The notes beneath the pieces are model-generated. The model made no database searches. It was not told where the DNA came from and saw only the letters and a list, made by a program, of their open reading frames with translations. The translations under genes and the position numbers were made by a program. Of a stretch of DNA of 64,000 bases, positions 1 through 64,000 are shown one piece after another (position 1 is the first letter of the stretch; the number at the start of each line of letters is the position of its first letter). The stretch is from Streptosporangium becharense (GTDB lineage Bacteria > Actinomycetota > Actinomycetes > Streptosporangiales > Streptosporangiaceae), in assembly GCF_014204985.1 (NCBI RefSeq), contig NZ_JACHMP010000001.1, positions 1,550,001 to 1,614,000 on the forward strand. The letters run 5' to 3'.

Positions 1-368
1 AGGCCCAAGGCATGTCGGTGCTGCACGAGACGGTGTTCGAGAACCGGCTGGTCTACGTGCCCGCGCTGCAGAAGATGGGCTGCGAGATCGAGGTCTTCGA
101 CGTGTGCCTCGGCGGCCCGGCCTGCCGCTACCACGACACCAACGCCAAGCACTCGGCGGTCGTGCGCGGGGTGTCCAAGCTGAGCGGCGCCGACGTGACG
201 CTGCCCGACATCCGGGCCGGGTTCTCCGCGGTGCTGGCCGCGGCGGCCGCGGAGGGCACCTCCACGCTGCGCGGAGTGCACCACATCGAGCGGGGCTACC
301 ACCGGCCGTTCGAGCAGTTCGCCTCGCTCGGCCTGAAGATCAGTAGAGAAAAGGTGCAGGACGAGTAA
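1..368 (+). CDS. MurA-like UDP-GlcNAc 1-carboxyvinyltransferase, 3' end
   Basis: This is the last ~122 residues of a gene that begins left of the window; the frame is open from base 3. The tail contains the C-terminal signature of the EPSP synthase/MurA family: HETVFENR, then VVRGVSKLSGADVTLPDIRAG, and HIERGYHR near the end. MurA proteins have TETVFENR, VEKLSGA and HIDRGYE at the same places. MurA transfers enolpyruvate from PEP to UDP-GlcNAc, the first committed step of peptidoglycan synthesis, in the cytoplasm. The catalytic loop is outside the window, so activity cannot be judged. Actinobacteria often carry a second MurA-like paralogue, so this need not be the essential copy. A class A PBP follows 52 bp downstream. 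Confidence 0.8.
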   Translation, partial: AQGMSVLHETVFENRLVYVPALQKMGCEIEVFDVCLGGPACRYHDTNAKHSAVVRGVSKLSGADVTLPDIRAGFSAVLAAAAAEGTSTLRGVHHIERGYHRPFEQFASLGLKISREKVQDE

Positions 369-420
369 GGATTGGCAATCGGGTGTTTGTAGCTGATCAT
401 CCGGTTGCACCTTACTATGC

Positions 421-2643
421 GTGACATCGCGACCACCGGGCAGGCGCAGCCGGGCCGCGTGCCTGCGCGGGCTGGTGACCTGCGGCGTGTTCGGCGGGCT
501 GCTGGCCGCCGCGGCGGCCCTGCCCGCCGTCGGCACGGCGGGCCTCACCGTCAACGACGTCGCGGCCACCGTCCTGGACCTGCCGCCCAGCCCGCGGGAG
601 AACCCGCTCCCCCAGCGCACCGTGCTGCTGGACCGGCACGGCCGGAAGTTCGCCCAGTTCTACTCGCAGAACCGGACGATCGTGCCGCTGGACCGGGTCG
701 CCCCGGTCATGCGGTCGGCGATCGTGGCGATCGAGGACTCGCGCTTCTACGAGCACGGCGGCCTGGACATCAAGGGCACCCTGCGGGCCCTGGTGACCAA
801 CACCAGGGCGGGTGAGGTGCGGCAGGGCGGCTCCTCCCTCACCCAACAGCTCGTCAAGAACATCCTGGTCGAGAACGCCGAGAGCGACACCGAGCGGGCC
901 CAGGCCCGCGCACCCAGCCTCAAACGCAAGATCACTGAGCTGCGGTACGCGCTGGCCATGGAGAAGAAGTACACCAAGGACGAGATCCTGGAGCGGTACC
1001 TCAACATCGCCTACTTCGGGGCCGGGGCGTTCGGGGTGCAGGCCGCCGCCCAGCGGTTCTTCTCCGTCCCGGCCGCCCGGCTCACCCTGCCGCAGGCGGC
1101 GGCGCTCGCCGGCGCGGTCCGCACCCCGTACGCCACGGACCCGTCGCTGGGCGACCAGCGCCGCCGGCGGCTCCGTGAGCGCCGGGACATCGTCCTGGAG
1201 CGGATGGCCCAGCTGTCGCTCGTCACCCGCGCCGAGGCGGACGCCGCCCGGCGGAGCCCGCTGCGCCTGAACATGCGTCCGGAGCCCGGCGGCTGCGACG
1301 GCAGCCGCTACCCGTACTTCTGTCTCTACGTGCACCGCGAGCTGCTGACGAACCCGGTGTTCGGCCACAGCCGGGCGGAGCGGGAACGCCGCCTGACCAG
1401 GGGCGGCGTCGTGCTGCGCACCACCCTCGACCCGGACGTCCAGCGGGCCGCCGAACGCGCCATCGCCGGCCGGGTGGACCCCGAGGACACCGAGGTCGCG
1501 GCCGAGGCCATGGTCGAACCGGGCACCGGACGCATCCGGGCGATGGCCGCCAGCAAGCTGTACGGCCGCAACCCCGGCGACTCCGGCGACGGCCCCAGGA
1601 CCACCTACAACCTGGTGGCCGACACCGCGCACGGCGGCGGCCAGGGGTTCCAGGCGGGTTCCACGTTCAAGGTGTTCACTCTGGCGACCGCGCTCAGCCA
1701 GGGCTGGCGGTTCGACCAGGGGTTCATGACCCCGGGCCGGTTCGTGCCGGCCTCGGGCTTCACCGACTGCGCCGGCCGCCGGGTCGACGACCCCGGCACC
1801 GAGATCCACAACGCGGGCGGCGAGGGCAGGGGCGGCCCGCAGAGCCTGTCCACCGGCACCTGGAAGTCGGTGAACATCTTCTACATGATGCTGGAGCAGG
1901 CCGTGGGCCTGTGCCCGGTCGTGGAGACCGCCAGGGCCCTCGGCATCGTCCGCGCCGACGGCGCCCCGCTGCGCGAGGTCCCGACCTTCACCCTGGGGGT
2001 GAACGAGATGGACCCGGTGACCGTGGCCGCGGCGTTCGCCGCGTTCGGGGCACGGGGTCGCTACTGCCGCCCGGTGGCCATCGTCGAGCTCGTCGAGCGG
2101 GACGGCAGGAGCGTCCTCGTCCCGCCCAGCTGCGCGCAGGCCGTCGAGCGCGACGTGGCCGACGCGGTCAACCACCTGCTGGCGGGGGTCTTCACCAAGG
2201 GCACCATGGCCGGCCAGGGCATCGGCCGGCCCGCCGCGGGCAAGACGGGCACCAACAACGGCTACACGTCGGCCTGGTTCGCCGGCCACACCCCCGACCT
2301 GGCCGCCGCGGTCAGCGTGGGCGACATCCGGGGCTCCTACCGCTACCCGCTGCGCGACGTGGTCATCGGCGGCTCGTACTACGGCCAGGTCCAGGGTGCC
2401 TCCCTGCCCGGCCCGATCTGGGTGGCGTCAATGACGGCGGCGCTGCGGGACACGCCGCCGACCCCGTTCCACCGTCCCGACATGCGCCGCTTCGGCGGCG
2501 GCCACACCCCCGGCATGGCCGAGGCCCTCGCCCGGGAACGCGAGCGCCTCAGGAAGCGCGAACGCTGGGAGTGGTTCTGGCGTCACCGCCGGCACGACCG
2601 CTTCTTCCACCGCGACCACCACCGCGACCGCTTCTTCCGCTGA
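421..2643 (+). CDS. Class A penicillin-binding protein (PBP1A-like, bifunctional)
   Basis: A 740-residue bifunctional peptidoglycan synthase. An N-terminal signal anchor (about residues 15-42) precedes a family 51 glycosyltransferase domain with the catalytic EDSRFYEH motif (Glu105) and GGSSLTQQLVKN. The transpeptidase domain has all three penicilloyl-serine motifs: STFK (Ser414), SVN (Ser483) and KTG (Lys608). It should polymerise lipid II and cross-link the strands on the outer face of the membrane. The tail is His/Arg/Phe-rich with repeated RFF triplets and has no PASTA domain. The start is GTG at 421; no good Shine-Dalgarno is visible in the 52-bp gap, so a leaderless mRNA or another nearby start is possible. 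It lies in the same direction as the MurA-like gene. Confidence 0.88.
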   Translation: MTSRPPGRRSRAACLRGLVTCGVFGGLLAAAAALPAVGTAGLTVNDVAATVLDLPPSPRENPLPQRTVLLDRHGRKFAQFYSQNRTIVPLDRVAPVMRSAIVAIEDSRFYEHGGLDIKGTLRALVTNTRAGEVRQGGSSLTQQLVKNILVENAESDTERAQARAPSLKRKITELRYALAMEKKYTKDEILERYLNIAYFGAGAFGVQAAAQRFFSVPAARLTLPQAAALAGAVRTPYATDPSLGDQRRRRLRERRDIVLERMAQLSLVTRAEADAARRSPLRLNMRPEPGGCDGSRYPYFCLYVHRELLTNPVFGHSRAERERRLTRGGVVLRTTLDPDVQRAAERAIAGRVDPEDTEVAAEAMVEPGTGRIRAMAASKLYGRNPGDSGDGPRTTYNLVADTAHGGGQGFQAGSTFKVFTLATALSQGWRFDQGFMTPGRFVPASGFTDCAGRRVDDPGTEIHNAGGEGRGGPQSLSTGTWKSVNIFYMMLEQAVGLCPVVETARALGIVRADGAPLREVPTFTLGVNEMDPVTVAAAFAAFGARGRYCRPVAIVELVERDGRSVLVPPSCAQAVERDVADAVNHLLAGVFTKGTMAGQGIGRPAAGKTGTNNGYTSAWFAGHTPDLAAAVSVGDIRGSYRYPLRDVVIGGSYYGQVQGASLPGPIWVASMTAALRDTPPTPFHRPDMRRFGGGHTPGMAEALARERERLRKRERWEWFWRHRRHDRFFHRDHHRDRFFR

Positions 2644-2652
2644 CCGGGCTCC

Positions 2653-2684
2653 CCCCGGCGGCCGTCACCGGACGGCCACCGGGG
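2653..2684. terminator. Bidirectional terminator-like hairpin
   Basis: A 13-bp stem with one mismatch and a 6-base loop lies between two convergent genes. It overlaps the last codons of the leftward beta-propeller gene. There is no clear T-run, which is usual for high-GC actinobacteria. Confidence 0.45.
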
Positions 2685-3633
2685 AGGAGGCTCCGCGGAC
2701 CAGGAGGGCCGGGGCCCCGGAGCCGTCGGCGGGCACCGACCAGACACCGCCGTCCCTGCCGTACATGACGGTGCGATCGTCGAGCCAGGCCACCTGGTCG
2801 TCGACGCTCTCCGTCTCGGCCAGCGGCGTCTCCCGCATGGTGGCCAGGTCGAGCAGGTGGAGCCGCCACGGCCGGTCGGCTCCGGCGGAGACGCGCTTCT
2901 TGAAGACCAGGCGGGTGCCGTCGGGGGAGAGCGAGGGGCATTCGGCGTTCTCCCGGATCGTCCGGGCCCGCCACGCGCCGTAGTCGCCCTCGACGAGGTA
3001 GGTCTTGCCCTTCGTCGACACGGTCGCGTAGAACCGGTTGTCGTCGGGGGCGAAGGTGACGCCCCAGTAGTTCACGTCGACCGCGTGGTAGCGGCGGCCG
3101 CCCAGGGTCAGCGGGATGTCCTCCATGTTGGTCACCAGGTAACCGGTCCGGGTGTCGAGGATGCCGGTCCAGGTGGAGAAGCCGCCCTCGTTGTAGGAGT
3201 CGCCGGTGACGAACACCGTCCAGGAGGCCATCCGGCCGCTGCCCGACATCCTGGCCCGGTTGGGGATGCCGGCCAGTTCGATCCGGCGGGTCTCGCGCAT
3301 CGAACGGTCGTGGATCGTCGCGTCCGTCATGGCCACCGGCCCCGGCCTGGCGGCCAGGCAGATCGAGGTGCCGGCCGCCGTGGAGAACCGGTTGCAGGTC
3401 AGGCCGCTCTCCGTGGGCCGGGCCGAGGGGGCCGTCAGCGGCACCCCGGCGACCCGTCCGGCCTCGGTGCGGAACACCAGCTGCCCGGGACGGACGACGC
3501 CGGCGTCCTGTCCCGCCCGGACCGGGCCCTGGGCCGGGGTGCGTGCCCCGGCCCAGACGGCGTAACCCGCGGCGGCTCCGCCGAGCACCGCGACGGCCAG
3601 GATCAGGACCAGCAGCCGTCGGCCGGGGCTCAT
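2665..3633 (-). CDS. Membrane-anchored TolB/WD40-like beta-propeller protein
   Basis: About 322 residues. An N-terminal signal anchor (roughly residues 5-25, LLVLILAVAVLGGAAAGYAV) is followed by propeller-like repeats with WTVFVTGDSY, WGVTFAPDDNRFYAT, CPSLSPDGTRLVFKK and DDQVAWLDDRTVMYG. The SPDGTRLVFKK type of motif is characteristic of PD40/TolB-like blades. No catalytic residues are recognised, so a binding or scaffold role at the outer membrane face is the most that can be said. The ATG at 3633 has a good Shine-Dalgarno (AGAGGAG) and overlaps the stop of the upstream MFS gene by 4 bp (ATGA), which indicates translational coupling. Function unknown. Confidence 0.7.
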   Translation of the reverse strand: MSPGRRLLVLILAVAVLGGAAAGYAVWAGARTPAQGPVRAGQDAGVVRPGQLVFRTEAGRVAGVPLTAPSARPTESGLTCNRFSTAAGTSICLAARPGPVAMTDATIHDRSMRETRRIELAGIPNRARMSGSGRMASWTVFVTGDSYNEGGFSTWTGILDTRTGYLVTNMEDIPLTLGGRRYHAVDVNYWGVTFAPDDNRFYATVSTKGKTYLVEGDYGAWRARTIRENAECPSLSPDGTRLVFKKRVSAGADRPWRLHLLDLATMRETPLAETESVDDQVAWLDDRTVMYGRDGGVWSVPADGSGAPALLVRGASSPVAVR

Positions 3634-4931
3634 CGCCCGCTCCTCTCTCCGGTCTCTCGGGACTCTCCGGGACCGGGGGCCGCGGGCCCCGGCGCCGTGC
3701 CGCTCCGGAGCACGCCGGCCCGTACGGCGGACCAGGCTGCGAGCACGCACACGGTGAGCCCCGCCGCCATGATCGCCAGCCCCTGGGCGCCGCCCCACAC
3801 CGTCCAGACCGCGCCGAACAGGACCGAGGAGAACATCCGGGCCGTCGCCTGCCCGGTCTGGAGCAGGGCCAGGCCGCTGGTCCGCAGGTGCCCGGGGAGC
3901 ATCGGCCCGGCCACGGCCATGAGCACCCCGTCGGTGGCGGCGTAGAACGCCCCGTGCAGGACGAGCACCACGGGCAGCCAGCCGGGGCCGAGCAGCACGA
4001 GGTAGGCCGCGACCAGCGCGAGGTGCCCGGCCAGGAAGACCGGGAGCCGGCCCAGCCGGTCGGCGAACCGCCCTGCGGGCACGGCGAGCAGCAGGTAGGC
4101 GGCGGCCGTGCCGAGGGGCAGCAGCGGGAAGTACGCCGGGTCGATCCGGCCGCCCTTCTGCAGCAGCAGGTAGACGAACGCGTCGCTGACCGTGACCAGC
4201 CCGAGGGCCGCCGCGGCCACGCACAGCCGCCGGAACGGCGCGTCGCGCAGCAGCCCGAACGCCGCCCGGACCGACGCCGGCGCCCGCGGGCCGCCGGGCA
4301 GCGGCTCTCGGTGGTCGCGGACGTACATGGCCAGCAGCAGCAGGCCGAGCAGGGCGACGCAGAAGCTGACCACGAACACCGCGTCGTACGCCCCGCCGGT
4401 GCCCATGAGCACGGCGAAGGCGGCCAGCGGGCCGAGCAGCGCGCCGAAGGTGTCCATCGCGCGGTGCACGCCGAAGGCGTGCCCGAGCCGGTCCGGCGGC
4501 GCGCTCAGCGAGATCAGCGCGTCGCGCGGGGCGGTGCGCAGTCCCTTGCCCGTCCGGTCGGCGGCGATCACCCCGCCCAGCGCGGCGGGCGACCCGCCGG
4601 CCGCGAGGAGACCCAGTTTGCACAGGGCCGACAGCCCGTACCCGGCGCCGGCGACCAGTTTGCGCCGCTGCCACCGGTCGGCGAGCTGTCCTCCGGCGAG
4701 GCGGACCAGCGCGGTCACCCCGAAGTAGAGCCCGTCGAGCGCGCCGAACTGGAGCATGCTCAGTCCGAGGGAGAGCGTCACGTAGAGCGGAAGCACGGCG
4801 GTGACCATCTCCGAGGAGATGTCGGTGACCAGGCTGACCGCCCCGAGCGCCAGCACGTTCCCCGGGACCGCCCAGGAGAACCGCGACCGCGGACGAACGC
4901 CGTCCGCGGTCCGGTTTGCCGCGATGTACAT
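3630..4931 (-). CDS. Major facilitator superfamily transporter
   Basis: About 433 residues with some 12 hydrophobic segments. The MFS motif A-like loop GGQLADRWQRRK lies after the second helix and is partly repeated as GRFADRLGRLP in the second half. The N-terminal stretch VTDISSEM resembles a family of MFS proteins annotated as putative efflux permeases. Substrate unknown. It starts immediately after the stop of the secreted phosphoesterase gene (TAG then ATG) and overlaps the propeller gene by 4 bp, so the three genes look like one transcription and translation unit. An exporter or importer linked to the hydrolase product is plausible but is inference. Confidence 0.82.
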   Translation of the reverse strand: MYIAANRTADGVRPRSRFSWAVPGNVLALGAVSLVTDISSEMVTAVLPLYVTLSLGLSMLQFGALDGLYFGVTALVRLAGGQLADRWQRRKLVAGAGYGLSALCKLGLLAAGGSPAALGGVIAADRTGKGLRTAPRDALISLSAPPDRLGHAFGVHRAMDTFGALLGPLAAFAVLMGTGGAYDAVFVVSFCVALLGLLLLAMYVRDHREPLPGGPRAPASVRAAFGLLRDAPFRRLCVAAAALGLVTVSDAFVYLLLQKGGRIDPAYFPLLPLGTAAAYLLLAVPAGRFADRLGRLPVFLAGHLALVAAYLVLLGPGWLPVVLVLHGAFYAATDGVLMAVAGPMLPGHLRTSGLALLQTGQATARMFSSVLFGAVWTVWGGAQGLAIMAAGLTVCVLAAWSAVRAGVLRSGTAPGPAAPGPGESRETGERSGR

Positions 4932-6290
4932 CTAGTGGCAGGTGTAGGTCGGGCTGGTGTCCTTGACGGCGCCGTCCGTCCCGATCAGCTGCCAGGAGTA
5001 GGAGGTGGGTGCGAAGTCCAGTTTGAGCACGCCGAAGATGCCGCTGATCCGCTTCTGGCTGTTGGGCTGGACGTTCTCGATGTCGTAGGGGGTCATGCCG
5101 CCCATGCCGCCGATGACCTCCACGATGCCGCCGGGGTCGGCCTGCCCTTCGGCGTTCTGCGGCGCGAACCGCTCGTAGTGGTGGTCGTGGCCGTTGAGCA
5201 CCAGGTCGGTCCCGGCGGCGCGGAGGATCTTCCAGACGGGCTTGCTCACCGGGTCGTTGCCGTGCCCGCCGGAGCTGTACAGCGGGTGGTGGAAGTAGGC
5301 GGCGATGCAGCCCTTGGTGTTCGCGGCCAGGTCGGCCTTGAGCCAGTTGATCTGGGCCGAGTCGTCGAAGTAGTTGGAGTCGAGCGCGATGAAGTGCCAG
5401 TTGCCGCGGTCGTAGCTGTAGTAGGTCTTGCCCTGCGGGGTGGCGATGGAGCCGAAGTAGCCCTTGTAACCGGCGTAGGTGCCGGCCGGGTCGTAGGTCT
5501 CGTGGTTGCCGGGGATGGGACGGGTCTTGTTCTTGAACCTGCCCCACGTCTTGTCGTAGTAGTTCTTGTAGTCCGACAGCCGGGCGTCGTCGTACTGGTT
5601 GTCACCCATGGTGATGACGAACTCGGGGTTGATGGCCTCGACCCGCGCGGCGGTCTTGGGGTGAGCGCAGGAGCTGGAGCTCGCGGTGCACTGGTCGGCG
5701 ATGTCGCCGGCCGCCACCACCGTGAAGCGGTCGCCCGGGGGCACGGTGGGGGTGACGGTGGGGGTCGGGCTGGGGCCGCCGCCCTGGCCTCCGTAGACCT
5801 GGAACTCCCACAGGGAGTAGCCGTAGGAGGTGCCGCGGGCGGTGCCGTACATGCGCACGTAGCGTCCCGACCCGGACAGGCCGCTCAGGTCGTCCACGTC
5901 GCCGTCGCCGTCGGAGGTGGAGTAGACGGTCGTCCAGGTGGACGCGTCGTCGGAGACCTGGATCTGGTAGGCCTTGCCGTAGGCGTCCTCCCAGAACAGT
6001 TTGACGCGGGAGATCTGCTGGACCGAGCCGAGGTCGACGCGGATCCACTGCGGGTCGCTGCCCTCCAGGGAGGCCCAGCGGGTCGTGGTGAAGTCACCGT
6101 CGACCGCCTTGCCCGAGCTGTATGACTGGGCCTCCTTGGAGGAGGAGGCGGCGGGCCTGCCCTGGGAGAGCAGGGTCTCGGCGGCCTCGGCGCGGCCGGT
6201 CGCGACGAGGAATCCGGCGACGAGGACGGTGACCACGGCGAGGACGGGGAGGAGGCGTAGGGGAGGTGACTGAGGCATCGTCGAACGCAC
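4932..6290 (-). CDS. Secreted discoidin-domain metallophosphoesterase
   Basis: 452 residues. A signal peptide ends near ATGRAEA. An F5/8 type C (discoidin) domain follows at about residues 38-170 (SSGKAVDGDFTTTRWAS, WIRVDLG, LWEFQVYG), then a short Pro/Thr linker and a calcineurin-like phosphoesterase domain. The metal-ligand motifs are present in order: GDIAD, GDNQYDD, GNHE, HHPLYSSGGHG and GHDHHYER. It probably hydrolyses an extracellular phosphoester, with the discoidin domain binding a glycan or surface. The GTG at 6290 is chosen because AGGAG sits 7 bases upstream; the internal ATG at 6278 has none. It is the first gene of a three-gene leftward unit. Its promoter region holds a 19-bp palindrome shared with the GH9 gene. 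Confidence 0.85.
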   Translation of the reverse strand: MRSTMPQSPPLRLLPVLAVVTVLVAGFLVATGRAEAAETLLSQGRPAASSSKEAQSYSSGKAVDGDFTTTRWASLEGSDPQWIRVDLGSVQQISRVKLFWEDAYGKAYQIQVSDDASTWTTVYSTSDGDGDVDDLSGLSGSGRYVRMYGTARGTSYGYSLWEFQVYGGQGGGPSPTPTVTPTVPPGDRFTVVAAGDIADQCTASSSSCAHPKTAARVEAINPEFVITMGDNQYDDARLSDYKNYYDKTWGRFKNKTRPIPGNHETYDPAGTYAGYKGYFGSIATPQGKTYYSYDRGNWHFIALDSNYFDDSAQINWLKADLAANTKGCIAAYFHHPLYSSGGHGNDPVSKPVWKILRAAGTDLVLNGHDHHYERFAPQNAEGQADPGGIVEVIGGMGGMTPYDIENVQPNSQKRISGIFGVLKLDFAPTSYSWQLIGTDGAVKDTSPTYTCH

Positions 6291-6321
6291 GCACTGTCTC
6301 CTGGGGGTGAGAGGCGAAGGT

Positions 6322-6343
6322 CACGGCGCCGTCCGGCGCCGTG
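6322..6343. other. Perfect hairpin in the 5' leader of the phosphoesterase operon
   Basis: CACGGCGCC and GGCGCCGTG pair perfectly around a GTCC loop, 31 bp upstream of the phosphoesterase start. It is not followed by a T-run in either direction. It could be an mRNA structure or a second operator. Role unknown. Confidence 0.4.
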
Positions 6344-6457
6344 TGACGGTGCGGCCGGGACAGCACATCTCTCACTGAGCGCGTCACGCCCCATGGGGCG
6401 CCGCGCCAAGCCGCTCATCGGCATGGTGACAAGCGGCCGGACGCGTCGTCAATAGAA

Positions 6458-6476
6458 GTTAGGAAAGTTTCCTAAC
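6458..6476. promoter_or_regulatory. 19-bp palindromic operator candidate (copy 1)
   Basis: GTTAGGAAAGTTTCCTAAC is a perfect inverted repeat of 9-bp arms around one base. It is AT-rich against a very GC-rich background. It lies 167 bp upstream of the phosphoesterase start and 13 bp past the dnaE stop. A nearly identical palindrome at 56461-56479 precedes the GH9 gene. A repressor site is likely; the regulator is unknown. Confidence 0.65.
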
Positions 6477-6489
6477 CTGTTAGGGCCCG

Positions 6490-9400
6490 TCAAGCCCCCA
6501 GACACGCCGGGCCGAGCAGCTGCTTCAGGTCGCCCATCAACGCCGGCGACGGGGAGACGCGCAACCGGTCGTCCAGGCGGACGATGGTGGTCTTGGGGCC
6601 GTTGTGCACCTGCAGGTGCACCTCGGTGGTGCCGGGGTGGGCGGTCAGCACCTCCTTCAGCCGGCCGACCACCGGCGGCGTGCAGCGGTTCAGAGCGAGG
6701 CTGACCGAGAGCGGCCCACCGGCCTCGCGGGTCAGGTCGGGAGCGGTGACCTCCATCGCGATGATCTTGCCGACGTCCTCGCGCTTGTCCAGGCGGCCCT
6801 TGACGAAGACGATGGCGTCCTCGGCGAGGATGGTCGCGCAGAGCTGGTACGTCGACGGGAAGATCATCACCTCGATGGCACCCTCCAGGTCCTCCAGCTG
6901 GGTGAGGACCCACGTGTCGCCCTTCTTGGTGACCTTGCGCTGCAGGCCGCTCAGGATGCCGCCGACGGTGATGACCTGGCCGTCGGGGCGGCTGTCGTCC
7001 TGGAGCGCGGCGACCGAGCAGTCGGCGCCGGAGGCGAGGATGTGCTCCACGCCGAAGAGCGGATGGTCGGAGACGTAGAGGCCGAGCATCTCCCGCTCGA
7101 AGGCCAGCAGCGTGGTCTTGTCCCACTCCCCCGGTGGGATCTGCACGTCGAAGGTCTGGTCCTCGGCGCCCTCGACCGCGCCGAACAGGGAGTCCTGGCC
7201 GATCGCCTCGTTCTTCTTGATGTCGATGATCGCGTCGACGGCCTGCTCGTGCACCATCATCAGGCCCTTGCGGACATGGCTGAAGGAGTCGAACGCGCCG
7301 GCCTTGATCAGCGACTCGATGACGCGCTTGTTGCAGACGATCGCCGGGACCTTGCGCAGGAAGTCCTTGAAGTCGGCGAAACGGCCCTTCTCCCTGCGGG
7401 CGGCGATGATCCCGTCGACGACGTTGCCGCCGACGTTGCGGATCGCCGACAGGCCGAAGCGGATGTCGGTGCCGCGCGGGGTGAAGTCGAAGTCGGAGTC
7501 GTTGACGTCCGGCGGGAGCACCTTGATGCCCATGCGGCGGCACTCGTTCAGGTAGAGCGCCGACTTGTCCTTGTCGTCCTTGACCGAGGTCAGCAAGGCG
7601 GCCATGTACTCGGCCGGGTAGTTGGCCTTGAGGTAGGCCGTCCAGTAGGAGACCAGGCCGTAGGCGGCGCTGTGCGCCTTGTTGAAGGCGTAGTCGGAGA
7701 AGGGGAGCAGGATGTCCCAGAGCGTCTTGATCGCCGCAGCGGAGTAGCCGTTGTCCTTCATGCCCTTCTCGAAGGACTCGAACTGCTTGTCCAGCTCGGC
7801 CTTCTTCTTCTTGCCCATCGCGCGGCGGAGCAGGTCCGCTTTGCCGAGCGAGAATCCCGCGACCTTCTGCGCGATGGCCATGACCTGCTCCTGATAGACG
7901 ATCAGGCCGTAGGTCGTGCCGAGGATGTCGGCCAGCGACTCCTCGAACTCGGGGTGGATCGGGGTGATCTCCTGCTGGCCGTTCTTGCGCAGCGCGTAGT
8001 TGGTGTGCGAGTTGGCACCCATGGGACCCGGCCGGTACAGGGCGCCGACGGCGGAGATGTCCTCGAAGTTGTCGGGCTTCATCAGCCGCAGCAGCGAGCG
8101 CATGCCGCCGCCGTCCAGCTGGAACACCCCCAGGGTGTCGCCCCGCCCCAGCAGCTCGTAGGTCCTGCGGTCGTCCAGCGGCAGCTTGAGCAGGTCGATC
8201 ATGGTGCCGGTGTTGGCCTCGATCATCTTCAGGCAGTCGTCGATGATCGTCAGGTTGCGCAGGCCCAGGAAGTCCATCTTCAGCAGGCCGAGCGTCTCGC
8301 AGGTCGGGTAGTCGAACTGCGTGATGATCGCACCGTCGGAGTCGCGGCGCATGATCGGGATGTAGTCGGTCAGCACCTCCGACGACATGATGACGCCCGC
8401 GGCGTGCACGCCGGTCTGCCGGATCAGGCCCTCCAGGCCCTTCCCGAGGTCGATCGCCGCCTTGACGTCGACGTCTTCCTCATAGAGCTTGCGCAGCTCA
8501 CCGGCCTCGTTGTAGCGCGGGTGGCCGGAGTCGAAGATGCCCGACAGCGGGATGTCCTTGCCCATCACCGCGGGCGGGAACGCCTTGGAGACCTTGTCGC
8601 CCAGCGCGTACGGGTAGCCCAGGACGCGGGCCGCGTCCTTGATGGCCGCCTTCGCCTTGATGGTGCCGAAGGTGGCGATCATGGCGACCTTGTCCGCACC
8701 CCACTTCTCCGTGACGTAACGGATCACGTCACCGCGCCGGCGCTCGTCGAAGTCGATGTCGACGTCGGGCATGGAGACACGGTCGGGGTTGAGGAACCGC
8801 TCGAAGATCAGGCCGTGCGGCAGCGGGTCGAGGTCGGTGATGCCCAGGGCGTACGCCACCAGCGAGCCGGCGGCCGAACCACGGCCGGGACCGACGCGGA
8901 TGCCGTTCTCCTTCGCCCACATGATGAAGTCGGCGACCACGAGGAAGTAGGACGGGAAGCCCATCTGGAGGATGACGTCCAGCTCGAACTCCGCCTGCCT
9001 GCGGTGCTCCTCGTCGCACCCCTCCGGCCAGCGGCGCCTCATGCCCTCCCAGACCTGCCGGCGGAAGAACTCCTCCTCGGTCATGCCGTCGGGCACCGGG
9101 TAGGTCGGCATCAGGTTCTTGAAGGTGAACATGCCGGCCGGGTCGACCTTCTCGGCGACCAGCAGGGTGTTGCGGCAGCCCTCGGCCCACAGGTCGGAGG
9201 AGTCGATGGCGCGCATCTCGTCGGCGGTCTTGATGTAGTAGCCGCTGCCGTCGAAGCGGAAGCGGTCGGGGTCGGACAGCTGCTTGCCGGTCTGGATGCA
9301 CAGCAGCGCGTCGTGGGAGGTGGCGTCCGACTCGTAGGTGTAGTGCGAGTCGTTGGTGACCAGCGGCGGGATGCCCAGCTCCTTGGAGATGCGGGTCAGG

Positions 9401-10011
9401 CCGTCGCGGACCCGGCGCTCGATGTCGAGCCCGTGGTCCATGATCTCCAGGTAGTAGTCGTCCTTGCCGAAGATCTCCTGGTACCTCGCCGCGGCGGCGA
9501 CCGCCTCGTCGTACTGCCCCAGGCGCAGCCGGGTCTGCACCTCGCCGGACGGGCAGCCGGTGGTGGCCATCAGCCCTTCGGCGTGCTCGGCGAGGATGTC
9601 GGCGTCCATCCGGGCCCACTTGCGGACGAAGCCCTCGGTGTAGGCCCGCGAGGAGAGCTTCATCAGGTTCTTCAGGCCGCGTTCGTTCCTGGCCCAGATG
9701 GTCATGTGGGTGTAGTAGCCACCCGCGGAGACGTCGTCCTTCTTCTGGTGGGGCTCGCCCCACAGGACCGGCTTCTTCTGGTGGCGGGAGGCGGGGGCGA
9801 CGTACGCCTCGATGCCGATGATCGGCTTGATCCCCGCGCCGGTGGCCTGCCGGTAGAAGTCGTAGGCGCCGTGCATGTTGCCGTGGTCGGTGATCGCGAT
9901 GGCGGGCATGCCCAGGTCGCCGACCTGCTTGAACATCTGCTTGAGACGGGCGGCTCCGTCGAGCATGGAGTACTCCGTGTGGACATGCAGATGCACAAAC
10001 GAGTCTGACAT
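6490..10011 (-). CDS. dnaE: DNA polymerase III alpha subunit (replicative)
   Basis: 1173 residues, the usual DnaE1 length. The PHP domain is at the N-terminus ([26 protein letters not shown]). The polymerase core carries the catalytic acidic motif [16 protein letters not shown], preceded by [15 protein letters not shown]. Next come the [16 protein letters not shown] region, [14 protein letters not shown], the helix-hairpin-helix region ([10 protein letters not shown]...), an OB-fold near the C-terminus ([19 protein letters not shown]) and a short tail. It is the catalytic subunit of the chromosomal replicase. The ATG at 10011 has an upstream GGGGAGGG. It is monocistronic, with 227 bp to the upstream chorismate mutase gene. 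Confidence 0.97.
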
Positions 10012-10203
10012 GCGGCCCCGCCCTCCCCTTGTCGCGCCGTGGCGAAGGAAGCGTACCTAAATCCGAGTTGCCCAAGTGACTCATGCGCTTCGGGTCGGCC
10101 GGGGCGCGTCGGGACCCGGAACGGCGTATCGGGCGTCCTCGCGTCGAGGGGCCCGCCCGTGCTCGATAATACGCTTACAGCCATATATCGGACATTTCTT
10201 CGC

Positions 10204-10233
10204 TCTCCGGGGCGGCGGAACCGCCCGGGGAGA
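10204..10233 (-). terminator. Terminator-like hairpin downstream of the chorismate mutase fusion gene
   Basis: TCTCC and GGGGCGG pair with CCGCC and GGGGAGA around a CGGAA loop, a few bases past the stop of the leftward gene. No T-run is present. Confidence 0.45.
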
Positions 10234-10238
10234 CGCTC

Positions 10239-11246
10239 TCAGTCGCGGGCGGCGGCGCGCCGCTCCTCGGCGAGGTGCAGACCGGCCTCGATGACGGCGT
10301 TCATGATGGGGGCCAGGCGGGCCTCGCCCAGGGTGGGAGCGCGGCGCGCCATCTCGGCGACCAGGCGGCGCTCGCGCTCCATGTCGCGTCCGGCGAAGCC
10401 GCCGACGGGCTTCAGCCGCTGGATGGTGCCGGCCAGCTCGGCCCGGCGCTCCAGGAGGACGGCGAGGGCGGCGTCGACCCGGTCGATCGCGCCGCGGGCG
10501 GCCACCACGGACTCGGGGACCTCCCTGCGGGTGACGGCCCCCACGATCCGGACGGCCTCGCGGGCGGCGAGCGTCTCCTCCGCACCGGCGTCCGGGGCCA
10601 GCAGCAGCCCGTCGGCACCCGCGGCGACGGCGGCGGCGGCCAGGGCGGGATCGGCGCCGAGATCGGCCAGGACGGGACGGCCGGACCGCTCGCGGGCGGC
10701 TCGCATCAGGGCCAGGTCGAGGGTCGTGCCCCCCGGCTCGGTGCGGCTGCCGCTCTCGCACAACATGACCCGGTCGCCGCACCCGGCCGCGCAGCGGTCG
10801 GCGACCGCCAGCCACTCCTGGAGCGTCGCGGCCGGGGCACGCCGCAGGAGCACCGGCAGACCGAGCCCCGCGGCGGCACGCACCAGCGCGGGGTCCCGCA
10901 TCTGAGCGGCGCCGAGCACCACGCCGTCGGCACCCGCCGCGGCCGGCAGATCGGCCGCCGACCGGGGCTCGGCCAGGACCGGCCCCGCCCAGCGGGCACG
11001 GACCCTGCCCAGAGCCTCGGCCATCGACTCGGCGGTGGACTCGACCGGCGACCCGGTCGGCGACTGGGCCGGGGGGCCGGTCGGCGGTTCGGCCGGGGAC
11101 CCGGCGGCGCGGGCCCGCCCGCGATGCTCGGCCGGGCTGACCCAGCGGGCGTCCGCACCGGGACCGCCGATCACCACGGCCGGTCCGGCGCCCACCGTGA
11201 GCGTGCCCACCCGTACGGCTCCGCGTTCCGGACGTGCGGTCGACAT
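10239..11246 (-). CDS. Degenerate DAHP synthase-like domain fused to AroQ-type chorismate mutase
   Basis: 335 residues. The C-terminal ~85 residues match AroQ-type chorismate mutase: AIDRVDAALAVLLERRAELA, then K in IQRLK, and the D-x2-RE-like stretch RDMERERRLV. That domain converts chorismate to prephenate for Phe/Tyr synthesis. The N-terminal ~240 residues align by pattern with type I DAHP synthase (VVIGGPG, LPVLLRRAPAATLQEWL, RVMLCESGSRT, TLDLALM, AVAAGADGLLL). The key residues are missing: the metal-ligand Cys of AGPC is Gly, the DPSHA motif is lost, and the KPRTSPY segment is replaced by a Pro/Ser-rich insert. I therefore expect mutase activity but no DAHP synthase activity; the pseudo-domain may be a regulatory or scaffold module. 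GGGAG precedes the ATG at 11246. A leader peptide and terminator lie upstream. Confidence 0.75.
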   Translation of the reverse strand: MSTARPERGAVRVGTLTVGAGPAVVIGGPGADARWVSPAEHRGRARAAGSPAEPPTGPPAQSPTGSPVESTAESMAEALGRVRARWAGPVLAEPRSAADLPAAAGADGVVLGAAQMRDPALVRAAAGLGLPVLLRRAPAATLQEWLAVADRCAAGCGDRVMLCESGSRTEPGGTTLDLALMRAARERSGRPVLADLGADPALAAAAVAAGADGLLLAPDAGAEETLAAREAVRIVGAVTRREVPESVVAARGAIDRVDAALAVLLERRAELAGTIQRLKPVGGFAGRDMERERRLVAEMARRAPTLGEARLAPIMNAVIEAGLHLAEERRAAARD

Positions 11247-11297
11247 GTCGGCTCCCGTGGTCGGCCGGCGCGCGTCCCGCGAGCCGGCGGTCGGTCA

Positions 11298-11335
11298 GAA
11301 ACAGAAAAGAGGCAGAGACTCCGCGTCTCCGCCTC
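11298..11335 (-). terminator. Intrinsic terminator (candidate attenuator) upstream of the chorismate mutase fusion
   Basis: On the minus strand an 11-bp stem, GAGGCGGAGAC with GTCTCTGCCTC (one G-T wobble), encloses a 5-base loop and is followed by TTTTCTGTTTC. This is a textbook Rho-independent terminator, unusual here for having a T-run. It lies between the leader peptide and the gene start, so it would end transcription before the gene unless relieved. Confidence 0.65.
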
Positions 11336-11368
11336 GTGCCGGCTCCGGCTGGTCGCTAGATCACGCTG

Positions 11369-11419
11369 TCACGACCGGCCCTCCGGAGCCGGCTCGGTAA
11401 ACGCGAAACAGCAAGTCAT
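11369..11419 (-). CDS. Putative leader peptide MTCCFAFTEPAPEGRS
   Basis: A 16-codon reading frame with its own Shine-Dalgarno-like AAGGTGG six bases before the ATG. It encodes two Phe codons (TTC, TTT) and two Cys codons (TGC, TGT) near the start. TTT is very rare in DNA of this composition. The 3' half of the frame forms a perfect 10-bp stem (CCGGCTCCGG with CCGGAGCCGG, minus strand) just before the intrinsic terminator. The arrangement resembles amino-acid attenuation of a Phe/Tyr pathway gene. I could not find a strong antiterminator pairing (only a 5-bp alternative), so the mechanism is not established. Confidence 0.5.
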   Translation of the reverse strand: MTCCFAFTEPAPEGRS

Positions 11420-11560
11420 GGGTTCCACCTTAGGTCATGTCCCCGGCACCCGCCACCCACTGGACATCGAGTCTCGACATATGGACAACACGGGTTCGTG
11501 CGAGTCGATCACTTTACTTGGCTGTGAGAGGATTCGGGGGTTTAGAAGGAGGTAAGCCGG

Positions 11561-14068
11561 TTGATGGCCGAAGCACAGCCCGAGGGGCGCCGTATCGCCT
11601 CCCGCTACCACCTGCTCGAAGCCATCGGCCGGGGTGGCATGGGCATCGTGTGGCGGGCCCATGACGAGTTCCTGGACCGCGAGGTCGCCATCAAGGAGGT
11701 CCGCTACGCGGACATGCTCGGCGAGGCCACCCAGGACGACTTCAACCGGCGCACCAAGCGCGAGGCTCGCGCGGCGGGGCGGCTGACCCACCCGAACGTG
11801 GTCGTCGTCCACGACGTGGTCGAGGAGGACGGGCGCCCCTGGATCGTCATGCAGCTGGTGGAGTCCCGCTCGCTCGGCAAGGTCCTGCGGCAGGACGGGC
11901 CGCTGCCGCCCCGGCGGGTCGCGGAGATCGGCCTGCAACTGCTGGACGCGCTGCGGGCCGCGCACGCCCAGGGGGTTCTGCACCGCGACGTCAAGCCGGA
12001 GAACGTGCTGCTGGCCGACGACGGCCGGGTGGTGCTGACCGACTTCGGCATCGCGACGCTGGAGGCCGAGACCGCGCTGACCATGACCGGCATCGCCGGC
12101 ACCCCCGCGTTCATCCCGCCGGAGCGGATCAAAGGCGCGAGCGCGCAGCGCGAGTCCGACCTGTGGTCGCTCGGCGCCACCCTGTACGCCGCCGTGGAGG
12201 GCAAGCCCCCGCACGACCGCGGCGGGGCCCTGCCGACCATGCACGCCATCCTGAACGACGAGCCCGCACCCCCGGTCCACGCCGGACGGCTGTCCCCGGT
12301 CCTGGAGGGGCTGCTCCGCAAGGATCCCGCCGAGCGCCTGACCTACTCCCAGGCCGAACGGCTGCTGCGCAGGGCGATCGAGGAGGAGAGCAAGCCCGAG
12401 CGGCCCCGGCCCGCCAGAACCGCCGTCATGCCGGTCGCGGGCCCGGCGGACGAGACCGACCCGGGGGCCCGTTTCCGGTCCGAGGAGGTGCCGGAGACCG
12501 GCGCGAAGCTGGGCGGCGTACCCGGCGTACCCGGCGTACCCGCCGCGTCCGGCGGCGCGGACCCGAAGGCCGCCGCACCCGGGGCTCCGGCCCCGAAGAC
12601 ACCCGCCTCCGGTGCCCCCGCCCCGAAGACGCGCGGACCCGCGGCGTCCGGCGGTACGGCTCCGGAGAAGCCCGCCCCCGCGCCGTCGCGCCGCGAGGAG
12701 GCGGAGGAGAGCGCGGCCGTGGCGCCTGCCGCCACCGCCCGGGAGGGGAAGAGCGGCGGGAAGGCGGGGAACCCGCCCGCCCCGGCACCGGCCCGCAAGC
12801 CCGGCGCGGTCTCCGCCGGCGACGACGCCGAGGCCGACCGGCCCACCACCAAGGCCAGGCCGGTGACCGGCGCGGGCCGACCCGCTCCCACGGCCAAGTT
12901 CCCCGCCGCGACGGGCGAACCCCCCGCCGCGGCCGGGTCCACCGCCGCCCGGCCCTCCGCGTCCGCGACCGGCTCTTCCCCGGTGGGCTTCTCCGCGTCC
13001 GCCGCCGGGTCCACGGCCGAACCTCCCGCCGCCGGGTCCGCGGCCGGATCCCCCGCCGCCGGGTCCGCGGCCGGATCCCCCGCCGCCGGGTCCGCGGCCA
13101 AGGCGGCGGCCGAGGCGGCGAGCCCCACGTCCGCTCCGCCGTCCGGCGGCAAGCCCGCGTCCACCCCGGCGCGGACGAAACCCGCCCCGTCCGCGCGGCC
13201 CAACCCCTTCCCTCCGGTGGGACGCACCCCCGTGACACGCGCGCCGGAGCCCGTCCCGGCCGCCCGCACCGAACCCGCTCCCCGTCCGGAGCCGGCGACC
13301 TCCTCCTACGACGACTACGGCTCCGGCATCCCCATGGTCACCTCGCGGGAGCCGGAATCCCGGCCGGCCCCGATCAAACGGGGCCTGCTGGTGCTCCTGC
13401 CCGCGCTGCTGATCGTCGGTGGCGTCGCCGGGTGGCTCGGCATGCGCAGCAGTGAGATGGAGCGGACCCAGCGGAAACACCCGGCCACGTCGGAGTCGCC
13501 GTCCGGTGGGTCGAGCGAGTCCGGGAGCCGGGGCAAGGGGGAGAAGGCGTCCCCGGGAAGCTCGGCCGGCTCCCAGTCGCCCGAGTCGCCGTCCTCGCCG
13601 AGCCCCACGAAGTCGAAGCCGAAGTCCGCCCTGCCCGACGGCTGGCACACGCACAAGGACCCCAACGGCTTCTCCATCGGCCTGCCCAAGGGCTGGAAGG
13701 TGGACAAGCGGCCCGGTCAGCAGGTCTGGTTCCGCGGGCCGAACCGGTCGAGCTACGTCATGGTCGAGTACACCGAGAACCCCGGCCCCGACCCGAAGCA
13801 GGACTGGTACGACCAGGAGCCCGTCGTCCGCGGCTCCTTCTCCGGATACAAGCGGATCCGGATCGAGAAGGCCGACTACATGAAGAAGGCCGCCGACTGG
13901 GAGTTCACCTGGAACATGAGCTCGGGCAAGGCCCGCGTGCTCAACCGGGGGTTCGTCACCAAGGGCGGCCGGGGCTACGCGATCTACTGGCACACCCTGG
14001 CCAAGGACTGGAAGAAGAACTTCCACTACTTCGAGGGGTTCGCCGCGACGTTCTCCTCGAAGAAGTGA
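11561..14068 (+). CDS. Receptor Ser/Thr protein kinase with extracellular GW-type domain (1)
   Basis: 835 residues. The kinase domain spans about residues 16-280: glycine loop GRGGMGIVWRA, invariant Lys45 in AIKEV, catalytic HRDVKPEN (Asp143), DFG in TDFGIA, GTPAFIPPE, and SDLWSLG. A long Ala/Pro/Gly-rich cytoplasmic linker (about 285-600) includes a 27-bp tandem repeat. One TM helix lies at about 604-628, then a Ser-rich spacer and a ~140-residue extracellular domain (GWHTHKDPNGFSIGLPKGW ... ADWEFTWN ... YAIYWHT). That domain recurs in the kinase at 14141, so it is probably a sensor for an unknown ligand. AAGGAGG precedes the start; TTG at 11561 (8 bases from it) or ATG at 11564 could be used. 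It is divergent from the chorismate mutase leader. Confidence 0.88.
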   Translation: MMAEAQPEGRRIASRYHLLEAIGRGGMGIVWRAHDEFLDREVAIKEVRYADMLGEATQDDFNRRTKREARAAGRLTHPNVVVVHDVVEEDGRPWIVMQLVESRSLGKVLRQDGPLPPRRVAEIGLQLLDALRAAHAQGVLHRDVKPENVLLADDGRVVLTDFGIATLEAETALTMTGIAGTPAFIPPERIKGASAQRESDLWSLGATLYAAVEGKPPHDRGGALPTMHAILNDEPAPPVHAGRLSPVLEGLLRKDPAERLTYSQAERLLRRAIEEESKPERPRPARTAVMPVAGPADETDPGARFRSEEVPETGAKLGGVPGVPGVPAASGGADPKAAAPGAPAPKTPASGAPAPKTRGPAASGGTAPEKPAPAPSRREEAEESAAVAPAATAREGKSGGKAGNPPAPAPARKPGAVSAGDDAEADRPTTKARPVTGAGRPAPTAKFPAATGEPPAAAGSTAARPSASATGSSPVGFSASAAGSTAEPPAAGSAAGSPAAGSAAGSPAAGSAAKAAAEAASPTSAPPSGGKPASTPARTKPAPSARPNPFPPVGRTPVTRAPEPVPAARTEPAPRPEPATSSYDDYGSGIPMVTSREPESRPAPIKRGLLVLLPALLIVGGVAGWLGMRSSEMERTQRKHPATSESPSGGSSESGSRGKGEKASPGSSAGSQSPESPSSPSPTKSKPKSALPDGWHTHKDPNGFSIGLPKGWKVDKRPGQQVWFRGPNRSSYVMVEYTENPGPDPKQDWYDQEPVVRGSFSGYKRIRIEKADYMKKAADWEFTWNMSSGKARVLNRGFVTKGGRGYAIYWHTLAKDWKKNFHYFEGFAATFSSKK
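13028..13099 (+). repeat. 27-bp tandem repeat in kinase linker
   Basis: About 2.7 copies of a 27-bp unit encode AAGSAAGSP in the disordered linker of the first kinase. It is in frame and of low complexity. Confidence 0.75.
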
Positions 14069-14140
14069 GGGAGGCTCCGCACCGGCTACGATTCGTGGGC
14101 CTGTGAGAGGGCCGGGGGAACGACGGAAAGAGCTGCGGGA

Positions 14141-16126
14141 ATGACGGAAAGAAAGGTCGCGGGCCGCTACCGGCTGCTCGAACCCCTCGGTGAGGGGGGC
14201 ATGGGCGTGGTCTGGCGTGCCCACGACGAGCTCCTCGACCGGGTCGTCGCGGTCAAGGAGGTCCACTACCGGGGAGTGGGTGAGGAGGCTCGCGCCGATC
14301 TGAACCGGCGCACGATCCGCGAGGCCCGGACCGCCGGGCGGCTCGACCACCCCTCCGTGGTCGTCGTCCACGACGTGGTCGAGGAGGACGGGCGCCCCTG
14401 GATCGTCATGCAGCTGGTCCGGTCCCGGTCGCTGGGCGAGACCGTCCGCTCCGGCGGGCCGCTCCCTCCCGAGCGGGTGGCGGCGATCGGGCTGCGCGTG
14501 TTGAGCGCGCTGCGTGCCGCGCACGACGCCGGAGTCCTGCACCGCGACGTCAAACCGGAGAACGTGCTGCTGGCCGACGACGGCCGGGTGGTGCTGACCG
14601 ACTTCGGCATCGCCTCCATGACGCAGGAGGCGGGCATCACCCGCACCGGCGGCGTGGTCGGCACCCCCGCGTTCCTGCCGCCGGAGCGGCTGCACAACCT
14701 GCCCGCCACCCCCGAGTCGGACCTGTGGTCCCTGGGGGCGACGCTGTACGCGGCGCTGGAGGGCCGGCCGCCGTTCGAGCGTGCCACGCCCGCCGCGACC
14801 ATGATGGCCGTCCTCAACGGCGAGCCGAGCCCGATGTCCCACACCGGCCCGCTGGCCACCGTGATCCTCGGCCTGCTGGCGGGGGATCCGGCCGCGCGGA
14901 TGACGGCGGAGCAGGCCGAGGCCCTGCTGAGCCAGGCCGAGCGGGGCGGCGGCACCTCCCCCGGGGGGAACACCCCGCACCGCCCGACGCTGCCCCTGCA
15001 GCCCGACGCCACGGCCTACGGCTTCCCCACCCCCTACGGCGTGCAACCGCCCTTCGGCGCAGCACCCCCCGGGGAACACCCCACCCACAGCGGACACCAG
15101 GGCCACGGCGTACAGCCGCCCTTCGGCGCAGCACCCCCCGGGGAACACCCCACCCACAGCGGACACCAGGGCCACGGCGTACAGCCGCCCTTCGGCGCAG
15201 CACCCCCCGGGGAACACCCCACCCACAGCGGACACCAGGGCCACGGCGTACAGCCGCCCTTCGGCGCAGCACCCCCTGAGGAACACCCCACCCACAGCGG
15301 ACACCAGGGCCAGCAGGGCCACCAGGGCCCTCCGCCGCAACCGCCGTACCCGGCCGCTCCGACCCGGCACGGGTATTCACCGTACGACTCCCAGCCCCCG
15401 CGGCCGGAAGTCTGGCCGCAGCAGGCTTCGCACGGCGCCGAGGGCGGGCACGAGCCGGTGAGGCGGTCGCGGGCCGGACGGCCGGTGCTCCTGATCGGGG
15501 TGGTCGCACTGGTGGCGGCGGTCGGGGTCGGCGGATGGCTGGCCGTGCGCGGCACGGGCGGCGCGACGGACGACCCGGGCGGCACGCGGACGACCGCTCC
15601 GGTCGCCGGCGGCCGGACGGACTCCGCCGAGACTCCCGAGCCGTCTGCGGAGGAGACCCCCGAGGCGACCCCCACCCCCAGCTCGAAGATCCCCGCCGGC
15701 TGGAAGGTGCACCGCGACCCGCTGGGCTTCTCCGTCGCGGTGCCCCGCGGCTGGGAGGTCACCTACTCCAAGGGCCGCAACCGGGTGGAGTTCCGGGAGC
15801 CGGGGTCCGAGGCCTTCCTGTGGATCGAGTCGACCGAAGACCCCGAGAAGGACCCGCTGCGGCACTGGGAGAAGGTGGAGCAGGCCGGGACGGCCCAGAA
15901 CGTGTGGCCCGAGTACGAGCGGGTCGGCCTGACCGAGCTGACCTACCAGGGTGTGCCCGCCGCCGACTGGGAGTTCACCTACGTCAAGGACGGCGTCCGC
16001 AGGCATGTGCTGGACCGCGGTTTCCGCACCCGCGAGGACAATCCGTACGCGATCTACTGGGAGAGCCCCGATTCGGAGTGGGACTCCTCCTACTTCGACC
16101 GGTTCGTCAGGACCTTCCGGCCGTGA
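14141..16126 (+). CDS. Receptor Ser/Thr protein kinase with extracellular GW-type domain (2)
   Basis: 661 residues, paralogous to the preceding kinase. It has G-loop GEGGMGVVWRA, Lys39, HRDVKPEN with Asp136, TDFGIA, GTPAFLPPE and SDLWSLG. The juxtamembrane linker (about residues 280-440) is Pro/His/Gln-rich and contains four copies of a 23-residue repeat. A TM helix lies at about 446-468 (VLLIGVVALVAAVGVGGW). The extracellular domain (GWKVHRDPLGFSVAVPRGW ... ADWEFTYV ... YAIYWES) matches that of the first kinase along its length. The two genes are tandem, 72 bp apart, and probably arose by duplication. The ATG at 14141 has weak GGAA-type sequence upstream. Substrates are unknown; in actinobacteria such kinases often phosphorylate division and wall proteins. 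Confidence 0.9.
   Translation: MTERKVAGRYRLLEPLGEGGMGVVWRAHDELLDRVVAVKEVHYRGVGEEARADLNRRTIREARTAGRLDHPSVVVVHDVVEEDGRPWIVMQLVRSRSLGETVRSGGPLPPERVAAIGLRVLSALRAAHDAGVLHRDVKPENVLLADDGRVVLTDFGIASMTQEAGITRTGGVVGTPAFLPPERLHNLPATPESDLWSLGATLYAALEGRPPFERATPAATMMAVLNGEPSPMSHTGPLATVILGLLAGDPAARMTAEQAEALLSQAERGGGTSPGGNTPHRPTLPLQPDATAYGFPTPYGVQPPFGAAPPGEHPTHSGHQGHGVQPPFGAAPPGEHPTHSGHQGHGVQPPFGAAPPGEHPTHSGHQGHGVQPPFGAAPPEEHPTHSGHQGQQGHQGPPPQPPYPAAPTRHGYSPYDSQPPRPEVWPQQASHGAEGGHEPVRRSRAGRPVLLIGVVALVAAVGVGGWLAVRGTGGATDDPGGTRTTAPVAGGRTDSAETPEPSAEETPEATPTPSSKIPAGWKVHRDPLGFSVAVPRGWEVTYSKGRNRVEFREPGSEAFLWIESTEDPEKDPLRHWEKVEQAGTAQNVWPEYERVGLTELTYQGVPAADWEFTYVKDGVRRHVLDRGFRTREDNPYAIYWESPDSEWDSSYFDRFVRTFRP
15044..15310 (+). 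repeat. Four in-frame copies of a 69-bp tandem repeat
   Basis: Units begin at 15044, 15113, 15182 and 15251. Each encodes 23 residues, QPPFGAAPPGEHPTHSGHQG followed by HGV. The copies are nearly identical at the DNA level; the fourth has Glu for Gly at one site and diverges after 20 residues. Such identity suggests recent expansion and likely copy-number variation between strains. Confidence 0.92.
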
Positions 16127-16223
16127 GCCGCCGCGGGGTGCGGCCCCGGCCGGATGGACGGCGCGCCTCCACCCGTATGCCGGCCATGACCAGGGTTAAC
16201 AGACGGACATAAGCTCGTTTCTC

Positions 16224-16904
16224 ATGAAAGAGACCACTCGTTCCTCGGCGATCAGGGACGGACTGGGCGTGGGGATCGCGGTGGGTCTCGCCGGGGTGGC
16301 CTTCGGCGCGGCGGCGGTCACCGCCGGGCTGACCGTCATGCAGGCCTGCGTGCTGAGCCTGTTCGCCTTCACCGGCGCCTCCCAGTTCGCGCTGGTCGGC
16401 GTCGTCGCGGGCGGCGGCAGCCTGGTCGCGGGCACCGCGGGTGCGATACTGCTGGGGGCTCGCAACGGCCTGTACGGCCTGCGTCTCGCCGATCTGCTCG
16501 GCGTACGGGGCTGGGCCAGGCTGCCGGCGGCCCACGGAGTGATCGACGAGACAGCCGCGGTCGCCCTGGCCCAGCCGGACGAGCGGTCGGCCAGGACCGG
16601 GTTCTTCGTCACGTTCGCCAGCCTCTATCTCACCTGGAACACCACCACCCTGCTCGGGGCGGTGGGCACCTCGCAGGTCGCCGACCCCGCGGTGTTCGGG
16701 CTGGACTCGGTCGGCCCCGCGACGTTCCTGGCCATCCTGTGGCCCCGGCTCACCGGCCGGGGACGGGAGGCCCGGACCTCACGGTTGGTCGCGGGCGGCG
16801 GTGCGGCGGTCGCACTGGCCGCGACCCCGTTCACCCCGCCGGGCGTGCCGGTGCTGCTGGCGGCCGTGGCCGCGCTCGCCGTCCTGCTGAGGAGGCCGAA
16901 GTGA
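16224..16904 (+). CDS. azlC: AzlC family branched-chain amino acid exporter, large subunit
   Basis: 226 residues, all-helical integral membrane protein. The family pattern is clear: GLAGVAFGAAAVTAGL at the N-terminus, then FTGASQFALVGV and LLGARNGLYGLRLA, typical of AzlC. With the small AzlD partner it exports branched-chain amino acids or analogues through the cytoplasmic membrane. The stop overlaps the azlD start by 4 bp. The start at 16224 follows a short 97-bp gap after the second kinase. Confidence 0.88.
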   Translation: MKETTRSSAIRDGLGVGIAVGLAGVAFGAAAVTAGLTVMQACVLSLFAFTGASQFALVGVVAGGGSLVAGTAGAILLGARNGLYGLRLADLLGVRGWARLPAAHGVIDETAAVALAQPDERSARTGFFVTFASLYLTWNTTTLLGAVGTSQVADPAVFGLDSVGPATFLAILWPRLTGRGREARTSRLVAGGGAAVALAATPFTPPGVPVLLAAVAALAVLLRRPK

Positions 16905-17212
16905 CGATCTGGTGGGCCGTCGCCGCCACGTGCGCCGCGTGTTACATGCTGAAGCTGGCCGGGTTGTCGGCGCCGCGCCGGATCCTCGACCATCCGGGGG
17001 TGCAGCGCTTCGCGGCGCTGGTCCCGGTGGCGCTGCTCGCCGCGTTGATCGCGGTGCAGTCCTTCGCGCACGGGCAGGAACTCCACGTCGACTGGCCGCG
17101 CACCGCGGGGCTCGGCGCGGCCGTCGTGGCCCTGCTGGCCCGTGCCCCGTTCCTGGTGGTCCTGGCGGTGGCGGCCGTGGTGACCGCCGCGACGCGGTAT
17201 CTGCTGGGCTGA
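16901..17212 (+). CDS. azlD: AzlD-like small subunit of branched-chain amino acid exporter
   Basis: 103 residues starting with GTG at 16901, which overlaps the azlC stop (GTGA). It has three to four TM segments: TIWWAVAATCAACYMLKLAG, LVPVALLAALIAVQSF, AVVALLARAPFLVVLAVAAVVTAATRYL. Size, topology and the position directly after azlC identify it as the AzlD partner. GGAGG sits about 5 bases upstream inside azlC, consistent with translational coupling. Confidence 0.85.
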   Translation: MTIWWAVAATCAACYMLKLAGLSAPRRILDHPGVQRFAALVPVALLAALIAVQSFAHGQELHVDWPRTAGLGAAVVALLARAPFLVVLAVAAVVTAATRYLLG

Positions 17213-17438
17213 GCCTCGGCGCACGCCGGGCCTGGCGTCCCCGCGGCGACCGTCATGCCTCGCCCGTAGAAGATCTACCTCACCGATACACGTCCTCCGG
17301 TGCCCCGGTGGGGAGCGCCCGGCCCCGCAGGTCAGCGCCGGGCCGGAGCGGAGAGGTGATCACCGGAGGGCGTCCCTCCCCCGGCGGGTCATCCGCCGGG
17401 CCCTGATTGTCACCACTTTTCAGGGGTAGTCGAGGCGC

Positions 17439-19229
17439 ATGTCCGATTCTCAGGAGATCATCGGAGGCCGTTACCGCCTGCTGGAGCACATCGGCCGGGG
17501 AGGCATGGGAACGGTCTGGCGGGCGCGTGACGAGGTGCTGGGACGGCATGTGGCGGTCAAGGAGGTCATCCCATCCCCTGACCTGACCGGCCCCGAACGC
17601 GAGGTCTTCACCCTTCGGACGCTCAGGGAGGCACGCGCCGCCGGACGGATCGGGCACCCGGGGGTGGCCACGGTCTACGACGTGGTCGAGGAGCACGGCC
17701 GGCCGTGGATCGTCATGCAGCTGGTCGACTCCCGCACGCTCGGCGCGGTGATCAGACAGGAGGGGCCGCTGCCCCCGGCGCGGGTGGCGCGGATCGGGCT
17801 GGAGGTGCTCGGAGCGCTGCTCGCCGCGCACCAGGCGGGCGTGCTCCACCGGGATGTCAAACCGGACAACGTCCTGCTGGCCAGGGACGGCCGGGCCGTA
17901 CTCACCGACTTCGGCATCGCCATGCTGGAAGGTGACTCCTCGGTCACCAGGACCGGCGCGCTCATCGGCACCCCGGCGTTCATCGCGCCGGAGCGGGCGA
18001 ACGGCGGGCCGGCGCGGTTCGCCTCCGACCTGTGGTCGCTGGGCGTGACGCTCTACATGGCGGTCGAGGGCCGCTCCCCCTTCGAGCGGGCCCACCCGCT
18101 GGCGACGCTCAGCGCCGTCATGCACGAGGAGCCGCCACCGCTCCGGCGTGCCGGAGCGCTCGGCCCGGTGATCTTCGGTCTGCTCCGCAAGGATCCGGCG
18201 GAGCGCATGTCCGCGCACGACCTGCAGATTCACCTGGCCTCCCTGGTGAACGGCACCTCGCCGGAGCCGACCATGCCCATCGACCTGTCGGCGCCGGTGC
18301 CCGCGCCGGGGGCCGGGGCCGTTCCCGGTCCGGGCGTCTCATCGGCCGCCGCTCCGATGCCGGCGACCGGAGACGTCGCACCCGGGCCCTCGTACGGGCC
18401 CGCGTCCGCTTCCCCGCCCATGCCGGCACCTGCCTCCCCGCCCGTACCGGCACCCGCGGCCTCGTCCGGGGCGGCGTCCCTGTCGTCGTCCGGCCCCGCC
18501 CCGGAGCCCGCCTCCTCGGCCGGGTCCGGCACGGGTGAGGCCCCTCGCAGGAGGCGGCGGCGTCCGGCGCTGTCCGCGCTGGTGGCGGGAGTGCTCGCCC
18601 TCGTCCTGACCTCGGGCGGGGCGGCCTGGGTCGCCGTCAACGGCTCCGAGCAGCCCCCGGCCGGCCCACCGGCCCCGGTGAGCGTGCCCGCCGAGAGCGG
18701 TACCCCGGAGAACAGGCCCGAGCAGGCCCGGCTGCCCACGCGGAAGGACTCCGCACCGGCCCGGCCCGAAGGCACCGGGGAGGGGTCCGCCTCCCCCGCT
18801 CTCCCGGTTCCCGACCGATCCGGACAGGAGAGTCCCGCTCCCACCCAGAGGCCCTCCGGCGAGCCGTCCGACCGGCCGTCGGACGGGGGCCCGCGCGACG
18901 ATTCACGCGGTGACAAGGGGGGCGGCCGCTCCGGGAACGACGACTCCCGGAACGACGACTCCGGCGGCTCCGGCGGCTCCGGTGAGGAGTCGGAGCAGGA
19001 CTCCGGCCGGGACGACTCCGGGAGCACCGGCGAGGACACGGACACCGGGCAGGGTTCCGGCGACGGCTCCGACGAGGGCACCGGTCAGGAGGACGAACTC
19101 TCCGGCGAACGGGTGGAGCCCGCCGGCAGCGTGGGCGGCCCCGTCACGAACGGCCAGGGCAGGGGAAAGAGCAAGGGGAAGGGCCACGGCAAGACGAAGG
19201 GAAAGAAGGGGAAGGGGAAGGCGAAGTGA
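17439..19229 (+). CDS. Receptor Ser/Thr protein kinase with lysine-rich C-terminal tail (3)
   Basis: 596 residues. Kinase domain: GRGGMGTVWRA, Lys41 in VAVKEV, HRDVKPDN with Asp139, TDFGIAM, GTPAFIAPE, SDLWSLGVTLY. A Pro/Ala/Ser linker, then one TM helix at about 377-396 after RRRRRR. The extracellular part has no globular domain: it is Ser/Gly/Asp/Glu-rich and ends in about 20 residues alternating Lys and Gly (KSKGKGHGKTKGKK). It lacks the GW-type domain of the other two kinases. The basic tail could contact anionic wall polymers, which is inference. The ATG at 17439 has only a weak upstream purine run. Confidence 0.88.
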   Translation: MSDSQEIIGGRYRLLEHIGRGGMGTVWRARDEVLGRHVAVKEVIPSPDLTGPEREVFTLRTLREARAAGRIGHPGVATVYDVVEEHGRPWIVMQLVDSRTLGAVIRQEGPLPPARVARIGLEVLGALLAAHQAGVLHRDVKPDNVLLARDGRAVLTDFGIAMLEGDSSVTRTGALIGTPAFIAPERANGGPARFASDLWSLGVTLYMAVEGRSPFERAHPLATLSAVMHEEPPPLRRAGALGPVIFGLLRKDPAERMSAHDLQIHLASLVNGTSPEPTMPIDLSAPVPAPGAGAVPGPGVSSAAAPMPATGDVAPGPSYGPASASPPMPAPASPPVPAPAASSGAASLSSSGPAPEPASSAGSGTGEAPRRRRRRPALSALVAGVLALVLTSGGAAWVAVNGSEQPPAGPPAPVSVPAESGTPENRPEQARLPTRKDSAPARPEGTGEGSASPALPVPDRSGQESPAPTQRPSGEPSDRPSDGGPRDDSRGDKGGGRSGNDDSRNDDSGGSGGSGEESEQDSGRDDSGSTGEDTDTGQGSGDGSDEGTGQEDELSGERVEPAGSVGGPVTNGQGRGKSKGKGHGKTKGKKGKGKAK

Positions 19230-19280
19230 GAAGGCGCCGGCCGCCTGCCGGCCCGGCCCGGGGGCTGCGGCCCGCGGGTG

Positions 19281-20210
19281 TCAGTGGTCGGCCGCGACCA
19301 GTTCCAGGGCCAGGGCGAGGTCGTCCGGGTAGTCGGTGGTGAAGGACATCCACTCGCCCGTCGTGGGGTGTTCGAAGGCCAGCGAGACCGCGTGCAGCCA
19401 CTGGCGGCTCACGCCCAGCCGGGCGGCCAGCGTGGGATCGGCACCGTAGAGCATGTCACCGACGCACGGGTGGCGCAGCGCCGACATGTGGACGCGGATC
19501 TGGTGGGTCCGGCCGGTCTCCAGCTTGATGTCCAGCAACGACGCCGACCGGAACGCCTCCACCGTGTCGTAGTGGGTCACCGACTCCTTGCCACCGGCCA
19601 CCACGGCCCATCGGCCGTCGCCGACGGGGTGCCGGTCGATGGGTGCGTCCACCGTACCGCGGAGGGGGTCGAGATGACCCTGGACGAGCGCGTGGTAGCG
19701 CTTGTCGACCGTGCGCTCCTTGAAGGCCCGCTTGAGGTGGGAGTAGGCGTGCTCGCTCTTGGCCACCACCATGGTGCCGGTGGTGTTGGCGTCGAGCCGG
19801 TGCACGATGCCCTGGCGCTCGGCCGCGCCGCTGGTGGCCACCCGGTGCCCGGCGCCGAGCAGGCCGCCGATCACGGTGGGACCGGTCCAGCCGGTGGTCG
19901 GGTGGGCGGCCACGCCGACCGGTTTGTTGACGACGACGATGTCGTCGTCCTCGTAGACGATCTGCATGCCGGGGACCGGCTCGGCCACCGGCATCGGCGC
20001 GCTGGGCGGCGGGGGGAGGAGCACGTCCAGCCAGGCGCCGCCGTGGACCCGGTCGGACTTGGCCGCGGGCGAGCCGTCGACGAGGACGTCACCGGCGACG
20101 ATCAGCTCGGCGGCGCGGGTGCGGGAGAGCCCGAACAGGCGTGACAGGGCCGCGTCCAGGCGTTCGCCCTCCAGGCCGTCGGGAACCGGGAGACTCCGCC
20201 GGTCAGCCAT
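19281..20210 (-). CDS. RluA/RluD family 23S rRNA pseudouridine synthase
   Basis: 309 residues. An N-terminal S4 RNA-binding domain (about residues 14-75, [23 protein letters not shown]) precedes the RluA-type catalytic domain with [14 protein letters not shown], the catalytic HRLDANTTG (Asp140), KRYHALVQG and [10 protein letters not shown]. It should isomerise specific uridines in 23S rRNA; an RluD-like role is likely, but the exact target cannot be told from sequence. The ATG at 20210 overlaps the lspA stop by 8 bp, as is common in actinobacteria. Confidence 0.92.
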
Positions 20211-20835
20211 CGTTCTTCTCCTCTCCGTCCTGCCCGCCCTGCTCCATGTCGCGGGTGCCGTCGATCTGGTATCCCCGCCAGGCGAGGAGGACAGCGAGGA
20301 TACCGCCGCAGACGACCGCCGAGTCGGCCACGTTCCAGATCGGGAAGTGCCCGGGGAAGGTCTCGATGAAGTCGACCACGTGCCCCTGGAACGGCGAGGG
20401 CCTGCCGGGGCCGAAGCCCGAGGGCCAGCGGAAGACGCGGTCGGTCAGGTTGCCGAGCGCCCCGCCGAGCAGCAGGCCGAGCGTCACCGCCCAGGGCAGG
20501 CTGCGCAGGTTGCGGGCGGTGCGCAGGATCGCCACCACGACCCCCGTCGCGACACACGTGAACACGATCGTCAGGCCCGTACCGAGGCCGAAGGCGGCCC
20601 CGGAGTTGAAGATCACCCGGAACTGGAGGAGGTCCGGGATGATCACGAGCGGTTCCCTGCCCTCCAGGGTCCGCAGCACGATCGTCTTCGTCACGAGGTC
20701 GAGGACGTAGACGATCGGGAAGACCGTCATGAGCGTGGCGACCCGCCGCCGGGCCAGGGGCGGGGCGGCCGGCGCCGCCCCGTCCGCGGCGTCGCCGGTC
20801 AGCGGCGCTCCTCCCGCTGCTTGCAGGTCACGCAC
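20203..20835 (-). CDS. lspA: Lipoprotein signal peptidase (signal peptidase II)
   Basis: An aspartyl protease of the membrane that cleaves prolipoprotein signal peptides. Four TM helices are visible ([65 protein letters not shown]). The catalytic aspartates are in NLTDR (about Asp132) and NVADSAVV (about Asp171). I chose GTG at 20835, giving 210 residues, because GAGGG lies 8 bases upstream; it overlaps the 3' end of the traR-like gene by 37 bp. No ATG or GTG with a good ribosome site occurs between that gene's stop and the first TM helix. Start confidence is moderate. Confidence 0.9.
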
Positions 20836-21218
20836 AGCGTCGCCCTCGGGAACGCCTGCAGGCGCTCCTTTCCGATCGGCTGATGGCACGATTCGCACAC
20901 TCCGTAGGTCCCCGCGTCGATCCGGGCGATCGCTCGCTCGTTCTGCGCGACCAGATCGCGCGAGTTCAGGGTAAGGGCGATCTCACGCTCGCGCTCATAC
21001 GTCCTGGCCCCGGCGTCGGCCTGGTCGTCGCCCGCGCCGTCGGTCACGTCTGCGGACGCGATCTCGGACTCCGCTCTGGCGATCTCCTGGTTGAGCTCCT
21101 GGATCTCCTCGGCCAGTCGCGCGCGCACCTCCGCGAGCTCCTCGGCCGACCACGTGACGACGACACCGTTCTGTGACGGCAATACCGCGCTCTCACCAGC
21201 GCGCACAGTCGCGGCCAT
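20799..21218 (-). CDS. TraR/DksA family C4 zinc-finger protein
   Basis: 139 residues from ATG 21218, chosen for GAGGAGG five bases upstream. A coiled-coil N-terminal half (WSAEELAEVRARLAEEIQELNQEIARAESEIA) is followed by a C4 zinc finger, CESCHQPI ... CVTC. DksA/TraR proteins act in the secondary channel of RNA polymerase; actinobacterial members are sometimes RbpA-independent regulators of unknown target. It is the first gene of a leftward traR-lspA-rluD group and is divergent from the ileS T-box. Confidence 0.85.
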   Translation of the reverse strand: MAATVRAGESAVLPSQNGVVVTWSAEELAEVRARLAEEIQELNQEIARAESEIASADVTDGAGDDQADAGARTYEREREIALTLNSRDLVAQNERAIARIDAGTYGVCESCHQPIGKERLQAFPRATLCVTCKQREERR

Positions 21219-21420
21219 GGCGGCCTCCTCGCTCGATCGGACCGTCTCCGATGCGGTAAACGGTGCGGGCAGCATAGGTCCGCCATAACAGAACGGCAAA
21301 CGACCCGCCGCATTGTTTACCACTCCCGTAACATCCAGCCCCTTCCCCCTGATTCCCCCCAGCCCTCACCGATATGGGGAAGCTTCCGCAGTGCGGGTGC
21401 GTTATCGTGTGGAACCTGCA

Positions 21421-21699
21421 AAGCGATGATGGGGACAACTACCTCCGCTGCCCCTCGCGGGAGCGACCCGGGGACGGTGCGAGCCCGGGGCGAGGCGCGG
21501 AGGGAAAATCACCCCGGAGCCGCCGGAAGAACAGCCCGACGCCCGCCGAGGCGGTCGCGACGGCCCAGTAGACCCGGCCGCAGACCGAAGGAAGAGGGCC
21601 TTCCCCGTGAAGGTCAAGGAGGGTGGTACCGCGGGGCCGCGAGGTCTCGTCCCTCCACACCACTGCCCGTTTCAGCGTCGCGTGGAGGTCCCACCCGTT
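21421..21699 (+). promoter_or_regulatory. T-box riboswitch (translational type) of ileS
   Basis: The conserved T-box sequence is at 21624-21633 (TGGTACCGCG), which binds the tRNA NCCA end. A short stem I is formed by GGGG (21431) with CCCC (21512) and CCTCCGC (21442) with GCGGAGG (21497). Its internal loop contains the Ile specifier ATC at 21508-21510. GGAGGG (21618-21623) can pair with CCCTCC (21651-21656) as antisequestrator. Alternatively CCTCCAC (21652-21658) pairs perfectly with GTGGAGG (21682-21688), which includes the ileS Shine-Dalgarno. Uncharged tRNA-Ile should free the ribosome site. This is the translational T-box class with ultrashort stem I known in actinobacterial ileS. Confidence 0.92.
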
Positions 21700-24600
21700 A
21701 TGTCCGCCTATTTCCGTTCTCTTCCCGCGCAGGTTGACCTGCCCGCACTCGAGCACGAGATGCTCGGCCGGTGGCGGGACGGCAAGATCTTCGAACGCTC
21801 GGTGGAGCAGAACTCCGGCGGCCCCAACTGGGTCTTCTACGAAGGACCGCCCACCGCCAACGGCATGCCCGGCGTGCACCACGTCGAGGCCCGCGTCTTC
21901 AAGGACGTCTTCCCCCGCTACAAGTCGATGCAGGGCTACAACGTGCCCCGCAAGGCCGGCTGGGACTGCCACGGGCTGCCCGTCGAGGTCGCCGTGGAGA
22001 AGGAACTCGGCCTGTCCGGCAAGAAGGACATCGAGGAGTACGGCGTCGCCGAGTTCAACGCCCGGTGCCGCGAGTCGGTGCTGCGGCACGTCGACGCCTT
22101 CGAAGAGATGACCGAGCGCATGGGGTACTGGATCGACCTGTCCCAGGCGTACCGGACGATGGACCCGGCGTACGTGGAGTCCGTCTGGTGGTCCCTCAAG
22201 GTGATCTTCGACAAGGACCTCCTCTTCCGCGACTTCCGGATCACCCCGTACTGCCCCCGCTGCGGCACCGGCCTGTCCGACCACGAGCTGGGCCAGCCGG
22301 GCGGCTACGAGACGGTCTCCAGCCCGTCGGTCTACGTCCGCATGCCCGCCGTCTCCGGCCCGCTCGCCGAGCTCGGCGCGTCGCTGCTGATCTGGACGAC
22401 CACCCCCTGGACCCTCGTGTCCAACACCGCCGTCGCGGTGCACCCCGACGTGACCTACGTCGCGGCGCGACCGGCCGGCTCCGAGGAGGTGCTGGTGGTC
22501 GCCGCGCCGCTGCTGACCGCCGCACTGGGCGAGGACGCCGAGGTGCTGGCCTCCTTCCCCGGCGCCGAACTGGAGCACACCGCCTACCGGCGCCCGTTCG
22601 ACCTGGTCGACATCCCCGGCGCCCACTACGTGGTGCTCGGCGACTACGTCACCACCGAGGACGGCACCGGCCTGGTCCACCAGGCGCCCGCCTTCGGCGC
22701 CGACGACATGACCACCTGCAAGCGGTACGGCCTGCCCGTGGTCAACCCGATCGGTCCCGACGGCCGCTTCCTGGACAGCGTGCCGCAGGTCGGCGGGAAG
22801 TTCTTCAAGGACGCCGACGAGGGCCTGACGGCCGACCTGGCCGAGCGCGGCCTGCTGTACCGGGGCAACCACTTCGAGCACAGCTACCCGCACTGCTGGC
22901 GCTGCCACACCGCGCTGCTGTACTACGCCCTGCCCGCGTGGTACATCCGCACCACCGCGATCAAGGACGAACTGCTCGCCGAGAACGAGAAGACCGACTG
23001 GTACCCCGAGACGATCAAGTGGGGCCGTTTCGGCGAGTGGCTGCGCAACAACGTCGACTGGTCGCTGTCACGCTCCCGGTACTGGGGTACCCCACTGCCG
23101 CTGTGGGTCTGCACCGCCGACGAGTCGCACGTGACCTGCGTCGGCTCGCTGGAGGAGCTGAGCCGCCTGTCCGGCCGCGACGTCTCCGGCCTCGACCCGC
23201 ACCGTCCCTACGTCGACGACGTCACGCTGCCCTGCCCCGCCTGCGGCGCCGAGGCGCGCCGGGTGCCGGACGTGATCGACGCCTGGTACGACTCCGGCTC
23301 GATGCCGTTCGCCCAGTGGGGGGCGCCGCACCGCAACGCCGACATGCTCGACGCGGCGTACCCGGCGCAGTTCATCTGCGAGGCCACCGACCAGACCCGC
23401 GGCTGGTTCTACTCGCTGATGGCGGTCGGCACGCTGGTGTTCGGCAGGTCGTCGTACGAGAACGTGCTGTGCCTGGGCCTGATCCTGGCCGAGGACGGAC
23501 GCAAGATGAGCAAGCACCTGGGCAACGTGCTCCAGCCGATCCCGTTGATGGACCAGCACGGCGCCGACGCGCTGCGCTGGTTCATGGCCTGCTCCGGCTC
23601 CCCGTGGGCGGCCCGCCGGGTCGGCCACGGCGCCCTGGAGGAGATCGTCCGCAAGGTCCTGCTCACCTACTGGAACACCGCGTCGTTCTTCACCCTGTAC
23701 GCCAACGCCGAGTCCTGGGACCCGTCCCGGCTCGCCGAGGCCCCCGCTCCCGCGGCGCGCCCGCTGATCGACCGCTGGGCCCTGGCCGAGCTGCACCGTA
23801 CGGTCAGCGAGGTCACCGCGTCGATGGACGTCTTCGACACCGCCCGGGTCGGGCGGCGGCTGACCGAGTTCCTCGACGACCTGTCCAACTGGTACGTCCG
23901 GCGCTCGCGCCGGCGTTTCTGGGCCGGTGACACCGCGGCGTTCGCCACGCTGTACGAGTGCCTGGAGACCGTCACCCGGCTGATGGCACCCGTGGTGCCG
24001 TTCACCACCGACCACGTCTGGGACGTCCTCCGTCAGGCCGACGCCCCGGGGTCGGTGCACCTGGCCTCCTGGCCCCGGGCGGACGCCGAACTGCTGGATC
24101 CCGCGCTGACGGAGCAGATGGCGCTGGTGCGCCGCCTGGTGGAGCTGGGCCGCTCGGCCCGCGCGGCGAGCGGGGTGAAGACCCGTCAGCCGCTCGGCCG
24201 GGCCCTGGTCGGCGCCCCCGGCTGGGCCGGCCTCTCGGCGGAGCTGCGCGAGCTGATCGCCGACGAGCTCAACGTCAAGAACCTGGAGGACCTCTCCGGG
24301 ATCGGGGCCGACCTGGTGGCGTACACGGTCAAGCCCAACTTCCGGGCGCTGGGCAAGCGGTTCGGCTCGCAGACCAAGCTGGTCGCCGCGGCCGTCACCG
24401 CCGCCGACCCCGCGGCACTGGCCGGAGCGCTCCGCTCGGGTTCGCCGGTCACGGTGGACGCGGGCGAGCTGGGCACGGTCGAGCTGGGTGCCGACGACGT
24501 GATCGTCACCGAGCAGCCGAGGTCGGGCTGGGCGGTGGAGTCCGGGGCCGGCGAGACCATCGCCCTGGACCTGACCATCACCGACGAGCTGCGCCGCGCC

Positions 24601-24852
24601 GGCCTGATCCGTGACGTCGTCCGCCTGCTCCAGGACACCCGCAAGTCGACCGGCCTGGCCATCAGCGACCGGATCGACGTCTGGTGGTCCACCGGCGACC
24701 CCGAGCTGGCCGAGGCTCTGCGCACCCAGGGCGGCGCCGTGGCCGACGAGGTGCTCGCCGTCTCCTTCACCGAGGGCTCGGCCGACGGCCTGCCCGTCCA
24801 CCACGACGGCGACCTGGGCCTGACCTTCCAGCTCCGGCGCGTCACGGCCTGA
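21700..24852 (+). CDS. ileS: Isoleucyl-tRNA synthetase, type 2 (eukaryote-like)
   Basis: 1050 residues. Class I synthetase with Rossmann core: the HIGH-equivalent is GVHH (residues 58-61) within PPTANGMPGVHH, and the KMSKS loop is KMSKHLGN. The editing (CP1) domain has LIWTTTPWTLVSNTAV and VTTEDGTGLVHQAPAFGADD. WDCHGLPVE and FICEATDQTRGWFYSLM are typical. Overall it matches type 2 (IleRS2), the mupirocin-tolerant form. The start at ATG 21700 has GGAGGT ten bases upstream, and this is the ribosome site masked by the T-box sequestrator. The altered GXHH signature is discussed in the findings. Confidence 0.96.
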   Translation: MSAYFRSLPAQVDLPALEHEMLGRWRDGKIFERSVEQNSGGPNWVFYEGPPTANGMPGVHHVEARVFKDVFPRYKSMQGYNVPRKAGWDCHGLPVEVAVEKELGLSGKKDIEEYGVAEFNARCRESVLRHVDAFEEMTERMGYWIDLSQAYRTMDPAYVESVWWSLKVIFDKDLLFRDFRITPYCPRCGTGLSDHELGQPGGYETVSSPSVYVRMPAVSGPLAELGASLLIWTTTPWTLVSNTAVAVHPDVTYVAARPAGSEEVLVVAAPLLTAALGEDAEVLASFPGAELEHTAYRRPFDLVDIPGAHYVVLGDYVTTEDGTGLVHQAPAFGADDMTTCKRYGLPVVNPIGPDGRFLDSVPQVGGKFFKDADEGLTADLAERGLLYRGNHFEHSYPHCWRCHTALLYYALPAWYIRTTAIKDELLAENEKTDWYPETIKWGRFGEWLRNNVDWSLSRSRYWGTPLPLWVCTADESHVTCVGSLEELSRLSGRDVSGLDPHRPYVDDVTLPCPACGAEARRVPDVIDAWYDSGSMPFAQWGAPHRNADMLDAAYPAQFICEATDQTRGWFYSLMAVGTLVFGRSSYENVLCLGLILAEDGRKMSKHLGNVLQPIPLMDQHGADALRWFMACSGSPWAARRVGHGALEEIVRKVLLTYWNTASFFTLYANAESWDPSRLAEAPAPAARPLIDRWALAELHRTVSEVTASMDVFDTARVGRRLTEFLDDLSNWYVRRSRRRFWAGDTAAFATLYECLETVTRLMAPVVPFTTDHVWDVLRQADAPGSVHLASWPRADAELLDPALTEQMALVRRLVELGRSARAASGVKTRQPLGRALVGAPGWAGLSAELRELIADELNVKNLEDLSGIGADLVAYTVKPNFRALGKRFGSQTKLVAAAVTAADPAALAGALRSGSPVTVDAGELGTVELGADDVIVTEQPRSGWAVESGAGETIALDLTITDELRRAGLIRDVVRLLQDTRKSTGLAISDRIDVWWSTGDPELAEALRTQGGAVADEVLAVSFTEGSADGLPVHHDGDLGLTFQLRRVTA

Positions 24853-24861
24853 CCCCACCGT

Positions 24862-24966
24862 CCCGCGGCGGCGAACCCCGCCGCGGGCCGGTGGAGGCGG
24901 ATGTTCCGCCCGGCGGAACGCGAAGACCTCCGGGGATGGAGCACGGCTGCTCCATCCCCGGAGGTC
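24862..24966. terminator. Tandem hairpins between convergent ileS and the 657-residue ORF
   Basis: Three hairpins in a row: a 10-bp stem at 24862-24887, a 6-bp stem near 24904-24918, and a perfect 19-bp stem with a CGGC loop at 24925-24966. The last is the strongest hairpin in the window and has no T-run. They sit between convergent genes and should end transcription both ways. Confidence 0.75.
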
Positions 24967-25020
24967 CTCACCGTCGATCGGGTGATCCCCCGCCACCGGC
25001 GACGCTCGTGACCGGCGCGC

Positions 25021-26994
25021 CTAGCGGTCGTTCCGGCAGATCGGGCAGCCGCTCAGACCCGCCTCCTCAGCCTCGGCGCGGGACATGGTCTCCACACCGG
25101 TGCCGCCGATGTCGGCGCCCTTGACGATGGGGCAGGAGGCTTCGTGGAAGCGGCGCGTACCAGAGATGATCTTCACTGTCGCGCCGCCCGCCTCGGGCTC
25201 CGCCTTCCCCGTTCCGGGGACGGGACGCGGCTCATCCTTGATCACCGGTAGACCGCCGGGCGAGGTGACCTCCTCGTCGCGTTCGTCGTCGGGGCCGGGT
25301 GACGCGACCGGGGCCGTGGTCCGGGTCGCCGGCCGCGGCGAGGCGGAGTCGGCCGCCGTCGGCCGCCCGGGTTCGGTCTCGGCCGGCTCCACCGGCTCGG
25401 GGTCCTCATCGGCGTCCTCGTCGGCGTGACCCGCGGAGACGGCTCCGCCGGTCTCCGGCTCGTCGTCGACGATCTCGATCTCTCCGGACTCGGGCCCGGC
25501 GGACCCGGTCGTCTCGGTCCGGACCGGCTCGGGGTCGGCCCCCGTCGCCCGTGACGGCTCCGGCCCGGCCGCCACAGGCTCGGCCGGGGCCGTTCCGGAG
25601 CCCGTGCGGGGCACGGGGCCGGAGCTCTCCCCGGCGTCGGCTACGGGCCCCTCAGCGGCGGCCGGTGAGCCGGACGGCGCGGGACGGCCCGCGGATGCCT
25701 CCTCCTGCTCGGAGGGTGTCCCGCCCTCGTCCGCGGACGGTTCGGCGGACTCCGGCGGGAGCGACCGGGTGGCCTCGTCACGGCTGAACCAGTTCGTGGC
25801 CGAGGACTCGGCGTGCGGTATCTCGGGGATCGGCGGCAGCACCGGGAACGAGGTCACCGTGGACGCCGAGGACTCGGCGGGCTCCTGCGGCTCGGCCGGC
25901 ACCTGGGGATCAGCCGGTGCTGAGGGCTCGACCGGCGCAGGGGGCTCGATCGACACCAGCGGCTCGAGGAACACCGTGGGCTCGGCGGACACCTGCGGTT
26001 CGGCCGGTTCGGCCGGCGCGGCGGGCTTCGCCGCGCGCAACGGCGGGGCCGCCTCGGACACCGCCGCCTCGGGCCCCGCAGGCCGGGACACCGTGGCCTC
26101 GGGCTCCGTGGCCCGGGACACCGCGTTCTCGGCCGCCGCGGGCTGGGGGTCGCGCCTCACCGGCTGCGCCTCGGGGGCGACCGGCGAAGCCTGCGAAGGC
26201 CCCTGCCGGGTGACGGGGGTGTACGGCGGGACGAAGCGGGCCGTGGCCTCGTGCCGGTCGGGCTCAGGGGAACCGGGGGGCTGGGAACCGGATGTGCGGG
26301 AGTGGGGTTCGTGCGGTCCGGGCTCTCGGGGACCTGACTCCGGGACGCCCCCGGCGGGAGCGGGCTCCCGTGCGGCGGCCGGGGGACCGGCGGTCTCCTT
26401 GGCCCCGGGCGGGGCCTCCTGCGGCAGGGGGGCCGCGGTGAACTCGGGCAGGCACGTGGTGCAGGGCGTGAAGCCCTCCTCCCGTGCCTCCTCGTGGGTG
26501 AGCTCCTCATGATCCCGGCCGGCCAGCTGGCGGCATCCCGCGATGTGGTAGCGCTTACGCCCGGGAATGACCAGGACGATCGCCTCGGCGCCCAGACCGC
26601 CCTGCTTCACGGCGGTGGCCGGACCGGCCGCCGGGCCGCGCCGCGGCTGGGGCGGGACGGTGGCCGCCTGCGGCACACCGGGCGGCACGACCGCCGCCTG
26701 CGGCACACCGGGCGGCACCATCCCGTGCGGCGCCGGAGGCCGGTTCGGCACGCCATGCGGCGCGGGGACGGCACCGGGGGGCAACGGCCCCTGAGGGGGC
26801 TGGGGCGGAGAGGCCCCGGCGGAAGCGCCGGGGAACAACTCGTGGCGGCGTAACAACGCCCCGATCACCAGGAAGACCGCGGACAGCACACTGACCGCGA
26901 TCGACCACATGACCAGAAACGGCTTGGTCAGCACGAATCCCGCGATGAGCAGGACGATGGCCGTGAGGACCAGGCCAGCGCTGATGAGGATCAC
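25021..26994 (-). CDS. Two-TM protein with disordered region and duplicated HxxxC...CxxC zinc-site motifs
   Basis: 657 residues, not recognised as a named family. Two N-terminal TM helices (about 3-23 and 27-47) precede a long Pro/Ala/Glu-rich region. A motif HIAGC ... CTTC (H-x3-C, 23 residues, C-x2-C) lies at about residues 150-183, and a second, HEASC ... CPIC, closes the protein. The pattern resembles the small Ada-type metal-binding motif seen at the ends of secreted nucleases and ComE-like proteins. Both copies contain an Ala/Glu-rich EEA stretch before the CxxC. Topology suggests that the body is cytoplasmic. It lies just downstream of divIVA in the same direction, so a role near the pole or septum is possible but unproven. 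The GTG at 26994 has GGGAG upstream. Confidence 0.6.
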   Translation of the reverse strand: MILISAGLVLTAIVLLIAGFVLTKPFLVMWSIAVSVLSAVFLVIGALLRRHELFPGASAGASPPQPPQGPLPPGAVPAPHGVPNRPPAPHGMVPPGVPQAAVVPPGVPQAATVPPQPRRGPAAGPATAVKQGGLGAEAIVLVIPGRKRYHIAGCRQLAGRDHEELTHEEAREEGFTPCTTCLPEFTAAPLPQEAPPGAKETAGPPAAAREPAPAGGVPESGPREPGPHEPHSRTSGSQPPGSPEPDRHEATARFVPPYTPVTRQGPSQASPVAPEAQPVRRDPQPAAAENAVSRATEPEATVSRPAGPEAAVSEAAPPLRAAKPAAPAEPAEPQVSAEPTVFLEPLVSIEPPAPVEPSAPADPQVPAEPQEPAESSASTVTSFPVLPPIPEIPHAESSATNWFSRDEATRSLPPESAEPSADEGGTPSEQEEASAGRPAPSGSPAAAEGPVADAGESSGPVPRTGSGTAPAEPVAAGPEPSRATGADPEPVRTETTGSAGPESGEIEIVDDEPETGGAVSAGHADEDADEDPEPVEPAETEPGRPTAADSASPRPATRTTAPVASPGPDDERDEEVTSPGGLPVIKDEPRPVPGTGKAEPEAGGATVKIISGTRRFHEASCPIVKGADIGGTGVETMSRAEAEEAGLSGCPICRNDR

Positions 26995-27036
26995 AGAGAG
27001 ACTCCCGGATGCGGGTCAAGACGATGACCCGACACC

Positions 27037-27897
27037 TTAGCGGCGGTCGTTGTGCGGACCGTCAACGCCCTGGAAGGCGCCCGAGTGCTGCGACGGCTCG
27101 GCACCGCCGAACGGGTTCGGCGCACTCTGCAGGGTGGGCTGGCCGGGGGTCACGGCGTGCGACATCGCCGGAGGACCGCTCACGATCGGGAACCCGCCGC
27201 TGCCCTCGGCCGCGACGTTCAGTTCCGCGAGCTGGTTCTCCAGGTACAGCTTCAGGCGGCTGCGATACTCACGCTCGAAGCTGCGCAGTTCCTCGACCTT
27301 GCGCTCAAGCTCGTCACGGGTCTGCACCAGGGTGCCCATGGCCTGGCGGTGCCGCTCCTGCGCGTCGCGCTCCAGGGTCTCGGCGCGGGCGCGGGCGTCG
27401 CCGATGATCTGCTCGGCCTGGCGGCGGGCCTTGCCCAGGATGTCGTCGGCCTCGCGGCGGGCCCGGGTCACCGTCTCGTCCGCCTCCCGGCGGGCGTCGG
27501 CGATCGCCTGATCGGCGGTCTGCTGCGCGAGGGCGAGCACTCGGGCCGCGGTGTCCATGTTGTCCTCGGCCGGGGGCATGCCCATGCCGACGGGAACGGG
27601 CTGCTGGTGCTGGACCGGCTCGGGAGCCCGCATCGGCTCCGGCTGGGGCGGCATCATCATCTCCGGCTTGGGCTCGGCGACCGGGGCCGGAGCCATGGCC
27701 ATGCCCATCCCGCCGGGGACCTTGCCCCGCATGCACTCCGCGAGCTTGGCGCGGAGCTCCTCGTTCTCCTGGATGAGACGGTCCAACTCGGACTCGACCT
27801 CATCGAGGAAGGCGTCTACCTCTTCCTCGTCATAGCCCGGCCTGAGCCGGGTCGTACTGAATTGCTTGTTCCGCACATCTGCGGGCGTCAGCGGCAT
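27037..27897 (-). CDS. divIVA: DivIVA/Wag31 polar growth determinant
   Basis: 286 residues. The N-terminal membrane-binding domain is canonical: MPLTPADVRNKQFSTTRLR, then GYDEEEVDAFLDEVE, followed by a coiled coil. A Met/Pro/Gln-rich linker (about 60-115) separates it from a second long coiled coil (about 118-220, ADARREADETVTRARREAD) and a flexible tail. It assembles at curved membranes and recruits the wall elongation machinery at poles and branch points. It is the downstream end of the yggS-sepF-yggT-divIVA block and is often a target of Ser/Thr kinases in actinobacteria. Confidence 0.95.
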   Translation of the reverse strand: MPLTPADVRNKQFSTTRLRPGYDEEEVDAFLDEVESELDRLIQENEELRAKLAECMRGKVPGGMGMAMAPAPVAEPKPEMMMPPQPEPMRAPEPVQHQQPVPVGMGMPPAEDNMDTAARVLALAQQTADQAIADARREADETVTRARREADDILGKARRQAEQIIGDARARAETLERDAQERHRQAMGTLVQTRDELERKVEELRSFEREYRSRLKLYLENQLAELNVAAEGSGGFPIVSGPPAMSHAVTPGQPTLQSAPNPFGGAEPSQHSGAFQGVDGPHNDRR

Positions 27898-27946
27898 TTC
27901 GGTCTCCTTGGCGCGCCTGGAGTCTGTCCGGAGGGACGGTACCCGA

Positions 27947-28234
27947 TCAACGAAGCGCGGACACGAGCTGGATCAAGACCAAGACCACAATGAACAGCAC
28001 TGTGAAGCTTAGGTCAAAGGCCACCGTACCCAACCGGAGTGGCGGAATGAAACGGCGGAGGAACTTGAGAGGTGGGTCGGTCACCGTGTATACGGCTTCC
28101 GCCAGTACCAGGACGACACCCGTGGGGTGCCACTGGCGGGCGAACGCCTGCACCGTCTCCAAGATCATTCTTCCGATCAGCAGGACGAGGTAGATGGACA
28201 GGACGAAGACCAAGATCCCGCTAACGATCCCCAC
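27947..28234 (-). CDS. YggT family membrane protein
   Basis: About 95 residues with two TM segments: GIVSGILVFVLSIYLVLLIGR at the N-terminus and TVAFDLSFTVLFIVVLVLIQ at the C-terminus. Between them lies the family motif YTVTDPPLKFLRRFIPPLRLG. GTG at 28234 places the first TM at the N-terminus as in homologues; an upstream start at 28300 would add 22 mostly polar residues and cannot be excluded. Function is poorly known; in Gram-positives it sits between sepF and divIVA and is linked to division or membrane physiology. Confidence 0.88.
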   Translation of the reverse strand: MGIVSGILVFVLSIYLVLLIGRMILETVQAFARQWHPTGVVLVLAEAVYTVTDPPLKFLRRFIPPLRLGTVAFDLSFTVLFIVVLVLIQLVSALR

Positions 28235-28316
28235 GGCCTGCCCCCGCCTCCACTTCGCTCTGCCGCCCTCGGCCCCGTCGGGACCCGTCCGGCCGGTCAC
28301 TGTTCATGGTGGCACT

Positions 28317-28820
28317 CTAGCTCTGGTTGAAGAATCCGCGTTCGGCGATTCGAGCCTTGTCCTCGGCGGTCACCTCGACATTGGCTGGGGACAACAGGAA
28401 CACCTTGTTGGTAACACGTTCAATGCTGCCATGTAGGCCAAAGACAAGACCTGCCGCGAAATCAACGAGCCGCTTTGCGTCACTGTCAACCATCTCGGTC
28501 AGATTCATGATGACCGGGGTGCCGTCCCGGAAGTGCTCGCCGATCGTCCGGGCCTCGTTGTAGGTGCGGGGGTGGAGCGTGGTGATGCGGGCCAGATCGG
28601 TCGTGCGGCGCTCCAGGACCGCCGTCGCGGGCCGCTGGGCGGGTACGCCGGTCTCGGTGTCGTCGTCGCGCTCGTGGACCGTGCCAGGCCGCTCCTCGAC
28701 GTCACGCCGGGCCTCTTCGAAGTCGTCGTAGTCGTCGTCGGGGTAACCGTCGTACCTGTCGTAGCGGTCGTCCTCCACAAGACCGAGGTAGACCGCCATC
28801 TTGCGCATCGCGCCGGCCAT
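28317..28820 (-). CDS. sepF: Cell division protein SepF (FtsZ membrane anchor)
   Basis: 167 residues. An N-terminal amphipathic segment ([18 protein letters not shown]) is the membrane-binding helix. An acidic Tyr/Asp-rich linker follows, then the SepF core (about 75-165) with [50 protein letters not shown] and [13 protein letters not shown]. It tethers FtsZ filaments to the membrane and replaces FtsA/ZipA in actinobacteria. No ftsA occurs in this cluster, consistent with this role. Confidence 0.95.
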
Positions 28821-28938
28821 CGCTGCTTCTTCCTCCGTCTTACTTCGATGTGTTCGGGGCGGAACGACACCTTCCTGAACCCATCACCGTTCGACCACTA
28901 TCCGGGTACGCGGCCGCCAAGGCCCACTTGAAGGGACA

Positions 28939-29643
28939 TTACCTGACGAAGGGCTTCCTGCGACCGAGCAACGCCGTACCGACACGCAGGTGTGTCGCCC
29001 CGTTGGCAATGGCCTGGGACATGTCGCCGCTCATGCCCGCGGAGATGACGTCCGCCCCCGGATGGGCCTCTCGCACCTCCTGGGCGATCTCCCTCAGTTT
29101 GGCGAAGGCCCGCCCGGGATCCGCGCCGAGCGGCGCGACCGCCATCACCCCGCCCAGCACGAGCCCCTCGGTACCGGCTATCGCCTCGGCCAGCGCGGCG
29201 GCCCCGGCGGGCCGTACGCCGCCCCGGTCCGGGTCGTCGTCGAGGGCGATCTGCACCAGGCAGGTGACACGCCGGCCGGCGCCGGCCGCCTCGCGGCCGA
29301 GCGCCTCGGCCAGACGCGGGCGGTCGACCGAGTGGACGACGTCGGCGTAGCGGACCACCGAACGGGCCTTGTTGGTCTGCAACTGGCCGACGAAGTGCCA
29401 GGAGAGGTTCAGGTCCGCGCACTCGCGGGCCTTGGCCGAAGCCTCCTGGTCGCGGTTCTCCCCCACGTCGGTCACCCCGAGCCCGGCCAGCAGCCGTACG
29501 TCCGAGGCCGGGTAGGTCTTGGTCACCGCGATGAGCGTCAGCTCCTTGCGGTCACGGCCGGCGGCCCGGCACGCCTCGGCGATCTCCGCCTCGACGCGCG
29601 CCAGCCCGGCCGCGATCTCGTCACGTCGTGTTGTCTCCGTCAC
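28939..29643 (-). CDS. YggS/PLPBP family pyridoxal phosphate-binding protein
   Basis: 234 residues. A fold-type III PLP-binding barrel with the Schiff-base lysine in LIAVTKTYP (Lys42), then VGENRDQEA, WHFVGQLQTNKAR, HSVDRPRLAEAL, GLVLGGVMAVAPLGADP and SAGMSGDMSQAIANGATHLRVGTALLG. It maintains B6 vitamer and amino-acid homeostasis and has no known enzymatic turnover. It follows ftsZ by 90 bp. The pgeF/ylmD gene usually found between ftsZ and this gene is absent. Confidence 0.93.
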   Translation of the reverse strand: MTETTRRDEIAAGLARVEAEIAEACRAAGRDRKELTLIAVTKTYPASDVRLLAGLGVTDVGENRDQEASAKARECADLNLSWHFVGQLQTNKARSVVRYADVVHSVDRPRLAEALGREAAGAGRRVTCLVQIALDDDPDRGGVRPAGAAALAEAIAGTEGLVLGGVMAVAPLGADPGRAFAKLREIAQEVREAHPGADVISAGMSGDMSQAIANGATHLRVGTALLGRRKPFVR

Positions 29644-29733
29644 ATCTCCGCCGCTCGAACGCTGGGAAACCGGCGGAGTCCATTCTCCCCGTCACGGCCG
29701 GGTGATCCGTCGCCCACCCGGCCGTGAGCAATG

Positions 29734-31128
29734 TCACTTCAGGAAGTCGGGGACGTCGAGCTCCTCTTCCTGCTCCTCGAAGATCACCGGACGACGCCGG
29801 GCCGGGTCGGGGACCCGGGCCGAGATCGGGGTCGGCTGCGCGGGCTCGGGAGCCGGACGCGGGATCGACACCGGCGGGGCGGACGGCTCCTCCGCGCGCT
29901 GCGGCTCGGCCTGTTCCACCGCAGGCGCCGCCGGCGGGGCGGGCGAGATCGCCGGGACGGGCTGAACCGGGTGGATCTGCTGGGCCGGGGGCTCCACCGG
30001 CGGCGCCGGGGTGGAGACGGGCCGCACCAGCGGCGGCGCGTGCTCGGCCCGCGGTTCCGGGCGGGGCTCGGCCTTCACCGTGGGCGCCACCGCGCGGACC
30101 GCAGGCGCCGCCGGCGGCGAGGCCGCCGGACGCGCGGACTGGGCACGGTTCGCCTGCTGCGGCAGCGGCTTGGGCTGCGGGGCGGGCTCGTCGAAGCCCG
30201 CGGCGATCACGGTGACGCGCACCTCGTCGCCCAGGGCGTCGTCGATGACCGTACCGAAGATGATGTTGGCGTCCGGCGCGGCGGCGTTGGAGACGAGCTG
30301 GGCCGCCTCGTTGATCTCGAACAGGCCGAGGTCGGAGCCGCCCGCGATGGACAGCAGCACGCCGTGGGCGCCGTCGATGCTGGCCTCCAGCAGCGGGCTG
30401 GAGACGGCCATCTCGGCCGCCGCGACCGACCGGTCGTCGCCGCGGGCGTGGCCGATGCCCATGAGCGCCGAACCGGCACCGGACATGACGGACTTCACGT
30501 CGGCGAAGTCGAGGTTGATCAGACCGGGCGTGGTGATCAGGTCGGTGATGCCCTGGACACCGGAGAGCAGCACCTGGTCGGCCGCCTTGAAGGCGTCCAG
30601 CACGCTCACCTGCCGGTCGGAGATCGACAGCAGCCGGTCGTTCGGGATGACGATGAGGGTGTCGACCTCCTCGCGGAGGGTCTCGATGCCCGCGTCGGCC
30701 TGCATCGCCCGCCGCCGGCCCTCGAAGCTGAAGGGGCGGGTCACCACACCTATGGTCAGCGCGCCCAGTGACCGCGCGATGTTGGCGACCACCGGCGCAC
30801 CCCCGGTGCCCGTGCCGCCGCCCTCACCGGCGGTGACGAACACCATGTCGGCACCCTTGAGGACCTCTTCGATCTCCTCACGGTGGTCCTCGGCGGCCTT
30901 TCGCCCGACGTCGGGGTTGGCCCCGGCGCCGAGGCCGCGGGTGAGTTCACGCCCCACGTCGAGCTTGACGTCGGCGTCACTCATCAGCAGCGCCTGGGCG
31001 TCGGTATTGATGGCGATGAACTCGACGCCCTTGAGTCCCTCCTCGATCATCCGGTTGACGGCGTTGACTCCGCCTCCGCCGATTCCTACAACCTTGATGA
31101 CCGCGAGGTAGTTCTGCGGTGCTGCCAC
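29734..31128 (-). CDS. ftsZ: Cell division GTPase FtsZ
   Basis: 464 residues from GTG at 31128, giving [20 protein letters not shown], which matches other actinobacterial N-termini; an upstream start at 31212 would add an unlikely 28 residues. GTP-binding motif GGGTGTG is at 103-109, PFSFEGRRR follows, and the T7 synergy loop is [11 protein letters not shown] near residue 205. The globular domain ends near 320. A long Pro/Ala/Glu linker of about 130 residues leads to the conserved C-terminal peptide DVPDFLK, which binds SepF. AAAGG lies about 10 bases before the start. Upstream is a 225-bp gap with promoter-like sequence. Confidence 0.97.
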
Positions 31129-31207
31129 GACGAGGGGCCTTTCCGCTCGTTGACTTGCAATTTCATGCGGCACGGGGTCCCGTGCCGTCGTTTCCCAAAC
31201 CCTCACC

Positions 31208-31235
31208 CTCAAGTTGAGATTTAGCTTTATGTCAA
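31208..31235 (-). promoter_or_regulatory. ftsZ promoter region: TTGACA and palindrome CTCAACTTGAG
   Basis: On the minus strand a perfect TTGACA (31235-31230) is followed by AT-rich sequence and an 11-bp palindrome CTCAA-C-TTGAG (31218-31208), then GGGTGAGGGTT. No good -10 box lies at 17 bp, so an activator or long-spacer promoter is possible. It is 80-107 bp upstream of the ftsZ GTG. Confidence 0.45.
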
Positions 31236-31301
31236 CCTGAGGAGTGATACGGACAGTAGGAGTTGCGCTCCTGGCGGGTCAACTAACCGCGCCGCAAGCG
31301 C

Positions 31302-31320
31302 GCCCGGCGTGTCGCCGGGC
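31302..31320. terminator. GC-rich hairpin between ftsQ and ftsZ
   Basis: GCCCGGCG and CGCCGGGC form a perfect 8-bp stem with a 3-base loop. The T-run (GTCCTTTT) follows on the plus strand, the wrong side for ftsQ. It may attenuate read-through from the upstream wall genes into ftsZ or stabilise mRNA ends. Confidence 0.35.
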
Positions 31321-31353
31321 GTCCTTTTCGGCGCCGCGCCCGATCCCGGTAGA

Positions 31354-32022
31354 TCATTTCACCGTCACGACGTCGGGTGAACTCACGTCGTAGGTGTCCG
31401 CAGGCCGTTTGAGCAGCGTAACGAGGATCTGGGCCTTGTCCGCCGGACGGTCGCCGCCGCCCCACACCACCGCGCGGCCGTCCTTGAGCCGCAGCGACAC
31501 CGTTTCGGCGGAAGGCGCGAGAACCTCCGCGACCCGGCGGGCCAGATCGTCCGGCAACGCGCCGATGACGGTGAGCCCCGCCCGGGTCGCCGGGTCCGAC
31601 GGTCCCGGCCGGTCGACACGGAGCACCGGCAACGTCGGCGGCGCGACGTCCCTGGCCTCTATGACGACCCCGTGCCGGTCCATCAGCGCCGACCTGCCCG
31701 ACACCGGAACCACCGCCACCGGCTCCCGCTCGACGACCTCCACCCGCAGGGTGCCCGGCCAGTTGCGGCCGACCTCCACCGACTCGACCTGGGGGATCCC
31801 GCCGACCCGCTTCTCGATCTCGGCCACGTCCACCGTCGCCAGGGGCGTGCCCCTGGCCACCCCCGCCGCCTGCCGGATCCGTTCGGCGGGCAGACCCGCG
31901 TTGCCCGCCACCTGGATCTCCCGCACTCCCAGGACCGAGGAGAAGAACACCAGCCACGCCGCGGTTCCCACCACCCCGACGGTGAGCAGGACCAGGAAGG
32001 CAGAGCGCCACACCCCGTTCAC
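31354..32022 (-). CDS. ftsQ: Cell division protein FtsQ (DivIB)
   Basis: 222 residues. One N-terminal TM (about 6-28, SAFLVLLTVGVVGTAAWLVFF), then a POTRA domain (VREIQVAGNAGLPAERIRQAAGVARG, LATVDVAEIEKRVGGIPQVESVEVGRNWPGTLRVEVVEREP) and the FtsQ beta domain (LMDRHGVVIEARD). It belongs to the FtsQ/L/B division complex that activates FtsWI. It is shorter than most actinobacterial FtsQ because the cytoplasmic N-terminus is almost absent. The GTG at 32022 has GGGAGGG upstream. Confidence 0.93.
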   Translation of the reverse strand: MNGVWRSAFLVLLTVGVVGTAAWLVFFSSVLGVREIQVAGNAGLPAERIRQAAGVARGTPLATVDVAEIEKRVGGIPQVESVEVGRNWPGTLRVEVVEREPVAVVPVSGRSALMDRHGVVIEARDVAPPTLPVLRVDRPGPSDPATRAGLTVIGALPDDLARRVAEVLAPSAETVSLRLKDGRAVVWGGGDRPADKAQILVTLLKRPADTYDVSSPDVVTVK

Positions 32023-32062
32023 AGTCCCTCCCCCTCCGGCGACCCGCGCCCGCTGGCACGGG

Positions 32063-33469
32063 TCACCGTGCGGCCAGCTCCGCCACGATCCGGGGCCCCA
32101 GCTCGGTCACGTCACCCGCACCCATGGTCAGGACGATGTCACCCGGCCGGGCCCGGCCCGCGACCAGGGCGGGCACGCTCTCGCGCTGCGGGGCGTAGGC
32201 CACCCGCTCGGCGGGAAGCGGCACCTTGCCGGCCACCAGCGCCCCCGACACCCCGGGCTCGGGATCCTCGCGGGCGCCGTAGACGTCCAGCACGATGGCC
32301 TCGTCGGCCAGCCCGAGGGCGGTGCCGAAGTCGTCGGCGAAGAACCGGGTCCGCGAGTAGAGGTGCGGCTGGAAGACCGCGATCACCCTGCCGCTGCCCG
32401 AGAAGGACGCCACCACGTCCCGCGCGGCGCGCAGGTCCGCCGCCAGTTCGGTCGGGTGGTGGGCGTAGCTGTCGAAGACCGCCACCCCGCCCGCCTCGCC
32501 CTTGGCCTCGAAGCGGCGCTTGGCGCCGGTGAAGGCGGCCAGGCCGTCGCGGATCTCGGCGAAGGACACCCCCAGCTCCCCCGCCACGGCGATCGCCGCG
32601 GCGGCGTTGAGCGCGTTGTGGCGGCCGGGGACGGCCAGGCGCACCTGCCCGTGCCCACGGACCTCGAAGGTGACGCCCAGCCCGTCGGGCCTGATCTCCC
32701 CCACCCGCAGGTCCGCGTCCTCCGTCTCGCCGTACGTGATCACCTTCAGGCCGCGGGCACGGGCCACCGGCGCCAGCGCGGCCGACCCCGGATCGTCGGC
32801 GCAGACGATCAGGGTCGCGGCGATCCTCTCGACGAACCGGCCGAAGCTGTCGTAGACCGCACGCGGGTCGCCGTAGTTGTCCAGGTGGTCGGGCTCGACG
32901 TTGGTGACCACGGCGATGTCCGGGGCCAGCATCAGGAAGGAGCCGTCGCTCTCGTCGGCCTCCGCGACGAACACCTCTCCCGTGCCCTCGTCCGCCCCCA
33001 GGCCCGTGGTGACCAGCTGGCCGCCCACGCAGTAGGAGGGGTCGGCGCCGCACTTCTGCAGCGCCACCGTGAGCATGGACGTCGTGGTCGTCTTGCCGTG
33101 GGTGCCGGCCACGGCGACGCCGGTCCGGCCCGCCATGACGGAGGCCAGCGCGGCGGCCCGGGGGATGACCCGCACCCCCTGGCGGAGCGCCTCACCCAGC
33201 TCGGGGTTGGAGTCGCGGATCGCGGTGGAGACCACGACGGTGTCGACGCCCTTGATGTGCGAGGCGGCGTGGCCGACGTGGATCCGGCCCCCCAGCTCCC
33301 GCAGCTCGTTCACCAGGTCCGAGCCGCGCGAGTCGCTGCCGGAGACCGGCACGCCTCGCTTGAGCAGGATGCGCGCGATGCCGGACATCCCGGCCCCGCC
33401 GATCCCGATGAAGTGCACCCGCCCGAGATCACCGGCCGCGACCGGGTCGACCAGCTTGACGAGGCTCAT
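32063..33469 (-). CDS. murC: UDP-N-acetylmuramate-L-alanine ligase
   Basis: 468 residues. The N-terminal Rossmann domain begins VHFIGIGGAGMSGIARIL. The ATP-binding loop is GTHGKTTTTSML, and downstream are EADESDGSFL, NVEPDHLDNYG, and the C-terminal FDSYAHHPTELAADL and YSRTRFFADDF. It adds L-Ala to UDP-MurNAc in the cytoplasm, the first amino-acid step of the stem peptide. It lies 16 bp downstream of murG and 40 bp upstream of ftsQ. Nothing unusual. Confidence 0.97.
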   Translation of the reverse strand: MSLVKLVDPVAAGDLGRVHFIGIGGAGMSGIARILLKRGVPVSGSDSRGSDLVNELRELGGRIHVGHAASHIKGVDTVVVSTAIRDSNPELGEALRQGVRVIPRAAALASVMAGRTGVAVAGTHGKTTTTSMLTVALQKCGADPSYCVGGQLVTTGLGADEGTGEVFVAEADESDGSFLMLAPDIAVVTNVEPDHLDNYGDPRAVYDSFGRFVERIAATLIVCADDPGSAALAPVARARGLKVITYGETEDADLRVGEIRPDGLGVTFEVRGHGQVRLAVPGRHNALNAAAAIAVAGELGVSFAEIRDGLAAFTGAKRRFEAKGEAGGVAVFDSYAHHPTELAADLRAARDVVASFSGSGRVIAVFQPHLYSRTRFFADDFGTALGLADEAIVLDVYGAREDPEPGVSGALVAGKVPLPAERVAYAPQRESVPALVAGRARPGDIVLTMGAGDVTELGPRIVAELAAR

Positions 33470-33485
33470 CCGTCGTTCACCACTC

Positions 33486-34580
33486 TCATCGTCCCCTCCC
33501 CTGTGCCGCGATCTGCAGCACCCTGTGTGCGAGCGCCAGGTCCGCGTCCTTGCGGCCCATCCTGGACGCGGCCTCCGACATGCTGACCACGCGCTCGGGA
33601 TCGGACAGGATGGGAAGCACGTTGTGGACGATCCACTCGGCGGACAGCTCGGCGTCGTCGATCATGATGCCACCGCCGGCCTGGACGATCGGCGCGGCGT
33701 TGAGCCGCTGCTCGCCGTTGCCGTGCGGCAGCGGGACGTACGCGGCCGGCAGGCCCACCGCGGTGAGCTCGGCGCACGTCATCGCGCCGCCGCGGCACAG
33801 GGCGAAGTCGGCGGCGGCGTAGGCCAGATCCATCCGGTCGACGTACTGCAGCACGACGTACTGCGGGTCGCCGGGCGGCGGCTCCACCTCCAGGGTGTTC
33901 TTCGGGCCTATGACGTGCAGCACCTGCACCCCGGACCGGCGCAGCGCCGGGCCCGCGGCCAGGGCCGCCTGGTTGAGCGAGCGGGCGCCCTGGGAGCCCC
34001 CGGTGACCAGAAGCGTCGGCAGGTCGGCCTCCAGGCCGAACCAGGAGCGCGCCTTGTCGCCCATGGACAGCCGGTCCAGGTTGGCGATGTCCCGGCGGAG
34101 CGGGATGCCCACGTACTCCGCGCGGGCGCCCAGCGGCGTGTCGGGGTGGCCGGTGAACACGTGGTCGGTGAGGCGCGAGCCCAGCCGGTTGGCCAGCCCG
34201 GGCCGCGGGTTGGCCTCGTGCACCACGATCGGCACGCCGCGCCGCCGGGCCGCCAGGTAGGCGGGGGTCGCCACGTAGCCGCCGAAGCCGACCAGCACGT
34301 CGGCCTGGACCTGGTCCATGATGGCCGCGGTCGTGCTGATGGCGCCCGCCAACCGGCCGGGCACCGTCAGCAGCTGGGGCGTCAGGCTCCGGGGCAGCGG
34401 CACCGCCGGGACCAGCTGGAGCTCGTACCCCCGGGCCGGCACCAGCCGGGTCTCCAGGCCGCGTTCGGTACCGAGGCAGGTGATGCCGACGGTGGGGTCG
34501 AGTTGGCGCAGCGCGTCGGCCAGGGCCAGTGCCGGTTCGATATGACCGGCTGTCCCGCCGCCGGCGAGGACCACCCTCAT
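33486..34580 (-). CDS. murG: UDP-GlcNAc:lipid I GlcNAc transferase
   Basis: 364 residues. GT28 glycosyltransferase with the glycine-rich loop [19 protein letters not shown] at the N-terminus, [41 protein letters not shown], and the donor-site stretch [26 protein letters not shown]. It makes lipid II from lipid I on the inner membrane face. The ATG at 34580 follows ftsW by 33 bp. Confidence 0.97.
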
Positions 34581-34613
34581 GTCGGTCCTTTCGCTTATCG
34601 TCTTCCGCTCGCT

Positions 34614-35888
34614 TTATCGTCTTCCGCGGTCCGGCCGGCGCTTGCGGGCCGGACCGGCCAGGCCAAGCCAGCTTAGGCCCCGCGCCACCGGTCCGGGGCC
34701 ATGGGCCGCCAGAGCCTCGCGCGCCCCGGGTTCCTGCTTGGCGAACGACAGCATCATGCCCAGGGCCGCCAGTGTGGGCAGCAGGGCCGAGCCGCCGTAG
34801 GAGACCAGTGGCAACGGGATGCCGGTGATCGGCAGCACGCCGATGACCGCGCCGATGTTGACGATCGCCTGTCCCACGATCCAGGCGACCGTGGCGGTCG
34901 CGGCGAGCCGGATGAACGGGTCCTTGACCCGGGTGGCCACCCGCAGCCCCGCGTACCCGAGCAGGCCGAACAGGAGCACCACCACCAGCGTGCCCATCAG
35001 GCCGAGCTCCTCGCCGAGGATGGAGAAGATGAAGTCGCTCTCGGCGTGCGGGATCCAGCTCCACTTCTGCCTGCTGGACCCCAGCCCCAGGCCGAACCAG
35101 CCGCCGCTGCCGATGGCGATCTGCCCCTGAACGGCCTGGTAGCCGGTTTTGGCGGCGTCGCCCCACGGATCCAGCCAACCCCGGATGCGGTCGGCGCGGT
35201 ACCCCTCGGTGCTGATCATGACGATGGCTCCGAGCACCGCCACGGCGAGGATCCCGCCGAACAGCCGCAGCGGCGCACCCACCACCCAGAGCAGGGAGAG
35301 GAAGATCATCACCAGCACCAGCGTGGTGCCGAGGTCGCTTCCGAGCATGACCAGGACGGCCAGGATCGCGGTGCCCGGCATCAGCGGGATGAACAGGTTG
35401 CGCCACTCGATCACCCCCTCGCGCGCCCGGCGGGCCAGCAGGTCGGCCCCCCACAGCATGAGCGCCAGCTTCGCCGGCTCCGACGGCTGGATGGTCAGCT
35501 CACCGATGTAGATCCAGCGTTGCGCGCCCAGCTCGGACTGGCCGATGAAGAGCACGAGGACCAGGCCCAGCGTCGCGAACGCCATGAGCGGATAGCCGGC
35601 GAGCCGGAAGAACCTGACGGGCAGCCTGGAGCAGATCCACATCAGCAGCAGGCCCAGCGTCATCGCGATGAACTGGCGCCCGAAGAGCGCGAACGGCGAT
35701 CCCCGCGTCTGGAGCGCCTCGATGCTGGAGGCCGACAGGACCATCATCAGTCCGAGGGCCATGAGCAGCACGGTGATGCCTCTGAGCAGGTGGTACGAGA
35801 AGAGGGGACGCTCCAGCAGATCCCTCATCTGCGCGAGCTGACTTCGGGGGGAGTCAGCGCTCAGCGGCCGATCGACCTCGGAGACCAC
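34614..35888 (-). CDS. ftsW: Septal peptidoglycan polymerase FtsW (SEDS family)
   Basis: 424 residues with about ten TM helices. SEDS family features: LSASSIEALQTRGSPFALFGRQ, WIYIGELTIQPSEPAKLALMLW, GSDLGTTLVLV, AESDFIFSILGEELGLMG and the C-terminal LPLVSYGGSALLPTLAALGMM. It polymerises lipid II at the septum together with FtsI. The start is GTG at 35888 with GAGGGG six bases upstream. The tail is basic (ARKRRPDRGRR). Confidence 0.95.
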   Translation of the reverse strand: MVSEVDRPLSADSPRSQLAQMRDLLERPLFSYHLLRGITVLLMALGLMMVLSASSIEALQTRGSPFALFGRQFIAMTLGLLLMWICSRLPVRFFRLAGYPLMAFATLGLVLVLFIGQSELGAQRWIYIGELTIQPSEPAKLALMLWGADLLARRAREGVIEWRNLFIPLMPGTAILAVLVMLGSDLGTTLVLVMIFLSLLWVVGAPLRLFGGILAVAVLGAIVMISTEGYRADRIRGWLDPWGDAAKTGYQAVQGQIAIGSGGWFGLGLGSSRQKWSWIPHAESDFIFSILGEELGLMGTLVVVLLFGLLGYAGLRVATRVKDPFIRLAATATVAWIVGQAIVNIGAVIGVLPITGIPLPLVSYGGSALLPTLAALGMMLSFAKQEPGAREALAAHGPGPVARGLSWLGLAGPARKRRPDRGRR

Positions 35889-35946
35889 TCCTCACCCCTC
35901 TCCCGGCGACCGGAGGCCCCGCCCCGGCGACCGGCCCGCCGTCCGC

Positions 35947-35992
35947 GGGCCGAGGGCCGGGCGGAGGGCGGGGCCGAGGGCCGGGCGGAGGG
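35947..35992. repeat. 24-bp direct repeat (two copies) in the murD-ftsW gap
   Basis: GGGCCGAGGGCCGGGCGGAG plus GG occurs at 35947-35968 and again at 35971-35992, in the 131-bp gap between murD and ftsW. It is purely GC-rich and non-coding. It may form structure in the polycistronic mRNA; no function is known. Confidence 0.6.
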
Positions 35993-36019
35993 TCCGGTGG
36001 CGGGCCTGAACGCGTGACC

Positions 36020-37477
36020 TCATGCGTTCGGGGAGCCGTTCTGCGCTTCACGCAACCGGTGCACGGCCCGGGCGAACGCCTCCCCCCGGGCCGGGTAGCC
36101 GCTGAACATGTCGAGGGAGGCGCCGGCCGGGGCCAGCAGCACGGTGTCTCCGGGGGCGGCGAGCCTGGCGGCTTCGCTGACGACTCGGTCCATGACCCCA
36201 GTGTCTTGCCCGGGCACCTCCACCACCGGCACATTCCCGGCGTGTCGCGCCAGAGCCTCACGAATTCGCTCGCGATCGGCGCCCAGCAGGACCGCGCCGC
36301 GCAACCTGGGCGCCGCCCGGCGCACCAGCTCGCCGACGTCGGCCCCCTTGAGCTGTCCTCCGGCGACCCAGACGATCGACGGGTAGGCGGCCAGCGAGGC
36401 GGCGGCGGCGTGCGGGTTGGTGGCCTTGGAGTCGTCCACGTAGTCGACCTCGGCGACCCGGGCGACGTGCGCGATCCGATGCGGGTCGGGGACGAAGTCG
36501 AGCAGCCCCCGCCGCACCGCCGCGGCGGGCACGCCGTAGGCCCGGGCCAGGGCCGCGGCGGCCAACGCGTTGGCCACGTTGTGCGGCGCGAACGGGCGGA
36601 CGTCGGCGAAGGAGGCGAGTTCCTCGGCGTTGCTCACCGGGTCGTCCACGAACGCCCGGTCCACCAGCAGGTCGTCGACCAGGCCGAGCTGTCCGGGTCT
36701 GGGCACGTCGAGGGTGAAGCCGACGTGGCGCGGCGCCTTCGGACGGCCCGCGTTCCCGTACGGCGCGGCCAGGCGGACGGCCCACTCGTCGTCGGCGTTG
36801 TACACGACCGTCCCGGCACGGGCGAAGATCTCTCCCTTGGCCCGCGCGTACTCCTGCATGGAGCCGTGCCAGTCGAGGTGGTCGGGCGCGACGTTGAGCA
36901 CGGCGGCGGCGAGCGGGGCGATGCTCGGCGAACGGTGCAGCTGGAAGCTGGACAGCTCCACAGCCAGCACGTCGCCGGGCCCGGTGACGGCCTCCACGAC
37001 GGGGGTGCCGACGTTGCCGACGGCGAGCGCCCGGTGCCCGGCCGCGGTGAGCATCGCGGTGAGCATGCGGACCGCGGTGGTCTTGCCGTTGGTGCCGGTC
37101 AGCGCCAGCCATGGCGCGGATCCGGCCGGCCGGATCCGCCAGGCCAGCTCGACCTCGCCGATCACCTCGATCCCGGCGACCGCCGCGGCGGTGATCAGGG
37201 GGTGGTGCGGCGGCCAGCCGGTCGTGACGATCAGCGAGGTGCCCGCGGGCGGCTCGGCGGGCTCGCCGAAGCGGACCTCGACGCCGAGCCCCGCGAGCTC
37301 GGCGGCGGTCCGCCGGGCCCGCTCCCCGTCCCGCCCCTCCAGGACGATCACCTTCTCGCCCCGGGCGGCCATGACACGGGCGACGGCCGTGCCCGAGACC
37401 CCCAGGCCGGCGACGCAGATCATGCGGCCTCCCCCACCGGCCCGGCGGCCGGAATCGTCGTGCTCGGTCGTGCTCAT
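36020..37477 (-). CDS. murD: UDP-N-acetylmuramoyl-L-alanine-D-glutamate ligase
   Basis: 485 residues. N-terminal Rossmann domain (ICVAGLGVSGTAVARVMAARG), ATP loop LTGTNGKTTAVRML, AVELSSFQLH, NVAPDHLDWHGSMQEYARAKG, and the C-terminal VDDSKATNPHAAAASLAAYP and GYPARGEAFARAV. It adds D-Glu to UDP-MurNAc-Ala. The first ~18 residues are a Gly/Arg/Asp-rich extension before the Rossmann fold, so a later start (ATG at MICVAGLG) is possible. Confidence 0.96.
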   Translation of the reverse strand: MSTTEHDDSGRRAGGGGRMICVAGLGVSGTAVARVMAARGEKVIVLEGRDGERARRTAAELAGLGVEVRFGEPAEPPAGTSLIVTTGWPPHHPLITAAAVAGIEVIGEVELAWRIRPAGSAPWLALTGTNGKTTAVRMLTAMLTAAGHRALAVGNVGTPVVEAVTGPGDVLAVELSSFQLHRSPSIAPLAAAVLNVAPDHLDWHGSMQEYARAKGEIFARAGTVVYNADDEWAVRLAAPYGNAGRPKAPRHVGFTLDVPRPGQLGLVDDLLVDRAFVDDPVSNAEELASFADVRPFAPHNVANALAAAALARAYGVPAAAVRRGLLDFVPDPHRIAHVARVAEVDYVDDSKATNPHAAAASLAAYPSIVWVAGGQLKGADVGELVRRAAPRLRGAVLLGADRERIREALARHAGNVPVVEVPGQDTGVMDRVVSEAARLAAPGDTVLLAPAGASLDMFSGYPARGEAFARAVHRLREAQNGSPNA

Positions 37478-37496
37478 CGGTCCGTCCCCCGGCGGC

Positions 37497-38555
37497 TCAC
37501 AGGATGGGCGTCCACTCGACGTAGAACAGCCCGAGCCCGGTCGCGGCGCAGAGCGCGGCGATCAGCCAGAAGCGGACCACGATGGTCGTCTCGGCCCAGC
37601 CCGCCAGCTCGAAGTGGTGCTGGAGCGGCGCCATCCTGAAGACGCGTTTGCCGGTCATCTTGAAGAAACCGACCTGGATGATCACCGACATCGTGATGAG
37701 CACGCACATGCCGGCCAAGATGATCAGCAGGAGCTGGGTGCGGGTGGTGATCGCCAGACCGGCGAGCACGCCGCCCAGGGCGAGCGACCCGGTGTCGCCC
37801 ATGAAGATCTTGGCGGGCGGGGCGTTCCACCACAGGAAGCCGACGAGCCCGCCGAGCACCGCCGCGGCCACCACGGCCAGGTCCAGCGGGTCGCGGACCC
37901 AGTAGCAGTTGGGGCTGAGCTGGGTGGTGCAGCTGTTGCGCAGCTGCCAGTTGCCGATCAGCACGTACGAGGCCAGCACCACGCCGGTGGCGCCGCTGGC
38001 CAGCCCGTCGAGGCCGTCGGTGAGGTTCACCGCGTTGGAGAAACCGACGATCATGACCAGCACCCAGACGGTGAACACCACGATGCCGATGGACGGGCCG
38101 AAGTCCCGCAGGAACGACAGGCGCGTCTCGGCCGGGGTGATCTGGTAGGCGTTGGGGAAGCGGGTCACCAGGACCGCGAAGACCGCGCCGACGATGAGCT
38201 GGCCCAGGGCCTTGGCGCCGCTGCGCAGGCCGAGGCTGCGCTGTTTGTAGATCTTGATGAAGTCGTCGAGGAAGCCGACCGCGCCCAGGCCGGTCATCAG
38301 GAACAGCACCAGCACCGCGGAGGCCGTGGGCGGGGTGAAGCTGTACAGGTGCGCGCAGGCGAACCCGATGAGCGAGGCGATCACGAAGACGGTGCCGCCC
38401 ATGGTGGGCGTGCCGCGCTTGTCGTGGTGACCGGAGGGGCCCTCCTCCCGGATGCTCTGCCCGTAGCCGCGCCGGGAGAACAGGCGGATCGCCAGCGGGG
38501 TGCCGAGCATGGAGATCAGCAGGCTGACCGTGGCCGCGACAAGGATCTCCCTCAT
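37497..38555 (-). CDS. mraY: Phospho-N-acetylmuramoyl-pentapeptide transferase
   Basis: 352 residues, about ten TM helices. Family motifs: [46 protein letters not shown], and [19 protein letters not shown]. It transfers phospho-MurNAc-pentapeptide to undecaprenyl phosphate to make lipid I. The ATG overlaps the murF stop by 4 bp (ATGA), showing translational coupling. Ordinary length and no anomalies. Confidence 0.97.
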
Positions 38556-40111
38556 CGGCCGTCACCCCCGAGCAGCGCCTCGGCGACACGTTCGAGACCG
38601 GCGGCGCGCGGCCCCTTCAGGAGCACCACGTCGCCGGGGACGAGGAGGGCCGACAGCGCGGCGGCGGCCTGCGTCACGTCGGCGGCGTGCGAGACCAGCG
38701 TCGCAGTGCCCGCCAGAGCGCCGTACGTGCCCCCGGCGGCGCCGGGCGCCCCGGTGTCGTACGCCGCGCCCGTGCCGGGTGGACCGCCCGCTCCGTCGCC
38801 CGGCGGGCCTCCGGCGCCGTCCGGGGCCCCCTGCGCGCCCGCGAGGACGTCGGCCGGGACGGGGTCCGCGGCCCGCCCGGCGGCGGCCAGCGCCCCGGCC
38901 AGGACCGGACCGGCGTCGGCGCCTCCGACGACGAGCAGGGCGGCGAGGCCGGAGCTCCCGGCCAGGCGGCCCAGCTCCTCGTTGAGCGCGTCGCTCTCCT
39001 CGCCCAGCTCGCGCAGCGCGCCGATGACCGCGAGACGGCGGCGGGATCCGGCGAACGCGTCGAGGGCGGCGAAGGCGGCGCGCATGGAGTCGGGGTTGGC
39101 GTTGTACGCGTCGTTGATCACCGTCACCCCGTCGGGGCGGTCGGTGACCTCCATCCGCCAGCGGCTGCGGGGTTCGGCCTCCGACAGCTCCTCAGCGATG
39201 ACGGCGACCGGCAGGCCGAGCTCGTAGCCGGCCGCGGCGGCGGCCAGCGCGTTCTCCACGGCGTGCTCGCCGTACAGGCGCAGGGTCACCGGGGCGGCGC
39301 CGGAGGGGGTGCGCAGTGTGAAGGACGCGCGCCCGCGCTCGTCGACGACGACGTTCTCGGCCCGCACGGTGGCGGACTCGCCGCGGCCGAACCAGGTGAC
39401 GCGGGCGGCGGTGCGTTCGGCCATCCCGGCCACGAGCGGGTCGTCGGCGTTCAGCACGGCCACGCCGTCGGCGGGCAGCGCCTCGACCAGCTCGCCCTTG
39501 GCCCGCGCGATGGTCTCCCGGCTGCCGAAGACGCCCAGGTGGGCGGTGCCGACGTTGAGGACCACGCCGATCGACGGCGGGGCGACGCGGGTGAGGTGGG
39601 CGATGTGCCCGACGTTGCGCGCGCTGAGCTCCAGCACCAGGTAGCGGGTCTCCTCCCCGGCCTTCAGCACGGTCAGTGGGTGGCCGATCTCGTTGTTGAA
39701 CGACTCGACCGGCGCGACCGTCGGGCCGACCCGGGCGGTGAGGCGGGCCAGCAGATCCTTGGTGGTGGTCTTGCCCGCCGAGCCGGTGACGCCGATCACG
39801 GTGGTCGCCGGCAGGTCCGCGCAGACGGCGGTGGCCAGCTCGGTCATGGCCCGCACGGTGTCGCCGACGATGACCGCGGGGGCGTCGACCGGCCGGGCCG
39901 CCAGCACGGCGACCGCACCGGCCTGGACGGCCTGGGCGGCGAAGTCGTGCCCGTCGACGCGGGCGCCCTTGATGGCGACGAACAGCGCCCCGGGCCGGAC
40001 GTCGCGGGAGTCGATGACGACCGGACCGCGCACCACCGCGCGCGGATCGGCCATGCCCGTGAGGGCGCCCGAGGTTATCTCGGCGATCCTGGCCAGCGGC
40101 AACGGGATCAT
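38552..40111 (-). CDS. murF: UDP-MurNAc-tripeptide-D-Ala-D-Ala ligase
   Basis: 519 residues. N-terminal domain with [21 protein letters not shown] loop [53 protein letters not shown], and [18 protein letters not shown]. It adds D-Ala-D-Ala to complete the pentapeptide. A Gly/Pro/Ala-rich insertion of about 45 residues ([21 protein letters not shown]) lies near the C-terminus before [16 protein letters not shown]; it is not typical of MurF and is probably a disordered loop. It overlaps mraY and starts 12 bp after murE. Confidence 0.96.
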
Positions 40112-40123
40112 GATGCGTCTTCC

Positions 40124-41686
40124 CTACTCTCCATGTGTGCTTCGGCGTCGGGTGCGGTTCCGCCGCCTGGCGATCGCGTCGGCCACGACCTGCCGGTCGT
40201 CGAAGGGGAGCACCTTGTCACCGACGTACTGGCCCTGCTCATGGCCCTTGCCGGCCACGACGACGACGTCGCCGAGGCCCGCCTGACCGATCGCCAGGTC
40301 GATCGCCGCGGCACGGTCCGGCTCAATGATCACATGCGCGCGGCCGTCCTGGGGAACGCCCAGCACTCCGTCCATCATCTCCGCGAGGATCCGCAGGGGG
40401 TCCTCGGAACGGGGGTTGTCGCTGGTGAGAATGGCCACATCCGCCAGTCTGGCGGCGGACTCGCCCATCATCGGGCGTTTGCCCCGGTCGCGGTCGCCGC
40501 CGCAGCCGAGCACGACGATGAGCCTGCCCGCGGCGACCTCGCGCAGCGAACGCAACACCGACTCCACCGCGCCCGGCTTGTGCGAGTAGTCGACGATGGC
40601 CGTGAAGTCGTCCCCGCCGGGGACGCGTTCCATCCGGCCCGGGACCCCCGTCATGGTGCCGACGCCCGCCACCGCGACCCGCAGCGGCACCCCGGCCTCC
40701 ACCAGGGCGACGATCGCGCCCAGGGCGTTGGCCACGTTGAAGGGGCCGGGCAGGGCCACCGTGGCGGCCTCCTCGACGCCGCCGGGGCCCACCACCCGGA
40801 ACTCGCTGCCGTCGGGGCCCAGGCGCACGTCCGCGGCCCGCCAGTCGGCCTCCGGGGCGCCCGCGGCCGAGAACGTGGTCATCGGGATCCCGGCGATGCC
40901 CAGGAGCGCGCGCCCGTGGGCGTCGTCGATGTTGACGACGCCGGCGCGGCTCCGCTCGGGGGTGAAGAGCCTGGCCTTCGCGGCGAAGTAGTCGTCGAGG
41001 TCGCGGTGGAAGTCGAGGTGGTCCTGCGACAGGTTGGTGAACAGCGCCACGTCGTAGCGGACACCGTCGACGCGGCCCAGCGCCAGCGCGTGGCTGGAGA
41101 CCTCCATGGCGGCGGCGGTGACGCCCTGCTCGCGCATCAGGGCGAACAGGCCGTGCAGGTCACTGGCCTCGGGGGTGGTGAGCTCGGGCGTGAAGCGCAA
41201 CCCGCCCGCGTGGATCTCCACTCCGCCGATCAGGCCGGTCCGGTGCCCGGCCGCCCGCAGTCCGGCCTCCAGCAGGAAGGTGGAGGTGGACTTGCCGCTG
41301 GTGCCGGTGACGCCGATGACCGTCACGTCCGCCGCCGGGTGCCCGTACACCCAGGCGGCGACCTGACCGAGTACGGCGCGCGGGTCGGGCACCACGAGGA
41401 CCGGCAGGCCGGTCGCGACCGCGGCCGGCCTGCCGGCCTCGTCGGTCAGGATCGCGCAGGCCCCCGCCGCGAGGGCCTGCGCGGAGAAGCCTGCCCCGTG
41501 GACCGTGGCACCGGGCAGCGCCACGTAGAGATCTCCGCGCCGGACCCGGCGCGAGTCGATGGTGACCCCGGAGACGGCGGCCAGCGGTGCTCGCGACGTG
41601 CCGGACGGCGCGCCGAGCAGACTCGCCAGCCCCGAGAGCGGACGGGGTGGACTGGTTGAAGGTCGCATGGACGACGGGGGACGCAC
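40124..41686 (-). CDS. murE: UDP-MurNAc-Ala-Glu-meso-DAP ligase
   Basis: 520 residues. Motifs: GVTIDSRRVRRGDLYVALPG, ATP loop GVTGTSGKSTSTFLLEAGL, TNLSQDHLDFHRDLDDYFAAK, and the substrate motif DNPRSEDP, which specifies meso-diaminopimelate (lysine ligases have DNPA or similar). The ATP loop has GKST where GKTT is usual, a conservative change. The start is uncertain: GTG at 41686 and ATG at 41668 both lack a good ribosome site; the best Shine-Dalgarno nearby serves a GTG in a different frame. It follows ftsI by 22 bp. Confidence 0.95.
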   Translation of the reverse strand: MRPPSSMRPSTSPPRPLSGLASLLGAPSGTSRAPLAAVSGVTIDSRRVRRGDLYVALPGATVHGAGFSAQALAAGACAILTDEAGRPAAVATGLPVLVVPDPRAVLGQVAAWVYGHPAADVTVIGVTGTSGKSTSTFLLEAGLRAAGHRTGLIGGVEIHAGGLRFTPELTTPEASDLHGLFALMREQGVTAAAMEVSSHALALGRVDGVRYDVALFTNLSQDHLDFHRDLDDYFAAKARLFTPERSRAGVVNIDDAHGRALLGIAGIPMTTFSAAGAPEADWRAADVRLGPDGSEFRVVGPGGVEEAATVALPGPFNVANALGAIVALVEAGVPLRVAVAGVGTMTGVPGRMERVPGGDDFTAIVDYSHKPGAVESVLRSLREVAAGRLIVVLGCGGDRDRGKRPMMGESAARLADVAILTSDNPRSEDPLRILAEMMDGVLGVPQDGRAHVIIEPDRAAAIDLAIGQAGLGDVVVVAGKGHEQGQYVGDKVLPFDDRQVVADAIARRRNRTRRRSTHGE

Positions 41687-41708
41687 GGCGAGAGCGTACC
41701 GGCACTCG

Positions 41709-44700
41709 TCACCCTCCGGCGCGTATCCGCACCGGGGACGGCCGGGTTCCGGTCGGCGGAACCTTCAAGCTCTTCAAAGCGAACGTCATCACCTTCTTGA
41801 ACACGGGAGCGGCGATCTCACCGCCGTAGTAGCCCTCACGCGGGTCCTGGACGACCGCCAGGACGACCAGGCGGGGCTTGTCGGCCGGGGCGAAGCCCAC
41901 GAACGTCGCGGTGTATCCACAGTAGCCCTGGCAGCTGGGGTCGTAGCGCATCGCGGTGCCGGTCTTGCCCGCCACCCGGTAGCCGTCGATCGCCGCCAGG
42001 TTGCCGGTGCCCTGCTCGCTCACCGCGGCCTCCAGCATGGCGGTGACCTCCTTGGCCGTGCGCTCGCCGACCACCCGGGTCTTCTTGCCCGGGGCGGAGG
42101 GGGTGAACGCGCCGTTCCCGGTGGTCGTGCCGGCCACGATCTGCGGGGTGACGCGCACGCCGCCGTTGGCGATGGTCTGGTAGACGCTGGCCGTCTGCAG
42201 CGCGGTCACCGAGACGCCCTGGCCGTAGGCGACCGTGCAGCGCTGGCTGCCGGACCAGGTCCGCCAGTCGGGCAGCAGGCCGGCCTCCTCGCCGGGCAGG
42301 CCGCTGCCCGGTTTGGCGCCGAAGCCGAAGCGCTCCAGCATCGAGTGGAGCTTCTGGTCCCCGATCCGCTGCGCGGCGAGGATCGTGCCCACGTTGCTGG
42401 AGGTCGCCACGACGCCGGAGAAGGTCAGGCGCTCGGTGGCGTGCGGGTGGGAGTCCTTCAGCACCTGGTCGGCGCACCTGATCCGGTCGGGGACGGTGAA
42501 CGCGGTGCCGGGCCGTACGGCGCCCGATTCCAGGGCCGCGGCGGCGGTGATGACCTTGTTGGTGCTGCCGGGTTCGAAGACCTCGGTCACCGCGCGGTTG
42601 GCCCAGTTCTCCTGGGGGGTCTTCGCCCAGTTCCTCAGGTCCAGCTCGGGGGCGTTGGCCATGGCGTACACCTGGCCGGTCTGCACGTCCATCACGATGA
42701 CGCTGCCGGTGCGGGCCCCGGTGGCCGCGACCTGCTCGCCGACGGCCTTCTGCGCGGCCCACTGGATGTCGCGGTCGATCGTCAGACGCACGTTCCTGCC
42801 GTCGACGGGCGCCTGCTGGGTGCTTCGGGTCATCGGGATGCGCTGGCCCGCGGCGCCGGTCTCGACGAGCTGCTTGCCGTCGCGGCCGGAGAGGACCTTG
42901 TCGAAGGTGCTCTCCAGGCCGGCCAGTCCGGTGCCGGCGTCTCCGACGAACCCCAGCAGGGTGCCCGCCAGGTCGCCGCCGGGGTATTCGCGCCGGTAGC
43001 GGTGCGTGCTGCCGACGCCCTTGAACCCGTGCGCCATGATCCGCTCGGCCACGGACGGGACGGCGACCGCGACCTTCTGGTAGCGGCTGGCGGTGTTGGC
43101 CAGCAGGCCGGCGACGCGCTCCTTGGGCTCGCCGAGCTCCTTGGCCAGGACGGTCGCCACCTGGTCGCGCTTGGCCGCCTCGACCTCGGCGGGATCGACG
43201 AAGATCTCGCGCGCCTCCACGGTCACCGCGAGCTCGTGGCCGTTGGCGTCGGTGATCGACCCCCGCCTGGCGGTGAGCGTCTCCTCGTGGACGCGCTGCT
43301 TGGCCGCCTCCGCGGTGTAGATCTTCGAGTCGAGGCCCTGCAACTGGACGAGCCGCCCCGCGAAGATGGACAGCACGAAGGTCATCACGACCAGGCCGAC
43401 GTTGATGCGCCTGCGGGGGTTGCCCAGGCGCAGCACCGCGGCCGGCCGCGCCGGGGGCCGCGGCGGTCTCGTTCCGCCCCCGCCGCCCGGGCCGCGCACG
43501 GCGTTGATCGTGTGCTCGGTCTCGCCGGGCCGCTCGGGTCTGTGCCCCGGCGTGGGGCGGCCCCGCCCGGCGGGCGCCGGAGGCTCGTCGCCGCGCGGGC
43601 GTCCCGGCCGGCGTGTCCGGTCGGGACCGGGCGGCCCGGCGGGCCTGTCCGCCGCCTCCTGGCGCGCGGACCTGCCCGTCTCCGCCCTGCCCGGCCTGCC
43701 GGGCCCCTCCGGCCGGGTGGAGCGGCCGGGGCCTTCGGGCCGGGGAGGTCTGCCGGGCCTGTCGGATCCGGCGGGCCGTCCCGCACCCGGTCCGGCGGAC
43801 CGCTCGCGACGAGCGGGCCCGCCCGTTCCGGGGCGGTCCGGGTCGGCGGGCCCCCGGGTCCGGCCCGGCCCGCCGGTCGTGTCGTGGCGGGCGCGCCTGT
43901 CCGGGCCGCCGGGTCGTGCGGGCCGGCCGGTCGCGGGACGTGCGGGCCGGCCGGAGCCGCCGTTCCCGTCGGAGGCGGGCGGACGGCCGGCGCCGGAGGA
44001 CCTCCCGGCCGATCCGGGTCGTCCCGGGCCGTCGGTGGCGGGCGGCCTCGGAGCGGGGGCGGGCCTGCCGGAGCCGCCGGCGGCCGGGCGTCTCGCGGAG
44101 CCCGGCCCGCCGGGGCCGGAAGCCCTGCCCGGGAAAGCCTGTCTGCCGCCTCCGGCGGTGCCCCGGCTCTTTCCGGAGCGGTCCGAGGACGCCGGCCGGC
44201 CGGTGGGGCCCTGCCGGTCGGAACCTTCCGGTGCCCCGCCGCGGCCGGAGGCGCCGGGCCTGCCGGAACCGCCCGCGCCGCCGGAAGGCCGCGCGGGCGA
44301 CCTGCCCGTGGAACCGGATCCGGCCGCGGAGCCGGGGACGGAGGACCTGCCCGCGGAGCCCGGTCTGGCCGCGGAGCCGGAGGATCTGCCCGCGGAGCCG
44401 TCGGCGGAGGTCTTGCCCGACGAAGCCGGTCTGCCGGGCGAGCCGGCCCTGCCGGAGCCGCCCGCGCCGCTGGAAGGCCTCCCGGGTGAACCGGCCCTGC
44501 CGGAACCGCCGGCGGCCGGGGGCCGTCCGGCGGAGCCCTGCCGGGCGGGACCGTCCGGGGTGGCCGCCCGGCCGGAGGCGCCGGGCCTGCCGGAACCGCC
44601 CGCGCCACCGGAAGAGCGCGCCGACGACCGGCCCGTGGAGCCCGTCCTGGCCGCGGAGCCGGAGGACCTGCCCGCGGGCCCCTCCGCGGGCGTCCTGCCC

Positions 44701-44918
44701 GCGGAACCGGACCCGGGACGGCCCTCAGACGCCTCCTGCGCGCCCGGGGACGCGGGTCCTCCGGCGCGGGCCGGGCCCGGCCTGCCGGTGGCGTCGGGGG
44801 CGCCTCCCGGCCGCGCGGGACGGCCCGGACCGCCGGGGGCCCGGCGACCGGAGCCCCCGGCTGGGGTGCCGGGGGCTCCGCGATCCGGTCCGGCGTCCCG
44901 TCCGCCGGTCTCTCTCAC
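41709..44918 (-). CDS. ftsI: FtsI/PbpB septal transpeptidase with ~500-residue disordered N-terminal extension
   Basis: 1069 residues, roughly twice the normal length. Residues 1 to about 500 are a Gly/Arg/Pro/Ser/Ala-rich, strongly basic region with internal repeats and no globular motif. The TM helix is at about 505-520 (INVGLVVMTFVLSIFAGRLV), followed by the PBP dimerisation domain (ARRGSITDANGHELAVTVEAREIFVDP) and the transpeptidase: STNK (Ser785), SSN (840-842), KTGT (Lys985). It cross-links septal peptidoglycan with FtsW. The extension is cytoplasmic. The GTG at 44918 overlaps the stop of the ftsL-like gene (GTGA), which supports this distant start and so the reality of the extension. 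Confidence 0.93.
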   Translation of the reverse strand: MRETGGRDAGPDRGAPGTPAGGSGRRAPGGPGRPARPGGAPDATGRPGPARAGGPASPGAQEASEGRPGSGSAGRTPAEGPAGRSSGSAARTGSTGRSSARSSGGAGGSGRPGASGRAATPDGPARQGSAGRPPAAGGSGRAGSPGRPSSGAGGSGRAGSPGRPASSGKTSADGSAGRSSGSAARPGSAGRSSVPGSAAGSGSTGRSPARPSGGAGGSGRPGASGRGGAPEGSDRQGPTGRPASSDRSGKSRGTAGGGRQAFPGRASGPGGPGSARRPAAGGSGRPAPAPRPPATDGPGRPGSAGRSSGAGRPPASDGNGGSGRPARPATGRPARPGGPDRRARHDTTGGPGRTRGPADPDRPGTGGPARRERSAGPGAGRPAGSDRPGRPPRPEGPGRSTRPEGPGRPGRAETGRSARQEAADRPAGPPGPDRTRRPGRPRGDEPPAPAGRGRPTPGHRPERPGETEHTINAVRGPGGGGGTRPPRPPARPAAVLRLGNPRRRINVGLVVMTFVLSIFAGRLVQLQGLDSKIYTAEAAKQRVHEETLTARRGSITDANGHELAVTVEAREIFVDPAEVEAAKRDQVATVLAKELGEPKERVAGLLANTASRYQKVAVAVPSVAERIMAHGFKGVGSTHRYRREYPGGDLAGTLLGFVGDAGTGLAGLESTFDKVLSGRDGKQLVETGAAGQRIPMTRSTQQAPVDGRNVRLTIDRDIQWAAQKAVGEQVAATGARTGSVIVMDVQTGQVYAMANAPELDLRNWAKTPQENWANRAVTEVFEPGSTNKVITAAAALESGAVRPGTAFTVPDRIRCADQVLKDSHPHATERLTFSGVVATSSNVGTILAAQRIGDQKLHSMLERFGFGAKPGSGLPGEEAGLLPDWRTWSGSQRCTVAYGQGVSVTALQTASVYQTIANGGVRVTPQIVAGTTTGNGAFTPSAPGKKTRVVGERTAKEVTAMLEAAVSEQGTGNLAAIDGYRVAGKTGTAMRYDPSCQGYCGYTATFVGFAPADKPRLVVLAVVQDPREGYYGGEIAAPVFKKVMTFALKSLKVPPTGTRPSPVRIRAGG

Positions 44919-45430
44919 CGGCCCGTGCCCTCCGCCCGCTCCCGTCCGACGGGGTTCAGGCTCTCGCTGGCGGTCCGTCCCGCCGAACCGTCGGGGACGA
45001 TGACGCGCGAGGTCTCCCAGTCGGGCTGCTGGCCCTGCTTCTCGGCGTTGCCGGCGAGGGTGCCCGGCATCTCCATCTGCGCGTTGCGGTTGGCCTTCTC
45101 CTGCTTCTCCAGGCGCAGGTGCTTGGTGTCCCTGCGCAGTTCGCTGGCCCGGAAGGAGTCTTGCGCGAGGACGGTGTTCAGCAGCAGCAGGCTGACCAGG
45201 CCGCCGCCGAGCAGGCCGACCACGAGCAGCACGAAAGGAGTCCGCGGCGCGCGCGCCGGACGGGGCCGCCGGACGGCCCTGACCGGCGGGGCCTGGTCCG
45301 CGACGGGCGCGGGCCCGGCCGGGCCGCCGCGGCGTCGCTGCGGCGTGGCGCGGGGGACGCGCACGGGTCGCGCACCGCGGCCGGGCGCGGTGCGGCGGAC
45401 GTCTGTGTCACTCCTCGTCAACTGCCTCAC
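44915..45430 (-). CDS. FtsL-like septum formation protein
   Basis: 171 residues. A basic Arg/Pro-rich cytoplasmic N-terminus (about 1-62), one TM helix (about 64-88, [26 protein letters not shown]), then a short coiled coil ([23 protein letters not shown]) and a polar tail. Sequence conservation of FtsL is low, so the call rests on topology, the leucine-zipper-like segment and position between rsmH and ftsI. The GTG at 45430 overlaps rsmH by 23 bp; the stop overlaps the ftsI start by 4 bp. It should form the FtsQLB complex. Confidence 0.82.
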
Positions 45431-46400
45431 GGATCCTCTCTACCGCCCGACACCGGGCAGAGGCCGCCCGCGGGTTGCGGGCCACCTCCTCTTCGCTCGG
45501 AAGCTCGGCTCCCCTCGTCAGGAACGCGAACCGCGGCTGGTGAGCCGGCAGCGGGACAGGGAGCCCGGGGGGACTGCTATCCCGGGTTCGCGTGGTCATA
45601 ACCTGCTTCGTCAGCCGGTCTTCGAGGGAGTGGTATGCGAGCACGACGGCGCGCCCGCCCAGCGTCAACGCGTCGAGCGCGGCGGGGAGCGCACGTTCCA
45701 GCGCCGTCAACTCCGCGTTCACCTCGATTCGCAACGCCTGAAAAGTCCTTTTGGCGGGGTTGCCCCCGGTCCTGCGGGTGGCGGCCGGGATGGCCTCACG
45801 GACGATCTCCGCAAGCCGCTTGGTCGACGTTATGGCCTCCCTGGCCCTTTCCTTGGTAATGAGCCGCGCGACACGCGGGGCGAATCGTTCTTCTCCGTAA
45901 TCCCGCAGGATCCGGATGAGGTCGGCGACCGGGTAGGTGTTGACGACGGTCTCCGCCGTGAGCTCCTGGTCGCGGTCCATCCGCATGTCCAGCGGCGCGT
46001 CGTAGGAGTACGCGAAACCGCGTTCGGCCTCGTCCAGCTGGGGGGAGGAGACACCCAGGTCGAACAGGGCACCGTCGATGCGGGGGCGGCCGAGCTCCGC
46101 CAGCACGCGGGGAAGCTCGTCGGAGACCGCCCGGACCAGGGTGATCCGGCCGGCGTACGGGGCGAGCCTGGCGGTGGAGTGCTCGATGGCGAAGGGATCG
46201 CGGTCGATCCCGATCAGGTGGAGCGCGGGATGCGCGGCCAGTAGCGCCTCGGCGTGGCCGCCGAGGCCGAGGTTGGCGTCGACGAGGACCGGATCGGGGC
46301 GGGAGAGCGCGGGAGCCAGCAGCTCCAGCACCCGGTCGAGCATGACGGGGATGTGCCCGCCGGACGCCTGAACCTCGTTGCTGTTGTCTTCGGCGCGCAT
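45408..46400 (-). CDS. rsmH: 16S rRNA (cytosine1402-N4)-methyltransferase RsmH
   Basis: 330 residues. Class I SAM methyltransferase with [16 protein letters not shown]-binding [24 protein letters not shown], and the family signature [18 protein letters not shown]. Later motifs are [15 protein letters not shown] and AYHSLEDR. It methylates C1402 of 16S rRNA in the 30S subunit. It is the second gene of the cluster (mraW). A 228-bp non-coding gap separates it from mraZ, unlike the tight spacing of the rest of the cluster. Confidence 0.96.
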
Positions 46401-46628
46401 GAAGCGCGAACCCCCTCATTTCGCCGCGCCCGTCCGCGGACATGCGGCGGACGCTCACCGGTGTCCCTGATCTGGCCCCCACCCCCGGGGCCGTCCGGCC
46501 AGGTCCCCATCCGCACCCGCGTGTCCGTCGGTCACCTGACACCGGGGAAGGTGCATCAGCTGACCGACAGGTGGTTGCGGGTGGAGACCTCGCCGAACGA
46601 CGTATTCACCGATGAGTCGACCGTGGCA
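46401..46628 (-). ncRNA. Candidate structured 5' leader of rsmH (mraW RNA-type region)
   Basis: This gap is transcribed with the cluster and is unusually long. It contains a nested hairpin at 46527-46568: GTCGGTCA pairs with TGACCGAC, and inside TGA..CACC pairs with GGTGTCA around a CCCC-containing loop. A conserved 'mraW' RNA motif in the 5' leaders of actinomycete mraW operons is known from comparative genomics (from memory). I cannot match its consensus here, so this is a positional candidate only. Confidence 0.4.
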
Positions 46629-47060
46629 TCACAGAATCCCTGGCAGCACCTCCTCCGACAGATCGGCGAAAGCCTGCTCCTGATCGGCCAGATAGGTCTC
46701 CCAGGCGTTCGCGGCCCAGATCTCCAGCCGGGTGTTGGCTCCGATGACCACGCAGTCGCGGCTCAGGCTGGCGTACTCACGCAAAGCCTGCGGCACGGTG
46801 ATGCGTCCCTGCTTGTCGGCGACCTCGTCGGACGCGCTGGCGAAGAGGACGCGGCTGTAGTCACGGACCGCCTTGGCGGTGACCGGCGCGTTGCGCAGAG
46901 CCTCGGTTATGCGCTGGAACTCCTCTACGGGAAAGACGTAGAGGCAGCGCTCCTGGCCTTTGGTGATCACCAGACCCTCCGCCAGCTCCTCACGGTACTT
47001 CGCCGGCAGGAACAGCCGTCCCTTGTCATCGAGGCGCAGGTGATGGGTGCCGAGGAACAC
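46629..47060 (-). CDS. mraZ: MraZ transcriptional regulator
   Basis: 143 residues, the standard length. Two SpoVT/AbrB-like DNA-binding repeats: [23 protein letters not shown] at the N-terminus and [17 protein letters not shown] in the second half. MraZ is the first gene of dcw clusters and in E. coli represses its own operon. GTG at 47060 is chosen because AGGAGG lies eight bases upstream and the protein then begins MFLGTHH as in homologues; the longer frame from 47129 overlaps the promoter. A phased repeat operator is found just upstream. Confidence 0.95.
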
Positions 47061-47110
47061 CGGCTCCACCTCCTGTGCCCAGCGGAGCGCCAGGCATCGC
47101 TGCCTCTGCC

Positions 47111-47147
47111 CTCCACTGCGCACCACCATACTCCACTTCTCTCCACC
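47111..47147 (-). promoter_or_regulatory. Predicted MraZ operator: four GTGG(A/T)G repeats at exact 10-bp phasing
   Basis: On the minus strand GTGGAG, GTGGAG, GTGGTG and GTGGAG occur at 10-bp intervals (plus-strand CTCCAC/CACCAC at 47141, 47131, 47121 and 47111). The repeats overlap the -10 region of the mraZ promoter. E. coli MraZ binds direct repeats with the same 10-bp period, so autoregulation is a strong inference. Confidence 0.75.
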
Positions 47148-47152
47148 GTCAA
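47125..47152 (-). promoter_or_regulatory. Promoter of the dcw cluster (mraZ)
   Basis: TTGACG (47152-47147), 16-bp spacer, TATGGT (47130-47125) on the minus strand. Transcription would start near 47118, about 57 nt before the mraZ GTG. This is the best sigma-70-type match seen in the window. Confidence 0.65.
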
Positions 47153-47582
47153 CTGATTCCGGGCGCCGCGACGGCGGGTCGGATGACCGTTTTCCCAGTT
47201 CAGAAGGGGTGGCGTGGAGTGGAGGGGGGTAAGCGGCGCGGCATGTGTCCGCGAAGTGTCGAAAAGGTGTCCGGATAACGGGAAGATCCGGAGATTAACC
47301 GTAAGAGGGGTAAGAATGGTGGAAGACGCACCGACTCACGTCTCGTCCCGCCACCCGCCGCGGCACCGGCGCACCGCGCGGACGGGAACGGCGGGAACGG
47401 CGGGAACACGACAACCGGTGTACGCGTTGGGGCTGTTCACCCGAAATCATCCCTAATGACCACATAAAGTCGCCGCTGGACGCACAGCGCCGTAGTGTCG
47501 GCACACAGAATGAACCATGGGCCGACAAAGCCCCGCAATACGAATCCCCGGCGCGCAACCGCCGCACCCTCATGGAGGCCTG
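47153..47582. other. 430-bp divergent intergenic region mraZ / moxR
   Basis: No convincing gene. On the plus strand a 5-bp-phased run GTGGCGTGGAGTGGAGG lies at 47209-47225; it resembles the GTGGAG element but not the 10-bp spacing. The segment 47440-47520 is less GC-rich than its surroundings and probably holds the moxR promoter, though I cannot assign clear -35 and -10 boxes. Confidence 0.5.
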
Positions 47583-48560
47583 GTGGCAGTAACCCATGAC
47601 GTCTCACCTCCGCTCGATGATCTTGTGGTCACCGCGCACCGGATCCGCGAGTCGATCGAGTCGGTGATCGAAGGCAAGAGCGACGTCATCCGCCTGACCT
47701 TGACCGTACTGCTCGCCGAAGGCCACCTCCTCATCGAAGACGTGCCGGGGGTGGGGAAGACGATGCTCGCCAAGGCGCTGGCACGCTCCATCGACTGCCC
47801 GGTGCGCCGCGTGCAGTTCACACCCGACCTGCTGCCCAGCGACATCACCGGAGTAAGCGCTTACAACCAGCAGACCCGGGAGTTCGAGTTCAAGCCCGGT
47901 CCGGTGTTCGCCAACATCGTGGTGGGCGACGAGATCAACCGGGCCTCGCCGAAGACCCAGTCGGCCCTGCTGGAGTGCATGGAGGAGCACCAGGTCACCG
48001 TCGACGGCGCCACCTACCGGCTCGACAGTCCCTTCATGGTGATCGCGACGCAGAACCCCATCGAGATGGAGGGCACCTATCCCCTCCCCGAGGCCCAGCG
48101 CGACCGCTTCACCGCCCGGATCGCCATGGGCTACCCGGCTCCCTCGGCCGAGCTGGAGATGCTCGACGTGCACGGCGCCGCCTCCCCGCTGGACAAGCTG
48201 GAGCCGGTGGCCACCACCGCCGAGGTGAAGGCGCTGATCCAGGCGGTGCGCGGCGTCTACGTCTCACAGCCGATCAAGAAGTACGCCATCGACCTGGTCA
48301 CCGCCACCCGCCAGTCGCCCGAACTGCGGCTGGGCGCCTCCCCGCGCTCGACCCTCCAGCTCGTCAGAGCCGCGCGTGCGCACGCCGCGCTCTCCGACCG
48401 CGACTACGTCATCCCCGACGACCTGCAGGACCTGTGCGTCCCCGTGCTGGCGCACCGCCTGCTGCCGAGCCTCGAGGCGCAGGGGCAGCGGCGCCTGCCC
48501 GAACAGGTGATCGCCGACCTGGTCCGCCGGGTGCCCGTCCCCGAGGCCCAGGTACGGTGA
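47583..48560 (+). CDS. MoxR family AAA+ ATPase
   Basis: 325 residues from GTG 47583, which has GGAGG five bases upstream; a frame from 47517 would add 22 unlikely residues. Walker A is DVPGVGKTMLAKAL, Walker B VVGDEINRA, sensor 1 VIATQNPIEMEGTYPLPEAQRDRF, and the lid follows. MoxR ATPases act as chaperones for maturation of partner proteins, often with VWA or DUF58 proteins encoded next door. The stop overlaps the DUF58 start (GTGA). Confidence 0.93.
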   Translation: MAVTHDVSPPLDDLVVTAHRIRESIESVIEGKSDVIRLTLTVLLAEGHLLIEDVPGVGKTMLAKALARSIDCPVRRVQFTPDLLPSDITGVSAYNQQTREFEFKPGPVFANIVVGDEINRASPKTQSALLECMEEHQVTVDGATYRLDSPFMVIATQNPIEMEGTYPLPEAQRDRFTARIAMGYPAPSAELEMLDVHGAASPLDKLEPVATTAEVKALIQAVRGVYVSQPIKKYAIDLVTATRQSPELRLGASPRSTLQLVRAARAHAALSDRDYVIPDDLQDLCVPVLAHRLLPSLEAQGQRRLPEQVIADLVRRVPVPEAQVR

Positions 48561-49816
48561 TCTCGGGCCTCAAGGCGCTCACCGCCCGCGGCAGGTCCTT
48601 CCTCGCCTCGGGCGTCGCGGCGCTGCTGTGCGCCTTCCTCCTCGGCGAGCACGACCTGCTCAGGATCGCCGTGCTGATCATCTCCCTGCCGCTGCTGGCG
48701 GCCATGGTGGTGGCCCGCACGCGCTACCGGCTGAGCTGCGCGCGGCGCCTTGACCCGCCCCGGACCGAGGCGGGCGGCGAAGCCGTCGTGACGCTGCGGC
48801 TGGAGAACGTCACCCGGCTGCCGACCGGCCTGCTGATGGTCGAGGACACCGTTCCCTACGCGCTGGGCGCCCGGCCCAGGTTCGTCCTGGACCGGATCGA
48901 GGCGCAGGGTGTCCGGGAGATCGACTACCGGGTCCGCTCCGACCTGCGCGGCCGCTTCCCCATCGGCCCGCTCTCCGTCCAGATCAACGACCCCTTCGGC
49001 CTGGTCGAGCTGACCAGGTCGTTCACCATCAGCGACAGCCTGGTGGTGACGCCCAGGGTGGTGCCGCTCCCCCAGGTGCGGCTCTCCGGAGACTGGGCCG
49101 GCGGCGGCGACAGCCGCGCCAGGAACGTGGCCGCGGCCGGGGACGACGACGTGGCGCCACGCGAGTACCGGCAGGGTGACGACCTGCGCCGGGTGCACTG
49201 GCGCTCGACCGCCAGGCGCGGCGAGCTGATGGTGCGGCGCGAGGAGCAGCAGTGGCAGAGCAGGGGGGCGTTGCTGCTCGACACGCGCCGCTCCGCCCAC
49301 TGGGGTGAGGGCCCGCGCTCGTCGTTCGAGACGGCGGTCTCCGCCGCCGCCTCCATCGGCGTGCAGCTCGCCCACCAGGGCCTGGGCCTGCGCCTGGTCA
49401 CCGACCAGGGCGCCGAGCACCTCGCCGACGGCGGGGTGAGCTGGTCGCTGCTGGACACCCTGGCCGTGGTGCGGGCCAGCGCCGCGCGGTCGCTGGAGTT
49501 CGGCGTCGGCGCGCTGCGTCAGGGCGGCGGCGACGGGCTGGTCGTGGCCGTGCTCGGCGCGATGGACGCCGAGCAGGCCCGGGCACTGGCCAGGGTCAGG
49601 CACGGCAACATGACCGGCGTGGCGGTGATGTTGGACGTGGCCGGCTGGGAGCGTCCGGACACCGGTCACCCGGACGAGGGGTTCCAGGCGGCGCGGGCGG
49701 TGCTCGCAGGAGCGGGGTGGCGCGTCGTGCGGCTGCCCTCCGGCGTCTCCATCGCGAGCGTGTGGCATGAGGCCGCGCAGAGCGGGCGGTTCGCGGCAGT
49801 CAGAGGTGACTCATGA
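48557..49816 (+). CDS. DUF58 domain protein
   Basis: 419 residues starting with GTG at 48557 inside the moxR stop. Two N-terminal TM segments (about 11-29 and 32-50) are followed by a beta-rich region (VTLRLENVTRLPTGLLMVEDTVP, LRGRFPIGPLSVQINDPFGLVEL) and the DUF58 signature REYRQGDDLRRVHWRSTARRGELMVRREE, split here by position about 195-225. A VWA-like fold is expected at the C-terminus. Its partner is the MoxR ATPase. The stop overlaps the transglutaminase start (ATGA). Confidence 0.9.
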   Translation: MISGLKALTARGRSFLASGVAALLCAFLLGEHDLLRIAVLIISLPLLAAMVVARTRYRLSCARRLDPPRTEAGGEAVVTLRLENVTRLPTGLLMVEDTVPYALGARPRFVLDRIEAQGVREIDYRVRSDLRGRFPIGPLSVQINDPFGLVELTRSFTISDSLVVTPRVVPLPQVRLSGDWAGGGDSRARNVAAAGDDDVAPREYRQGDDLRRVHWRSTARRGELMVRREEQQWQSRGALLLDTRRSAHWGEGPRSSFETAVSAAASIGVQLAHQGLGLRLVTDQGAEHLADGGVSWSLLDTLAVVRASAARSLEFGVGALRQGGGDGLVVAVLGAMDAEQARALARVRHGNMTGVAVMLDVAGWERPDTGHPDEGFQAARAVLAGAGWRVVRLPSGVSIASVWHEAAQSGRFAAVRGDS

Positions 49817-52227
49817 GACTTCCCATCGCGTCGGGCGCGGCGACCGCGGCGGTCGCCGTCTCGCTCTACCCCCTCTTCCAGGGCGACGACTGGTTCTGGA
49901 CCAGCCTCGGCGCCATCCTGGTCGTGGCCGGGGTCGGCGCGCTGATCGGCCGCCGGACGCTGCCCGCCTGGCTGGCCCCACCGGCCCAGCTGACGGCGCT
50001 GCTGGTCTACCTGACGGCGGTGTTCGCCCGCGAGGACGCATGGGCCCGGGTGGTGCCCACCGGGAGGTCGGTCGCCGAACTGGGCGACCTGCTGGCCGCG
50101 GGCTTCGCCGACATCCAGCGCTTCGCCGCCCCGGTGCCGGACAGCACCGGCATCGTCCTGCTGACCTGCGGCGGTGTCGGGGTGATCGCGGTGGCGGTCG
50201 ACCTGCTGGCCGTCCGGCTGCGCCGGGCGGCGCTCACCGGTCTTCCCCTGCTGGCGCTGTTCACCGTCCCGGCCGCGGTGGTGGCCGAGCCGATCGGCTG
50301 GCCCGCGTTCATCCTCGCGGCCCTGGGCTACCTGGGGCTGCTGGTCGCCGACGGGCGGGAGCGGGTCAGCCACTGGGGCAGGACGGTGCGAGCGCGCCGG
50401 ACGACGTCCTTCACCACCGAGTGGTCCTCCGGCAACGGGCTGCCGCGGCTGTCGGGCAAGCGCATCGGCTTCACCGCGGTCGCGCTGGCCGTCCTGCTGC
50501 CCGCGCTGCTGCCCACGCTGGAACCCGACCCGCTGTTCGGCTTCGGCGTCGGCAACGGCAAGGGCCGCGGCGGCAACTCCATCAGCGTCCCCAACCCGAT
50601 GGTCAACCTGCGCGGCCAGCTCTCCCTGCCGGGCAACTCCACCGTCCTGACCTACACCTCCAGCGACAGCCTGCCGCGTTACCTGCGGATGTACTCGCTG
50701 GACGTCTTCGACGGCGAGCAGTGGACGATGTCGGAGCCCAGGGGGCGCCCCGAGGACCGCACCTCGGAGGGGCCGCTGCCGTCGCCCCCGGGACAGAGCC
50801 CCGACGTCCCCGTCAAACCGGCGACCCTGCGGATCGGGGTGAGCCAGGAGGTGAAGCGGATGAGCTTCCTGCCCCTGCCTTACCCTGCCGCCCGGATCAC
50901 GGTGGAGGGCGACTGGCGTCCCGACCGCGACACCCTCATGGTCTTCTCCACCCGCGACACCGCCGAGGGACTGACGTACGAGGTGGTCACCGGCGAGCCG
51001 GAGGCCGACGCGGACCGGCTCAAGGCGGCGGGCACGGCGCCGGAGGAGATCCGGGAACGCTACCTGGAACTGCCGGCCGACCTGCCGGATGAGATCAGGG
51101 GGCTCGCCGCGCGGGTGGCCGACCGCGACGCCACCCCGTACGAACAGGCGATGCAGCTGCAGAAGTTCTTCACCTCGGACGGCGGGTTCACCTACAGCCT
51201 GGCCACCCAGGGCCACGACGGCCCTGCGCTGACGGACTTTCTGCTCCGCAGCCGGACGGGCTACTGCGAGCAGTTCGCCGCCTCCATGGCGGTGCTGGCG
51301 CGGGTCCTCGGCATCCCGGCCCGGGTCGCCATCGGGTACACCGGCGGCAGCGTCTCCTCCGGCGAGTGGCAGGTGCGCACCCACGACTCGCACGCCTGGC
51401 CCGAGCTGTACTTCGAGGGCACCGGGTGGCTCAGGTTCGAACCCACCCCGGCCGGCGGGGCGGGCCAGGGCAGCGCGACCGTGCCGTCGTACACCCGGCC
51501 CCGGGTCACCGCGCCGAGCACCCCGGACGAGCCGGCCGCCGCCCCGTCGTCGAGCGCCGACGGCTCGACCGAGCCGAACAGCCCGGCGAACAACCGCCGC
51601 GAGCAGTTGCTGGACCAGGACTTCGGCGGCGGGACGGTCCAGGTCGACGAGGGCGTGCCGACGGCCGTGTGGATCGGCCTCGGCGTCGTGGGCGTCCTGC
51701 TGGTGGCGCTGGTTCCGGCGTTGCTCCGCTGGGCGCTGCGGACCCGCCGGCTCCGTTCCCTCTCCCCCGGAGGGCGGCCCGGCTCCCGGGATCCGGCCGG
51801 TCCCGTCACCGTCAGAAGCGCGCGCCGGAGCCCCGCGGTCGCGGCCGCCTGGGCGGAGCTCGACGACATCCTGTACGACTACGGCATGTCGCGGCAGGCG
51901 AGTGAGAGCCCGCGGGCACTGGCCAGGAGGCTGTCCGCCGAGCACTCCCTCACCCCTGAGGCGGCGGCGGCGCTGTCCGGGATCGCCACCGCGGTCGAGC
52001 GGATGCTCTTCGCCAGGACGGCCGGGGAGACCGGCTCGCTGCGCGAGGACATGCGGACGGTACGGCGGGCGCTGGCCGCCACGGTCAGCCGGGGCCGGCG
52101 GATCCGCGCGGCGCTGCTGCCGCCCTCGACGCTGCTGCGGGCGCGGACGGCGGGCGGGCGGCTTCTGGACGGCTTCGACCGGCTGGGGAACATCCGGCTG
52201 CGGTGGCCGGCCGGGAAGAGCACCTGA
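49813..52227 (+). CDS. TgpA-type membrane transglutaminase-like protein
   Basis: 804 residues. About six N-terminal TM helices, then a large extracellular domain with a transglutaminase-like core: Cys485 in GYCEQFAASMAVLARVLGIPARV, His527 in THDSHAWPELYF, and FEPTP where the third catalytic acid (usually Asp) is Glu. A TM helix near residues 620-640 (WIGLGVVGVLLVALVPALL) leads to a cytoplasmic DUF4129-like tail (WAELDDILYDYG, SPRALARRL). The moxR-DUF58-tgpA trio, each overlapping by 4 bp, is a common actinobacterial unit of unknown substrate, likely envelope-related. Confidence 0.9.
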   Translation: MRLPIASGAATAAVAVSLYPLFQGDDWFWTSLGAILVVAGVGALIGRRTLPAWLAPPAQLTALLVYLTAVFAREDAWARVVPTGRSVAELGDLLAAGFADIQRFAAPVPDSTGIVLLTCGGVGVIAVAVDLLAVRLRRAALTGLPLLALFTVPAAVVAEPIGWPAFILAALGYLGLLVADGRERVSHWGRTVRARRTTSFTTEWSSGNGLPRLSGKRIGFTAVALAVLLPALLPTLEPDPLFGFGVGNGKGRGGNSISVPNPMVNLRGQLSLPGNSTVLTYTSSDSLPRYLRMYSLDVFDGEQWTMSEPRGRPEDRTSEGPLPSPPGQSPDVPVKPATLRIGVSQEVKRMSFLPLPYPAARITVEGDWRPDRDTLMVFSTRDTAEGLTYEVVTGEPEADADRLKAAGTAPEEIRERYLELPADLPDEIRGLAARVADRDATPYEQAMQLQKFFTSDGGFTYSLATQGHDGPALTDFLLRSRTGYCEQFAASMAVLARVLGIPARVAIGYTGGSVSSGEWQVRTHDSHAWPELYFEGTGWLRFEPTPAGGAGQGSATVPSYTRPRVTAPSTPDEPAAAPSSSADGSTEPNSPANNRREQLLDQDFGGGTVQVDEGVPTAVWIGLGVVGVLLVALVPALLRWALRTRRLRSLSPGGRPGSRDPAGPVTVRSARRSPAVAAAWAELDDILYDYGMSRQASESPRALARRLSAEHSLTPEAAAALSGIATAVERMLFARTAGETGSLREDMRTVRRALAATVSRGRRIRAALLPPSTLLRARTAGGRLLDGFDRLGNIRLRWPAGKST

Positions 52228-52256
52228 GCGGAGAGCCGGAGGACACCACCGACGAC

Positions 52257-52325
52257 ATGGGCCGCTCCCGCCGGGAGTGGCCCATCGTCCGTCAGAAGGG
52301 CACCGGCCGCCGGGGGTGGCCGGTG
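52257..52325. terminator. Two terminator hairpins between convergent genes
   Basis: Hairpin 1 (52257-52285): ATGGGCC and CTCCC pair with GGGAG and GGCCCAT with one mismatch. Hairpin 2 (52301-52325): CACCGGCC pairs with GGCCGGTG. They lie between the transglutaminase gene and the DUF3040 gene. Confidence 0.7.
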
Positions 52326-52332
52326 TCTTCCG

Positions 52333-52731
52333 CTAGCGCTCGTCGTGGCGGCGGCGCCAGCGCTCCTCCATGCGTTCCATGAAGCTCTGGCGGGGGCCGC
52401 CGCGGCGTCCGGGCCGGCCTCGCAGCTGGTCGGACGGCGTGGCCGCGGTCTCACCGAAGCCGTTCATCCGCTTCCAGCTGGACAGGCCCCACAGACACGC
52501 GGCGAGCATGACCACGAAACCGCCGACGCCGAGCGGGATGTTGATGATCACAACGCCCACCATCAGCAGGACGATGCCCAGGATGAAGCCGATGGAGGCC
52601 TTCACCAGGCGGCGCCGGTAATGGCTGCGTGGATCGCTGATCCTGACGGTGTTGGCCCACTTCGGGTCCTCGGCGTAGAGGGCCTGCTCGATCTGGTCGA
52701 GCAAGCGCTGCTCGTGCTCAGAGAGCGGCAC
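52333..52731 (-). CDS. DUF3040 membrane protein
   Basis: 132 residues from GTG 52731, which gives the typical DUF3040 start MPLSEHEQRLLDQIEQALYA; GGGAGG sits just upstream. Two adjacent TM helices (about 47-66 and 69-87: ASIGFILGIVLLMVGVVIIN, LGVGGFVVMLAACLWGLSS) follow. The tail is Arg-rich (RRGGPRQSFMERMEERWRRRHDER). The family is widespread in actinobacteria and has no known function; it is often found near dcw or dinB loci, as here. Confidence 0.88.
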   Translation of the reverse strand: MPLSEHEQRLLDQIEQALYAEDPKWANTVRISDPRSHYRRRLVKASIGFILGIVLLMVGVVIINIPLGVGGFVVMLAACLWGLSSWKRMNGFGETAATPSDQLRGRPGRRGGPRQSFMERMEERWRRRHDER

Positions 52732-52878
52732 GGCGCCTCCCAAGGACAGCCCCAGGACGGGGAAGACGGTGACGGACGACTCGGGGTGTCCGAACCTCGC
52801 GGTCGGTTATCCCCAGAATACGAGGCTGTAGACGTAGACGAAAGAAAACGTCCAACGTAGTCCAAACCGGAGGCGGAG

Positions 52879-54117
52879 TCATGGATCCATTCCATCAAAC
52901 GGCGGGCGAACTAGCGACGCCGGGAGCACGGCATCCCGGCCGAATCTGCGGGCGGCCCTGTCCATCGCCTGCTCGGCCTCACGCCAGCCGCTCTCGCGTT
53001 CTCCGAGGCTGAGCTGACGGCTCGCCCCGTCGGCCGGGTGGAGGTTCTCCACCCGTACGCCGACCAGGCGCAACGGGACGCCCTCCAGGCCGGAGGCGGT
53101 GTACAGGTCGCGGGCGACGCCGTACAGGACCTGTGCGACGTCGGTGGGCTCCCGGAGGCTCCGGGAGCGGGAGACCGTGGTGAAGTCGGCGCGGCGGAGC
53201 TTGACGCTGACCGTGCGGCCGGCGTGGCCGCCCCGGCGGAGCCGGGCCGCCACCCGCTCCGCCAGGCGGAGCAGTTCCCTGCGGATCTCCACGGGGTCGT
53301 CGACGTCTGTGGCGAATGTCTCCTCCGCGCCGATGCTCTTGTCGGGTGCGTGCGGGGTCACGGGACGCTCGTCGCGTCCCCACGCGAGTGCCGACAGGCG
53401 GGCGCCCATCGCCTGGCCGAGCTCGCGCTGGAGCGCGGCCACCGGAACGCCGGCGAGGTCTGCGACGGTCTTGACGCCCAGCCGGGTCAGGGAGCGTTCG
53501 GTGCGCTCCCCCACACCCCACAGGGCCGCGACGGGCAGCGGGTGGAGGAAGTCGGTCACCCGGTCGGCCGGTACGACGAACAGACCGTCGGGCTTGCAGT
53601 GACGCGAAGCAAGCTTTGCCATGAATTTACTGTTCGCCACGCCGACCGAGCAGGTGATGCCGTGCTCACGCACGACCCGTTCCCGTATCATGCGGGCGAT
53701 CTCGACCGGCCGCCCGAGACGCTTGCGTGCCCCGCCCACGTCGAGGAACGCCTCGTCGGAGGCCACCGGCTCGACGTCGAGGGTGAACGTCCCGAAGAGC
53801 GCCATGATGCCCCGGGAGACCTCCGAGTACTTGCCGTGACTGGGCGGGATGATCACCGCCTGGGGGCATATCCGGCGAGCCCGGGTCATCGGCATCGCCG
53901 AGTGCACTCCGAACCTCCTGGCCTCGTAGGTCGCGCTGAGCACCACGCCGCGCGCGCCGGGTGCGCCGACGATGACGGGCAGGCCCCGCAACTCGGGGCG
54001 CTCGCGCAGCTCGACGCTGGCGAAGAAGGCGTCCATGTCGACATGGAGGATCGGGCAGCCGGTGTCGTCGGATCCCAGATCCGACTCCGGACGCGGAATC
54101 TGCTGCTTCCTCGACAC
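52879..54117 (-). CDS. dinB: DNA polymerase IV (Y family, translesion)
   Basis: 412 residues. Catalytic acids are Asp27 in HVDMDAFFASVE and Asp121/Glu122 in SDEAFLD. YEARRFGVHSAMP and VGVANSKFMAKLASRHCKPDG are typical, with the little-finger domain after residue 245. QLSLGE near the C-terminus fits a beta-clamp-binding peptide. The polymerase bypasses lesions and has no proofreading. An N-terminal extension of about 20 residues precedes the palm. No LexA/SOS box is recognised upstream. Confidence 0.95.
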   Translation of the reverse strand: MSRKQQIPRPESDLGSDDTGCPILHVDMDAFFASVELRERPELRGLPVIVGAPGARGVVLSATYEARRFGVHSAMPMTRARRICPQAVIIPPSHGKYSEVSRGIMALFGTFTLDVEPVASDEAFLDVGGARKRLGRPVEIARMIRERVVREHGITCSVGVANSKFMAKLASRHCKPDGLFVVPADRVTDFLHPLPVAALWGVGERTERSLTRLGVKTVADLAGVPVAALQRELGQAMGARLSALAWGRDERPVTPHAPDKSIGAEETFATDVDDPVEIRRELLRLAERVAARLRRGGHAGRTVSVKLRRADFTTVSRSRSLREPTDVAQVLYGVARDLYTASGLEGVPLRLVGVRVENLHPADGASRQLSLGERESGWREAEQAMDRAARRFGRDAVLPASLVRPPFDGMDP

Positions 54118-54154
54118 GCCGCCATCCTACGGGAACACGCGTTCGACGCCGGGC

Positions 54155-54913
54155 TCACCGATGGCCGAGCACGTGCAACTGGGTGGCGATGTCGCGGAGC
54201 ACCGGGTGCGCCGCCGCGGCCTGCTCCAGGGCGACCAGGGCCCGCGCCGCGCCGGGCTCGCCGTCGAGCAGCCGGCTGGGCACCAGGTCGGCGAAGATCC
54301 GCACACCGTGGACCTGCCCGGGTGTGAATCCGGCGGCGGCCAGCAGCCCCTCCAGGGCCTCACCGGTGAAGCGCCTGGGCGTGGGGTCGCGGTCGCCCCA
54401 GCGGCCCTGCGGGTCGTCCAGGACCTGGCGCGCCTCGTCGAATCGGCCGGCGATCGAACGGTGCAGCGCGGCGGCGAGAGGGTTGGCGGCGAGCACGCTG
54501 ATCACGCCGTCCCGGCGCAGCAGCCCGGCCATGGCCGTCAGCGCGCCGGTGGGGTCTTCGACGTACTCCAGCACGCTGTGGCAGAGCACCAGGTCGGCGT
54601 CGCCGGACGGGAGCAGCTCCCCCAGATCCGCGGCGTCACCCTGCAGAGCGCGCACCCGCACTCCGGCCTCCGCCGCGCGTCGCTCCAGCGCGGCCAGCGA
54701 GTCGGGGCTCGCGTCGACGACCGTGACGGTGTGCCCCAGGCCGGCCAGCGGGACGGCGAACCCTCCCGTGCCCCCTCCGGCGTCGACGATGTCGAGCCGG
54801 TCGCGGCCGGTCGCGGCCGCCCGCTCGGCCAGCACGGCGCTCAGGACGTCCCAGACGACCGCGGTGCGGACCGCGGAGGTGCCTGCCTGCCGCGAGATGC
54901 CTACGGCGTGCAA
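54155..54913 (-). CDS. Class I SAM-dependent methyltransferase
   Basis: 252 residues. SAM-binding motif I is DIVDAGGGTGGFAVPLAGLGH, motif II TVVDASPDSLAALERRA, then DAADL and LVLCHSVLEYVEDP; the architecture resembles the CmoM/SmtA-like group, possibly tRNA- or small-molecule-directed. The substrate cannot be deduced. It begins at ATG 54913 and ends 38 bp before dinB in the same direction, so the two may be co-transcribed. Confidence 0.8.
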   Translation of the reverse strand: MHAVGISRQAGTSAVRTAVVWDVLSAVLAERAAATGRDRLDIVDAGGGTGGFAVPLAGLGHTVTVVDASPDSLAALERRAAEAGVRVRALQGDAADLGELLPSGDADLVLCHSVLEYVEDPTGALTAMAGLLRRDGVISVLAANPLAAALHRSIAGRFDEARQVLDDPQGRWGDRDPTPRRFTGEALEGLLAAAGFTPGQVHGVRIFADLVPSRLLDGEPGAARALVALEQAAAAHPVLRDIATQLHVLGHR

Positions 54914-55097
54914 CTTCGGATCGCCTCCCTTTTCACGGTGACGAGCCCAGCCTACGCCGCGCGGCCCGTGGCGCGGTCCAGGCGGGATCCCTGCTCCCGC
55001 TTGAGCGGATCTTCTTCCCGGGACGGCGGGAGCGAGCCGGGGGGCGGGAACGTGGCTGCGGGGGGCCGGAGGTGCCCGGCTCCCCGCGGGGAGGGCG

Positions 55098-55508
55098 TCA
55101 GAGCGTCAGGGACGGCTTCAGCTGCTTGAAGCGGGCCATCAGGCCGTTGACGAACTGCGGCGACTCGTCGGTCGACAGCTCCGACGCCAGGCCGACCCAC
55201 TCGCTGATGACGACGCCCTCGGGGACGTCCGGCATCCACAGCAGCTCGTAGGTGCCGCCGCGCAACAGGTTGCGGTCGACGGCCGGCATGCGGTCGAGGG
55301 TCCAGCCCTCGGCGTAGGTGGTGATCAGCTCGTCGATGCGCGACCGGTGCCGGCACACGCCCTCGACGATCGTGGCGGTGTACTCGTTCACCGGCGGCTC
55401 GGCCCGCTCCAGGCGCTCGGCGAGGATCCTGAGCGGGTCTTCGCTGCGCGCCTCGGCCTCGAAGAGGATGTCCAGCGCGCGCCTGCGCGCCTTACCCCGT
55501 GCCGACAT
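55098..55508 (-). CDS. nusB: Transcription antitermination factor NusB
   Basis: 136 residues. The NusB fold pattern is clear: KARRRALDILFEAEAR, YTATIVEGVCRHRSRID, WTLDRMPAVDRNLLRGGTYELLW, and VVISEWVGLASELSTDESPQFVNGLMARF. It joins NusE (S10) on boxA RNA to promote rRNA antitermination. Its ATG overlaps the efp stop by one base (TGATG), so the pair is coupled, a common actinobacterial order. Confidence 0.96.
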   Translation of the reverse strand: MSARGKARRRALDILFEAEARSEDPLRILAERLERAEPPVNEYTATIVEGVCRHRSRIDELITTYAEGWTLDRMPAVDRNLLRGGTYELLWMPDVPEGVVISEWVGLASELSTDESPQFVNGLMARFKQLKPSLTL

Positions 55509-56068
55509 CAGGCGCGGCCGAGGTAATCGCCGGTGCGGGTGTCGACCTTGACCTTCTCGCCGGTGGTGATGAACAGCGGGACCTTGATCTCGGCGCCGGT
55601 CTCCAGCGTGGCGGGCTTGGTGCCGCCGGTGGAGCGGTCGCCCTGCAGGCCCGGCTCGGTCTCGGCGATGAGCAGCTCGACGGCCGCGGGCAGGTCGACG
55701 TAGAGGACGTTGCCCTCGTTGATCGCGATCGTGGCCAGCATGTTCTCTAGGAGGTAGTTGGCGGCGGCGCCGACCGCGACCCGGGAGACGTGGATCATGT
55801 CGTAGGTCTCGGTGTCCATGAAGACGAAGTCGTCGCCGTCCATGTAGGAGAACTGCATCTCCCGCTTGTCGACGTTGGCCACCTCGACCTTCACGCCCGC
55901 GTTGAAGGTCTTGTCGACGACCTTGCCCGAGGTGACGTTCTTCAACTTGGTGCGGACGAACGCACCGCCCTTGCCGGGCTTGACGTGCTGGAACTCCACA
56001 ACGGTCCAGAGCTCACCGCCGTCGAGCTTGAGCACCAGACCGTTCTTGAGGTCGTTCGTCGTCGCCAC
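55508..56068 (-). CDS. efp: Translation elongation factor P
   Basis: 186 residues, the standard length. The start is GTG 56068 with AGGAGA six bases upstream. The domain I loop tip is KPGKGGAF with Lys33, the residue that reaches the peptidyl-transferase centre and may be modified. Domains II and III follow, ending in [17 protein letters not shown], the conserved C-terminal signature. It relieves ribosome stalling at polyproline, relevant to the many Pro-rich proteins encoded here. A longer frame upstream of 56068 is not supported. Confidence 0.97.
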
Positions 56069-56499
56069 TAGTCTCTCCTGCGTACGGCCGCTCTTAAAGG
56101 ACGAGCAGCTCCTTGGTCGTCCGTGTGAGAAGCCCCGGCCCGTCATCACGCCCCACGGGCGTGCCCTCGGTGCGGACGCCGCCCCTGCCCAGCGGGTGCC
56201 CCCCGGGCGCGACGGTGACCGGAACTCGATCCTCAAGTCTAGCGTGCCCGCGGTCACGCTCCGGCTGCCGCGGCGGGAGCGGGGGCCCGGGTCCGCGCCT
56301 TCCCCCGGAGACCCCGTTCGCCCCCGTCCCCGTACCGCGTCGCCGTGTCCCCGTCGCCGTGTCCCCGCCTCCATGACCGGACCGCCGCCGCGAGGGGCGT
56401 GCCGGAGGCGCGAGCGCGGTATTGACCGGACCTGTGAGGGATGACTAGCGTGCCGGAGAGGTTAGGAAGGTTTCCTAACTTATCCCCCCTGGAGCGCCG
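56069..56499. other. 431-bp intergenic region efp / GH9
   Basis: No gene is supported. The efp-side part is ordinary GC-rich sequence. The last 40 bp hold the 19-bp palindrome and, 20 bp later, the GH9 ATG. The efp promoter is not identifiable by eye. Confidence 0.55.
56461..56479. promoter_or_regulatory. 19-bp palindromic operator candidate (copy 2)
   Basis: GTTAGGAAGGTTTCCTAAC differs from the copy at 6458-6476 by one base in one arm. It ends 20 bp before the GH9 ATG, so a bound protein would cover the likely promoter core or transcription start. Both copies continue with CTAACTT on the gene-proximal side. Confidence 0.65.
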
Positions 56500-58368
56500 A
56501 TGCGACGTGTCCCCGCCGCCCTAGCCCTCTTGACCCTCGTTGTGTCCGCGAGCCCCGCCCTGGCGGAGACCCCGGCCCCGTTGATCCGGGTCGACCAGGT
56601 CGGTTTCTCCCCCGGTGAGTCGAAGACGGCCTACCTGATGACCACCGGCCCGGCGGCCGGCACCCCGTTCACCGTGGTCGACCAGTGGGGCAGGAGGGTG
56701 CTGCGCGGCCGGGCCGGCGCGGACCTCGGCTCCTGGAACGCCCAGTACGGGCACGTCTACTCGCTTGACGTCAGCGGGCTGCGCACCCCGGGCACCTACC
56801 GGATCAAAACGGCCTCCTCCATCTCGCCCGCCTTCCGCGTCGCACCCGCCGCGGGGTTCGCGCTGCCCGCGGCCAAGGTCGTCACCTTCTTCGGCTCCCA
56901 GCGCGACGGCGCCGACGTCGTCCCCGGGGAGCTGCGGCGCAAGCCCAGCCACCTCAACGACCGGACCGCCGCGGTCTACGAGTGGCCTGCCTTCAACGGC
57001 CCCGACACCGACCAGATCAAGGGGGAGCTCATCCCACTGGGCGGAACCGTCGACGCCGAGGGCGGCTGGTTCGACGCGGGCGACTACCTCAAGTTCACCC
57101 ACATCCTCGCCTACGTCGACACGCTGCTGTGGGCCGCCGAGCGGGACGGGGGCCGCCTGACCGACCCCCGCCTGCGCGCCGAGGCCGCGCACGGCCTGAA
57201 GTGGCTGGACAAGATGTGGGACGAGAAGTCCAAGACCCTCTACATCCAGGTGGGCATCGGCGCGGGCAACGTGGAGGGCACCTTCGCCGGTGACCACGAC
57301 GTCTGGCGGCTGCCCGAGGCCGACGATCACGACACGCAGGAGGGGCACCGGTTCATCCGCAACCGTCCGGTCTTCCGCGCGGCCCCGCCGGGAGAGCCGA
57401 TCAGCCCGAATCTCGCGGGCCGCACGGCCGCCGCCTTCGCCCTGGCCGCCCAGGTCGAGCCCGACCGCTCCCGGGCCCGGCGGCTGCTGGAGCAGGCCGC
57501 CTCGGTCTACGCGCTGGCGAAGACCGAGAACGTGGACCGGCTGACGACCTCGCTGCCATGGGCCTTCTATCCCGAGAGCGTGTGGCGCGACGACATGGAG
57601 CTCGGCGGAGCCGAGCTGGCCCTGGCCGCGCAGCGCCTCGGCGATCCCAGGGCCGGCGAGTGGCTCAGGCAGGCCGCGCACTGGGCCGGCCAGTACCTGG
57701 AGCACGACACCGGGTCCGACACGCTGAACCTCTACGACGTCAGTGCCCTCGGCCACGCCGACCTGGTCCGCGCGCTGCGGGCGAGCCGGGCCACCGGACT
57801 GGCGGTGGACGAGGCGCGCCTGCTCGGCGACCTGAAGGCGCAGCTGGAGATCGGAGCCCGGCGCGCCGCGGCGGACCCGTTCCGGGCCGGGGCCGTCTAC
57901 GACGGCTTCGACGCGGTGCCGCACGCCTTCGGGCTGGCCGCCACCTCCCGGCTGTACCGCTCGGTGAGCGGCGACCGCTCCTACGACGCCTTCGGCACCC
58001 GGCAGCGCAACTGGGTCTTCGGCGCCAACGCCTGGGGGGTGTCGTTCATGGTCGGCGCGGGTGAGAACTCCGCGCGCTGCCCGCACCACCAGATCGCCAA
58101 CCTCAACGGCCGGACCGACGGCCGCCGCCCCGCCGCCACCGGCGCGGTCGTGAACGGCCCCAACAACGCGGACCTGTTCAAGGACGGCCTGGGCGGGCAC
58201 TTCGCGGAGATGAAGCTCTGCCCCGGCGACGGCGTGGACCGCTACGAGCAGTTCACCGGCCGCGGCTCCCGTTACGTCGACGACGTCCGCTCCTGGCAGG
58301 CGTCCGAGCCGGCCGACGACTTCGCAGCGATCGCGCTCTACGCGCTCACCCTGATGTCGCGGGACTGA
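56500..58368 (+). CDS. Secreted family 9 glycoside hydrolase (endoglucanase-like)
   Basis: 622 residues. Signal peptide (MRRVPAALALLTLVVSASPALA) cleaves after ALA. An N-terminal Ig-like CelD_N domain (about 28-115, PLIRVDQVGFSPGESKTAYLM) is followed by the GH9 (alpha/alpha)6 barrel: GGWFDAGDYLKF with catalytic-base aspartates 192 and 195, CPHHQIANL, and a C-terminal acidic stretch ASEPADDFAA that carries the acid Glu. It has no carbohydrate-binding module. GH9 enzymes hydrolyse cellulose or related beta-glucans, some chitosan oligomers, so the substrate is not certain. It is monocistronic, with the palindromic operator in its promoter. Confidence 0.9.
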   Translation: MRRVPAALALLTLVVSASPALAETPAPLIRVDQVGFSPGESKTAYLMTTGPAAGTPFTVVDQWGRRVLRGRAGADLGSWNAQYGHVYSLDVSGLRTPGTYRIKTASSISPAFRVAPAAGFALPAAKVVTFFGSQRDGADVVPGELRRKPSHLNDRTAAVYEWPAFNGPDTDQIKGELIPLGGTVDAEGGWFDAGDYLKFTHILAYVDTLLWAAERDGGRLTDPRLRAEAAHGLKWLDKMWDEKSKTLYIQVGIGAGNVEGTFAGDHDVWRLPEADDHDTQEGHRFIRNRPVFRAAPPGEPISPNLAGRTAAAFALAAQVEPDRSRARRLLEQAASVYALAKTENVDRLTTSLPWAFYPESVWRDDMELGGAELALAAQRLGDPRAGEWLRQAAHWAGQYLEHDTGSDTLNLYDVSALGHADLVRALRASRATGLAVDEARLLGDLKAQLEIGARRAAADPFRAGAVYDGFDAVPHAFGLAATSRLYRSVSGDRSYDAFGTRQRNWVFGANAWGVSFMVGAGENSARCPHHQIANLNGRTDGRRPAATGAVVNGPNNADLFKDGLGGHFAEMKLCPGDGVDRYEQFTGRGSRYVDDVRSWQASEPADDFAAIALYALTLMSRD

Positions 58369-58378
58369 CCCGCTTCCC

Positions 58379-58410
58379 GCCTCCCGCGTCCCGGGCGGGG
58401 CGCGGGAGGC
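58379..58410. terminator. Bidirectional terminator hairpin
   Basis: GCCTCCCGCG pairs perfectly with CGCGGGAGGC around a 12-base loop, in the 55-bp gap between the convergent GH9 and LLM genes. Confidence 0.65.
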
Positions 58411-58423
58411 GCCTAGCGGCGGG

Positions 58424-59464
58424 TCAGGAGGCGAGTTCCCTGACCCGCTCGATGAGCCGGATCCGCTCCTGGTGCGTGCGGGCCAGCGGGGTGACGTTGA
58501 TCGTGGTGACCCCCGACTCCCTCATGGCCTGCAGGCGCTCGCGGACGTGCCCCTCGGAGCCGACCAGCGACATGCCCTGCAGCAGCTCGTGCGGGACGTG
58601 CGCGGCGGCCTCGTCCTTCTTGCCGTCGAGGTAGAGGTTCTGGATCAGCTCCGCCTCCTTCTCGTAGCCGTAGCGGCGGGCGAGGTCGTTGTAGAAGTTC
58701 TTGCCCCGGGCACCCATCCCGCCGATGTAGAGGGCGGCCATCGGGCGGCCCAGCTCCAGCCAGCCGGACACGTCGTCGCCGATGGCCAGCGTCGCCTGGG
58801 CGATCACGTCCAGCTCGCCCAGGGACTCCTCGCGCCTGGCCCGGCCCGCCGCGAGGGACGCCCCCCACACGTCGGCGGCCTTCTCCGGAAGGTAGAAGAT
58901 CGGCTCCCAGCCCTCGGCCAGCTCGGCGGCGAGCTCGACGTTCTTCGGGCCGATGGCGGCGATCACGATGGGGATGCGGTCGCGGACCGGGTGGTTGACG
59001 AGCTTCAGGGGCTTGCCGAGACCGGTGCCCTGGTCCGCCGGGAGCGGGACGGTGTAGTGCCGGCCCTCGTAGGTCAGGCGCTCGCGTCTCCAGACCCGGC
59101 GGCAGATCTCCACGACCTCGCGGGTGCGGCCGAGCGGCGCGGTGTACGGCACGCCGTGGAAGCCCTCGATGACCTGAGGTCCCGAGGCGCCCAGGCCCAG
59201 GGTGAAACGGCCGTCGGAGACGTAGTCGAGGCCCGCGGCCGTCATCGCGAGCAGCGCGGGGGTGCGGGAGTAGATCGGCAGGATGCCGGAGGCGATCTGC
59301 AGCCGCTCGGTCCTCGCCGCGATGTAGCCCAGCTGGCTGACCGCGTCGAAAGTGTACGCCTCGGCGACGAAGACGATGTCGAGACCGGCCTTCTCGTAGT
59401 CGGCCAGCTCGGCCACCGTCTCCTTGAAGCCCCCCGAGTAGTTCAGGGCCATACCGATACGCAT
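58424..59464 (-). CDS. LLM class oxidoreductase, probably F420-dependent
   Basis: 346 residues. TIM-barrel luciferase-like family: MRIGMALNYSGGFKETVAEL at the N-terminus, then FVAEAYTFDAVSQLGYIAART, IASGILPIYSRTPALLAMTAAGLD, RFTLGLGASGPQVIEGFHGVPY, and RIPIVIAAIGPKNVELAAELAEGW. In actinobacteria this subgroup normally uses coenzyme F420 rather than FMN, but the cofactor is inferred. The substrate is unknown. ATG at 59464 matches the family N-terminus; an upstream frame is not supported. It is monocistronic. Confidence 0.88.
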   Translation of the reverse strand: MRIGMALNYSGGFKETVAELADYEKAGLDIVFVAEAYTFDAVSQLGYIAARTERLQIASGILPIYSRTPALLAMTAAGLDYVSDGRFTLGLGASGPQVIEGFHGVPYTAPLGRTREVVEICRRVWRRERLTYEGRHYTVPLPADQGTGLGKPLKLVNHPVRDRIPIVIAAIGPKNVELAAELAEGWEPIFYLPEKAADVWGASLAAGRARREESLGELDVIAQATLAIGDDVSGWLELGRPMAALYIGGMGARGKNFYNDLARRYGYEKEAELIQNLYLDGKKDEAAAHVPHELLQGMSLVGSEGHVRERLQAMRESGVTTINVTPLARTHQERIRLIERVRELAS

Positions 59465-59656
59465 GGTGGGACCGTCCTTCCGCGCACACCGACGAAACCG
59501 AATTTTATTCCACTGTTCTGAGGGCAAAGGGTATCGACTCACCACTGAACCACCAACCCCGCGCCACCGCCGCGGGGCCGGTAGCCTACGGGGCCGGGGC
59601 CTGAAACCCCGGCAGGGGCGGACGAGGAGGACGAGCTGAGGCGATCGATCGTCGTC

Positions 59657-60520
59657 GTGGCGGGAATGGTGGCCCTGACGCTCGGAGGGCATCGGCTCCT
59701 CCCCGAACTCGGCGGTTTCACCCCCGTGCTGGAGAGCCTGCTGCCCTGGCTGGGCGTCGCGGTGCCGATCCTGCTGGTCGCCGCCCTGGCGACCCGTTCG
59801 TGGCAGGTGATCCTCGCGGTGTTGCTCCCGGCGACCGTGTGGGGCGTCATGTTCGGCCCGGCGCTGCTGCGCACCCCGCCCGGCGGGCCGAGCGACGTGT
59901 CGGTGGCCACGCTGAACGTGGGTGCGACCAACGCCGAGTCGGCGGAGGCCGCGCGGATCGTCGCCGCGGGCCGCGACCTCGTCGCGGTCCAGGAGCTGAC
60001 CCCGGGCGGCCCGGCGGCGGTGGTCCTCAACGAGCGCTTCCCGCACCGTTACCGGATCGCCACGGTCGGGCTGTGGAGCCGGTTCCCGATCGTCGAGTCA
60101 CGCAAGGTCGACATCGGCCTCGACTGGGCGCGGGCGCTGCGGGCGGTGGTCAGGACCCCCAAGGGGAACCTCACCGTCTACGTCATGCACCTCGCCTCCG
60201 CCCGGCCCGGCCAGACCGCGCAGCGGGACGAGACCCTCGCGCACGCGCGCGACATGGTCAACGGGGACGACAGCGAGCGGCTGCTGCTGCTCGGCGACCT
60301 CAACACCGCCACCACCGACCGCAAGCGCTCCGACCTGGTGCCGCCGTTGTCGGACGCCCAGCAGGAGGCCGGCAGCGGGTTCGGCTTCACCTGGCCGTCG
60401 TCCTTCCCGGTCACCCGGCCCGACCACATCCTCTACCGCGGTCTGACCGCCACCAGCGCCGGTGTGGAGTACGCCCCGGGCAGCGACCACCGGGCCGCCG
60501 TCGCCTCGCTGCGCTTCTGA
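59657..60520 (+). CDS. Endonuclease/exonuclease/phosphatase family protein with N-terminal TM helices
   Basis: 287 residues from GTG 59657. Two TM segments (about 28-44 and 48-66) precede the EEP fold: ATLNVG, VQELTP (metal-binding Glu), LLLLGDLNTATTD and a C-terminal DHRAAV. These are the standard ligands and general base of EEP enzymes; the domain faces outside. Nuclease, phosphatase and lipase-like activities all occur in this fold. Start ambiguity: GAGGAGG lies five bases before an in-frame CTG at 59636 that would add seven residues (LRRSIVVV); GTG 59657 has no such site. CTG initiation is therefore plausible. Confidence 0.82.
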   Translation: MAGMVALTLGGHRLLPELGGFTPVLESLLPWLGVAVPILLVAALATRSWQVILAVLLPATVWGVMFGPALLRTPPGGPSDVSVATLNVGATNAESAEAARIVAAGRDLVAVQELTPGGPAAVVLNERFPHRYRIATVGLWSRFPIVESRKVDIGLDWARALRAVVRTPKGNLTVYVMHLASARPGQTAQRDETLAHARDMVNGDDSERLLLLGDLNTATTDRKRSDLVPPLSDAQQEAGSGFGFTWPSSFPVTRPDHILYRGLTATSAGVEYAPGSDHRAAVASLRF

Positions 60521-60627
60521 CCCCATGCGGATCGCCTCGCCGCGCCAGCGGCCCCGCGCGGCCCGCACCTGGCCCGCCCCTCGGCGGCCGTTCGGGCGGG
60601 CGGGTCCGCGAGCGCCGCGCCGGTCGT

Positions 60628-61284
60628 TCAGGCGGGCGGAGGCCGAGGCGCCCGCGCCGCAGGCGCCTCGGCCGGCGCCCGCAGCGCGGCCAGGTCGGCC
60701 GGGGTGTCGATGTCGGCCGGATCGCCGGCGTCGTCGCAGGGCACCGGGACGACCAGCCCGGGGTTCGCCCTCAGGAACGGCCGGGCGCCCGTGTCGCCGG
60801 CCGCCAGGCGGGCGACCTCCGCGAAGTGCTCCCTGGCGATCAGCACCGGGTTGCGCCGTCGTCCGCCGTAGGTGGCGACGGCGACCGAGGCGCCCTCCCC
60901 CGCCGCCCGGATGAGGCGCCGCACCGCCTCCGGCCCGACGAGCGGCTGGTCCACCAGGGCGATCACCACGTACTCGGCGGCGGCGGGGAGCGCCTCCAGG
61001 CCGGCCCGGAGCGAGGACCCCATCCCGGAGGCCCACTCCGGGTTGCGCACGGTCACCGCCCCCGGCACCGGGGCGACGGCCGCACCCAGCACCACGACCA
61101 CCGGCCGGCAGCCGCCCGCGCGAAGCACCCGGACCCCCCGGTCGACCAGCCGCTCGCCGTGGAAGTCCACCAGCGCCTTGGGGGTGCCGAGCCGGGAGCC
61201 GGATCCGGCGGCCAGCAGCAGTCCGGACGTGGCCGGTGCGACGGCCTCCTCCCGGACCGCCCCGGCGTCGTCGCCCGCGGTCAC
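60628..61284 (-). CDS. MobA/MocA-like nucleotidyltransferase
   Basis: 218 residues. GT-A type nucleotidyltransferase with LLLAAGSGSRLGTPKAL (nucleotide-binding LAAGxxxRxGxxK), ALVDQPLVGPEAV and a C-terminal DIDTPADLAAL. In this context it is probably the MocA-type enzyme that adds CMP to molybdopterin (MCD cofactor), used by xanthine/CO dehydrogenase-type enzymes. Its start overlaps xdhC by 4 bp. Confidence 0.85.
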   Translation of the reverse strand: MTAGDDAGAVREEAVAPATSGLLLAAGSGSRLGTPKALVDFHGERLVDRGVRVLRAGGCRPVVVVLGAAVAPVPGAVTVRNPEWASGMGSSLRAGLEALPAAAEYVVIALVDQPLVGPEAVRRLIRAAGEGASVAVATYGGRRRNPVLIAREHFAEVARLAAGDTGARPFLRANPGLVVPVPCDDAGDPADIDTPADLAALRAPAEAPAARAPRPPPA

Positions 61285-62387
61285 GGAGCCCGCCCCTCCC
61301 CGTGGATCCGGCCGGGGACGTCACTGAGCGGCCGTCCCGAACCGCCCCAGCGCAGCTGGATCAGCTCGGCGGCGATGGAGACCGCCGTCTCCTCGGGCGT
61401 CCGCGCTCCCAGATCGAGGCCGATCGGGGAGCGCAGCCTCTTCAGCTCGGCCTCCGCCAGCCCCGCCCGCGCGAGCCGGGCCAGCCGGTCCTCGTGGGTG
61501 CGGCGTGAGCCCATCGCGCCGACGTAGCCCGCTGGGGTGCGCAGGGCCACCTCGAGCAGGGGGACGTCGAACTTGGGGTCGTGGGTGAGTACGCAGATCA
61601 CGGTCCGCTCGTCCACCGCGACCGAGGTGAGGTAGTCGTGCGGCCACCTGACGACCACCTCGTCGGCCTCGGGGAAGCGCTTGGCCGTGGCGAACACCGG
61701 CCGGGCGTCGCAGACGACCACGTGGTAGCCGAGGAACTTGCCGATCCTGGCCACCGCGGCGGCGAAGTCGATCGCGCCGAAGACCAGCATCCGGGGCGGC
61801 GGTGCGAAGGAGTGGACGAAGACCGCCAGCTCGTCGAGGCGCCGCTCACCCCGCGCTCCGTACCTGCGGATCCCGGTGAGCCCCTGGGCGAGCATGCCCC
61901 GGACGTCGTCGTCGACGGCCTCGTCCAGCCGGGCCACGCCGAGCGAGCCCGCGGAGCGGTCCGGCCAGACCACCCGGCGGGCGCCCACCACGCCCGGTCC
62001 GGACAGCACGGTCGCCACCGCCACCGGCTCGTGCTCCGCCACCGCGGCGGCGACCGCCCCCAGCTGCGGGAAGGTCTTCCTGGAGACCGGCTCGACGAAG
62101 ACGTCCAGGATGCCTCCGCAGGTCAGCCCGACGGAGAGGGCGTCGTCGTCGCTCACCCCGTACCGTTGCAGGACGGGTGTGCCCGAGGCGACGACCTCGC
62201 GGGCCAGCTCGTAGACGGCGCCCTCGACGCAGCCGCCCGAGACGCTTCCCTCGGCCTCCTCGCCGAGCACCGCCATGGACGCCCCGGGCGGGCGGGGAGC
62301 GCTGCGGAAGGTGCCGACCACGGTGGCCAGGCCGAAGGTCTCCCCCGCCTCCCACCACCGCATGATCTGCGACAGCACGTCACGCAT
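61281..62387 (-). CDS. XdhC/CoxF-like molybdenum cofactor insertion protein
   Basis: 368 residues. The N-terminal XdhC/CoxI domain has GSVSGGCVEGAVYELAREV, and YGVSDDDALSVGLTCGGILDVFVEP is the second signature. The C-terminal Rossmann-like domain has RMLVFGAIDFAAAVARIGKFLGYHVVVCD, then VRWPHDYL, THDPKFDVPLLEVAL and GAMGSRRTHEDRLARLARAG. XdhC proteins deliver sulfurated Mo cofactor to xanthine dehydrogenase-type enzymes. It overlaps coxE by 8 bp and mocA by 4 bp, so the order is a coupled operon. Confidence 0.9.
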   Translation of the reverse strand: MRDVLSQIMRWWEAGETFGLATVVGTFRSAPRPPGASMAVLGEEAEGSVSGGCVEGAVYELAREVVASGTPVLQRYGVSDDDALSVGLTCGGILDVFVEPVSRKTFPQLGAVAAAVAEHEPVAVATVLSGPGVVGARRVVWPDRSAGSLGVARLDEAVDDDVRGMLAQGLTGIRRYGARGERRLDELAVFVHSFAPPPRMLVFGAIDFAAAVARIGKFLGYHVVVCDARPVFATAKRFPEADEVVVRWPHDYLTSVAVDERTVICVLTHDPKFDVPLLEVALRTPAGYVGAMGSRRTHEDRLARLARAGLAEAELKRLRSPIGLDLGARTPEETAVSIAAELIQLRWGGSGRPLSDVPGRIHGEGRAP

Positions 62388-63618
62388 TACCGCCTCCCAG
62401 CAGCCCGGCCAGTTCCTCGAACGCGGCCAGGCTGTGCCCGGCCACGAAGTCGTCGACGTACGGCAGGGCCGCGCGCATGCCGGCGGTGAGCGGCTGGTAG
62501 CCCTGCTGCCCCTTGTGCGGGTTCACCCAGATCACCCGGTGGGCCGTGCGCGACAGCCGGGCCATCTGCGCACCCAGCAGCGAGGCGTCGCCCCGTTCCC
62601 AGCCGTCGGAGGCGATCACCACGATCGCGCCGCCCGCGTCGCCGCGCGCCAGGAACCGTCTGAGCTCCTCGCCCAGCCGGGTGCCGCCGCTCCAGTCGGG
62701 GATGGCCCGGAAGACGGCGCTCATCGCGGTGGACGGGTCGCGGTGGCGCAGCTCGGCGGTGATCCGGGTGAGCCGGGTGCCGGCGCTGAACACCTCGGTG
62801 GCGCGGGGCTCGGAGCGCACCAGCGCGTGGGCGAGGCGGAGCAGCGTGTCCGCGTAGGGGCTCATGGAGCCGCTGACGTCGACGAGCAGGACCACCCGGC
62901 GCGGCCTGGTGCGGTGCGCGCGGTAGCGGAGCCCGGCGGTCTCCCCGCCCCTGCGCAGGGTCTCGCGGATCGTCGCCCGGCCGTCCAGCCGCCCCCGGCG
63001 CGCGGCCCGGAACCGCCGCGACCTGCGCTGCCGCCGTCCCACGCGCATCAGGGCGAGCAGCCGGTGCGCCTCGGCCAGCTCCGGCGCGGTCATCGCGGCC
63101 ACGTCCCGGGTGCGCAGCACCTCCACCGCGCTCGCGGTCGCCGCGAGCGCCGGGGCCTCGTCGCCGCCGCCCGGGGCACCGGACAGGACGGTGGTGTGCC
63201 GGGTGACGGTGATCGCCGGGGGCGTCGTCCGGCCGGCGCGCAGGCCGCCGAAGTAGGCGCGGAAGACCCGGTCGTAGCGGGGCAGGTCGTCGGCCGAGGC
63301 GCACAGGGTGAACCTCCCGGCCCAGTAGACGTCGCCGGGACGGGAGGCGTCGAGGTGGGCGAGAGCGCGCAGCATGCTCTGGGTCCGCTCGTGGTCGGCG
63401 GGGACCCCGGCGGCGCGCAGGGTCCTGGCGAACCCGGTCATGACGGCGACCAGGTCCCCCGGCCCGGCACCGGAAGGCACCCGGTCCGGGGCCCGCGCGC
63501 GCCGGGACGCCTCGCCGGGGGCCCGTTCCCGGCGGGACTCCCCGCCCGGGGCCCGTCCCGTGCGGGACGCCTCGTCCGGCACTCCCCCGTCCGGGGGGCC
63601 GTCAGCCGCGGCGGCCAC
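62380..63618 (-). CDS. CoxE-like VWA domain protein
   Basis: About 412 residues, start uncertain. The VWA domain has MIDAS sequence LLVDVSGSMSPYA, SAGTRLTRI, PDWSGGTRLGEEL and ASDGWERGD. The N-terminal half (MTGFARTLRAAGVPAD, RFTLCASADDLPRYDRVFRAYF) is the CoxE family pattern. With its AAA+ partner it assembles the Mo/Cu centre of CO dehydrogenase in carboxydotrophs. GTG at 63618 inside the upstream gene is a guess; a start near ATG 63442 would fit homologues beginning at MTGFARTL, and would drop a low-complexity Arg/Pro/Glu stretch. Confidence 0.85.
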   Translation of the reverse strand: MAAAADGPPDGGVPDEASRTGRAPGGESRRERAPGEASRRARAPDRVPSGAGPGDLVAVMTGFARTLRAAGVPADHERTQSMLRALAHLDASRPGDVYWAGRFTLCASADDLPRYDRVFRAYFGGLRAGRTTPPAITVTRHTTVLSGAPGGGDEAPALAATASAVEVLRTRDVAAMTAPELAEAHRLLALMRVGRRQRRSRRFRAARRGRLDGRATIRETLRRGGETAGLRYRAHRTRPRRVVLLVDVSGSMSPYADTLLRLAHALVRSEPRATEVFSAGTRLTRITAELRHRDPSTAMSAVFRAIPDWSGGTRLGEELRRFLARGDAGGAIVVIASDGWERGDASLLGAQMARLSRTAHRVIWVNPHKGQQGYQPLTAGMRAALPYVDDFVAGHSLAAFEELAGLLGGGNA

Positions 63619-64000
63619 CGAAGAACCCGTTCCCGGCGACCGTCTCGTGGTCCTCGCGGTGCTTGAGCAGGGCACCGAGCGTGGCGGCGGCGACGTCGGG
63701 GTTGAGCTCACGCGCGCCGAGGGCCAGCAGCGCCTCGGTCCAGTCGAGGGTCTCCGCGACTCCGGGCGGTTTGATCAGGTCGGCCTCGCGCAACCGCCCG
63801 GCCGCCCCGGCCACCTGCTCGGCCAGGATCCGGGAGCACTCGGGGAGGCGCCGGCGCAGGATCGCCACCTCCCGCTCGAAGGAGGGATGCTCCAGCCAGT
63901 GGTAGAGGCACCGCCTCTTCAGCGCGTCGTGCACCTCACGGGTGCGGTTGGAGGTCAGCACGACCACCGGCGGCCGGGCGGCCCGGATCGTGCCGAGCTC
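63602..64000 (-). CDS. CoxD/MoxR-type AAA+ ATPase, C-terminal part
   Basis: About 132 residues; the 5' end lies beyond the window. Sensor 1 is VVLTSNRTREVHDALKRRC, followed by the lid (HWLEHPSFEREVAILRRRLP, LDWTEALLALGARELNPD) and a short tail. The Walker motifs are outside. The position before coxE-xdhC-mocA identifies it as the CoxD-like chaperone. The reading frame continues without a stop to the right edge. Confidence 0.85.
   Translation of the reverse strand, partial: ELGTIRAARPPVVVLTSNRTREVHDALKRRCLYHWLEHPSFEREVAILRRRLPECSRILAEQVAGAAGRLREADLIKPPGVAETLDWTEALLALGARELNPDVAAATLGALLKHREDHETVAGNGFFGGRRG

Follow-up and report, generated by a model that had tools for sequence, protein, structure and literature searches.

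A probable aromatic-amino-acid leader-peptide attenuator upstream of a chorismate mutase fusion gene in Streptosporangium becharense and its relatives

Introduction

In E. coli, the chorismate mutase gene pheA is preceded by a Phe leader with an intrinsic terminator. This leader, pheL, is listed in a review (PMC11802643), and a comparable arrangement is described for actinobacteria in Corynebacterium glutamicum, in which aroF has a Phe-Tyr-Phe leader (PMC4046766) and in which, according to the same review, aroF transcription rises under Phe limitation (PMC11802643). The trp and leuS attenuators of Streptomyces and Corynebacterium are described as a leader peptide and a terminator with an antiterminator hairpin (Seliverstov 2005, PMC1262725), and classical attenuation, in which stalling at regulatory codons allows an antiterminator, is described for ilvB1 of M. 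tuberculosis (PMC13236596, 2026). Several amino acid leaders of S. lividans are leaderless (PMC8079986). As far as the accessible text of the 2005 actinobacterial survey goes, it states that conserved structures are absent ahead of Phe and Tyr operons (PMC1262725). In a literature search with most subscription papers outside its coverage, we found no paper on a leader before an actinobacterial chorismate mutase (CM) gene.

Here, we analyzed a 64,000-nt stretch of DNA from Streptosporangium becharense (the window), in which a first-pass annotation had proposed an attenuator of a chorismate mutase fusion gene. Judged from the window and its relatives, the element is very probably an aromatic-amino-acid leader-peptide attenuator.

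Results

A short Phe frame and a terminator precede the fusion gene

The gene downstream of the leader encodes a product of 335 residues with PF00793 (DAHP_synth_1) and PF01817 (CM_2) above the cut-offs, in agreement with its initial identification as chorismate mutase. The N-terminal part is 31% identical, over the aligned stretch, to the DAHP synthase paralogue of the same genome (G000:C1:1687111), and the GPCAVE and KPRTS sequences of this paralogue, which we take to be catalytic motifs of DAHP synthase, are absent from it. Because these motifs are missing, the DAHP-synthase-like part looks non-catalytic, and the N-terminal half is likely a non-catalytic DAHP synthase relative fused to chorismate mutase. 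The protein was matched in 147/150 family genomes, a count that includes matches to the DAHP-synthase part alone. The parts of the locus are as follows.

11427..11432, minus strand: most likely a -10 promoter box, TAAGGT, 7 nt 5' of the leader ATG (sequence; TAnnnT conservation)
11369..11419, minus strand: leader peptide frame of 16 codons, MTCCFAFTEPAPEGRS followed by the stop (sequence; plan shared with 29/29 other family loci first examined)
11405-11407 and 11399-11401, minus strand: leader Phe codons TTC and TTT, respectively (sequence)
11402..11414, minus strand: strand a, the codon strand TTGCTG..TCGCG, partner of a' in structure A (folding; pair counts)
11383..11393, minus strand: strand b, GCCGGCTCCGG, partner of b2 or b' (inverted repeats, folding, pair counts)
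11374..11381, minus strand: strand b2, GGGCCGGT, a possible partner of b in structure A (98.4% of cells pairable)
11353..11365, minus strand: strand a', CGTGATCTAGCGA, partner of a in structure A; its end overlaps c' (CGACC)
11338..11348, minus strand: strand b', CCGGAGCCGGC, partner of b (structure B) or of d; it stops 2 nt before the terminator stem
11299..11335, minus strand: intrinsic terminator with stem GAGGCGGAGAC/GTCTCTGCCTC and tail TTTTCTGTTT (terminator scan, stem covariation)
11281..11288, minus strand: strand d, GCCGGCTC, complement of 11338-11345 (b'); such pairing would enclose the terminator
11264..11288, minus strand: possible hairpin d:e in the interval between terminator and gene start (inverted repeats)
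10239..11246, minus strand: regulated gene, a fusion of a degenerate DAHP-synthase-like domain and chorismate mutase (CM_2), with SD GGGAG at 11252-11256

The first-pass annotation had rested on a 16-codon frame with Phe (TTC, TTT) and Cys (TGC, TGT) codons, a 10-bp stem, and an 11-bp stem with a T-run, and these features were recovered: the frame, with its codons, lies at minus-strand 11419-11369, the 10-bp stem is the inverted repeat CCGGCTCCGG/CCGGAGCCGG, which forms part of longer 21-nt arms (11376-11396 and 11335-11355, 81% complementary), and the terminator scan returned the 11-pair stem 11335-11309 followed by TTTTCTGTTT. The scan found two terminator-like sites in 2 kb, both representing one hairpin, compared with 0.3 expected in shuffles. 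The 231-nt region folds with a z of -1.89 and 8/200 shuffles fold equally well; because this gain over shuffles is modest, the case rests on conservation.

In the surroundings, 6490-10011 (minus strand) encodes DNA polymerase III alpha domains, and by eye the CM leaders L098, L099, L107, and L085 from other lineages likewise lie near a dnaE-like ORF. On the plus strand, a protein kinase gene (PF00069) at 14141-16126 carries the repeat GVQPPFGAAPPGEHPTHSGHQGH four times, the last copy slightly altered, and a second kinase gene lies at 11561-14068.

The leader plan recurs across families

At 29/29 other loci among the 30 best protein matches, the frame, the hairpin, and the terminator were all present. 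Covariance model 1, built from 24/30 sequences of family leaders (alignment A1), matched 227/341 genomes of the window's family (E<=0.01), so that the conservation of codons and stems in relatives by which the earlier proposal was to be judged is indeed found. Class-wide, model 1 matched 68/394 genomes at E<=0.1, a number that includes family members and some chance matches, and model 2 (R2), built from DAHP synthase leaders, matched 67/394 class genomes at E<=0.01. The leaders among the matches listed come from Mycobacterium, Mycolicibacterium, Glycomyces, Jiangella and relatives, Dactylosporangium, and Jongsikchunia as well as from Nonomuraea, Microbispora, Microtetraspora, Sphaerimonospora, and a few Streptomyces. 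In Mycolicibacterium houstonense (L190), the leader pattern occurs twice on one strand, at 1332-1396 and 2358-2422, ~1 kb apart and with an identical peptide. The window's own genome gave one good match with either model and no convincing second copy; the next-best R2 place (L308, E 0.09) was rejected as it has no leader. When the window and five relatives were searched, no Rfam family, the T-box covariance model included, reached its gathering score, and the remaining matches were weak and unrelated.

For the counts below, we used 205 leader loci (178 distinct sequences over 100 nt, repeated genomes included) and a non-redundant set of 102 leaders to which the window, 85% identical to L007 over 120 nt, was added back. 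Rows removed beforehand were L106 (a weak match in apparent coding sequence), and L133, L147, L148, and L308 (lacking a start codon with a -10 box), and weak class matches such as those of G353, G398, G513, G552, G553, G490, G432, and G473 were left out. The alignments comprise 35/40 DAHP synthase leaders (A2, without L091, L093, L094, L095, and L097), 56/60 CM leaders and the window (A3, without L075, L085, L142, and L143), and 31/40 sequences (A4).

Leader codons follow the pathway branch

Sorted by tblastn with three references, the gene after the leader is DAHP synthase at 110 of the 205 loci, CM at 91, and tyrosyl-tRNA synthetase at one, with three unsorted; TIGR00034 (aroFGH) was above the cut-off for three DAHP synthases, TIGR00234 for tyrS, and CM_2 for one CM gene from another family. 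Ten more leaders, class matches of model 2, all precede DAHP synthase. The searches were seeded with aromatic leaders, and distant leaders before other genes could thus be missed.

DAHP synthase feeds all three aromatic amino acids and chorismate mutase only Phe and Tyr. Counted over leader codons 2-13, CM leaders have Phe in 91/91 cases, Tyr in 63/91, and Trp in 1/91, and DAHP synthase leaders (the 110 and the additional ten) have Tyr in 120/120, Phe in 118/120, and Trp in 94/120. In the non-redundant set plus the window, Trp is present in 1/61 CM leaders vs 30/40 DAHP synthase leaders (Fisher p 5e-16, shared ancestry not corrected). The codon sets fit what the pathway would predict for each branch. 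Leader-peptide control by Phe, as originally proposed, or by Phe and Tyr is well supported by the presence of Phe in every CM leader, by the scarcity of a Cys-Cys pair among them (3/91), and by the change of codons before DAHP synthase.

Per 12 codons, the leader frame holds 2.64 aromatic codons, and the two alternative frames hold 0.44 and 1.44 (n=102). Their pattern varies by lineage (FAF, FTF, FxF, HVF, RYAF, YWRF, WYQRF, WYAYF, RYPYF, FWRY, and FSRY), and because the aromatic positions shift in kind and order, it is apparently the aromatic codons, and not the RNA letters as such, that are under selection. A strict run of Phe is not required, however: 7/91 CM leaders have a single aromatic residue, several carry His, Ser, or some other residue in place of the first Phe, and L159 has Val in place of the last. 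In the leader before tyrS (L096, G665:C21), VLTRRVYPNGSGVSRSPARP, a Tyr codon occupies the position of Phe in other leaders; the hairpin layout is similar, and the frame is probably leaderless.

A probable -10 box lies directly upstream of the leader start

The first-pass annotation had assigned the leader its own ribosome site, AAGGTGG. This sequence was misread: the bases concerned are the -10 box TAAGGT, which stands 7 nt 5' of the ATG. In three sets of loci, 124/127, 81/81, and 10/11 have a start codon preceded by TAnnnT at 5-9 nt; the exceptions are L133 (stretch too short) and L147, L148, and L308 (weak matches without a leader). The spacing between box and start is always 6-8 nt in the 102 non-redundant leaders and the window, compared with such a box at 61/7931 (0.8%) control positions; this 103/103 holds by construction, as the set was chosen by the TAnnnT feature, and nearly every locus gave a single candidate. 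TAnnnT is the -10 consensus, and leaderless leader peptides are described in Streptomyces (PMC8079986). A -10 box this close to the ATG makes a leaderless frame probable, with the leader ATG as the most likely transcription start.

Alternative pairings and the terminator

The terminator stem pairs in 94.5% of cells and has 29 double-changed cells vs 6.7 in shuffled and at most 15 in slid controls; the T fraction after the stem is 0.52 vs 0.11 further on (n=99). Besides the terminator and the b':d pairs, two more sets of pairs recur in the leaders, structures A and B. Structure A consists of the pairs between the codon strand and a' and those between b and b2. In the CM rows (57), 87.9% of its cells pair vs at most 45.6% when slid, with 18 double-changed cells vs 9.4 shuffled but up to 26 slid; in the DAHP synthase rows (35), 87.8% pair, with 17 double changes vs 7.4 shuffled and at most 11 slid. 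Structure B pairs b with b'. In the CM rows, counted with the inner c pairs, 92.6% of cells pair and the four double-changed cells are no better than shuffles (85/500 as high); in the DAHP synthase rows, 98.2% pair without a double change. With so few double changes, structure B is conserved as sequence and is little tested by covariation in these alignments. Structures A and B are mutually exclusive because they have strand b in common, and B and a b':d pairing are mutually exclusive because they have b' in common. In 99/99 leaders, b' and the terminator lie -2 to +4 nt apart (search range -2 to +13). A complementarity score of b against b2 (1/103, median p 0.68) was disregarded because the stretch searched truncated b2.

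The first-pass annotation had doubted that an antiterminator was present, and this doubt was justified. The terminator 5' arm is complementary to the leader downstream of the codons in 1/99 leaders at p<=0.05 (median p 0.89) and to the codon region in 0/99 (median p 0.69), as expected by chance. The 5' arm thus has no upstream partner beyond chance, the textbook antiterminator is missing, and we rejected a classical antiterminator because a conserved complement of the 5' arm was not found. Truncated folds calculated without a ribosome suggested pairing of the Phe codon strand with the terminator 5' arm; double changes occur in 4/57 rows, all of genus g31, and by eye the G flanking the Phe codon strand is absent in most DAHP synthase leaders. 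A stalled ribosome would moreover break this pairing, which is the wrong logic, and we set it aside.

To model stalling, we excluded the bases under a ribosome from equilibrium folding, assuming that its footprint reaches 12 nt from the first base of the codon in the A site (L127 omitted). Stalling at the first aromatic codon raised the computed probability of b:b' from 0.15 to 0.52 in the window and the median from 0.42 to 0.91 in 40 DAHP synthase leaders. In 60 CM leaders, the medians were 0.83 and 0.86 without and with a stalled ribosome, and b:b2 exceeded 0.5 in 4/60. With the ribosome placed at the last aromatic codon instead, b:b' was less probable (0.22 in the window, median 0.51 in CM leaders). 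As CM leaders favor b:b' either way, the computed switch is clear only for the DAHP synthase leaders and a minority of CM leaders including the window, for which stalling is computed to shift folding from A to B. In folds including the terminator, the terminator formed in every state listed except L008, in which the script misplaced an arm.

A working model and its alternatives

The frame, its codons, the promoter position, the terminator, and the pairing strands are conserved, and the codons fit the pathway. Our working hypothesis is that the element is probably a ribosome-controlled attenuator that senses charged aromatic tRNA, for Phe at this locus and for both Phe and Tyr in many relatives, and thereby controls how strongly the CM gene is expressed. 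In this model, transcription would begin at the ATG and a ribosome would immediately load on the leaderless frame. With ample Phe-tRNA, it would finish, the codon strand and b would fold onto the stop-codon region as structure A, b' would remain free, the terminator would form, and RNA polymerase would stop. If Phe-tRNA is scarce, the ribosome would stall at the Phe codons and cover the codon strand, allowing b to pair with b'. The resulting structure B would be a long helix whose end abuts the terminator base, with an overlap of at most 2 nt, and which may hinder closure of that base, giving the ON state. We infer that B is the ON state, acting via contact with the terminator base, because starvation should raise the level of a biosynthetic enzyme.

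A bolder reading, which we regard as possible but doubtful, is that the leaders represent a distinct kind of attenuator, widespread in actinobacteria, whose switch strand has a partner on either side of the terminator, one in the preceding leader frame and one beyond it. It would control the terminator by abutting its base without stealing an arm, and the aromatic codons would be tuned to the branch: Trp, Tyr, and Phe for the common step, Phe/Tyr for chorismate mutase, and Tyr for tyrS.

Alternatively, and with rather little probability in our view, the element could be a translational attenuator in which pairing of b' with b or with d decides whether the ribosome site is open or closed, and the terminator only lowers the base level. 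Complementarity between b' and d is well above shuffles (38/102 leaders at p<=0.05, median p 0.08, mononucleotide shuffles; 37/99 in a second test; p 0.15 for the window alone); the enrichment was evaluated over 204/205 leaders and the terminator tests used 99/103. In addition, the leader L097 (G672:C2), MQRYYWFTWPARSGPVGVNLR, which precedes DAHP synthase, has no separate terminator stem and its b' and d form one hairpin, and the mycobacterial DAHP synthase leaders L089, L090, L129, and L230 can close the SD in a hairpin (e.g., TCAGGTGCC/GGCACCTGA), by which they may be under additional translational control. However, complementarity of the SD to the region that separates the terminator from the gene start is not generally enriched (8/82 at p<=0.05, median p 0.40), and we rejected SD sequestration as a general platform for this reason. 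Conservation of both the terminator stem and the U-rich tail also speaks against this reading.

We consider it improbable that the element is a ligand- or protein-binding structured RNA of the riboswitch type in which base pairing would yield the aromatic codons as a by-product. In its favor, GTTTA, CTAGCGACC, and similar stretches are highly conserved, and in the four genus g31 rows mentioned above, the terminator arm covaries with the last Phe codon at its third base. Against it, the codons stay aromatic although their positions and types vary, and the set of codons depends on the downstream gene. That the terminator is constitutive and unregulated, as the lack of a competing antiterminator might suggest, is very improbable given the conserved frame, aromatic codons, and alternative pairing strands. 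Cys control, which the first-pass annotation had kept as an alternative based on the two Cys codons of the window leader, can be dismissed with near certainty because a Cys-Cys pair is present in only 3/91 CM and 0/120 DAHP synthase leaders and every sorted downstream gene (202/205) is aromatic.

Discussion

If the working hypothesis of a ribosome-controlled attenuator is correct, attenuation by Phe, Tyr, and Trp extends beyond C. glutamicum to several families including mycobacteria and filamentous actinomycetes, and the leaders contain a readable code in which the codons reveal which branch is sensed. The missing antiterminator also raises a testable question, i.e., whether a helix that merely touches the base of a terminator can control it.

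Compared with classical attenuators of the trp/pheA type, the leaders have a frame with regulated codons and an intrinsic terminator (with no separate stem in L097), while an antiterminator capturing the terminator 5' arm was not found (1/99 and 0/99 at p<=0.05); because this defining feature was looked for and not found, we classify the element as amino-acid-attenuator-like and not as a proven classical attenuator. A possible counterpart of the classical 1:2 hairpin is structure A, in which 87.8-87.9% of cells pair but which is rarely the favored fold of CM leaders. E. coli pheA resembles the element described here in having a Phe leader and an intrinsic terminator before a chorismate mutase gene; our leaders differ in being probably leaderless, in having one or two Phe codons, and in having no strand that competes for the terminator 5' arm. 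Similarly, the trp and leuS attenuators of Streptomyces and Corynebacterium have in common with our leaders a leader peptide and a terminator and differ in their antiterminator hairpin (PMC1262725). In the LEU element of leuA, as here, the leader codons join a conserved fold extending beyond the leader frame; in LEU, the codon run pairs with the SD (PMC1262725), and in our leaders, the SD is complementary to strand b in 14/82 at p<=0.05 (median p 0.23). S. lividans leuA is, in the accessible text, described without a typical terminator (PMC8079986).

C. glutamicum aroR/aroF is likewise an aromatic leader peptide before an actinobacterial aromatic pathway gene (PMC4046766), a likeness of leader peptide and gene as described. 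A leader before DAHP synthase, as in aroR/aroF, is found at 110/205 of the related loci, and the window's own gene is a CM fusion. In the accessible descriptions, aroR is placed only before DAHP synthase; here, related leaders also precede CM genes and one tyrS, in many families.
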